A stretch of 44,703 nt of DNA from Alphaproteobacteria bacterium (GTDB lineage: Bacteria; Pseudomonadota; Alphaproteobacteria; UBA2136; UBA6156), in NCBI GenBank assembly GCA_027483385.1, contig JAIXUT010000155.1, positions 1-44,703 on the forward strand, read 5' to 3'. The notes below the pieces were generated by a model that was given only the letters and a program-made list of their open reading frames with translations, had not been told where the DNA came from and ran no database searches. This document shows, piece after piece, positions 1 to 44,703 of this stretch; the stretch's first letter is position 1, and every line of letters begins with the position of its first letter. The position numbers were made by a program, and so were the translations under genes.

Positions 1-1466
1 ACACCAGCCTGCGCCTGCCACCAGGCGTGAGCGGGACCGTGGTGGGGGTGAAAATCTTCAACCGCCGTGGTGCTGAAAAAGATGGTCGTACGCTGGAAAT
101 TGAAGCCGCCGAAGTGGCCAAGCTGCAAAAGGATACCGACGACGAGCGGCGGATTCTGGAAGCCGACGCCTACGACCGCCTGAAGGATTTGCTGGTGGGC
201 CAAACGGCTGCCAACAAAGCTGGCAAGGTGGTAAAGGGCAAAAAAATTGAGGCCGAAATGCTGGAAGGCATGAAGCCCACCGAGTGGTGGACCGTAAGTG
301 TTGGTACCGACAAAGTGCAACGCCAGATTGAAGCCCTGCAAACCCAGCTGGAAAAAAACCTAACGGCGCTCCGCAAGCGTTTCGATGAAAAGAGCAACAA
401 AATCCGTCAGGCCGATGAACTGCCACCGGGCGTGCTGAAAATGGTCAAGGTATTCGTGGCCGTGAAGCGCAAGCTGCAACCGGGCGATAAAATGGCCGGT
501 CGGCACGGGAACAAGGGGGTTATTTCCAAAGTTAACCCGATTGAGGACATGCCCTTCCTGGCCGATGGCCGCCCCGTGGATATGGTGCTTAACCCACTCG
601 GCGTACCAAGCCGGATGAACGTGGGCCAGATTCTGGAAACCCACTTGGGCTGGGCCGCCTTTAACATTGGCCGTAAAATTGCCGAACTGTTGGCCGACGC
701 CAAACAGGGCAAAAAGGTTGATACCAAGGCCCTGCGCAGCTACCTGGGCGAACTGTATGAAAAGGATACCGTAAAGAGCCTGGAGAAGCTGAACGATGGC
801 GAAATCCTCGAGCTCGCGCAAAACCTGAGCAAGGGCTTGCCCGTGGCCTGCCCCGTGTTCGATGGCGCGCCTGAGTCGGCCATCAACAATCTGCTGAAGC
901 TGGCGGGTTGCGATGAGAGCGGTAAAACCCAGCTGTACGATGGCCGTACCGGCGATGCTTACGAGCAGACCAGCACGGTGGGGATTATGTACATGCTGAA
1001 ACTGCACCACTTGGTGGATGAGAAAATCCACGCCCGTTCGATTGGGCCGTACAGCCTTGTCACGCAGCAGCCGTTGGGCGGGAAGGCCCAGTTTGGTGGC
1101 CAGCGCTTCGGGGAAATGGAAGTCTGGGCGCTGCAGGCCTACGGCGCCAGCTACACGCTGCAGGAAATGCTCACCATTAAATCCGATGACGTGGTCGGCC
1201 GGACCAAAACCTACGAAGCGATTGTGCGCGGCGAAAGCAATTTCGAAGCCGGTGTGCCCGAAAGCTTCAATGTGCTCGTGAAGGAAATTCAGGCTCTGGG
1301 CCTGAACGTGGAGCTGCAGGAAACGGGTGGCGGGCCAAACCTCGGCACCAGCACCTACCAGCAAGCCCCCGCCCCCGCCTTGGGGATGGGCCCTGGCAGC
1401 ATCGGCGGAGGCGCAGGTGGTGTGGCCCGCAAACGGCCTGGTATGGGCCGTGGGTTAAACGGTTAA
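1..1466 (+). CDS. rpoB: DNA-directed RNA polymerase subunit beta, 5' truncated by window edge
   Basis: Reading frame is open from base 3 ([19 protein letters not shown]...). RpoB C-terminal motifs: [79 protein letters not shown]. Directly upstream of rpoC. Confidence 0.98.
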
Positions 1467-1516
1467 GTTGAACAGCGAAACAAAGGAACCGCACCATGCG
1501 CGCAAATACTTCCATT

Positions 1517-5626
<4,110 letters not shown>

Positions 5627-5635
5627 GGAACCTAA

Positions 5636-5668
5636 TAAAAAAACCCCGCTGCGGCGGGGTTTTTTTAT
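5636..5668 (+). terminator. Rho-independent terminator after rpoC
   Basis: AAAAACCCCGCTGCGGCGGGGTTTTTTTATT: CCCCGC/GCGGGG stem followed by a T tract, just after the rpoC stop. Confidence 0.9.
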
Positions 5669-5677
5669 TAAATAATT

Positions 5678-6286
5678 TTATTCAGTCGCGTGATGTGTCG
5701 TCATCTGCCAGCCCGTGCCAGCTGGCGTAAATTGGTAAGGCAGGGCATTTTGAAACCTGATTTGGCTTTCCAGGCCCAGCACTTCGCACAGGTTGGCCAT
5801 AAAGGCGCCGTGGCCTACGAACAGCAGGGGGTGGGCTTCTGCAGCTTGCAGGTGGGTGGCCATCACGCTGGCAATGCGGGCTTGCAGGGCAGGAGTGCTT
5901 TCACAATCCGGCGGTAAAATATCTTGGTAGCTCTCTTCGGGGCCCCGGTTGTGGCGGGCCAGAATGTCGTGCCGGAATTGGCCTTCAAAGGCGCCAAAAG
6001 CCCGTTCCTTCAGCAAATCATCATGGTGCAGAGGCACCCCTAAGTGTTCTTGCACAATCGCCGCCGTGGTGGCCGCGCGGGTGAGAGGGCTGCTAATAAT
6101 GCGTGTTAGCCCCACACCGCGTAGCACCTTGGCGGCTTGGGCGGCTTGTTCAAGGCCAGTTTGATTCAGCGGAATATCGGTATGGCCCTGAATGCGGCGG
6201 GCGACGTTCCAGTCGGTCTGGCCGTGGCGCAAAAACCAAAACGACAGGCGGGGAATGAGGAGATAGCTTGCAGTGTTCATACGCAA
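5678..6286 (-). CDS. Histidine phosphatase family protein (phosphoglycerate-mutase-like)
   Basis: LRHGQTDWNVARRIQGHTDIPLNQTGLEQA with an RHG motif; later LLFVGHGAF. Confidence 0.9.
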   Translation of the reverse strand: MRMNTASYLLIPRLSFWFLRHGQTDWNVARRIQGHTDIPLNQTGLEQAAQAAKVLRGVGLTRIISSPLTRAATTAAIVQEHLGVPLHHDDLLKERAFGAFEGQFRHDILARHNRGPEESYQDILPPDCESTPALQARIASVMATHLQAAEAHPLLFVGHGAFMANLCEVLGLESQIRFQNALPYQFTPAGTGWQMTTHHATE

Positions 6287-6330
6287 CGCTTATAACGAGT
6301 TACAGATAAAATAGCAAAAAAAGAGTCGTC

Positions 6331-6546
6331 ATGGCCGAGCCAATCCAGACCAGCAATAAAGCCGATATTACCAAAACGGGCCAGCTGCGCGTGGCCTGCG
6401 GGGGCCCGAGCCACGGGCGGCACCCCAAAGTCTTTTTAAGCATGGTCGATGATGCCAACGGCCAGCCCAGCCATGTGGTGTGCCCGTATTGCAGCCATAC
6501 GTTTATTTATAATGCCAAACTGCAGCCCGCCCATGCGGCGCATTAA
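6331..6546 (+). CDS. Small zinc-finger protein (zf-CHCC / NDUFS6-like)
   Basis: RVACGGPSHGRHPKVFLSM...HVVCPYCSHTFIY matches the C-H-C-C pattern of the family. Confidence 0.8.
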   Translation: MAEPIQTSNKADITKTGQLRVACGGPSHGRHPKVFLSMVDDANGQPSHVVCPYCSHTFIYNAKLQPAHAAH

Positions 6547-6555
6547 TGGCTTGCC

Positions 6556-7374
6556 CTATTTCCGCATCAGCAAGTAATCATCGATCTGGACCAGCGCTTC
6601 GTTATTAAGCCGCCGTTGCAAATACAGCCCTAGCAGTTGGGGTTGCAACACCTGGCCATCCACCACCAGCCCGTCAAGCAAGGCTACAGGGCCTTGCAGG
6701 CCGTTGCGGTCGGCCCAATCGGCCGCCAGTTGGGCATTGATGAGCAAGCTGCTGTTTGGGTCGGCCAAGGCGGCCCGAATCTCCGTCAGCTCCACGCCTT
6801 GAGCCGCGAGTAAGCCGAGCAGGGCCGTATCATCGAGGTCGGCACGCGCAGCGTTCAGGGCTTCCCAGAGAACCGCAGTTTTATTGTATTTCAGTGCCAG
6901 CTGCCAGACCACACTGCCCACCATGCTTTCGCCCGCCGGAACAAACCGCAGCTCGGTGCGGATGCCACGGCGCCGCAATTCCAGCCACTGGGCCAACTGT
7001 TGGCGGTGCTTGGCGTTGGCAGGGTCGAGGAGCAGCGTGAGGGTCACGCGGCCTTCTGTGTCGCCCAGCACCTGCAGCGGTGGGCTGGAAGGCAATTCCA
7101 CCTGGCGCGGTGTGCGCACCAAAATTTCCTTGGCGGCTGCGTGGCGCTGGCGGAGGTCGATGAGGGCATTGAACGGATTACCGGCAGTGCTTGGGGCTTC
7201 GGCAGCGGGCAAATTGGCTTGGTAAGCCCATCGCCCAATGAAAGCAGCAGCCATCAGCATCAACCCTGCCGCCATCAATGGCACCAACGGCACGGGGGTT
7301 GGCCGTGCTGTCGGCCCTACCTGCCGCACCTTGTGCGGCGCGTAGTTACTTGGCGGCTTGAAGGGCGGCATCAA
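6556..7374 (-). CDS. Membrane-anchored DsbA/thioredoxin-fold-like protein lacking cysteines
   Basis: One N-terminal hydrophobic segment (VPLVPLMAAGLMLMAAAFIG). LQVLGDTEGRVTLTLLLDPANAKHRQQLAQWLELRRRGIRTELRFVP aligns by eye with the DsbA core of the adjacent gene. Starts inside the 3' end of that gene. Confidence 0.6.
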   Translation of the reverse strand: MMPPFKPPSNYAPHKVRQVGPTARPTPVPLVPLMAAGLMLMAAAFIGRWAYQANLPAAEAPSTAGNPFNALIDLRQRHAAAKEILVRTPRQVELPSSPPLQVLGDTEGRVTLTLLLDPANAKHRQQLAQWLELRRRGIRTELRFVPAGESMVGSVVWQLALKYNKTAVLWEALNAARADLDDTALLGLLAAQGVELTEIRAALADPNSSLLINAQLAADWADRNGLQGPVALLDGLVVDGQVLQPQLLGLYLQRRLNNEALVQIDDYLLMRK

Positions 7375-8140
7375 TTACCGCGCGGAACTCGGCTTCAGGG
7401 AGGGCGCCGCTCATGGGTTCGCCATTGATGAAAAAGAATGGCGTACCACGGGCTCCTGCCTTTTGGGCATCGGCCATATCGGCTTCAACTTGGGCCGCAA
7501 TTTCGGGGCTTGCGCGGTCTCTGTTAAAGCGCGTCATGTTCAGTTTTAAATCGGTGGCAATTTTTACGTAATTTGCCTCGTTCATTTGCGCAGGATTGGC
7601 CCATAGGCGCTCGGCAAATTCCCAGTACTTGCCTTGTTTGTGGGCGGCCAAGGCGGCGTAGGCTGCAGGTTTGGCGTTGGCATGGAAGGGCAGGGGCATT
7701 TGTTTAAACGCAAACCGCACTTTGCCAGCATAGGCCTTTTCCAGCGCTGCCAGGGTTGGTTGCACGCGGGCACAGAAGGGGCATTCAAAATCGCCAAACT
7801 CAATAATGGTAACTGGCGCATTGGCCGGGCCGCGCACGGGCGTGTTGGGCTTGATAACATCGGCCACGGCGGCTTGCTGGGCCTTACGCTCGGCAGCAAT
7901 CAGGCTTTCCTTTAATTTTTCGCCATTGGCGGCGATGTAGTCGGCCACGATCTGTTCAACGGCGGTTTTATCCAGCGGTTGCTGGCTGTTGGCGGGGAGT
8001 GAAACGGCCACCAGCAGTGCCACGCACACCCCAATTGCCAAGGCCAGCGGAGCAATCACGCAGGCACTAATTTTACCGAATTTCATCGATTCGCAGGCCG
8101 AAGCGCGTTCGGCAGCAGGAGGTGTGGAGGCTTTTTTCAT
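7346..8140 (-). CDS. DsbA-family thiol:disulfide oxidoreductase (thioredoxin domain)
   Basis: APVTIIEFGDFECPFCARVQPTLAALEKAYAGKVRFAFKQMPLPFH...GARGTPFFFINGEPMSGA: CPFC active site plus the cis-Pro (GTPFF) motif. Confidence 0.93.
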   Translation of the reverse strand: MKKASTPPAAERASACESMKFGKISACVIAPLALAIGVCVALLVAVSLPANSQQPLDKTAVEQIVADYIAANGEKLKESLIAAERKAQQAAVADVIKPNTPVRGPANAPVTIIEFGDFECPFCARVQPTLAALEKAYAGKVRFAFKQMPLPFHANAKPAAYAALAAHKQGKYWEFAERLWANPAQMNEANYVKIATDLKLNMTRFNRDRASPEIAAQVEADMADAQKAGARGTPFFFINGEPMSGALPEAEFRAVIDAALQAAK

Positions 8141-8201
8141 GCCACAACTTCATGCCATAACTACTTGCGAGGCAAGGGGGGGCTGTGCGAAAGGTGGTGT
8201 T

Positions 8202-9344
8202 GTGCTGACCATCATCGACCAAACCGCCACACCTCATCTTGCCAGCCGAGATTTTGCGGAAGCGGCCTGGCGAAGCAACCCGAAACTTGCCCCCAACTGG
8301 TGGCGCGAAAATTTGGGCGAAACGCATAGTAAATTTGCCTGCGATACCCGTATTGGCGCACCCGAAAGCCTTTCAGCGGCGCTGAATTTGGCAGTGGTCA
8401 GCGCCGAACAGCCCATGCCGCCCGGCGTGTTGCAACTGGTGGTCACTACCAACCCTGCCATGCCCGCCACAAATATCGTATTGCCCACCGAGGGCCTGGA
8501 TGAGCCAGCACTGGCGCAGGCTTTCCAGCAGCTGGAAGCGCGGGTGGCCCATGGCAGCCTCAAGCGTTACGGTATCTGGGCCGATGACCTTGCCAGCCCC
8601 GCCCCCCACTTTTCCTTGCAGCGCCTGCTGGAACTGGCGGCAAGTGCCGCCGAAGTGGCCTGGGGCCGCAAAAAACGCCCCGCCTTGCAAATTATTATGG
8701 CGCCGCTGGATGTATTGAACTGGGGGTTATTGTTGACCGCCAACACCCAGCACAAGGGGCAGGCGGTCAGTTCCCTTGAACAGGCCTCGCGGCTGGGCCT
8801 GATGGTGCTTGCCGTTCCGCAGGCCTGGCCAGCTGCCGAAGCCACACAGCAGCCACCCGCCGCCGCGTTACAAGCGCTGGCACATGTGGCGCAGGCCGAA
8901 GTGGCGCTGCATCAGCAGCTGCGCGGCCAATGGCCGCATCTGGCAGAGCAGCCAGTGTTTTCAGTGATGAAAATTTTAAATGAAGGCTTGCCACCGTTTC
9001 CCCACGCCTCGGCCCTGTTAGGCTGGCACCAGCACAGCTGGCCGCTGCTGCAGCAGGCTTTGCAAGGCTTGCCGCAAGCTGAAAATTTATTGCAGGCTTG
9101 GCAGCAGTTAATCCCGCACCTGCCAGCCTTGGCCGCCGCCGCGGCTGCGCCGTTGGCGCTTCAGGCACTGGAAATGATGCAGCTGCCCGCACCTTGGCAA
9201 GGTTTACCAGCGCACCTGCAACAGCTGGCGGTGCTGGCCAGTGTGCCAGGAATCAGCGCCGTGCTGGTGCCGCCCACCACCGATCTTGCCGCCCTCCATA
9301 ACTTGCCCGACTTCCCCGACCTCGGCGCGTTGCTCGCCCGATGA
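8202..9344 (+). CDS. Aldo/keto-reductase-like protein (divergent)
   Basis: ORF 7989-9344; GTG at 8202 chosen because earlier starts lie within dsbA. FQQLEARVAHGSLKRYGIWADDL and LASVPGISAVLVPP resemble AKR segments. Its TGA overlaps the next gene's ATG (ATGA). Confidence 0.5.
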   Translation: MLTIIDQTATPHLASRDFAEAAWRSNPKLAPNWWRENLGETHSKFACDTRIGAPESLSAALNLAVVSAEQPMPPGVLQLVVTTNPAMPATNIVLPTEGLDEPALAQAFQQLEARVAHGSLKRYGIWADDLASPAPHFSLQRLLELAASAAEVAWGRKKRPALQIIMAPLDVLNWGLLLTANTQHKGQAVSSLEQASRLGLMVLAVPQAWPAAEATQQPPAAALQALAHVAQAEVALHQQLRGQWPHLAEQPVFSVMKILNEGLPPFPHASALLGWHQHSWPLLQQALQGLPQAENLLQAWQQLIPHLPALAAAAAAPLALQALEMMQLPAPWQGLPAHLQQLAVLASVPGISAVLVPPTTDLAALHNLPDFPDLGALLAR

Positions 9345-10597
9345 AGCACGTGTGCGGCCTCGATTTCGGCACCTCCAATTCCACCGTCAGCGTGATGCAT
9401 GGCCAGCAACCTGCGTTGTTGCCACTCGAAGACGGCAAACCCACACTACCCAGCAGCCTGTTTTTTAATTTTGAAGACGGGCAAACCATTGCAGGCCGTG
9501 CGGCGTTGGCCGAATATTTGGCGGGCAGTCAAGGCCGCTTGCTGCGGGCCCTAAAAAGCGTACTGGGCAGTAGCCTGATGCACGAAACCACCCAAATTAA
9601 ACAGCGCCGCCTCGGCTTTGCCGAAATTATTGCGCTGTACATAGGCCAGCTGAAACAACGCGCCGAGGCCGCCCATGGCCATTTATTCACCCACGTGGTG
9701 CTGGGCCGCCCTGTCCACTTCGATGACGACGACCCGACCCGCGACGCCTTGGCGCAAAGCCAGCTTAAAGCCGCCGCCGCCACACAGGGGTTTACACATA
9801 TCGAGTTTCAGTACGAACCGATCGCCGCTGCGCTGGCCTACGAACAGCAACTGGCCCTTGAACAACTGGCATTGGTGGCCGATATCGGCGGCGGGACCGC
9901 CGATTTTGCCTTGGTGCGGCTGGGGCCAAACCGCGCCAAACTGGCCAGCCGCAGCGCCGATATTCTGGGCAGTACCGGCGTGCACCTAGGTGGTACCGAT
10001 TTTGATAAATTGCTGAATCTGGCCTGTATCATGCCGCATCTGGGCCTGGGCAGCGTGGTGCGCGAAAAGGGCACCGAATTGCCGCGCACCTTATATAACA
10101 CGCTCGCCACCTGGCACCGCATCAACAGCCTCTATACCCCGGCCACACTGCTAGAAGTGCGGCAGCTGGCCGCCGAAGCCGCCCAACCCGAACTGGTGCA
10201 ACGCCTGCACGCGGTGTTGCAGCACCGCCAAGGGCACAATCTGGCATTGGCCACCGAAGCCGCCAAGCAGGATTTAAGTACGGCCACCTGGACCACCCGC
10301 AACGTCATGCTGGGCGCGGAAGCAATCGCGATTCCCTTCACCCAAGCGGGCCTGAATGCAACGCTGGCGCAGCCCTTTGGCCGGATTGCTGCCTGCGCCC
10401 AAGCGGTGTTGCAGCAGGCCGGGGTAAACAGCAGCCAGGTGCAGGCCTTGTTTTTAACGGGTGGGTCGGCGCAAATCCCGGCCCTTCAGCAGCAACTGCA
10501 ACAGCTGGTGCCACAGGCACAGCTGGTGGCGGGCGATATGTTCGGCAGCGTGGGCCTTGGGCTGGCGCTGGAAGCCCAGCGCCGCTTTGGCGCTTAA
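9341..10597 (+). CDS. Hsp70-family protein (YegD-like)
   Basis: CGLDFGTSNSTVSV, EPIAAALAYE, LVADIGGGTADFALV, LTGGSAQIPALQQQL: actin-like ATPase motifs. About 418 aa, without a typical DnaK substrate domain. Confidence 0.88.
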   Translation: MKHVCGLDFGTSNSTVSVMHGQQPALLPLEDGKPTLPSSLFFNFEDGQTIAGRAALAEYLAGSQGRLLRALKSVLGSSLMHETTQIKQRRLGFAEIIALYIGQLKQRAEAAHGHLFTHVVLGRPVHFDDDDPTRDALAQSQLKAAAATQGFTHIEFQYEPIAAALAYEQQLALEQLALVADIGGGTADFALVRLGPNRAKLASRSADILGSTGVHLGGTDFDKLLNLACIMPHLGLGSVVREKGTELPRTLYNTLATWHRINSLYTPATLLEVRQLAAEAAQPELVQRLHAVLQHRQGHNLALATEAAKQDLSTATWTTRNVMLGAEAIAIPFTQAGLNATLAQPFGRIAACAQAVLQQAGVNSSQVQALFLTGGSAQIPALQQQLQQLVPQAQLVAGDMFGSVGLGLALEAQRRFGA

Positions 10598-10612
10598 GCT
10601 GTTAGTGTGCGA

Positions 10613-11212
10613 TTAAGTGCCCTTGGGGGCCACCCAACGCACGGCATTGCTGCCTTCGCGGTACACCATATTCAGCACACCCGTTTGCGCATTTTTGAAT
10701 AAAAATGCGGGTTTGTGCAGTAAATCCATCTGCATCACGGCTTCGTCCACGCTCATTGGGGCAATTTCGGTCACTTCCTTCTTATCCACTTTGGGCGCAC
10801 AGGCGGCAAACAGGTCGGTCGGAATGCCTTCCAGCGCCGCTTCATCCATAACGCGCTCTTCCAGCGCCAAGGGGCCAAGGTCTTTGAGGTGTTCCTTAAA
10901 CTGGCTATGGCGCTCACGTTGCTTGGTCAGGCGGCCCTTGTAGCGTTCCAGTTGCCGAATCAGCTTGGTCGTGGCTTCATCCAGCGCTCCATACCAATCA
11001 ATCCCCTGGCCTTCGGCGCGCAGGTTGGTGCCGTTGGCGTGCACGGTAAGTTCCGCGCTGTGTAAGTGGTGGTGATGGGCTTCTTGCACAAACGCCACGT
11101 GAACGCTGGTGATTTTATCAAAATGATGGGCCAGGTCGGCAGCTTTGGCCTCGGCATGCTGCTTTAAGGCTTCGCCAAGTTCCATGTGCACGCCGGCGGT
11201 GGTGATTTTCAT
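10613..11212 (-). CDS. hpf: Ribosome hibernation promoting factor, long form
   Basis: Start taken at MKITTAGVHMELGEALKQHAEAKAADLAHHF. The C-terminal domain MSVDEAVMQMDLLHKPAFLFKNAQTGVLNMVYREGSNAVRWVAPK is typical of long HPF. Confidence 0.9.
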   Translation of the reverse strand: MKITTAGVHMELGEALKQHAEAKAADLAHHFDKITSVHVAFVQEAHHHHLHSAELTVHANGTNLRAEGQGIDWYGALDEATTKLIRQLERYKGRLTKQRERHSQFKEHLKDLGPLALEERVMDEAALEGIPTDLFAACAPKVDKKEVTEIAPMSVDEAVMQMDLLHKPAFLFKNAQTGVLNMVYREGSNAVRWVAPKGT

Positions 11213-11421
11213 TCGTAAGTTCCTCTCTGTTGGGGCACCAGGCTGTGGTGCGGGATTTTTTTCAGCTAACTTGGCCTTATGCTGCGCCAAGCAAACGCCC
11301 TCTGACAAGGGGGCACCCCCATGAAGTTCGGATGAGCTTTCAGCCACAGGTAAGCCTAGGTTTTTAAAAAACGCAGGCCCGCACCCTTGCCGCATGGCCG
11401 CAATCGCCCCATGGTGCGCCC

Positions 11422-12744
11422 ATGCACCAGCCTCTTGCCAACAGCTACACCATTACCGGCGGCCAGCCCCTGAAGGGCGAAATAACCTGTTACGGCGCCA
11501 AAAACTTTGCCACCAAGGCCATGGTGGCGGCCTGCCTTGGCCAAAGCCCAACAATTTTAACCAACGTGCCCCCCATCGGCGACGTGGATATTACCTTGGG
11601 GCTATTAAAAAGTGTGGGGGTTAAAGTTAGCTGGCTGGATGAAAAAACCCTGGAAATCGACCCGCGCGGCCTCAATACCAGCCAAGTGAAAACCCCCGAC
11701 AGCCGCAGCAACCGCATCCCGATTTTATTGCTGCCCGTGCTGCTGCACCGGTTTGGCGAGGCGGAAATCCCCAGGCTCGATGGCTGCGATATTGGGAAGC
11801 GCAAAATCGATATCCATGAAGCGGCGGCTGTGGCCTTTGGTGCCACCATTGAAGTTGACCGCGAACACATGGCTGCCAAGGCCGCCAAAAAACTGCACGG
11901 CACCCAATTTACCCTGAATTACCCCAGTGTGGGCGCCACCGAAACCTGCCTGTTCTTGGCGGTGCTGGCCAAGGGCACCAGTATTATCAGCAATGCGGCG
12001 ATTGAGCCTGAAATCATGCATCTCATCATGATGCTACGGGCCATGGGGGCAATTATCTTTGTAAGTCCAGGGCGTGAAATCCGTATTGAAGGGGTGGCCA
12101 CCTTGCGCGGCACCACCATGCACTGCCTGGGCGACCGCATCGAGGTGGCCAGCTGGGCGGCGATGGCCTGCGCCACGGGCGGCGAGCTGACGGTGCACGG
12201 CATTTTGCCCGAAACCATGAACAACTTTTTGGCCTATTACCGGCAGGTGGGCGGCGGGTTCGATTTGGTCGGGCCGCAGTCGCTGCGCTTTTACCGCGCC
12301 GGCCCGCTGCAGCCGATTATGCTCGAAACCGACGTGTACCCAGGCTTTGCGACCGACTGGCAACAGCCCTTTGTGGTGCTTTTAACGCAAGCCAGCGGCG
12401 TGAGCGCCGTCCACGAAACAGTGTATGAAGACCGTTTGGGTTTTACCCATGCGCTCAATACCATGGGGGCAAAAATTCAACTTTCCACTGAATGTATTGG
12501 CAAACCCTGCCGCTTTGAACACAAGGGGCATATTCACAGTGCCTTAATTATTGGCGCCACCCCCTTAACCGCCCCCAGCGCCCCACTGGAAGTGCCCGAT
12601 TTGCGCGGTGGCCTGGCCTACGTGATTGCGGCTGCGCTGGCCCAGGGCACCACCACACTGACGGGGATCCAGAAAATCGAACGCGGCTACGGCAGCCTGC
12701 CGGAACGACTTAAGGGTATGAATTTTAATATTTCTGCGCAATAA
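11422..12744 (+). CDS. murA: UDP-N-acetylglucosamine 1-carboxyvinyltransferase (divergent MurA)
   Basis: EPSP-synthase-like fold signatures: GAKNFATKAMVAACL, DGCDIGKRKIDIHEAA (catalytic Cys region), YPGFATDWQQPF (catalytic Asp), IQKIERGYGSLPERL. Confidence 0.85.
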   Translation: MHQPLANSYTITGGQPLKGEITCYGAKNFATKAMVAACLGQSPTILTNVPPIGDVDITLGLLKSVGVKVSWLDEKTLEIDPRGLNTSQVKTPDSRSNRIPILLLPVLLHRFGEAEIPRLDGCDIGKRKIDIHEAAAVAFGATIEVDREHMAAKAAKKLHGTQFTLNYPSVGATETCLFLAVLAKGTSIISNAAIEPEIMHLIMMLRAMGAIIFVSPGREIRIEGVATLRGTTMHCLGDRIEVASWAAMACATGGELTVHGILPETMNNFLAYYRQVGGGFDLVGPQSLRFYRAGPLQPIMLETDVYPGFATDWQQPFVVLLTQASGVSAVHETVYEDRLGFTHALNTMGAKIQLSTECIGKPCRFEHKGHIHSALIIGATPLTAPSAPLEVPDLRGGLAYVIAAALAQGTTTLTGIQKIERGYGSLPERLKGMNFNISAQ

Positions 12745-12949
12745 TTGCCAGTTGTATAGTTTTTGTGCAACAGGGTGAGCAAGAACTTACCCATAGCCTC
12801 TTGCATGGCTTGTCAGGAATCCTTTTTGCCGCTTACTATAAGGAAGTGCTAGGAAAGCATGCGGCCCACCAGGCCGCCCCTTTGAGAGTGAGGGGGCACG
12901 GTTAAGCCTTGTGGCCGCCGACGAAAGAGAGAGCGTCAGGACGACCCAA

Positions 12950-13528
12950 ATGAGTATGAATGCAGTCAATCCCGTTGTTGGGGCCAGTGGGCCCAGCGCG
13001 GCGTTGCCGCAAGTTGCGCCTGATATCCGGAATTTACTTACCCAGATTGCCGAAGCCCCGGGCCTGATGGCCGCCGAACGCACCGCCTTGGTGCAGGCCA
13101 CGGCCACTGCCAGCTCGATCGTGAACCCCGACCTTAGGGCTGCCGCCCTGCGCCAGGTTTCGGGTATGGGGCTTTACCTCAGCAAAACGGGCGATAGCGG
13201 CCTGCCGCGCTGGACGGTGCTCACCGCCCTGCGCACCTACGGTCTGAATTTACAAACCACGGCCCCCAAAGCTGCGAGTGTTGAACAAAATGCCCAAGTG
13301 GCCCAGCAAGTCGCCCAGCAAGTGGCGGCCGCGGGTGCCAACCGTGGCATCAGCGTGCAGCAAGCCCTGCAAAATACCGCCAGCCAAGCGGCCCCGGTGG
13401 CCGCCCCCAGCCGCGTACAGGCCAAAAATGCGGCGGTTGTGAACATGGGTGGCCTTGGTGACAGCGGTAGCGGCGCGGGCGGCAATGCCGCTGCCCTGAC
13501 CACCCAAATACTTTCGAAGCTGGTTTAA
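12950..13528 (+). CDS. Hypothetical protein, Ala/Val/Gln-rich
   Basis: ORF 12911-13528; ATG at 12950 is the likely start. Low-complexity AQVAQQVAQQVAAAG and a Gly/Ala-rich C-terminus; no family recognised. Confidence 0.55.
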   Translation: MSMNAVNPVVGASGPSAALPQVAPDIRNLLTQIAEAPGLMAAERTALVQATATASSIVNPDLRAAALRQVSGMGLYLSKTGDSGLPRWTVLTALRTYGLNLQTTAPKAASVEQNAQVAQQVAQQVAAAGANRGISVQQALQNTASQAAPVAAPSRVQAKNAAVVNMGGLGDSGSGAGGNAAALTTQILSKLV

Positions 13529-14208
13529 ATTTTCCCTGCCGCTTTAAACGAATAATGCGCGTCGGCGCCGATGATGAAATGGTCGTGTACGGCAACGCCA
13601 AGTGCCTAAGCAGCCTGCAGTAAATTTTTAGTAAAAAGCTCGTCTTCCAGGGAAGGCTGTGGGGCCCCTTGGGGGTGGTTGTGCGCCATAATCAGGCCCG
13701 CCGCGTTGTGGGCCAGCGCTTTTTTTAAAATTTCGCGCGGGCTGGCGGCCATGGTGGTGTATGTGCCCACAAACAGGGTTTCTTCGGCCAACAATTTCAG
13801 CTGGGCATTTAAAAACAGCACCACGCATTCTTCTTGCTGGCTTTGGCCAAAGCGGGCGTACAGGTAATCGAGCAGCGTCAGGCGGTCTGCCAACAGCGGC
13901 TTGTCGGTCAGGCCCTCGCGCTTCATCCGAATGGCCAGCTGCTGCACCACCTGCAACAGCGCCACACTGCTGGGGCCGAGGCCTTTGACGTGCTGCAACT
14001 CTTCGGGCAGGGCGGTGAGCACGCCACTTAAACTACCAAACCTGGCCAGCAAGGCTTTGGCCAGCGGCTTCACGTCCCTGCGCGGAATTGCAAACGTAAG
14101 CGCCAGTTCCATCAGTTCGTAGTCGGCCAAGCCGGCCCCACCCGTGGCCGCAAAGCGGGCCTTCAGGCGGCTGCGGTGGCCATCGTTGCTTAAAACCACC
14201 TTAGGCAT
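13525..14208 (-). pseudogene. radC: RadC-family JAB-domain protein interrupted by an in-frame TAG at 13606-13608
   Basis: MPKVVLSNDGHRSRLKARF...LAHNAAGLIMAHNHPQGAPQPSLEDELFTKNLLQAA* then, in the same frame, ALGVAVHDHFIIGADAHYSFKAAGKI* (stop at 13525-13527), matching the canonical RadC C-terminus. Confidence 0.85.
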
Positions 14209-14986
14209 AGGGCCACTGGGTATAGCCAGCGGGCGAGGCGGTCAGCAGTTCATAGCCCGTTTCGGTCACCAGCACGGTGTGTTCGTATTGCGCGGAAAGG
14301 CCTCCATCGGCGGTTGTGACGCGCCAGCCGTCGTCGTGCAGCCGCGTCCGCCAGGTACCAGTGTTAATCATGGGTTCCACGGTTAAAGTGGTACCTGCGC
14401 GCAGGCGGGTGGTGGCAAATTCGGTGTTGGCATAGTGCAGCACCTGTGGGTCTTCATGGAATTTTCGGCCCAAGCCGTGGCCGCAGTATTCGCGCACCAC
14501 ACCATAACCTTTGGCTTCGGCCACGGGCCCCAGGGCGTTGCCAATGGCGCTTAGGTAGCTGCCGCTGTGAATGGTTTCAATACCCGCCATCATGGCTGCG
14601 TAGGTGGTGCGCATGAGCGTTTGGGCTGCGGGTGCGATATTGCCCACGCCGTACATGCGGCTGGTGTCGCCATGGAAGCCATCCAGCAGGGCGGTGACGT
14701 CGATGTTTAAAATATCGCCATCGCGTAAAATTTCATTTGCCGACGGGATGCCATGGCAGACCACGTTATTGACACTGATGCAGCTGGCCGCCGGGTAACC
14801 CTTGTAGCCCAGCGTTGCGGGGACGGCACCATGCTGCGCCATAAAGTTGGCACAGAAATCGTTCAGTTCCAGCGTTGAAATTCCCGCCCGTACTAGGGGC
14901 GTGACGGCATCGAGCGTTAAGGCCGCGACGCGCCCAGCTGCCCGCATTTTGGCAATTTCAATCGGGTTTTTTGGAATAATTTTCAC
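14201..14986 (-). CDS. map: Type I methionyl aminopeptidase
   Basis: IKNPIEIAKMRAAGRVAA, YPAASCISVNNVVCHGIPS, GDILNIDVTALLDGFHGDTSRMY, YCGHGLGRKFHEDPQVLHY, TVEPMIN. Confidence 0.97.
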   Translation of the reverse strand: MKIIPKNPIEIAKMRAAGRVAALTLDAVTPLVRAGISTLELNDFCANFMAQHGAVPATLGYKGYPAASCISVNNVVCHGIPSANEILRDGDILNIDVTALLDGFHGDTSRMYGVGNIAPAAQTLMRTTYAAMMAGIETIHSGSYLSAIGNALGPVAEAKGYGVVREYCGHGLGRKFHEDPQVLHYANTEFATTRLRAGTTLTVEPMINTGTWRTRLHDDGWRVTTADGGLSAQYEHTVLVTETGYELLTASPAGYTQWPYA

Positions 14987-14993
14987 GGCTTTT

Positions 14994-15689
14994 TTACACC
15001 ATAACAGGCAGCGTTTTGCAAATAGTTATGTGCTGGGGCGTGATTTCGCACTCCAACGCCGCTACCTGTACGCCTGCCGCCACAGCCTGTTGTAGGGCGG
15101 CGGCGTAAGCGGGGTCAATCGCTGCGGCGGGCCGAAATTCGGTGCAATCGGCGCGCGCAACTACATAAAGCTGCAGGGCTGCGCCACCGTTTTGCACAAT
15201 TTCAGTCAGGGTGTGCAGGTGCTTGGTGCCGCGTTCAGTTTTCGCATCTGGGAACAGCGCAGTGTGGCCTTCCGCCAGTGTCACGTTCTTTACTTCGCAC
15301 CAAACCTGCGGCTGGGTGGGGGTGGCGAAGGTCCAGTCAAAGCGGGTTGCGTCGGAATACTTAACCTCTTTTTTAAGCGCGGTAATTTGTGAAAAGTTTG
15401 GCACCAACCCTGCCGCCAAGGCCTCACCCGCCAAGGTATTGGCGTGGGCGGTGTTGATGCTCACCAACGTACCGCCCGGCAGTTCCAGCAGTTCGGCGCC
15501 ATAGCGCAGGCTGCGGGTGGTGTTTTCGCCGTAGTCGCGCACATGCACATGGGTTGCGCGGTCGAGCAGCCCCTTCATGCTGCCCGTATTGGCGCAGTGG
15601 GCCACTTGGCCCTCTGCGGTGCCATAGATAAAAAAGCGCTTTTCGCGTTTTAAAAATTTCCAGCGGGTCAGCGGCTGTTCAAAGTTCAT
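14994..15689 (-). CDS. sfsA: DNA/RNA nuclease SfsA
   Basis: HCANTGSMKGLLDRA, VWCEVKNVTLAEGHTALFPDAKTERGTKHLHTL; located with map and radC. Confidence 0.95.
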   Translation of the reverse strand: MNFEQPLTRWKFLKREKRFFIYGTAEGQVAHCANTGSMKGLLDRATHVHVRDYGENTTRSLRYGAELLELPGGTLVSINTAHANTLAGEALAAGLVPNFSQITALKKEVKYSDATRFDWTFATPTQPQVWCEVKNVTLAEGHTALFPDAKTERGTKHLHTLTEIVQNGGAALQLYVVARADCTEFRPAAAIDPAYAAALQQAVAAGVQVAALECEITPQHITICKTLPVMV

Positions 15690-15710
15690 TGGGCGAAGTA
15701 TGATGCAGGT

Positions 15711-16535
15711 ATGGGCCCACGTAAACTGCTCGTCTTCGATTTGGAAACCGTGCCCGATGTCGCACTGGCGCGGCGCCTGTGGCCCGAAACCGAGGGGCTG
15801 AATGACGCCGCAGTAACCACCTTAATTCTGGAAAAACACAAGCTACAAAGCAGTACAGGCTCCGATTTTCCGCGCCCGAGTTTCCATAAAATTGTCGCTA
15901 TCGGGTGCCTGCTGGCCGACGTTGAAGTGACCGACGGCCAGGAAAGCTACCACCTGCGGCGGCTTGGCTGCATTGGCGAAGAGGCCGACGACGAACGTAA
16001 GTTGCTCGAACAATGGCTGGCCTTTGGCGCACGGGAACCCTTGCGGCTGGTTAGCTTTAATGGCCGTGGCTTCGATTTGCCCGTGATTAAACTGCGGGCG
16101 CTGCATCAGGGCCTAAGCGCGGGGTGGCTGTTCCAGCGCGGTGATAAATGGAGCAACTACACCAGCCGCTACGACCAAATCTGGCACATCGACATGGCCG
16201 ATACACTCAGCGATTTTGGCGCGGCCCGTGGCATGCCCAAGCTGGATGAAGTGTGCACGCTGGCAGGCTTGCCAGGCAAGCTGGACTTAGACGGCAGCCG
16301 GGTGTGCGATATGTACATGGCGGGGCAGGTAGGCGCGATACGGGATTACTGCGAAACCGATGTGCTCAATACCTACTTGCTGTACTTGAAATACCAGCAC
16401 CTGACAGGGATTTTGGCACCCGAGGCGCTGGCGCAGGAGCTGGATGCGGTGAAAACGATGTTACAAAAGGAAGGCCTCCAAAAACCGCATTTGGCGCAGT
16501 TTTTAGAGGCTTGGAACGGGGCGGAGGGCCAATGA
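15711..16535 (+). CDS. 3'-5' exonuclease related to the PolB exonuclease domain
   Basis: LLVFDLETVPD, LVSFNGRGFDLPVIKLRAL, WHIDMADTLSDFGAARGMPKLDEVCTLAGLPGK, DYCETDVLNTYLLYLKYQ. Confidence 0.93.
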   Translation: MGPRKLLVFDLETVPDVALARRLWPETEGLNDAAVTTLILEKHKLQSSTGSDFPRPSFHKIVAIGCLLADVEVTDGQESYHLRRLGCIGEEADDERKLLEQWLAFGAREPLRLVSFNGRGFDLPVIKLRALHQGLSAGWLFQRGDKWSNYTSRYDQIWHIDMADTLSDFGAARGMPKLDEVCTLAGLPGKLDLDGSRVCDMYMAGQVGAIRDYCETDVLNTYLLYLKYQHLTGILAPEALAQELDAVKTMLQKEGLQKPHLAQFLEAWNGAEGQ

Positions 16536-16536
16536 T

Positions 16537-16725
16537 TCAGTCGCGTGGATTGATGGTTTCAACCCAAAAGTTTTGGGGATCTGGGCCATCCACAGACTTA
16601 TTATGGAGTTGGCCCACACGCGCTAGAGCTGCATCCGAGTTTGTAAAGATTTCTTCTCCTTCAACGGGGATAGAATCTTCGGGGGAATCTCCGCACATGA
16701 TGCGGTAAGTGAAACGGGTCATCAA
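16537..16725 (-). CDS. Small hypothetical protein (62 aa)
   Basis: Occupies the gap between two convincing CDSs, with a plausible upstream AT-rich promoter region. MMTRFTYRIMCGDSPEDSIPVEGEEIFTNSDAALARVG... Confidence 0.5.
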   Translation of the reverse strand: MMTRFTYRIMCGDSPEDSIPVEGEEIFTNSDAALARVGQLHNKSVDGPDPQNFWVETINPRD

Positions 16726-16786
16726 AACCTCCAGTGGTAAGTAATTTAATATACAATATTTGAGTTAAGAAAACAAGGATCATAAA

Positions 16787-17521
16787 ATGCCCAACCCCAC
16801 CGCTGCAATTTTAGTGATTGGCAACGAAGTGCTTTCGGGCCGCATTGCCGATGTGAATGTGAACTACATTTGCCGACGTTGCGCCGATGTGGGCCTGAAC
16901 GTGGCCGAAGTGCGCATGGTGCGTGACGACGAAGGCGCGATTGTGGCAGCCGTTAACACCCTGCGGACCAGCCACACCTACGTGTTTACCACGGGCGGCA
17001 TTGGCCCGACCCACGACGACATTACCATCCATAGTATGGCCAAAGCCTTTGGCGTGGCCGTGATTCGCAATATCGAAGTGGAGCAAAAGCTGCATGCCCA
17101 CTACGGCAGCCGCCTCACCCCCGCCGCGCTGCGGATGGCCGATTACCCCGCCGGCGCCCGCATTGTGCCGCACGGCGAAAGTTTTGCGCCCAGTTGCTTG
17201 CTGGAAAATGTGGCGATTCTGGCCGGTCAGCCGCGCGTGATGCAGCTGATGTTTGAAGCCACCTTGCCGCTGCTGCAAACGGGCACGCCGCTGCACACCC
17301 GCCAGCTGGATGTGTGGGGCATGGAAAGCCAACTGGCCGAACAGTTGGGCAGGATCCAAACCCGCTTTGCCGCAGTTGAAATTGGCAGCTACCCCTACCG
17401 CGTGGAAGGCCGCGCGGGCACGGCCCTGGTGTGCCGTGGGCTGGCGGCCGATGACGTGGAGGCCGCCTTTACGGCAATCAATCATTTAGTAACTGAACAG
17501 GGCCTGGAAGTGCGCGGCTAA
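16787..17521 (+). CDS. Molybdopterin-binding (MoCF) domain protein, CinA N-terminal-like
   Basis: AAILVIGNEVLSGRIADVNVNYICRRCADVGLNVAEVRMVRDD, VFTTGGIGPTHDDIT. Confidence 0.92.
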   Translation: MPNPTAAILVIGNEVLSGRIADVNVNYICRRCADVGLNVAEVRMVRDDEGAIVAAVNTLRTSHTYVFTTGGIGPTHDDITIHSMAKAFGVAVIRNIEVEQKLHAHYGSRLTPAALRMADYPAGARIVPHGESFAPSCLLENVAILAGQPRVMQLMFEATLPLLQTGTPLHTRQLDVWGMESQLAEQLGRIQTRFAAVEIGSYPYRVEGRAGTALVCRGLAADDVEAAFTAINHLVTEQGLEVRG

Positions 17522-18735
17522 AGCGTTTTCAGTAACGCCTTGGCGGCGCGTTCGCCGCTGCGCCACGCGCCTTGAATGTTGGCGGGGAAGGCCACATCGG
17601 TGTGTTCGCCCGCCAACCAGTAGCGGCCATTTAACCACGGCCTTTGCAGGGCGCGGCGGTCGGCGGGGCTGCTGCCCACGGCATAATAGCTGTAACTGCC
17701 GTGGCTGAAACGGTCGGCATGCCAGGCACTGTGGGCCACCAAGGTTGGCAACGGGCCAGATGGAATGAGCTGGCGCAGGGCAGGCGTGGCCAACTTCAGC
17801 CAATCGGCCGCCGTGGGGTGAGGGGGCAGGGCCGCCAGGGCGCTCATGCCCGCCAGTGCCATCAGGGTAGGGGTGCCCAGCAGTGGGGTGGCGTCGTACC
17901 ACAACGGCAGCAGCGGGTGGTTGGCAATCATCACGTCGTGCCGAGGCCAGCTGGCAAAGGGCGCGGTAAAAAATAATTTCTCTAAATTCCCCATCCCGAG
18001 CCGCTGAATCGCTTGCCGCTGCCGCGTTGGCAGTTCGGGCAAAACCGCGTGCGCGGCAGCCTGCTGCAACACCCCCAGCGGCATGGTGTTAATAATTGCT
18101 CGCGCCATAATTTTTGCGCCAGTTGAGGTGCGTAATTCTAATCCCTTTGGCGTGGGCTGAATGGTATCAATTACCGTATTTAAATGAATGGTCAGCTGCC
18201 GCGTTTGCCCTTTCAGCCAATTGACCCAACCGCCAAGCAGCATAAAATCGTCGGCGTCGGGTTCGCCCCCGTTATCAAAATTCCAGCCCGAGAGTTTTTC
18301 CAGGCTCGCGCCGTAATACATCTCGTTTTCAAGCGTGATGAGCGGCACCAAATTATCAGGAATCTCGGCCATAAAATCGGCCAGCGGGGCATCCTTGGGC
18401 GCTTTTGCCGCCCGGGCAACGGCCTGTTGCAACAGCTGGTGCCAGCCCGCTCGATGCCCCACACCTGGCAAGGTGTGGGCGGCATTGTAATCGGTAGAGG
18501 CAGTCCGCAGATTGGCCTTTGCCACCGAAGCCTTCAGAGGGTGCTGGCTATAGCCATGCAGCCAACTGGCGCCCAATTCAAAGTGGGTATTCTGGTAAGG
18601 CACCGAGTGTACCCGCCCGCCCACGTAATCTTTGGCTTCAAGAATTATATTGGGCACACCTCGGCGCGTCAGGGTTTGGGCGGCCCTGATCCCGGCCACT
18701 CCCGCGCCAATAATCACGACGGGGTCGCGGGCCAC
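17518..18735 (-). CDS. FAD-dependent amine oxidase family protein
   Basis: VVIIGAGVAGIRAAQTLTRRGVPNIILEAKDYVGGRVHSV (Rossmann GxGxxG plus GGR motif); C-terminal YWLAGEHTDVAFPANIQGAWRSGERAA. Confidence 0.9.
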   Translation of the reverse strand: MARDPVVIIGAGVAGIRAAQTLTRRGVPNIILEAKDYVGGRVHSVPYQNTHFELGASWLHGYSQHPLKASVAKANLRTASTDYNAAHTLPGVGHRAGWHQLLQQAVARAAKAPKDAPLADFMAEIPDNLVPLITLENEMYYGASLEKLSGWNFDNGGEPDADDFMLLGGWVNWLKGQTRQLTIHLNTVIDTIQPTPKGLELRTSTGAKIMARAIINTMPLGVLQQAAAHAVLPELPTRQRQAIQRLGMGNLEKLFFTAPFASWPRHDVMIANHPLLPLWYDATPLLGTPTLMALAGMSALAALPPHPTAADWLKLATPALRQLIPSGPLPTLVAHSAWHADRFSHGSYSYYAVGSSPADRRALQRPWLNGRYWLAGEHTDVAFPANIQGAWRSGERAAKALLKTL

Positions 18736-18738
18736 GGG

Positions 18739-20334
18739 TTACACCACCGCACCGAGTAATTGCTTGGTGTAAGCGGCTTTAGGCTTGCCAAACACCTGTG
18801 CCGTTGGGCCGTATTCCACCACGCAGCCATCCTTTAACACCAGTACCTGATGGGCGAGGTGGCTAATCACGCGTAAATCGTGGCTGATAAACACATAGCT
18901 GGTGCCATGGCGTTGCTGCAGCTGCCCAAACAACTCCAGAATTTGCGCCTGAATGCTAACATCGAGCGCACTCACGGGTTCGTCGGCAATGATGAGTTTG
19001 GGTTGCAGTGCGAGTGCGCGGGCAATCGCCAGCCGTTGCCGCTGGCCACCACTGAACTGGTGCGGCAGGCGCTGGGCGGCTTCGGGTGGCAAGCCAACTT
19101 GCCCCAGTAATTCGGCCACGCGGGCGGGCCATTGGGCCGCTGGCAGCAAATTATGCGCGCGCAGTGGTTCGGTTAGCATGGTGTACACCGTGTGCTTGGG
19201 ATTGAGCGACGTCACGGGGTCTTGAAAGACCATCTGCATATTGCGCCGTGCTTGGCGTAAATCTTCGCCCCGCAACGCCAAAAAATCGTGGCCCATAAAC
19301 ACTATGCGGCCGCCTGCGGCGGCGGGCTGCAGACGCGTCAGCACACGGGCGAGGGTGGATTTCCCGCTGCCACTTTCGCCAACTATTCCCAAAGTGGTAC
19401 CTTGCGGCAGCTGAAAGTTCACCTCCTTAAGAGCCTTAAGTTGTTCCGCTGGCTGCCAAAACCACGGCGCGGCGCGGCGGTACGTGTGGCCGAGGCCATT
19501 CACGTCCAGCAGCGGCTTGACCGCTTTGGGCAGGGCCGGGGGTTTGGCATTGAGGCTTAAAGTCGCGCTCAATAATTGTTTGGTATAAGCAGCCTTAGGT
19601 TGGTTCAGCACCGCCTTGGTGGTGCCGCTTTCCACCACGTTTCCGTGCTGCAGTACCACCACGCGGTCGGCCAATTGGCGCACCACGCCAAAATCGTGGG
19701 TAATCCACAGCATCGCCATCCCCAGGCGTTGTTGCAGCTCTTTCACCAGGGCCAAAATTTCGGCCTGCACGGTCACATCTAAAGCCGTGGTGGGTTCATC
19801 GGCAATTAATAAATCCGGGCTGTGCGCCAGCGCCATGGCGATCATGATCCGCTGCCGTTGCCCGCCCGAAATTTCGTGCGGGTAGCTGGCGTACATCCGC
19901 GCAGGGTTGGGCAACTGTACCTGGGCAAAGAGTTCCAGCACGCGGGCCTTGCGGGCCGCACCGCGCAGCGTGGGGGTATGGATGGCAAACATCTCGGCCA
20001 CCTGGGCGCCGCAGGTCATCACGGGGTTCAGCGCCGTGGCCGGTTCCTGAAAAATCATCGCCAACCGTTTGCCGCGCAAGGCACGCAGTTGGTGAGGCAG
20101 CAGTGTGGCTAAGTTGTGGGTGGCAAATTGCAGGGTGTCGGCGTGGTGCTGCAGGCCCTCGGGCAGCAGGCCCATGATGCTTAAGGCTGTCAGGGTTTTG
20201 CCGCTGCCGCTTTCCCCCACCAGCGCCAGCGTTTCGCCCTTATTTAAAGTAAACGAAACACCCCGCACCAACGCCGTGGTACCTGCCGAAATGTGCAGAT
20301 TTTTAACGGTCAGCAACGCAGTCATGGCCACCAA
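18739..20334 (-). CDS. ABC transporter ATP-binding protein, dipeptide/microcin type with two fused ATPase domains (YejF-like)
   Basis: Two Walker A motifs (GESGSGKTLTAL, GESGSGKSTLAR), two signatures (ISGGQRQRIMIAMAL, FSGGQRQRLAIARAL) and two DEP Walker B motifs. Confidence 0.93.
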   Translation of the reverse strand: MVAMTALLTVKNLHISAGTTALVRGVSFTLNKGETLALVGESGSGKTLTALSIMGLLPEGLQHHADTLQFATHNLATLLPHQLRALRGKRLAMIFQEPATALNPVMTCGAQVAEMFAIHTPTLRGAARKARVLELFAQVQLPNPARMYASYPHEISGGQRQRIMIAMALAHSPDLLIADEPTTALDVTVQAEILALVKELQQRLGMAMLWITHDFGVVRQLADRVVVLQHGNVVESGTTKAVLNQPKAAYTKQLLSATLSLNAKPPALPKAVKPLLDVNGLGHTYRRAAPWFWQPAEQLKALKEVNFQLPQGTTLGIVGESGSGKSTLARVLTRLQPAAAGGRIVFMGHDFLALRGEDLRQARRNMQMVFQDPVTSLNPKHTVYTMLTEPLRAHNLLPAAQWPARVAELLGQVGLPPEAAQRLPHQFSGGQRQRLAIARALALQPKLIIADEPVSALDVSIQAQILELFGQLQQRHGTSYVFISHDLRVISHLAHQVLVLKDGCVVEYGPTAQVFGKPKAAYTKQLLGAVV

Positions 20335-20335
20335 C

Positions 20336-20977
20336 TTAACCTGCTTTGCGCGGCTTGGCCACTGCGGGTTTGCGCGTGCGTGCTGCTTTGGCGGGGCTAG
20401 GTGGCCGCGCCATCACGCCGCCCACAATTCCTTTCCCTGTCACAATATAATCCAGCCGCACATCGTGGGGTTCGGGCATGAAGGTGGGCGGTAATTCCAG
20501 TTCGGTGTAGCACACCCCAACCGTACGGCACGGGTGCTTGAAGCCCGCAATGGTTTTATCGTAATAGCCGCCACCATAACCCAAACGGTGACCGCTTGGG
20601 CTATACCCCAGCATCGGCACCACCAGCAGGGCTGGCATAATTTCGGGCCCTGTCGCCGCCCCCATGCCAAGTGCGTCGGGTTCCAGGCGGCCAAAGGCTG
20701 GCCAGATATTAAACCCCAGCGGCAGGCCGCGGGCGGTCACGCGGGGCAGGGCCACGGTCTGGCCATCGGCCCAGAGTTCGTGGGCCAAAGCCTCCAAATT
20801 AATTTCGCCATCCTGGGCGCTGTACAGCGCCACCACGGTGGGGGCAAGGTCGGCAATTAACGTCCGCAGCTGATTCATTATTTTCCATTGCGTGGTGCTG
20901 CGGAGGTCGTAGGGAATAACGCTGCGGCGGTGACGGAAAAGTTTCCGTAGTTCGGCTTTGGCCCCAATTTTTGCCAC
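20336..20977 (-). CDS. fau: 5-formyltetrahydrofolate cyclo-ligase
   Basis: LVVPMLGYSPSGHRLGYGGGYYDKTI signature. ORF extends to 21049 but that overlaps zapA; GTG at 20977 (VAKIGAKAELRKLFRHRR) is a more likely start. Confidence 0.9.
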   Translation of the reverse strand: MAKIGAKAELRKLFRHRRSVIPYDLRSTTQWKIMNQLRTLIADLAPTVVALYSAQDGEINLEALAHELWADGQTVALPRVTARGLPLGFNIWPAFGRLEPDALGMGAATGPEIMPALLVVPMLGYSPSGHRLGYGGGYYDKTIAGFKHPCRTVGVCYTELELPPTFMPEPHDVRLDYIVTGKGIVGGVMARPPSPAKAARTRKPAVAKPRKAG

Positions 20978-20987
20978 TGTTAATGAC

Positions 20988-21293
20988 TTAAGCGGGTAAA
21001 AGATTTTGTAGCCGCTCGGCCAGTTGCCGATGAAACTGCGTGACGGCACTCACTTGCAAATCATTTTTTTGCTCGGCGTCGGCGAGGTCGCTCATCAGGG
21101 TTAAACAGCACAAAATTATCTGGCGGTCGCGGTCGGCATTTGGTTCGTTGGTTTTAATTTCATTCAAGGCGGCATCCACGCGTGCGGCCAAAGCCCCAAG
21201 CCGTTCAACTTGGTCGGGCGGGGCAGCAAAGCGGTACGTTTTACCGCCAATGGCAACGTCGACTGGCACGGCGCGGGTAGTGGATTGGGTCAC
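20988..21293 (-). CDS. zapA: Cell division protein ZapA
   Basis: VPVDVAIGGKTYRFAAPPDQVERLGALAARVDAAL...RQIILCCLTLMSDLADA; neighbours fau as in many proteobacteria. Confidence 0.9.
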   Translation of the reverse strand: MTQSTTRAVPVDVAIGGKTYRFAAPPDQVERLGALAARVDAALNEIKTNEPNADRDRQIILCCLTLMSDLADAEQKNDLQVSAVTQFHRQLAERLQNLLPA

Positions 21294-21544
21294 GCGGCGG
21301 TGCTTTCTGTGGGCAAGGGTTCAGTGGCTGCGGCCTGGATACGCTGCAGCAAGGCTTCCAGACGCACTTTGGCGGCGGCTTGACGGGCTTTTAGTTGCGC
21401 GTTTTCCAGCTGCAGGGCACTGAGTTGCATGGGCGTTGCAGTGTTTTTACTTCTTAAAGTTTGCTCGAGTTGGTCCAGAATATCCAGCAGCCGCTCGGCG
21501 GTGCGGAGGTCGGGCAAATGGGGTGGCAACGGTGTACGCATCAC
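21290..21544 (-). CDS. Small coiled-coil-like hypothetical protein
   Basis: ATGA overlap with zapA. LRTAERLLDILDQLEQTLRSK...LQLENAQLKARQAAAKVRLEALLQRIQ looks like a coiled coil. Confidence 0.7.
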   Translation of the reverse strand: MMRTPLPPHLPDLRTAERLLDILDQLEQTLRSKNTATPMQLSALQLENAQLKARQAAAKVRLEALLQRIQAAATEPLPTESTAA

Positions 21545-21600
21545 GGCAAGCCTCCCTCTGTTGAATGTTCTTTTTTTAGGCTAAGGTAGCCTGCAACAAG

Positions 21601-22827
21601 ATGCAAGAAATTCCGTCCACATTATTCAAGGGGCTCAGTGCTCTGCCTACGCCGCTGCATGGCAAACGCGTGCTGTTGCGCATCGATTGCAACGACGGCG
21701 GCACCAGCATCAGCAGCATGCAGCACCGCGTGCAGGCCGTATTACCAACGCTGCAATGGCTGCTGGAGCGCGGGGCGCGGGTGGCGATTCTTAGCCATCG
21801 CGGGCGGCCGCAGGGGCGGCCAAAGCCCGAACTTTCCACCGCACCCTTGGCGGTAGCCTTGGCCGAATTGTTGGGCCAGCCCGTGCCGTTTGTGCCCGAT
21901 TGCCTTGGCCGCATTGCCCAAACCGCCGTGGCCGAACTGGCGCCCGGGCAGGTGGTAATGCTAGAAAATACTCGCTTCCATTTGGGCGAACAACTGAATC
22001 AGCAGCCCTTTGCTGCCCAGCTGGCCACGTTAGGCGATTACTTGGTGAACGACGCCTTTGCCTGCGCCCACCGCACGCAGGCCAGCACCCATGGGCTAGC
22101 CGCGTTGCTGCCAACTTTTCTGGGCCTGCAATTTGTGCAGGAATTGCAGTGGCTGGAAAACTGGGCCAAGGCCGCCCACCCCAAAGCCTTGTTGGTGGGT
22201 GGCAATGCGGTGGTACCAAAGCTGGAACTGCTGCAGCGCAGCCTGGGCAAGGTGCAAATTATGCTGCTGGGCGGCGTGGTAGGCCAGACATTTCTGGCGG
22301 CAAAGGATTTGCATCTGCGCCAGAGCCTCATTGAATTTGGCGCGGTGGAAGGGGCCCGAGAATTCATGGCCGAAGCGGGCGTGCTGGGCTGCCGTGTGCA
22401 CTTGCCGCGCGATGTGGCGGTGGCCAAACAGAGCCTGCCCGGGCTTAAGTTAATCACCCGCGCACCGCACCAGTTGGCCGCCGATGAAGTGGCGCAGGAT
22501 TTGGGCCCCCTGACGCTTGAAACCTGGCAAAAAGTGCTGGAACAAGCCCCAAGTGTGGTGTGGTTTGGCAGCTTGGGCGTATGGCAGCACCCCGAATTTA
22601 GACTGGCCACCATGCAACTGGCCAATATGTTGTTGGCGCGGCAACAACGCCAGCCGCGCGCCTTTACCTTGCTTGGGGGCAACGGCCTGTTACAGGCCTT
22701 GGCCGCAGAAAATTTATTGACACCCTTGGCCGCGGCAGGAGTGGCAATTTCCACGGGCGGCGGCGCCTTGCAGCAGGCGCTGTGTGGCCACTCGCTGCCG
22801 GCGGTGCAGGCGGTGATACGCGCCTAA
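21601..22827 (+). CDS. Phosphoglycerate kinase homolog with degenerate nucleotide-binding half
   Basis: PGK motifs RIDCNDGG, SHRGRPQG, MLENTRFHLGE, NDAFACAHRTQASTHG, STGGGALQQAL. The C-terminal motifs diverge (GGNAVVPK, WFGSLGVWQ, LGGNGLL). Confidence 0.88.
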   Translation: MQEIPSTLFKGLSALPTPLHGKRVLLRIDCNDGGTSISSMQHRVQAVLPTLQWLLERGARVAILSHRGRPQGRPKPELSTAPLAVALAELLGQPVPFVPDCLGRIAQTAVAELAPGQVVMLENTRFHLGEQLNQQPFAAQLATLGDYLVNDAFACAHRTQASTHGLAALLPTFLGLQFVQELQWLENWAKAAHPKALLVGGNAVVPKLELLQRSLGKVQIMLLGGVVGQTFLAAKDLHLRQSLIEFGAVEGAREFMAEAGVLGCRVHLPRDVAVAKQSLPGLKLITRAPHQLAADEVAQDLGPLTLETWQKVLEQAPSVVWFGSLGVWQHPEFRLATMQLANMLLARQQRQPRAFTLLGGNGLLQALAAENLLTPLAAAGVAISTGGGALQQALCGHSLPAVQAVIRA

Positions 22828-22835
22828 AATACGCA

Positions 22836-22863
22836 CAAAAAACGGCGCTGGGTTAGCAGCGCC
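22836..22863 (-). terminator. Rho-independent terminator for the 22878-23264 gene
   Basis: On the minus strand GGCGCTG-CTAACC-CAGCGCC followed by GTTTTTTG. Confidence 0.75.
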
Positions 22864-22877
22864 GCCTGTCGTGTCGT

Positions 22878-23264
22878 TCAGGCCGAAGCCGCATTCTGCC
22901 CACGTCCGCCTTCAATCACGCAGAAGGGGAAATGGTGCTGGCCGTGCAGCAGGTGCCGCTCCATCATCGCTTCAAAATGCAGCTGAAAGTGTGCTGGTAA
23001 ATCATTCAGCATGTTCAGCACATACTGATCGGTTTCGGGCACCTCGGCATAGACGAGATAATCGTCGCCGACCTCCCACACGCCAACTATCACGTCAGAA
23101 TGCGAGGAGTAAAGTGCAAAAGGAATCAGAACCTTCGCAACGCTTCGAAGTTCATCTTCCAGCACGCGAAAAACCCAGCGGTTACGTTCGTTTGGCGTTT
23201 GGCATACGTAGGCCATCAGCTGTTTTTCTTCACTTAAAAAAAGTGAGAGTTCTTGCGGGGACAT
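22878..23264 (-). CDS. Hypothetical protein (128 aa)
   Basis: Complete ORF with a ribosome-binding-like GGAGGAAA just upstream of the ATG and a terminator downstream; no family recognised. Confidence 0.65.
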   Translation of the reverse strand: MSPQELSLFLSEEKQLMAYVCQTPNERNRWVFRVLEDELRSVAKVLIPFALYSSHSDVIVGVWEVGDDYLVYAEVPETDQYVLNMLNDLPAHFQLHFEAMMERHLLHGQHHFPFCVIEGGRGQNAASA

Positions 23265-23310
23265 GGTTTCCTCCTCGGTTCCGCAAATTAAAAACGCAAT
23301 ACGAATAGCA

Positions 23311-23331
23311 AAGGGGTGTCTAGCACCCCTT
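23311..23331 (-). terminator. Hairpin downstream of ssb, possible terminator
   Basis: AAGGGGTG TCTAG CACCCCTT perfect inverted repeat 3' of ssb; no strong T tract. Confidence 0.5.
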
Positions 23332-23355
23332 CAGCTTTAAGTCAATATGTGTATA

Positions 23356-23835
23356 CTAAAACGGAATCTCGTCGTCGAAAGGCGCTTCAGCCGAGATTTT
23401 TTTCGGCGCCACGCTCGGTGCTGTAGTGCCCATGGTGCTTTGGCGCGGCTGGTAGTCGCCACCGCTGCTGCCGCCCATGCCAGCGCCGTCGCCATCGCGC
23501 GGGCCACCCAACATGGTGAAATTATCCACAATAATTTCGTACTGCGTGCGCTCCTGGTTTTCCTTGTCCGTCCACTTGCGGCTCTGGATGCGCCCTTCCA
23601 CGTACACGCTCTTGCCTTTTTTCAGAAACTTTTCCGCCACTTCGGCCTGCTTGCCAAACACTACCAGGCGGTGCCATTCGGTGCTTTCATCGCGCTGGCC
23701 CGTTGCCTTGTTGTAGCGGCTTTCGGTGGTCGCAATTGTCATGTTGGCAATCTTATCGCCGCTTTGGGTGGCGCGTACTTCTGGGTCCTTGCCCAAGTTA
23801 CCAATGAGAATCACTTTATTCACGCTTCCAGCCAT
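23356..23835 (-). CDS. ssb: Single-stranded DNA-binding protein
   Basis: MAGSVNKVILIGNLGKDPEVRATQSGDKIANMTIATTE...STEWHRLVVFGKQAEVAEKFLKKGKSVYVEGRIQSRKW; acidic tail ends FDDEIPF. Confidence 0.97.
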   Translation of the reverse strand: MAGSVNKVILIGNLGKDPEVRATQSGDKIANMTIATTESRYNKATGQRDESTEWHRLVVFGKQAEVAEKFLKKGKSVYVEGRIQSRKWTDKENQERTQYEIIVDNFTMLGGPRDGDGAGMGGSSGGDYQPRQSTMGTTAPSVAPKKISAEAPFDDEIPF

Positions 23836-23894
23836 TGCCAATGCTCCCCTTTTCCTTGGCAGGCATGTAAGCATAGATGTACGCAAATGAAAAG

Positions 23895-23916
23895 AGGCCC
23901 CGTTCGCACGGAGCCT
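23895..23916 (-). terminator. Rho-independent terminator for the 23942-24292 gene
   Basis: Minus strand AGGCTCCGT-GCGA-ACGGGGCCT followed by CTTTTC. Confidence 0.65.
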
Positions 23917-23941
23917 TTGTTGACGATCCCTGGAAGCAGGT

Positions 23942-24292
23942 TCAGGGAGATGGGGAAACACCCAACACGGACATCAAATCCCGCGTGGTATAGCGCCGCG
24001 CCAGATATTCGGCAGGTGCCCGGTTGACCTGACTTGTACCCTTCCAACCTTGCTTGGGCGGCTTGGATACGCCCAGACGCCCTGCGACCGTTGAATCGCG
24101 AGGTAAATACTTGGCAAGAAACCGCGTCTCCGACAAGCCCGAGACGTCGGGCAACGGCGCGAACGGTTGGTCGATGAAGTCATCGGGCACCAGAAACGCC
24201 AGTTCGTCTGCCGATAGGCCTTGAGACTGGATAATCTCCGCCAGCTTGGCGCGGAACGCCTGATCTTCCGCGAGCGTGCGTACATCGTGCAT
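23942..24292 (-). CDS. Hypothetical protein (116 aa)
   Basis: Complete ORF with AAGGAAAATACC upstream of the ATG and a terminator hairpin downstream; no family recognised. Confidence 0.55.
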   Translation of the reverse strand: MHDVRTLAEDQAFRAKLAEIIQSQGLSADELAFLVPDDFIDQPFAPLPDVSGLSETRFLAKYLPRDSTVAGRLGVSKPPKQGWKGTSQVNRAPAEYLARRYTTRDLMSVLGVSPSP

Positions 24293-24361
24293 GGTATTTT
24301 CCTTTTGCGGGAGTGAAGAATAAGCAAATTAAACGCATCGATACGACCTTCGCCACCCTTG

Positions 24362-24472
24362 GCCCTTGCGGGCTCCACCCCCTCCGGGATGGTGGGGTGG
24401 TGTTGGGCGGTTGGCCCAACCAGGCTAGCAACCGAGAGATGATTCGGTTGCGCGTCAGCGAGTCGTCGACGC
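24362..24472. other. Intergenic run of consecutive inverted repeats (candidate structured RNA or leader)
   Basis: GCCC-TTGC-GGGC (24362-24373); CCACCCC...GGGGTGG (24375-24400); GTTGGGC-GGTTG-GCCCAAC (24402-24420); GCAACCGA-GAGATGAT-TCGGTTGC (24428-24451); GCGTC...GACGC (24452-24472). Confidence 0.55.
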
Positions 24473-24541
24473 ATTCGAGATTTTTAACCTCTATAAAGTA
24501 GGCGGCTTGCTTTTGGCTGTCAAGCGCCGTAAGCATGGGCC

Positions 24542-24766
24542 ATGACACCCTTGGCCACCGAACTTAAAACTGCCATTGAAGCCGCACTGCCCGGCAGCGT
24601 GGCCACCGTGCACGACCCCGACGGCGCCCATTTAAGTGCCGTGGTGGTGGCGCCGCAGTTTGCGGGGTTATCTCGGCTGGCGCAGCACAAGCTGGTGTAC
24701 GCAGCGTTGGGCGATGCCATGCACGCACGTGTGCATGCCCTGCAGTTAACGACCCGCGCCAATTAG
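24542..24766 (+). CDS. BolA/IbaG-family protein
   Basis: AHLSAVVVAPQFAGLSRLAQHKLVYAALGDAMHARVHALQLTT is BolA-like. Confidence 0.9.
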   Translation: MTPLATELKTAIEAALPGSVATVHDPDGAHLSAVVVAPQFAGLSRLAQHKLVYAALGDAMHARVHALQLTTRAN

Positions 24767-25563
24767 GTTTGCTTCAGGGCCACCAGCGCCTTGTAAGCCT
24801 GCTGGTTGCTGACGCCCGTATGGCGCGCCACCAGGGCCGCCAGTTCCTTCAGCGAATCTGCAGCCATCGGCTTGGCAGCGGCTATTACGCTGGCACTGGT
24901 GGCCGTGCCAATTATCACCACGCATTCGCCTTTCAGTTCACCCAGCCCTGATAAAGTTGCCAAATCTGGCCCGTGCCAGGTTTCGTGCAGTTTTGTCAGT
25001 TCTCGCGCCACGCGGGCAGGACGGTTGCCCAAGGCATCAAGTGCCGATTGGCACAACGCCGCCACGCGGTTTGGGCTTTCATAGAGCACCAGCGGCAGCC
25101 CCATGTTTCCCCACGTCTGCCAAAATTCGCGCCGCGCCTTGCTGGTACGGGGAGGGAAGCCCAAAAATAAAAACCCCGGGTTATCAATACCCACCAAGCC
25201 ACTGCCTGCGGCCGCGTTGGCCAGCGCGGTGGGCCCGCCGATGACTTCAATCCTTACCCCCGCCCCATGGGCGGCGGCAATCAGGCGCGCCCCAGGGTCT
25301 GAAAGCGCGGGCAGGCCGCTGTCGCTCAGCAGCGCCACGGGTTGACCCGTTTGCAAGCGTTTCAGCAGGGCAGGGATTTGCGCCGCTTCGTTGTGCCCAT
25401 GCAGTGCCACCAGTTTGGGCGTTGGCAGCCCCAGCAACTGAAACAAGCGGCCCGCCCGGCGCGTATCTTCGCACGCCACCAGCGTGGTGGCTTGCAGGGC
25501 GGCAATCAGGCGCGGGCTGGCATCTTGCAGGTTGCCGATGGGGGTGCCGAGTACTGAAAGCAT
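24763..25563 (-). CDS. rsmI: 16S rRNA (cytidine(1402)-2'-O)-methyltransferase
   Basis: LSVLGTPIGNLQDASPRLIAAL, VACEDTRRAGRLF, VALLSDSGLPALSDPGARLI, VVLYESPNRV region; tetrapyrrole methylase family. Confidence 0.95.
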   Translation of the reverse strand: MLSVLGTPIGNLQDASPRLIAALQATTLVACEDTRRAGRLFQLLGLPTPKLVALHGHNEAAQIPALLKRLQTGQPVALLSDSGLPALSDPGARLIAAAHGAGVRIEVIGGPTALANAAAGSGLVGIDNPGFLFLGFPPRTSKARREFWQTWGNMGLPLVLYESPNRVAALCQSALDALGNRPARVARELTKLHETWHGPDLATLSGLGELKGECVVIIGTATSASVIAAAKPMAADSLKELAALVARHTGVSNQQAYKALVALKQT

Positions 25564-25630
25564 AGTGACAAACTGCCTGAAATAAACTAACTTGCCAATG
25601 AGACTTAACTTTTCTTATCGGGAGGCAGAA

Positions 25631-25846
25631 ATGCCAAAAAATGTACCAGTGTATGGTATTCAAGATGGCTACGACTGGCGTGGAGCAAAAGCGCAAGAGC
25701 TGTTGAAGGATGCGCTGGAGCGAAACTTGGCGCCCTCCGAGATTGCCGGGAAGTTCCCGCCCGACTTTTTGGGCCGAGTTCCCTCAACACGACTCATTGG
25801 CCCTAAGCTCTGGCGAATGCGAAAAGCGAATGGCGCCCACACTTAA
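25631..25846 (+). CDS. Small hypothetical protein (71 aa)
   Basis: ORF 25592-25846; ATG at 25631 is preceded by CGGGAGGCAGAA. MPKNVPVYGIQDGYDWRGAKAQELLKDALERNL... Confidence 0.5.
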   Translation: MPKNVPVYGIQDGYDWRGAKAQELLKDALERNLAPSEIAGKFPPDFLGRVPSTRLIGPKLWRMRKANGAHT

Positions 25847-25862
25847 GGGCGCCGTTTGGCGT

Positions 25863-27500
25863 TTACAGCAGCCACTGCGCTTCGTAGCGGTCGGGGAGGT
25901 CATTTTCCAGCAGCACCACATCACCAGCCTGTGTGTTGGTTTTCAGCCATTTCAGTGCGGCCGCAAAGGTGGGCAGCTGTATCAGTTGCGCATGCCCTGC
26001 CTGCTGGATGGCCTGCACAAAACTTGGGATTCGCTGCGGCGCCACCGCGATGACGATATCGGCGGATTTGGCCGCCAGCTGGCCTAAGCGCGCGTGTTCG
26101 GCGTCATGCAATTCCCCCAGCTCCACCATTCCGGGCGTGATGAGGATTTTCCGTTGCCCCGCCCCCAGCAGGGCCAGTGTTTCCAACGCGGTGGCAAAGC
26201 CTGCGGGGTTGCTGTTGTAGCTGTCATCGATGAGGGTGATGGCGCCTTCTTGCCGCACACTCAGGCGGTGTGGTGCTGGCTGCACGGCCTTCAGTGCCGC
26301 CACACTGGTGGCCTTGGGCACGCCCAGTTCGGTGGCGAGTGCAAAGGCGGTGGCCAAGTTTGGTGCCATGGTCGCGCCATGAATGGGGGTACCAAAAGCA
26401 CTAAGCTGGCCGCGATGTTCAATCGCGAGCTGCAACCCATGGGCGGTGGCCTTGGCTTGTTTCAGGTAATAGTCGCCGTCGCGTAGGTAAGCTTTGGTGG
26501 CGCTGACCAACCGAATACCAGGATACTTGGCCACCAACGGCTGCCATAACTCGGGCGGAATGCAATCGATGCTTAAGACCACTGGCCCACCGCGCGCCAC
26601 TGTTGCATGCACCACCTCAAACTCGGCCTCGGCCACCTTGGCCACACTGCCAAAGCGTTCCAGATGCGCAGGGCCGATGGCGGTGGTGGCGCAGGCATCG
26701 GGCGGGAACAGCTGGCAAAGCTTGGCGATGCTGCCCACCTTGTAAGCGCCCATTTCGGCCAGAAAATACTGATGATGCGGCTGCAGCCGTTCGCGCACAA
26801 TCCGCGCCAAACCCAGTGCCGTGTTGGTACTGCCAGGGCTGAGCAAGGTTGGCGCATGGGCTTGTAAAATGGCGTGTAAAAAATACTTGGTGCTGGTTTT
26901 GCCAAAGGCCCCTGAAAGGCTGATAATTGTGGGGTTAAGGCGCGCCAGCAGGGCGGTGGCTTCCCGTAAATAAAGTTTGTTGCTGTACGCTTGCCAGGGC
27001 TTTAACAGCAAGTTTGCGGTATTGAGCGCCAGCGGAATGATTTGTATCCCCGCCACCGTGGCCAGCAGGCCTACCAAAGGTTCGGCGGGCAGCAGCAGCG
27101 CCAAGCTCGCCACCACAGGTGCACAGGCCACGCCCGCCAGCAGCCACAGCTGTGTGGCACGCGGCGTGAGGACCAGGGGCTTTTTACCGACTTTGGTCGG
27201 GTCGGGCTCTTGGCGCAGGCGCCAGAGCAGCCAGGCCCCCGCCATCAGGCCCGTAGCTGCGGGTTGCACGGCAGCAAACGGCAGCATCACCAGTAGCCCC
27301 ACGCTGGCCCAGCGGTCGTAGGCGCGGGCCGCCCACCACCAGCTTAAAAAACGGCGAAAATCATATTCTTCTTGCTGAAAATAGTGCAAATAGGTGCGCA
27401 ACCGCAGGGCGGCGAAGGTGCCAAAAATGGCTGCAAGCACCAGGTTTTCCATGGTGATAAAATACTTGAAATCGACGCGGCTGTCGCCTAAGCTGCCCAC
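25863..27500 (-). CDS. Membrane-anchored Mur ligase family protein (MurF-like)
   Basis: Hydrophobic N-terminal region, then GAFGKTSTK P-loop, STNTALG, LAEMGAYKVGSI, GPAHLERFGSVAKVAEAEFEV, DDSYNSNPAGF. In-frame ATG (MENLVLAAIFG) about 16 codons in may be the true start. Confidence 0.88.
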   Translation of the reverse strand: MGSLGDSRVDFKYFITMENLVLAAIFGTFAALRLRTYLHYFQQEEYDFRRFLSWWWAARAYDRWASVGLLVMLPFAAVQPAATGLMAGAWLLWRLRQEPDPTKVGKKPLVLTPRATQLWLLAGVACAPVVASLALLLPAEPLVGLLATVAGIQIIPLALNTANLLLKPWQAYSNKLYLREATALLARLNPTIISLSGAFGKTSTKYFLHAILQAHAPTLLSPGSTNTALGLARIVRERLQPHHQYFLAEMGAYKVGSIAKLCQLFPPDACATTAIGPAHLERFGSVAKVAEAEFEVVHATVARGGPVVLSIDCIPPELWQPLVAKYPGIRLVSATKAYLRDGDYYLKQAKATAHGLQLAIEHRGQLSAFGTPIHGATMAPNLATAFALATELGVPKATSVAALKAVQPAPHRLSVRQEGAITLIDDSYNSNPAGFATALETLALLGAGQRKILITPGMVELGELHDAEHARLGQLAAKSADIVIAVAPQRIPSFVQAIQQAGHAQLIQLPTFAAALKWLKTNTQAGDVVLLENDLPDRYEAQWLL

Positions 27501-27779
27501 ATGAATGCTGCTGCACTGGCCACCCGTGGATTACCCTTGCTGGGGCTGGTTGGGGGTGCAGCGGCGGGTTATGTTCTGTTTTTGCACCTGATGCAAACCA
27601 ACCAAGCCTTTGCCGAAGGGGTGGGCGCGCTTTCGCCCAGCCTGGCCAACCAGTTTGCCTGCGGCTGCCCATTGTGCAGCGGGCGGGCGCAATGCAGCAG
27701 TTCGGTTGTGGGGGAATTAAGCCTGAATCGCCTCGAGAATGGCGGCCTGAACGACCTGTTTCGCGGCCTGCCGAAATAG
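27501..27779 (+). CDS. Small predicted membrane protein with cysteine cluster
   Basis: Divergent from the MurF-like gene. N-terminal hydrophobic segment followed by CGCPLCSGRAQC. Confidence 0.5.
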   Translation: MNAAALATRGLPLLGLVGGAAAGYVLFLHLMQTNQAFAEGVGALSPSLANQFACGCPLCSGRAQCSSSVVGELSLNRLENGGLNDLFRGLPK

Positions 27780-27810
27780 CCACGTTTTTTGTTCGTTAGC
27801 CTATTTGCAC

Positions 27811-28653
27811 CTATTTAATTGGGTTGCCTAGCGCCAAGCTACTAAGCCATTCCTGCATCTGATACCCTACCACTGCTTGCCCACGGGTGAGCAGCGTATG
27901 GTGATTAAGATGCGGCAATACGTGCAGCCGCCCATGGGGCAGGCCACGTTGCAAACTCTGGCCGACATCGGGCGGGGTATCCTCGTCTTCGGCGCCATAC
28001 AGCAGCAGGGCAGGGGTGGTAATGGTGGGCAACAACGCGCTCGCATCGTCGCGCACCACCTGCATGAACATCGGTCGCAAGGCGGCGGGGCAGTTCAGGG
28101 CGTCGCGGCTGCCAAACGTTGCGCGGAGCTGGTTGAGTAGGCCTTCCCCCAGCAAGGGTTTTACCAAATGTCCAACGCGCATCAGTTGCCGCACCAGCCA
28201 GCGCTTCCAGCGTTTTTTGAACGGCAAACGGCGCGGCACACCCGCGCCCGCCAGCGCTACAATCCCAACCAAGTTTGGCACAGACTGCGCTGCTGCATGC
28301 AACGCCACCCGAAAGCCCATGCTATGGCCTACCAGAACAGTCGGGCAGGGGGGCAGGGTTGCCAGCCAGGCGCTCAGCAGCTTCGCCATGGCGGCGGGGC
28401 TGGCGTCGGTGTTGGCTATGGGCGCGGCCACGCGGCCATGGCCAGGCAAATCCAGCAGCCAGCATTCCCCTTGCCTTAACAGGCTGTTGGCCAGCCCGCG
28501 CAAGCTGCTGCGTTCCAGCCCCCAGCCGTGCATGAGCACCAAACGCACGGGCCCGGTGCCATCGGTCAGTGGCTCGGCGTGCAGGGCCAGCCCCTGGTGG
28601 GTAAATTCAAGCGTGCCAAACATAGGCCAACCGTAGCAAAGCTGCCACGGCAA
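27811..28653 (-). CDS. Alpha/beta hydrolase
   Basis: VLMHGWGLERSSLRGLANSL, LLDLPGHGRVAAP, VLVGHSMGFRVALHAA (nucleophile elbow), LNHHTLL. Start at the internal ATG (MFGTLEF) is possible. Confidence 0.9.
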   Translation of the reverse strand: MPWQLCYGWPMFGTLEFTHQGLALHAEPLTDGTGPVRLVLMHGWGLERSSLRGLANSLLRQGECWLLDLPGHGRVAAPIANTDASPAAMAKLLSAWLATLPPCPTVLVGHSMGFRVALHAAAQSVPNLVGIVALAGAGVPRRLPFKKRWKRWLVRQLMRVGHLVKPLLGEGLLNQLRATFGSRDALNCPAALRPMFMQVVRDDASALLPTITTPALLLYGAEDEDTPPDVGQSLQRGLPHGRLHVLPHLNHHTLLTRGQAVVGYQMQEWLSSLALGNPIK

Positions 28654-28722
28654 GGCTACGGCAACGGGCCAGCAATGCTAATAATGCATGCAACTAAGCC
28701 CACATCGTGGCAGGTTAAGGGC

Positions 28723-29964
28723 ATGAACCTCCCCCGCGTGGCCGTATTGTTTGGTGGCCCCAGTGCCGAACACGACGTCAGTGTGCTCACCGGTCTGCAA
28801 GCACTGGAAGCGCTCGACCCGACCCGCTTTGAAGGTGTGCCCGTGTATATCGATTTACAGGGCCATTGGTGGCTTGGCCTCGAACCCAAAAACCCACTGC
28901 GCGAACGCCAGAATTATCTTCCGGATTTGGCCCTGCAACGCCAGCTAACCCGCGTGCAGTTTGCGGTGGGTGGGGCCCGCCAGCAGGGCCGCTGGCAGCT
29001 GCAGGCGGTGGCCCAGCCCTGGTTTGGCCGCGCCGCTGCAATTCCGTTCGATTACTTCCTACCCGCCCTGCACGGCAGCTGGGGCGAAGATGGCACCGTG
29101 CAAGGTGCCTTGGCCGCAGAGGGCGCGATTGTGGCAGGCAGCGGGGTGGGCGGCATGGCCACCACCATCCATAAGCACCACACGGCGTTGCTGGCGGCCA
29201 GCTTGGGCATCCCCGTGGTGCCCACACATACAGTACGGCGCGGTGAAAGCCTCAACCCGGCAGCCTTAAAAGCGCTGGGTAAATTCCCGCTGTTCGTGAA
29301 GCCGAATTTTTTGGGCAGCAGCATTGGGGTGCATAAGGTGGCCGATATGGCGGCCTTGACCGAAGCCCTGGCAGCGGTGTTGCGGCTCGATACCCTGGCA
29401 CTGGTGCAGCCCTGCATCCCGAACTTAATAGAATATAACGTGGCCGTGCGGCGTCTGCCCAATGGCGAGGTGGTGACCAGCGCCATCGAGCGCCCCAAAC
29501 GCCAGGGCGACAGCTACGATTTTAAAACCAAATACCTCAGCGGTAACCAGAGCGGCACAATACACGGAAAACTTGGCGGTCATCAGGGCGAGGCCCTGCG
29601 GGGCATCATTGGCGCTACCCGTACGCTTAACCCCCCCGAACTGGCCAGCGGCCAAGGCGCCAAGCTGGCGGCTGCGATACGAGCCCACGCGGTAAGCCTG
29701 TTTGCCGAGCTGGATTTAATGGGCACCCCGCGGCTGGATTTTATGGTCAACGAAGCCACGGGCGCATTGTATTTTAATGAAATTAACCCCACCCCTGGCA
29801 GCTTCAGCTTCTTTTTATGGGAAGCCAGCACCGGCCCTGGGCAATGTGGCCTGACCGAATTGCTGACCGACCTGCTGACAGAAGCCCGCCAGCGCGCCCG
29901 CACCCACCACCGCCCGACCGATCCTGCCACCATGGGCGGCAGAATTTTTACCCGCCGTGGTTAA
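28723..29964 (+). CDS. ddl: D-alanine--D-alanine ligase family protein
   Basis: RVAVLFGGPSAEHDVSVLTGLQAL, LHGSWGEDGTVQGALAAEGAIVAGSGVGGMATTIHK, FVKPNFLGSSIGVHKV, LYFNEINPTPGSFSFF; ATP-grasp. Start MNLPRVAV. Confidence 0.92.
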   Translation: MNLPRVAVLFGGPSAEHDVSVLTGLQALEALDPTRFEGVPVYIDLQGHWWLGLEPKNPLRERQNYLPDLALQRQLTRVQFAVGGARQQGRWQLQAVAQPWFGRAAAIPFDYFLPALHGSWGEDGTVQGALAAEGAIVAGSGVGGMATTIHKHHTALLAASLGIPVVPTHTVRRGESLNPAALKALGKFPLFVKPNFLGSSIGVHKVADMAALTEALAAVLRLDTLALVQPCIPNLIEYNVAVRRLPNGEVVTSAIERPKRQGDSYDFKTKYLSGNQSGTIHGKLGGHQGEALRGIIGATRTLNPPELASGQGAKLAAAIRAHAVSLFAELDLMGTPRLDFMVNEATGALYFNEINPTPGSFSFFLWEASTGPGQCGLTELLTDLLTEARQRARTHHRPTDPATMGGRIFTRRG

Positions 29965-29969
29965 TTTAG

Positions 29970-31808
29970 TTAAGGCCGCTTGACCACCAACATGGTCAAA
30001 TCATCGGGCACGGGCCGCTGCACGGTTTTATGAAAGCCCGTCATCAGCTCCTGCAACGCATTGCGGGCGTGCAGGGCAGCGGGGATTTTCTGCCACGCCG
30101 CACTTAAACCTGCTTGGCCCCAACGGACGCCATTCTGGTGCGGGGCATCGGTAATCGCGTCACTCACAATCATTAATGTTTCGCCTGCATTTAATGTACC
30201 ATGCCGCAGCGTAGGGGTAAGTTTGGGCGTAAGCCCCAGCGGGAGGCCATTGCAGGAAAGTTCTGTTAAAGCCCCGTTCTTGCTCTTGCGCAGCATTGGG
30301 GGGGCACCACCCGCGCAATAGCGTAAGTCGCCAGTTTTGGTGTTGAGGACGGCGTACACATAGGCCGCAAAACAGCCAGGGCCCAACAGCTGGTGCAAGC
30401 TGCCATTCAGGTGTGTCGCAATTTCTACCGGGTCGTTCAGGTACCATTCGGTTTTAAGCAAGGTATGCAGCTGTACGGTGTTGAGGGCCGCCCGCAGGCC
30501 GTGGCCGGTAAAATCCATCACGCCCATGGCCAAGTGGTCTGGACCGGCTTCGGCGACTGTCCAGTAGTCGCCTGCCAAGGTTTCGCAACCCACATAGCTG
30601 CTGGCCAGTTGCACACCGTGGGCTTGAGCCAGTGCCGCCAGCGTAGCGGCTTTGGGTAGCATATCTTGCTGAAAGATGCGGGTGCGTTCAATTTCGGCCA
30701 GTTGGGTGTCGTGCAACCGCTCGGCTTTTTGCAATTGCTGGCGTTGTTGCAACAACCGTTCCAAACGCAAAGCCAAGGTATCACTGCCGCCAAATTCGGT
30801 ACGGCAAACATCCACATTCGGGAAGGTCAGGGCTAACGTACAGGCCTGTGCCAAGTTTTTATTGGCCCATAACAAAATTGGCATTTCAGGGTGGCTGTGC
30901 TGTAAATCGCGTAACGCGTAGGCAAGGCTGGCAAAGTTTGGCGCTTCGCCATCGAGCACCAGCAGCTGATGTTGTTCTGCGGCTTCCTGCGCTTCACGCA
31001 AGCTGCTGCAAACCTTTAAATTATTAGCCCCCGCACTGCGTAGGGCGCGTTCCAGCAAGGGCGCACGGCTGGCACTGCCTGCCCAGGCCAAAATTCGTGC
31101 CTCGGCGCGGAGGTCGCGTGGTTGCACGGCCTGTTTTACCTCCGCCAGCGGCAATGCAAATCGCACCAGCCGTCCGCCTGCATCGTAGGCCAAGCGCCCG
31201 CTTAAAAGTTTATGAATCAGGCCAATCCCGCGCCCGGTGGCAGTATGGCTGCTAATTCCGCGTTCCAAAACTTCGCGCACCCGAAAGCCCAGGCCACGGT
31301 CTTCCAGCTCCAACTGCAGTTCGGAGCCGTGAAGGCGGCAACTTAACCGTACCGGAATCCGCCCCAATGGCCCACGTAGGGCGGCCCCCAACCCACTTTG
31401 AAAGTTTACAAAGTCATCGAGTGAATTGCCGCCCAAAGTGCGCACCTGGCTGAGGCCCAAATTGCCGTGTTCAATGGCGTTTTGTAGTAACTCGGCGAGG
31501 ATTAATTGCAAGTTTGCCTGGATATCTGGCTGTAACTGGACACGCATACTCAGGGCATTGGCCAAGTCGGCGGCAGCCTTTTCGCCGTGCAGCAAACGGC
31601 TTTCGGCCACTAGCTGCAGCACGTCGGCTTTATGTGGAATCGGCAACAGCGCAGCAAGTTCGTGGGTCGAGACACCCGCCAGAATCTGTTTACTGCCACC
31701 ACTTAAAGCATTCTGCAGCCCTTCGGCGTCGGTGCATTGGCTTACACCTGGCAGCGTTGCGGTGGCACTCAGGGTCGCTATCGGGCGTCGGGCGCGGGCG
31801 GCGTTCAT
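29970..31808 (-). CDS. Fused RsbW-like HATPase / receiver-like / SpoIIE-type PP2C phosphatase
   Basis: GHKL boxes ILAELLQNAIEHGN, LEDRGLGF, GRGIGLIHKL. Receiver-like segment ILAWAGSASRAPLLERAL...LLVLDGE. PP2C motifs LAGDYW, GVMDFTGHGLRAAL, IVSDAITDA. Confidence 0.88.
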   Translation of the reverse strand: MNAARARRPIATLSATATLPGVSQCTDAEGLQNALSGGSKQILAGVSTHELAALLPIPHKADVLQLVAESRLLHGEKAAADLANALSMRVQLQPDIQANLQLILAELLQNAIEHGNLGLSQVRTLGGNSLDDFVNFQSGLGAALRGPLGRIPVRLSCRLHGSELQLELEDRGLGFRVREVLERGISSHTATGRGIGLIHKLLSGRLAYDAGGRLVRFALPLAEVKQAVQPRDLRAEARILAWAGSASRAPLLERALRSAGANNLKVCSSLREAQEAAEQHQLLVLDGEAPNFASLAYALRDLQHSHPEMPILLWANKNLAQACTLALTFPNVDVCRTEFGGSDTLALRLERLLQQRQQLQKAERLHDTQLAEIERTRIFQQDMLPKAATLAALAQAHGVQLASSYVGCETLAGDYWTVAEAGPDHLAMGVMDFTGHGLRAALNTVQLHTLLKTEWYLNDPVEIATHLNGSLHQLLGPGCFAAYVYAVLNTKTGDLRYCAGGAPPMLRKSKNGALTELSCNGLPLGLTPKLTPTLRHGTLNAGETLMIVSDAITDAPHQNGVRWGQAGLSAAWQKIPAALHARNALQELMTGFHKTVQRPVPDDLTMLVVKRP

Positions 31809-32140
31809 GCGTGGGGCTCCGCAATCCGGACCGAAACCAATGGAAAAAGCTGATCGTACTGCATCAGGTTAATTAAATTGCGCACATGGGCGTTGAGTAC
31901 ATTGGCCAATTTTATGGTGCAGCCAATCTTCACGGCCTCGCTTTGGGCCAACGCCAACAACCCAAGGCCGGTGGAATCGATGTAGGTCACTTCGGCACAA
32001 TCAAGCAAGAGTTCCCGTGGGGCCCGCGCCAGGGCGGCCCGAATCCCATCCCGAAAAGATGCGGCCTGGCTGGCACCCATGGTGGTGGGCAAGCGCAAGG
32101 CAACACTGGTGTTACTTACAACTATCAAGGGCATTGGCAT
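31805..32140 (-). CDS. STAS-domain protein (anti-sigma factor antagonist)
   Basis: LLLDCAEVTYIDSTGLGLLALAQ with the conserved DS(T)GLG; ATGA overlap with the downstream switch gene. Confidence 0.9.
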   Translation of the reverse strand: MPMPLIVVSNTSVALRLPTTMGASQAASFRDGIRAALARAPRELLLDCAEVTYIDSTGLGLLALAQSEAVKIGCTIKLANVLNAHVRNLINLMQYDQLFPLVSVRIAEPHA

Positions 32141-32334
32141 TCAAGGGCGCTCTCTTTTCTCTCTGGCATGATGCTGCCATAAGTTTACAGATTTACCACA
32201 ACCAATGGTTGTAAGGCTACGATTAATGCACAGCCCTCTGGGTTTTATATCACTTAAGTATGATGAAGGATGAAGCAATTGCAGGAAAAAGCGTCAGCAA
32301 ACCCAAAATAACCCTTGCACCCCAATTTGATTTA

Positions 32335-32352
32335 TGTACATTAATACGTACA
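32335..32352. promoter_or_regulatory. Candidate SOS/LexA-type operator upstream of recA
   Basis: TGTAC-ATTAATAC-GTACA inverted repeat 17 nt before the recA ATG, overlapping a plausible -10 region (TTGCAC, 16 nt, TACATT). Confidence 0.4.
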
Positions 32353-32368
32353 AAGAAAGATTGAAGCC

Positions 32369-33439
32369 ATGGCCGCCAAGGAAAAAGTTACCCAACTCTC
32401 GTCAGCAACCAATGCCGAAAACACCGCCCGTGGCAAGGCACTGGAAGCCGCGCTGGCACAAATCGAAAAAAGCTTTGGCAAGGGCAGTATTCTTTCCCTT
32501 TCTGCCGATGCCGTGGAAAAAAATATCGATGTGGTCAGCACGGGTTCGCTCGGGCTGGATATTGCCCTGGGCGTGGGCGGCCTGCCAAAAGGGCGGATTA
32601 TTGAAATTTACGGCCCCGAAAGCAGCGGGAAAACCACACTTACCCTGCAAGTGGTGGCCGAGGCGCAGAAAATGGGCGGCACCTGCGCGTTCATCGATGC
32701 CGAACACGCGCTTGATACCGAATACGCCCGGAAAATTGGCGTAAATCTGGATGGTTTGCTGGTCAGCCAGCCCGATAACGGCGAACAGGCGCTGGAAATT
32801 TGTAACACGTTAGTAAGCAGCGGGGCTGTGGATGTGGTGGTGGTGGATAGCGTGGCCGCGCTCACCCCACGGGCAGAAATTGAAGGCGAAATGGGCGATA
32901 GCCACGTCGGCCTGCATGCCCGCCTGATGAGCCAGGCCCTGCGCAAACTGACGGGGACTATTTCCCGCAGCAACTGCATGGTGATATTTATTAACCAGAT
33001 TCGAATGAAGATCGGTGTGATGTTCGGCAACCCCGAAACCACCACCGGCGGCAATGCGCTGAAGTTCTATGCCAGTGTCCGCATGGATATCCGCCGCACT
33101 GGAGCGATTAAGAACGGCGAGGAAATTGTTGGCAACACCACGCGCGTGAAGGTGGTGAAAAACAAGGTTGCGCCACCGTTTCGGGAAGCTATTTTTGATA
33201 TTATGTATGGCGAGGGGATTTCCCACACCGGTGAAATTGTGGATTTAGGTGTGGCCCATGGCATTGTTGAAAAAGCTGGCGCATGGTTTAGCTACAATGG
33301 CGAGCGGATTGGCCAAGGGCGCGAAAATAGCAAGAACTTCCTGCGCGACAACCCAAGTGTAATGGCCCAAATCGAGGCCGCAATTCGGGCCAAGGGTACG
33401 CCGACAGTGGCCACAGTCAGTGCCGACGACGCGGCCTAA
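32369..33439 (+). CDS. recA: Recombinase RecA
   Basis: [109 protein letters not shown]. Confidence 0.99.
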
Positions 33440-33447
33440 GAATAACT

Positions 33448-33480
33448 GGGTGCGAGGGGTTGACCATGCCCTTCGCACCC
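33448..33480. terminator. Strong hairpin between recA and tRNA-Asp
   Basis: GGGTGCGAGGGG-TTGACCATG-CCCTTCGCACCC, 12-bp stem with one G.U; no T tract. Confidence 0.5.
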
Positions 33481-33503
33481 CCTATATAAAGCGGGTTACG
33501 CGC

Positions 33504-33580
33504 GGAGGCGTAGCTCAGTTGGTTAGAGTATCGCCTTGTCACGGCGAGGGTCGCGGGTTCGAGTCCCGTCGCTTCCGCCA
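33504..33580 (+). tRNA. tRNA-Asp(GTC)
   Basis: GGAGGCG/CGCTTCC acceptor stem, TCGCC-TTGTCAC-GGCGA anticodon arm, GCGGG-TTCGAGT-CCCGT T arm, encoded CCA. Confidence 0.95.
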
Positions 33581-33688
33581 GTTTCACCGAAGGTGAACAA
33601 ACCTAATGGGGGTGCAGGGGGCATAGCCCACTGCAAATTTAGCGTACACCTGAATGCAGCCGGTTTGCGTAAGCAAACATGAGGCGTA
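33542..33688 (+). repeat. Copy A of imperfect tandem duplication (tRNA-Asp 3' half plus three-hairpin tail)
   Basis: cggcgagggtcgcgggttcgagtcccg...ccgcca, then hairpins TTCACC-GAA-GGTGAA (33583-33597), TGCAGGGGGC-ATA-GCCCACTGCA (33613-33635), GTTTGC-GTAA-GCAAAC (33663-33678). Confidence 0.85.
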
Positions 33689-33706
33689 AGCAAGTTTTTA
33701 CATGAA

Positions 33707-33798
33707 TTGAGTTGGTAAGAGTCTCGCCAAATTATAAGTTGTGCACCTGCGGTGCAACACGGCGCAGGTCGCGGGTTCGAGTCCCGACCCTTCCGCCA
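33707..33798 (+). pseudogene. Degenerate tRNA-Asp-like sequence with insertion in the anticodon loop
   Basis: gagttggtaagagtctcgcc[aaattataagttgtgcacctgcggtgcaacac]ggcgcaggtcgcgggttcgagtcccgacccttccgcca. T arm and CCA kept; 5' acceptor strand lost. Confidence 0.75.
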
Positions 33799-33905
33799 AT
33801 TTCACCGAAGGTGAACAAACCTAAGGGGGGTTGCAGGGGGCATAGCCCCTGTAAATGTAATAAATACCCCGAGCAGCCAGTTCGCGTCAGCGAACATAGG
33901 CATTA
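33760..33905 (+). repeat. Copy B of imperfect tandem duplication
   Basis: cggcgcaggtcgcgggttcgagtcccg...ccgcca, then TTCACC-GAA-GGTGAA (33801-33815), TTGCAGGGGGC-ATA-GCCCCTGTAA (33831-33854), GTTCGC-GTCA-GCGAAC (33880-33895). Confidence 0.85.
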
Positions 33906-34008
33906 AAATTAGTTTAGAATTCTTTCTTTTTTGTTGATGGAATCTTAAAAACCCCTTGCCAAGCCGTGCGTTATACGTAAGGTAAAGGAATAAGAGGGGA
34001 CGCAACAG

Positions 34009-34311
34009 ATGTCGGAAAAAACACTCACCCGCATGGATTTGGCCGAAGCGGTATATGCTGAAGTAGGCCTGACCCGTAAAGCTGCGCAACAATTGGTGGA
34101 TGATGTCTTCGAAGAACTCTCCAAAACCTTGGAAAAGGGCGAAACTGTTAAGCTTTCTACGTTTGGTAATTTTTCGGTGCGTAGCAAACGTCAACGGATG
34201 GGCCGTAACCCGAAAACGGGTGTTGAAGTGCCAATTACGCCGCGTCGTGTGCTCACGTTTCGGGCCAGCCATATTCTCAAAGATCGCGTAAACGGCAAAC
34301 AGCCCAAGTAA
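34009..34311 (+). CDS. ihfA: Integration host factor subunit alpha
   Basis: [72 protein letters not shown]; followed by a MerR gene as in other alphaproteobacteria. Confidence 0.97.
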
Positions 34312-34322
34312 AGCAAGTCATC

Positions 34323-34694
34323 GTGGCGCGTTTGAAAGCTCCAGCGCCCGAGGTTGGGCCCACGCCCAAACGGGCAGGGGCTTATCTTACCATTGCCGAA
34401 ATGGCTGCCGAGCTGAATGTCGCCACCCATGTGCTACGCTTTTGGGAAAGCAAGTTCCCGATTTTGCAGCCGATGAAGGCCGCAGGCGGTCGCCGCTTTT
34501 ATCATGCAGAAGCGGCGGCGATCGCCCGTTATATTCGTGATTTGCTGTATGTGCAAAAGCTTACCATTTCTGGGGCACAGGCTGCGCTGGGGAAACAAAA
34601 ACCGAAGTCGGTGATTGCCAGTAATGCGTTAAATACTGGCCATTTGGCCCACGAAGTTGGCCAGATTATTGCCACGCTTGAAGGGCGTGCTTGA
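34323..34694 (+). CDS. MerR family transcriptional regulator
   Basis: YLTIAEMAAELNVATHVLRFWESKFPILQPMKAAGGRRFYHAEAAAIARYIRDLLY; GTG start. Confidence 0.93.
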   Translation: MARLKAPAPEVGPTPKRAGAYLTIAEMAAELNVATHVLRFWESKFPILQPMKAAGGRRFYHAEAAAIARYIRDLLYVQKLTISGAQAALGKQKPKSVIASNALNTGHLAHEVGQIIATLEGRA

Positions 34695-35341
34695 TGCGCC
34701 GCATTATTTGGGTTGCCTGCGTGCTTGGTGCGGGTATGGTCTCGGCACAAGAGGCGACTTCGCCCACAACCGCCGTGGCATCGAATGACCCGGCCGCCGC
34801 CCGCCTGATCTGGCTGGATAAACAAACCAACAGCCGCACCGCCTTTACGCTGGCCGCCGGTGCGGCGCAAACGTTTGGCACCATGGCAGTGCGGCTGGAA
34901 CGCTGCGCCATGGACGTGCATAATCAGCTGAACACCGACGCAGCCTGGTTGGTGGTGAGTGAACCAGGCCGTGGTACCGACTGGTTTGCGGGTTGGATGA
35001 TTAATACCCTGCCCGAAGTGGCCACGCTCGACCACCCTCGCTACGATTTGCAACTGGTCGGCTGCGGTAGCCAATCACGCAAAAAAGCTGGCCCGGTGGC
35101 GCGGAGCGGTAAAATGGAGCAGGGAGTTGACACCGAAACCGCAGCGCCCGCCGATGGTAGCGACCCATATTACGTATCAGGCCTTGAAAATAGCGTAACG
35201 CCGACCACGTCCCAACCGGCCACCACCTTGCCCGAAGCCCCCACCACGCCTGCAACCCCTGTGCTGGATGAATCCGCGGCGCCTAGTGCCCCCGCGCCCG
35301 CCCAAGACCAGCTGCACAACATGATGGACGGGGTTTACTAA
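34691..35341 (+). CDS. DUF2155 domain-containing protein, predicted secreted
   Basis: N-terminal signal-like sequence; LDKQTNSRTAFTLAAGAAQTFGTMAVRLERC...WFAGWMINTLPEVATLDHPRYDLQLVGC matches DUF2155. Confidence 0.85.
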   Translation: MMRRIIWVACVLGAGMVSAQEATSPTTAVASNDPAAARLIWLDKQTNSRTAFTLAAGAAQTFGTMAVRLERCAMDVHNQLNTDAAWLVVSEPGRGTDWFAGWMINTLPEVATLDHPRYDLQLVGCGSQSRKKAGPVARSGKMEQGVDTETAAPADGSDPYYVSGLENSVTPTTSQPATTLPEAPTTPATPVLDESAAPSAPAPAQDQLHNMMDGVY

Positions 35342-35376
35342 GTATCGAGAATCTTGAATCCAGTTTGCATGAGGCG

Positions 35377-37623
35377 TTAAACGCCATATCGTGCAGCAAA
35401 CGTGCGGATATCTTCAAACGCGACCCCCATAGCACTCAGCAGTTCTTCTTTGTGGCTGCCTGCAGGAATCTTCTCGGCTTGGGCGGCGATTGAGCTTAAG
35501 CCAAAAAGCCCTAAACTGGCAGCTGAACCCTTCAAACGGTGCGCCGTTTTGCACCAGTCATCGCTACCAAACTCGGATTCGCTGAGGGTTTCCAAGCTTT
35601 GACTGGTGTTTTCCATGAACAACTCGAGCAAGCGTTGGCTCGTCGCCATATCGCCACCCGTCAGGGTTTCAAACAGGCTGGTATTGACCACCACATTTGT
35701 ATCGATCGCCACACTGGCCACCTCACTGCTGGCAATCGGGAGCGGGAGCTGAGCGCTGAGGTCGGCGCCCTGTGCGTTGGCCCATTTTTCCAGGAGCTGT
35801 TTCAGTTTATCCAAGGAAACGGGCTTGGTCAGGTAATCACTCATGCCCGCCTCTAAACACTGGGTGCGGTGCTCCTTCATCGCGTTGGCAGTAAGCGCCA
35901 CAATCGGGACTGGCAGGCGGCCTTCTTCCATTTCATAAGCGCGGATGGCGCTGGCGCTTGCTGGGCCATTCATGATGGGCATATTCATATCCATCAGCAC
36001 CAAGGCAAACGGGGTTTCAGGGGTAGCACGGGTTGCCATTTGCAAGCCTTCTTGGCCGTTGTTTGCCAGCACACCTTCGGCGCCCAGCTGCTTCAACAGC
36101 GCTATAATGACCTGCTGGTTCACGGGGTCATCTTCCACCACCAACACGCGGCCATAGAGGTTTTCGGCCACCAATTCTGTGCGGCTTTCCCGACGGCCAT
36201 ACTCGCGCAGCTCGCGTAAGCTGTGGCGGGTGATGAGCCCATCAAAGAGTGGGTTTTTATCGGTCATCCGGCCCAGCACAACGCGCAGCATATCCAATAA
36301 CTCGTGGGGCAAGTGAGGCTTCAATAGGTAACCTTCAAAGCCAACTTCTTCAAAGCGTTTGGCATCACCGCGTTGCCCCAGGCTGGTGTGGAGCACCATA
36401 TGCATAGCCGGACGCAGCCGATGAAGTTCTTTCCCCAGCAATAATCCGTTGCTGTCGGGCAGTTGGTTGTCAATCAGCGCCGCACTGAAAGGCTGCGTTT
36501 GCACGGCATGAAGGGCAGCCGCGGCGCTTTCGACTTCTGTTACCAACATCCCAACACCCCCCAAAATTTCCTTAATAATTCGGCGGTTCAGGGGGTGGTC
36601 ATCTACCACCAATACACGGCGGTGCTTAAGTTCTGCCAAAGGAGGCAACGCCACCCGCCCTTCAGGGAGCGGGGTTGGGTCAAGTTCAAGGGTAAACTTA
36701 ACTTGAAAGGTTGAACCCTGGCCGAGCGTACTCATGACGCCAATCTCACCCGCCATCAGGCGGCTTAATTCGCGGCAGATGGCGAGCCCCAAGCCAGTTC
36801 CCCCATATTTACGGGTAGTTCCTGCTTCAGCTTGGGCAAAGCGGTGAAATAGATTTTGCTGTTGGGCTTCGGTCATCCCAATCCCGGTATCGGTCACTTC
36901 AAGGCTAAAACACGCATGACCTTCGGCCGTAGCTTCGGTGGTTTGTTGAAAGTTGACATGAATATAACCTTGCTCGGTAAACTTCACGGCATTGCCCAGC
37001 AGGTTGGTAATGATTTGACGGAAACGGGCTGGGTCGCCCACCACGCGGCAGGGGTGGGTTGGGTCGTGCTGAATGATCACGTCAACACCTTTTTGGCGCG
37101 CCATGGAAACAAAAGTTTCAGCCACATCATTCACGCAGCTGGCGGCATCGAAGGGGACATGTTCGAGGGAAAGTTGGCCCGCTTCAATCTTGGCCACATC
37201 CAGTACATCGTTAAGAATCAGCAGAAGCTGTTCCGAACTTTTACGAATTGTTGCCACATACTCGACCTGTCGTTCGTTCAGGTTCATCTGGCCAAAGAGT
37301 TCCAGCATCCCCAAAATCCCGTTCAACGGCGTACGAATTTCGTGGCTCATGTTGGCCAGGAAGTCGGTCTTGGCTTGGTCGGCTGCGGCCACTTGGGCCA
37401 AGAGCGCGGCCTGTTCATGGCGGTTGGCCTTTAAAGCTTCCACCACATACCACACCGTTAAGCCTAACAGAGGGAGGAGGATAAGGATTGCCAGTTCCAT
37501 TGTTTGGTGCCAAAACGGCGGCAAATAAGGCGCAATAGCGGCCACCAACAAACACCCAAACAGCGCGCCCGTAAGCGCAATGACCCGACGTGTCAAAGTT
37601 TCAGGTGTAGGCGCAAAGTGCAT
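35377..37623 (-). CDS. Hybrid sensor histidine kinase (TM-HisKA-HATPase-REC-REC-Hpt)
   Basis: FLANMSHEIRTPLNGILGMLELF, GNAVKFTEQG, KYGGTGLGLAICREL, two receiver domains (VLVVDDHPLNRR, VLVVEDDPVNQQ), Hpt AHRLKGSAASLG. Confidence 0.96.
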   Translation of the reverse strand: MHFAPTPETLTRRVIALTGALFGCLLVAAIAPYLPPFWHQTMELAILILLPLLGLTVWYVVEALKANRHEQAALLAQVAAADQAKTDFLANMSHEIRTPLNGILGMLELFGQMNLNERQVEYVATIRKSSEQLLLILNDVLDVAKIEAGQLSLEHVPFDAASCVNDVAETFVSMARQKGVDVIIQHDPTHPCRVVGDPARFRQIITNLLGNAVKFTEQGYIHVNFQQTTEATAEGHACFSLEVTDTGIGMTEAQQQNLFHRFAQAEAGTTRKYGGTGLGLAICRELSRLMAGEIGVMSTLGQGSTFQVKFTLELDPTPLPEGRVALPPLAELKHRRVLVVDDHPLNRRIIKEILGGVGMLVTEVESAAAALHAVQTQPFSAALIDNQLPDSNGLLLGKELHRLRPAMHMVLHTSLGQRGDAKRFEEVGFEGYLLKPHLPHELLDMLRVVLGRMTDKNPLFDGLITRHSLRELREYGRRESRTELVAENLYGRVLVVEDDPVNQQVIIALLKQLGAEGVLANNGQEGLQMATRATPETPFALVLMDMNMPIMNGPASASAIRAYEMEEGRLPVPIVALTANAMKEHRTQCLEAGMSDYLTKPVSLDKLKQLLEKWANAQGADLSAQLPLPIASSEVASVAIDTNVVVNTSLFETLTGGDMATSQRLLELFMENTSQSLETLSESEFGSDDWCKTAHRLKGSAASLGLFGLSSIAAQAEKIPAGSHKEELLSAMGVAFEDIRTFAARYGV

Positions 37624-37641
37624 AGAATTAGCTTTCCTGAG

Positions 37642-38634
37642 TTAGGCTTTGGGGCAAGCTTTGGTAATGGCTTGCTGTAATTTATCGCGCGTAAAAGGCT
37701 TTGCCAAAAAGCCTTTGGCACCCGCTTGCGTGGCAGTGGTAAGGTTGGCTTGTGTGGCATTGGCGGTTAGCATCACCACATGGGCGGTATTATCGGTTGT
37801 GGTGAGGAGTTTAAGCAGGGAAAGCCCGTCTACATCGGGGAGGCCAATATCGAGAAACACCACATCGGGCATGTGGCGGGCATAAAGCTGGGCGGCGGCT
37901 TCAGCATGCTTGGCGACCACGACCTGTACCGTACTCCCGAGCAAAGTCTCCAACAGCAACCCTGTACTTGGGTCATCTTCGACAATCATCACCAAGGGGG
38001 TTGCACGCTGGCTGCGTTGTTTGTGGCTCAGTGGGCTTGCCAGTAAAATCTGTTGTACACTTTCCAGCTGGCGTTGCTGAATAAATTTGGCCTCCTCTGC
38101 ACGGGCGGCCTGCAAGCGTACTTCACAACTCTTGGCCCAGCTTTTTAAGGCGAGTGCACTTTGGCCTAAATCGGCCACCATCACGGTGGTGCGGGGGGCT
38201 TCATCTTCTCCCACCACCAAGGCTGCAACACAATTAACCAACTTGACCAACCCCTCTTTGGCCGGATGATAAAGTACCAATGCCAGACGGTTATCGGGGA
38301 GTAACATCACCCAGGCATCGCGTTCCAAGGTTACGAGAGTGGGGATTAACCCCGCGAGCTGGCTACGTTGCGCAGGTTGCGCCCAGTGGCGGCTTTGAAA
38401 GGTGGGGGGGGCCAACAGTAAAGCCTTCCAGCCTGGCGCAGGGTCTTGAAATTGTGAGACCAAACCTTCTAAAGTTTCGAGCGCCTCGCGGCTGGCCACC
38501 ACATGGCAGCGGGGTGGGGGGGCGGCTTCACTCCCTTTGCGCCAGGCTTGGCCTGCATTCCAGAATGGGTCGAACAGGGTAAGGGTGCTGGTGACGGTGT
38601 TTGCCAAGAGATTCGGTTTGCGTGGGTCAGACAT
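37642..38634 (-). CDS. Response regulator with C-terminal receiver and uncharacterised N-terminal region
   Basis: VMIVEDDPSTGLLLETLLG...PDVVFLDIGLPDVDGLSLLKLL...GFLAKPF at the C-terminus; about 200 N-terminal residues not recognised. Start MSDPRKP. Confidence 0.85.
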   Translation of the reverse strand: MSDPRKPNLLANTVTSTLTLFDPFWNAGQAWRKGSEAAPPPRCHVVASREALETLEGLVSQFQDPAPGWKALLLAPPTFQSRHWAQPAQRSQLAGLIPTLVTLERDAWVMLLPDNRLALVLYHPAKEGLVKLVNCVAALVVGEDEAPRTTVMVADLGQSALALKSWAKSCEVRLQAARAEEAKFIQQRQLESVQQILLASPLSHKQRSQRATPLVMIVEDDPSTGLLLETLLGSTVQVVVAKHAEAAAQLYARHMPDVVFLDIGLPDVDGLSLLKLLTTTDNTAHVVMLTANATQANLTTATQAGAKGFLAKPFTRDKLQQAITKACPKA

Positions 38635-38835
38635 GATAAGGGCTCCACCCACCTTATCATGGTAGGATGTTTAACTGCTGACATTGTATGTTGCGTTGCA
38701 AAATTATTATTTATCAAACAGATAAATGAAAATAACCAAACAGTAATAAAAAACTTCAATAATAATTTCTAAAGTTTTATGGCTCAAGGCCTCGTGAAGG
38801 CTTCCTGCGTACGCTCTTTTTGGGCCGGCGCACGC

Positions 38836-38862
38836 GCAGGGTTCAACTCCCCTACCAGCTCC
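38836..38862 (+). other. tmRNA/tRNA 3'-end-like fragment
   Basis: GCAGGGTTCAACTCCCCTACCAGCTCC resembles the T arm plus acceptor 3' strand of tmRNA (E. coli ends ...GGGTTCAACTCCCGCCAGCTCCACCA). No CCA and no tmRNA body nearby. Confidence 0.35.
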
Positions 38863-38908
38863 GTTTTACAGCAAAGCCCCCGCAAGGGGGGCTTCACTGT
38901 AAAAACCG

Positions 38909-39001
38909 TGGCGGAGCGGGGGGGATTCGAACCCCCGATACTCCTTTTGAGAGTATGACGATTTAGCAAACCGTTGCCTTCAGCCACTCGGCCACCGCTC
39001 C
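38909..39001 (-). tRNA. tRNA-Ser(GCT)
   Basis: Reverse strand GGAGCGGTGGCCGAGTGGCTGAAGGCAACGGTTTGCTAAATCGT...long variable arm...GGGGGTTCGAATCCCCCCCGCTCCGCCA. Confidence 0.95.
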
Positions 39002-39104
39002 AACAATTTGGCTATGCCGCAAGGGCAGGGGCTGTGTCAACCCACAACTACCTGGGCGATGCTCAAGTGGCTGCGCAAAAAAGTTTCAACCAACCATGCA
39101 GCGC

Positions 39105-40139
39105 TTAGCGGCGGCTGGCGCGGCGCCAGTCGCGCAGCAGCTGTTCGGTGCGGCCATTGCGCGCCTGCTCGTAGGCTTCTTGGCGGGTTTCCCGAATGAA
39201 CGGGAAGGGGTTCAGCGCCACATCGTTACGCCGCACTTCAAAGTGCAAATGGGGCCCGGTGCTACGGCCCGTATTGCCAAGCAGGCCAATTAAGTCGCCG
39301 GCCTGCACGCGGCGGTCTTCCTGCGCAATCGCGCGGGAAAGGTGGCCGTAACGGGTCATGAAGCCATTTTTGTGGGTAATTTCAACGGTATTGCCATAGC
39401 CCATGCGCCAGCCACTGAAGCTGACCACGCCATCGGCCGCGGCGACAATTGGGCTACCAACCCTGTCGGCAAAATCCATCCCTGCATGCCAGGCGCGGCC
39501 ACCCCGCACGGGGTCGATGCGCCAGCCAAACGGCGAGGTGAGGCGATAGCTGGCGGTCATCATCGGCCAGAAGTAAGGAATACCGGTATCGATTTGCGGC
39601 CCCAAGCTGGCCCGAATAGCCATCGCCAACGTGGTTTCCAGCGCCAGTTCGGCAAAATCGGCGCGGTCTTGCACCTGGTTAATTTCGCCCAGTACTGCAT
39701 CCACATTGGGGGTAAGTTTAGGTTCCGGTACGTTGAGGCCACCCTTGGCCTCATCACCAATTGTGTTGCTAAACAAAATGCCGTCGGCTTTCAGTTTATT
39801 GGCCAAGGCGTTGAAGCGGTCGAGCCTTGCTTGCAGCACCCCCAGTTCCTGGGCAATGGTTTTAAGTTGCTCGCGTTCGGCGTCGCGCTGGGCACGCAGT
39901 TCGGCAATAATATCGAGATAGTACTGAATTTCGGTGTTGCCCGTCAGGCTGGCTTTAAGTCTGGAACCCGCCAAGTCGCCCGCCAGCATCATCCCGACCC
40001 AGCCCGAAAGCGTAAACATCACGGCAAAAATCAGCCATGCCGCCCGAAACTTAAGGGTGTGCAGGCCCCCGGTTTCGGTAAATGCTACCGAAAGCGTGAG
40101 GTGATGGTTCCACCAGCGACGGAATTGTTGCGGAATCAT
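39105..40139 (-). CDS. M23 family metallopeptidase, membrane-anchored
   Basis: RGGRAWHAGMDFADRVGSPIVAAADGVVSFSGWRMGYGNTVEITHKNGFMTRYGHLS...GNTGRSTGPHLHFEVRRN; N-terminal TM. Confidence 0.95.
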   Translation of the reverse strand: MIPQQFRRWWNHHLTLSVAFTETGGLHTLKFRAAWLIFAVMFTLSGWVGMMLAGDLAGSRLKASLTGNTEIQYYLDIIAELRAQRDAEREQLKTIAQELGVLQARLDRFNALANKLKADGILFSNTIGDEAKGGLNVPEPKLTPNVDAVLGEINQVQDRADFAELALETTLAMAIRASLGPQIDTGIPYFWPMMTASYRLTSPFGWRIDPVRGGRAWHAGMDFADRVGSPIVAAADGVVSFSGWRMGYGNTVEITHKNGFMTRYGHLSRAIAQEDRRVQAGDLIGLLGNTGRSTGPHLHFEVRRNDVALNPFPFIRETRQEAYEQARNGRTEQLLRDWRRASRR

Positions 40140-40335
40140 TTTTTTAAAGTGTCGGCAGCCTAGGGTGCCGTCAAGCTATCTTACACGTGGCTGAAGGTTG
40201 AAGCGGTTTGTCTGCCCAGATGGGTGGCAGAAGGGTTGCGGTTTAAACACATTGGCGGCAGGTTTGCCCTACGCATGAGGGGCCTGTCAAGCCTTAATCG
40301 GTAAAGCTAAAACTTGCAGAAAGAAAGATAAAACA

Positions 40336-41187
40336 ATGAAAAATAAACTCACCTACCTGTTAACCGGTGTGGCCCTTGCCGCGATGTTGGCTGCCTGCGG
40401 CGGTGAAGAAACGGGAACGGGCGCCACGCTCGCCACCGTGAATGGTGCGGCCGTGAAGGAAAGCCGGATTACCGAACAACTGGCACAAATCCCGCAAAAC
40501 CTGCTGCAAGGCCGCGAAGCGGAAATTCGCAAGCAATTGCTCGACCGCGTGATTGACCAAGAACTGGTGGCCCAGGAAGCGAAAAAGCTGGATGTTGCCA
40601 AGGATGCCGACTACCAGCAGCGCCTGAAGCTGATGACCCTGCAACTGCAAGCCGATGCCGTGATGGCCCGTAAAATCAGTGAAACTGTCACCGAAGCCGC
40701 CGTACAAGGGGCCTATGAAGCCCGTAAGGCGCAGCTGGCGTTCCCAGCCGTGAAGGCCAAGCATATTCTGGTGGCCAACGAAGCCGAAGCGATTGCGCTG
40801 ATTGCCGTGGCGACCCCGCAGAACTTCAGCCAGCTGGCGCGTGAAAAGAGCACCGGCCCCAGCGCTCAACAAGGTGGTGACTTAGGTTGGTTCCGCCGCG
40901 AAGCGATGATTCCGGCCTTTGCCAATGTTGCCTTTAGCACTCCAGTTGGTACGGTTGCCCGCACGCCCGTGAAAACCCAGTTCGGCTACCACGTGATTTT
41001 GGTGGAAGAGCGTAACAACGCCTACGTGCCGCCACTGGACCAAGTTGCACCGCAAATTCGCGAAGAATTGGCCCAAACCGTGGTGCAAGGCTACCTGGCC
41101 GACCTGCGCAAAAACGCCACGATTACCTATGCCGACACCCCAGGTGCAGCCCCTGAAACTGCGCCTGCAGCCCCCGCCGCACAGTAG
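40336..41187 (+). CDS. PpiC-type peptidylprolyl isomerase lipoprotein
   Basis: Lipobox-like MLAACGG; parvulin core KAKHILVANEAEA...FSQLAREKSTGPSAQQGGDLGWF...FGYHVILVEER. Confidence 0.93.
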   Translation: MKNKLTYLLTGVALAAMLAACGGEETGTGATLATVNGAAVKESRITEQLAQIPQNLLQGREAEIRKQLLDRVIDQELVAQEAKKLDVAKDADYQQRLKLMTLQLQADAVMARKISETVTEAAVQGAYEARKAQLAFPAVKAKHILVANEAEAIALIAVATPQNFSQLAREKSTGPSAQQGGDLGWFRREAMIPAFANVAFSTPVGTVARTPVKTQFGYHVILVEERNNAYVPPLDQVAPQIREELAQTVVQGYLADLRKNATITYADTPGAAPETAPAAPAAQ

Positions 41188-41198
41188 GGCCTGAACGT

Positions 41199-41229
41199 GC
41201 AAAACGCCCGACGATGTCGGGCGTTTTGC
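41199..41229 (+). terminator. Bidirectional-type terminator between convergent genes
   Basis: GCAAAACGCCCGAC-GAT-GTCGGGCGTTTTGC, perfect 14-bp stem. Confidence 0.85.
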
Positions 41230-41254
41230 GTTCGTGGGACAGGGCAGTGTGGTG

Positions 41255-41839
41255 TCAGCTTAGAAATCGCCACCACTGCCCGTTGTGGAAGAACCCGCTG
41301 ACATCACCCCTGCGGTTAAAGCAGGTGGTGACATTCAACGAAAATGACCACTCGGGCGGCGAGAGCAGGTAGTTTTGCTCCTGCCTATTACAGGCAATCG
41401 ATGCCCGTGAGGTTGGGATTGTGTGGGGAAGTCCGTTACGGCTGCCCCTGTTCGGGCGGAGTTGCTGAAAACTTTCATTTTCAAACCACTCACGCTCGCG
41501 GGCTAGCCGTTGCTCTTCTAACGCCTGACGGCGCTGGAATTTCTGTTGCAGCTCAAAGTCGTAATTGGGCTGGTAGTAGCCGCCACTCAGTCCATAGCTT
41601 GGTTGAGTATAAAAGAACGTAGGTGGTGTTGCAGGCGAATAAAATCGCGCGTTGGGGTCAACGTATCCACCGTTCGGCGCCTGACGAAGATGCGCGTTAC
41701 GGCCCCCTCGTTCGGCGTAGCCATCTCGATACTGTGCGGCGGCGGGAGAGATGTAGGCAATTGAGCCGATAATTGCCACAGCCAACAGGATTTTAGCCAA
41801 GAAGCGGGGCGAAAGCCGAATCTTAAAGTTCTTCCCCAT
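41255..41839 (-). CDS. Hypothetical secreted protein, Tyr/Arg/Gln-rich
   Basis: Signal peptide-like N-terminus (FLAKILLAVAIIGSIAYISPAAAQ), then Tyr/Gly/Pro-rich repeats and a conserved-looking WSFSLNVTTCFNRRGDVSGFFHNGQWWRF end. Confidence 0.65.
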   Translation of the reverse strand: MGKNFKIRLSPRFLAKILLAVAIIGSIAYISPAAAQYRDGYAERGGRNAHLRQAPNGGYVDPNARFYSPATPPTFFYTQPSYGLSGGYYQPNYDFELQQKFQRRQALEEQRLAREREWFENESFQQLRPNRGSRNGLPHTIPTSRASIACNRQEQNYLLSPPEWSFSLNVTTCFNRRGDVSGFFHNGQWWRFLS

Positions 41840-42037
41840 AGCACGCTCCTTTCAGCGGTTCGGGGGTTGCGGAAGCGGGCGCACGGCCCGGCTTCGGGCC
41901 GCGGATGCGGCATTGGTTACAACAATCTGCGCTTATGTATACGTCTTGTCAAGCCCTGATAAAAGCCCCCTGACAGCAGCCTTGTAAGGCGCCGATTGCG
42001 CTTGCCTTTTGGCGCCCGTTCGGCCAAGGTTGCAGCC

Positions 42038-43930
42038 ATGTTTAACCGCTTGGAGCCAAAGCAGCTGGCCATTTGGGCTGCTATTTTTGTGGGGGTATTA
42101 TTGCTGGTGGGCGTGCTGCAAGGCGGCAGCACGGCTGGGCCCAAGGATGAACTTTCCTACAGCGCCTTTTTAAGCCGCGCGGAAGCGGGGCAGTTTAGCA
42201 AAGTTGAAATTGAGGGGAACACCCTGATTGGCCACTTTAGCGGGGCCGAAACCAAGGCCACGGCGGCAGCGCCGAACGACCCCGACCTCATCAAAACGCT
42301 GCGGGCAAAAAACATTGATATTCAAGTCATTAAGCCGCAGGAGCTCAACCCGATTGTGGGGATTTTACTAAGCTGGGCGCCATGGGTGCTGTTCATTGGT
42401 ATCTGGATTTACTTCATGCGCCAGATGCAAGGCGGGGCTGGTGGCAAGGGCGGCGGCGGGCCCTTTGGCTTCGGCAAGGCGCGGGTACAAATGCATGCCG
42501 AACCCAAAGTGAAGGTGGGTTTTGCCGATGTGGCGGGTGTGGATGAAGCCAAGCAGGAATTGCAAGAGGTGGTGGAGTTTTTGAAAGACCCCAATAAATT
42601 CCAGCGCTTGGGGGGGCGTATCCCCAAAGGTGTACTGTTGGTGGGCAGTCCAGGGACGGGGAAAACCCTGCTGGCCAAAGCGGTGGCGGGGGAAGCAGGC
42701 GTGCCGTTTTTTAGCATGTCGGGGAGCGACTTTGTGGAAATGTTCGTAGGTGTTGGGGCAGCCCGCGTGCGTGACCTGTTCGAAACCGGCAAAAAACACG
42801 CGCCATGCATTATTTTTATCGATGAAATTGATGCGGTGGGCCGCCACCGTGGTGCTGGGCTTGGGGGTGGTAACGATGAGCGCGAACAGACACTCAATGC
42901 CATGCTGGTGGAAATGGACGGTTTTGACGCCAGCGAGGGCGTAATTATCATTGCCGCCACCAACCGCCCCGATGTGCTCGACCCCGCCTTAATGCGCCCG
43001 GGCCGCTTCGACCGCCAGGTGGTGGTGCCGCTGCCCGATATTAAAGGGCGTGAGCAAATTTTGGGCGTGCACATGCAAAAGGTGCCGCTGGCCGCCAATG
43101 TGGAAGCCCATGTGCTGGCCAAAGGCACGCCTGGTTTTAGTGGGGCTGACCTGGAAAACCTGGTGAATGAAGCCGCATTAATGGCTGCCCGCACCAACAA
43201 GCGGCTGGTGGATATGGATGATTTTGAACGCGCCAAGGATAAGGTGATGATGGGTGCTGAGCGCCGCAGCACCGTGATGACCGAAAGCGCCAAACGCACC
43301 ACCGCCTACCACGAAGCTGGTCACGCGATTGCGATGCTGTACTTAGAAGGCGAAAAAGACCCGCTGCATAAGGTCACCATCATCCCGCGTGGCCGCGCAC
43401 TGGGCGTGACCATGAGCTTGCCGGGCGAGGATAAGTTTACCTACAGCAAGGAATACCTGAACAACCAGCTGGCCATGCTGTTTGGTGGCCGCATTGCCGA
43501 AGAGCAGCACCTAAACGGCCAGCAAACCACGGGTGCCAGCAACGATATTGAACGCGCCAGCGAAATGGCGCGCAAGATGGTGACCCAATGGGGCATGAGC
43601 AGCCTTGGCCCCGTCAACTACGGCGAAAAGGATAGCCAGGTGTTTTTGGGGCGCGATATTGGCAGCAAGGCGCATATCAGTGAAGCGATGGCCGCGAAAG
43701 TCGACGCCGAAGTGCGGGCGTTTATTGATAACGCCTACGACCGCTGCCATAAACTGCTGGCCAAGCATAAAAAAGACTTGGCGATTCTGGCCGAAGCGCT
43801 GCTGGAACACGAAACGCTCGATGCCGTGCAGGTGAAGGATTTACTGGCGGGAAAAACCGTGGTCACCACCGCCAGCCGCACCAAGCCTGCAGCCGCCAAG
43901 CGCGGTAGCAAGCTGGCCGTTGAAGCCTAA
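42038..43930 (+). CDS. ftsH: ATP-dependent zinc metalloprotease FtsH
   Basis: [49 protein letters not shown]-like region, AYHEAGHAI zinc motif. Start [13 protein letters not shown]. Confidence 0.98.
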
Positions 43931-43948
43931 AACAAGAAAGTTTGCGGT

Positions 43949-44703
43949 ATGGCTTCCGGTAAATACTTCGGCACCGATGGCATTCGGGGGGCCGCCAACG
44001 GCCCCGTGTTAAACCCTGGTACGCTGGTGCGGATTGGCCTGGCCACCGCGCAAGTGGTGAAGCAGCGTTGTGGCCACCAAAGCCCCAGTGTGGTGATTGG
44101 CAAAGACCCACGCCTGAGTGGCTATATGATTGAATCGGCCCTGCAAAGTGCCTTCACCAGCATGGGTTTTACGGTGCTGCTGGTTGGCCCGTTGCCCACG
44201 CCAGCGGTGGCGATGCTGACCCGCAGCCTGCGCTGCGACGTGGGGGTGATGATTACCGCCAGCCACAATGCCTACGAAGATAATGGCATTAAATTATTTA
44301 CTCCCGATGGCGTAAAAGCCAACGGCAGCATGGTGGCGGCAATTGAGGCATTGATTGAAACCAACGGCCAGATTCAGCTGGCCCATGCCGACCATTTGGG
44401 CAAGGCCGAACGGCTTGAAGATGCCGTGGGGCGCTATATGGAATTTGTGAAAACCAGCCTGCCGCCTACTCTGCGTCTCGATGGCCTGAAGGTGGCGATG
44501 GATTGCGCCAACGGCGCGGCCTATAAAATTGCCCCCCGGATTTTCTGGGAACTCGGCGCCGAGGTGGTTAAAACGGGTGTGGCCCCCGATGGGTTTAATA
44601 TTAATAAAAACTGTGGCGCCACACACCCCACCACCGTGGCCGAATTAGTAAAGAGCAGTGGGGCGCACATTGGTTTGGCGTTTGATGGCGACGCCGACCG
44701 CCT
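43949..44703 (+). CDS. glmM: Phosphoglucosamine mutase, 3' truncated by window edge
   Basis: MASGKYFGTDGIRGAANGPVLNPG...VMITASHNAYEDNGIKLFTPDG...AFDGDADR; located after ftsH. Not in the ORF track because it runs off the window. Confidence 0.95.
   Translation, partial: MASGKYFGTDGIRGAANGPVLNPGTLVRIGLATAQVVKQRCGHQSPSVVIGKDPRLSGYMIESALQSAFTSMGFTVLLVGPLPTPAVAMLTRSLRCDVGVMITASHNAYEDNGIKLFTPDGVKANGSMVAAIEALIETNGQIQLAHADHLGKAERLEDAVGRYMEFVKTSLPPTLRLDGLKVAMDCANGAAYKIAPRIFWELGAEVVKTGVAPDGFNINKNCGATHPTTVAELVKSSGAHIGLAFDGDADR

Follow-up and report, generated by a model that had tools for sequence, protein, structure and literature searches.

The locus behind tRNA-Asp

The window, a stretch of 44,703 nucleotides, corresponds to contig C139 in the metagenome-assembled genome G000 (1.94 Mb), which comes from a freshwater alphaproteobacterial genus. 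An intact tRNA-Asp gene lies between recA and an integration host factor-like (IhfA) gene, and the 428 bp of non-coding DNA separating the tRNA from the latter contain a tail of three hairpins, a damaged tRNA-Asp and a second tail (Table 1). The damaged tRNA-Asp has retained the segment from D-loop to CCA and carries a hairpin insert in its anticodon loop; inserts of the same type are present in damaged Leu, Val, Ile and Thr tRNA copies.

Table 1. Features of the tRNA-Asp locus in the window.
Feature	Position	Strand	Basis and remarks
recA	32369-33439	+	ORF list and identification by sequence; upstream neighbour and synteny anchor, same order in L046 and L047
tRNA-Asp (GTC), intact	33504-33580	+	ARAGORN and Rfam tRNA; CCA at 33578-33580
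Tail copy 1 (right end approximate)	33581-33695	+	Sequence and fold
Tail copy 1, hairpin 1	33583-33597	+	Sequence and fold
Tail copy 1, hairpin 2	33613-33635	+	Sequence and fold
Tail copy 1, hairpin 3 including outer GCC/GGC	33659-33685	+	Sequence and fold
Second tRNA-Asp copy, remnant from D-loop to anticodon-stem 5' strand (GAGTTGGTAAGAGTCTCGCC)	33709-33728	+	Alignment of one unit against the other
30-nt insert with hairpin GTTGTGCACC-TGC-GGTGCAAC, in place of most of the anticodon loop	33729-33758	+	Unit alignment
Second tRNA-Asp 3' part, from anticodon-stem 3' strand to CCA	33759-33798	+	Alignment; CCA at 33796-33798
Tail copy 2	33799-33905	+	Sequence, fold and covariance-model match
Tail copy 2, hairpin 1	33801-33815	+	
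Tail copy 2, hairpin 2	about 33832-33854	+	
Tail copy 2, hairpin 3 including outer GCC/GGC	33876-33901	+	
Integration host factor-like (IhfA) gene	34009-34311	+	ORF list and relatives; downstream neighbour and synteny anchor

A first-pass annotation of this DNA had described a tandem duplication of the tRNA 3' half and its downstream sequence (33542-33688 and 33760-33905). These boundaries are right, but the duplication extends past the tRNA 3' half, as the D-loop and the 5' strand of the anticodon stem were also copied (about 33709-33728). Positions 33540-33641 and 33758-33859 align over 102 nt without gaps at 81% identity. Sequence and folding confirm all three hairpins in both copies, and the reported change of a T:A to a C:G pair in hairpin 3 is seen between them. 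Folding energies compared with those of shuffled sequences gave z-scores of -2.1 (copy 1) and -4.8 (copy 2), and both covariance models built for the tail (R1 and R2) match positions 33582-33637 in copy 1. The tail matched no Rfam family, and no intrinsic terminators were found at the tRNA-Asp locus.

Hairpins 1 and 3 vary by compensatory substitution. Hand-cut sets of 13 (hairpin 1) and 12 sequences (hairpin 3) were compared with 500 shuffles each, and the covariation score of either hairpin was reached by 0/500 shuffles. Hairpin 1 takes the forms TTCACC/GGTGAA, TTTTCC/GGAAAA, TTTCCC/GGGAAA, CTAACC/GGTTAG and ATTTCC/GGAAAT, with 16 doubly changed cells, no one-sided changes and no G-U intermediates, while hairpin 3 is 100% paired with eight doubly changed cells; the sequences in each set are related to one another, and doubly changed cells are not equivalent to independent events. 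The earlier proposal of selection on structure is upheld insofar as the stems are kept and two of them show compensatory change, but the missing G-U intermediates in hairpin 1 are as compatible with a palindrome at the DNA level as with an RNA stem.

A tail family dispersed among tRNA genes

The tail is present in 21 copies in three of the four genomes of the genus. A search of its own genome recovered eight copies, a covariance-model search of relatives added nine from G001 and four from G003, with none convincing elsewhere, and model R2 applied to all 18 genomes of the order returned the identical set. The search suggested in the first-pass annotation thus shows that the module is not a one-off. 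The outcome that would have reduced it to a recent segmental duplication, namely no further copies and unconserved stems in relatives, was looked for and is not what was found. Junctions with the host gene are precise, 18 of the 21 tails beginning 0-1 nt past the CCA of a tRNA, whether a gene or a damaged copy, and the family is dispersed over about a dozen tRNA genes (Asp, Ala, Leu-TAA, Leu-TAG, Ile, Val-TAC, Val-CAC, Thr, Lys, two Pro and Met). These further copies at many tRNA genes agree with one of the original suggestions, a mobile palindromic family, and the tRNA 3' fragments that follow the inserts agree with another, an att-type duplication. In several tails, the right end shows no recognisable piece of a tRNA.

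Occupancy is species-specific, the tail-bearing tRNA partly differing among species, and tail-free orthologues were found for Lys and Met (G000), Pro-TGG (G001), Met (G003) and Asp (L046). Of the three tails away from tRNA genes, two lie at the ftsA 3' end, one each in G000 and G001, and the third at one spot in G000:C211. At the ftsA ends (L005/L177 in G000:C143; L166 in G001:C16), where the gene was identified by sequence, the TAA stop codon falls within hairpin 1. No match to the tail was found in phage, virus or plasmid sequences, the phage matches among those listed covering no more than the tRNA; the hairpin of the insert gave one viral match, which by inspection has no adjoining tRNA copy.

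Two cases of copying between loci were found. In G003, the Pro-TGG tail matches the Pro-CGG tail at about 97% identity up to a common end point, behind tRNAs that are 79% identical with unrelated upstream flanks. In the Ile array of G001, one unit ends in CTGTGCCGCCCACCA, a sequence otherwise found only in Val-CAC among the 238 tRNAs collected. Judged from their sequences, both cases indicate transfer from one tRNA locus to another. Among relatives with the same recA-tRNA-Asp-ihfA order, L046 has no insert and L047 a different one.

Copies of tRNA 3' ends downstream of tRNA genes

The tail family belongs to a wider pattern, surveyed in 130 tRNA genes from the four genus members and 108 from elsewhere in the order (two further genera and one further family). 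A copy was defined as the 3'-terminal 17 nt of a tRNA with at most two mismatches, no more than 400 nt downstream, and counting began from intact genes; an intact tRNA accordingly lies upstream in every counted case. In the genus, 34/130 tRNAs have such a copy (G000 10/40, G001 6/36, G002 10/24, G003 8/30), against none upstream, none in reverse complement and one at 400-1400 nt. Elsewhere in the order, 13/108 tRNAs were positive. The arrangement is directional, with no upstream and one reverse-complement copy for all 238 tRNAs, and a chance control with reversed sequences gave 0/238. Other alphaproteobacteria yielded two positive tRNAs among 48 (L059 and L111). The genomes are fragmented drafts, and the pattern was seen again in independent assemblies and in complete Escherichia coli genomes.

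Breakpoints are centred on the tRNA loops. Copies start 15-23 (30 cases), 36-42 (18) or 53-55 nt (4) from the CCA end, clusters that correspond to the T-loop, anticodon loop and D-loop and hold 52 of the 56 copy starts, the remaining four being elsewhere. The arm loop at the copy start is usually swapped for a hairpin, and hairpins beside the breakpoint are commoner in inserts than in control DNA. One insert type, AGTTGTGCACC-NNN-GGTGCAAC, accompanies anticodon- and D-loop copies (Asp, Leu, Val, Ile and Thr), and another, AAGAACCGC..GCGGGAC, accompanies T-loop copies (Ala, Tyr and Gln). Different tRNAs also carry inserts unrelated to each other, and at Ala-TGC, which is occupied in all four genus members, the insert differs by species at the same tRNA.

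Units can be arranged in tandem, near-identical ones being found at Phe, Tyr, Met, Ser and Thr, including four copies at Phe in G002, and the 5' flanks of T-loop copies are often the reverse complement of the tRNA 3' strand. Both features would follow if the inserts were a neutral by-product of unequal recombination, which would duplicate a tRNA locally and leave the second copy to decay while template switching at its palindromic arms grew hairpins; template switching would also perfect the stems and so mimic covariation. The failure to find an enzyme (no Y1 transposase, a reverse transcriptase in only two of seven genomes, and no dedicated enzyme among the typed recombinases; see below) also favours such an origin, which is nonetheless rather unlikely, as it leaves unexplained a single tail family with the same junction at about a dozen tRNA genes, the 97% identity of tails that follow Pro tRNAs sharing 79% identity, and the Val-CAC end in the Ile array.

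Three further arrangements were recorded in the same genomes. At L189 (G002:C87), tRNA-Ser-GCT is followed in tandem by two damaged tRNA-Ser copies, almost full-length and nearly identical to each other, and beyond these by tRNA-Phe and four repeats that finish with its 3' end. At L390 (G001:C154, about 1300-1600), the 3' end of a lipoamide-dehydrogenase-like protein gene (...GRALHS) is tandemly repeated, its copies separated by the same hairpin, TGATGTGCGCC-TTT-GGCGCAAC, a tRNA-type architecture at the end of a protein gene. A 76-nt tRNA called as Leu(TAA) at L003 (1676-1751), with orthologues in G001-G003, lacks the long variable arm usual in bacterial tRNA-Leu in all four genus members.

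The pattern resembles that of genomic islands at tRNA genes (Islander; tycheposons), which also leave an intact tRNA with a displaced, same-orientation 3' fragment downstream and use anticodon- and T-loop subsites. The three crossover subsites listed for islands (anticodon loop, T-loop and T/acceptor junction) accommodate 48/56 copy starts, with four in the D-loop and four elsewhere. Unlike islands, which are required to measure at least 2 kb and to encode an integrase, the inserts are about 35-240 bp long with no integrase or other gene, the gap before the tRNA copy (median 63 nt, range 9-382) leaving no room for an integrase gene, and they include a D-loop class and hairpins inside the breakpoint loop. 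It is very improbable, and already disfavoured, that they are decayed scars of islands once integrated by tyrosine integrases. An intact tRNA with a downstream same-orientation fragment is the island signature, and some integrase genes do lie near tRNA genes, as in G003:C121 and G000:C103. However, random internal deletion would give a broad range of sizes, not 34 fragments within 400 nt and one at 400-1400 nt, and insert families are common to different tRNAs. The island-type tyrosine recombinase genes on these two contigs, near tRNA-Thr-CGT and tRNA-Gln, suggest that ordinary tRNA islands are present in the same genomes.

Known counterparts and origin of the inserts

The repeats ending in tRNA-Tyr 3' sequence at E. 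coli tyrT have been on record since the 1970s and regarded as a curiosity. They share the layout of the present locus, so that the initial impression that no named element is arranged in this way was not quite right. The tandem tyrT units, annotated as RtT sRNA, each close with the terminal 19 nt of tRNA-Tyr up to and including CCA (AATCCTTCCCCCACCACCA); ahead of these stand GAAGG and a hairpin (AGCGC-GCA-GCGCT) that re-form the T-stem, giving a T-loop breakpoint with the hairpin inside the loop. In both systems, a unit downstream of the tRNA ends in the terminal tRNA nucleotides through CCA with a hairpin before them. Whereas RtT has been described at one tRNA, about a quarter of tRNA genes are involved here, with anticodon- and D-loop classes and families common to several tRNAs. 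The RtT model (RF00391) had no match at the window or at 11 other loci scanned, while E. coli units scored 121-134 bits; the alphaproteobacterial units and RtT therefore have a common anatomy with no demonstrable homology. RtT itself varies by strain (L364 and L365), being present behind tyrT in O157:H7 PV15-279 and absent by annotation behind the tandem tRNA-Tyr genes of SK1144.

This likeness bears on a second explanation, possible but on balance doubtful, in which the tail is a structured RNA kept for its function, co-transcribed with the tRNA, freed in 3' processing and acting as an sRNA or processing decoy, as proposed for RtT, with dispersal being secondary. Selection on RNA folding would explain the compensatory changes in hairpins 1 and 3, the anatomy is that of the annotated RtT units, and the units are always downstream in tRNA orientation. 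Less compatible with a conserved RNA are the erratic presence of units between species (and of RtT between E. coli strains), the lack of one-sided or G-U intermediates in hairpin 1, as expected of DNA palindromes, the absence of an Rfam match, and the unrelated inserts at different tRNAs.

Candidate enzymes were sought in the same genomes. Tyrosine recombinases number two to eight per genome (30 matches in all), and the seven of the 30 that were typed are all XerC/XerD-like, scoring 94-114 bits against an integron-integrase cut-off of 265; no integron integrase was found among these seven, and it was rejected as the driver on this basis. The Y1 (RAYT) transposase was found in 0/7 genomes by a search that was positive in 5/14 known genomes used as a control, leading to rejection of a RAYT/REP driver. 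A reverse transcriptase as shared driver was likewise rejected, being present in only two of seven genomes. The inserts are short, dispersed, palindromic and non-coding, as are REP/BIME elements with RAYT and the Rickettsia palindromic elements, but differ from these in their exact placement after CCA and in the lack of Y1 transposase.

The best explanation, advanced tentatively, is that two members of one family lie stacked at the locus, the family consisting of short, gene-less, hairpin-rich cassettes inserted at gene 3' ends, mainly those of tRNAs. Each cassette (about 35-240 bp) would start directly past the CCA and, when complete, close by repeating the 3' portion of the same tRNA from a point in the T-, anticodon or D-loop, where a hairpin marks the junction. 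The upstream host tRNA would remain intact, much as elements that target tRNAs restore the gene they enter; an unharmed upstream tRNA is expected whether insertion leaves the gene untouched or rebuilds it. Insertion would proceed by recombination at a tRNA arm or the acceptor end, catalysed in trans, and the transcript is predicted to read through from the tRNA and fold. Such cassettes are favoured because 18/21 tails start 0-1 nt past CCA at many tRNAs; because downstream 3' copies (34/130) have no upstream or reverse-complement equivalents in the genus; because copy starts cluster in tRNA loops next to hairpins; because the Pro tails of G003 and the Val-CAC end of one unit in the Ile array of G001 point to movement; and because recA-tRNA-Asp-ihfA loci of relatives are empty (L046) or differently filled (L047). 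Against them stand the lack of a dedicated enzyme among the typed recombinases, the absence of Y1 transposases from the seven genomes, the presence of reverse transcriptases in only two of the seven, the D-loop breakpoints outside the three listed integrase crossover subsites, the hairpin that breaks the loop where a classical integrase overlap must be identical, and the several tails lacking a tRNA fragment at the right end. RNA function and duplication with template-switched palindromes are serious rivals, and either could act together with insertion.

A more specific version of the cassette explanation, which is speculative and improbable as it stands, draws on integrons. Like integron cassette arrays, the inserts form gene-less tandem units with a palindromic boundary site whose structure is kept while its sequence varies; they differ in that no integron integrase occurs among the typed recombinases. 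In such a system, tRNA genes would serve as the primary attachment site and folded hairpin ends would recombine with tRNA arms; cassettes would stack behind tRNAs and move between loci via host XerC/D or an unseen recombinase, with RtT as a relic.

The open-access literature searched contained no paper on this pattern at tRNA 3' ends, which is weak evidence of novelty. The Islander survey used the same signature of a tRNA plus its 3' fragment and discarded candidates below 2 kb; island surveys with such a floor would have missed inserts of 35-240 bp, which would rank among the smallest site-specific inserts known. With RtT-type anatomy at up to 10/24 tRNA genes of one genome, three discrete loop breakpoints, shared families and evidence of movement, the origin of such units becomes testable.
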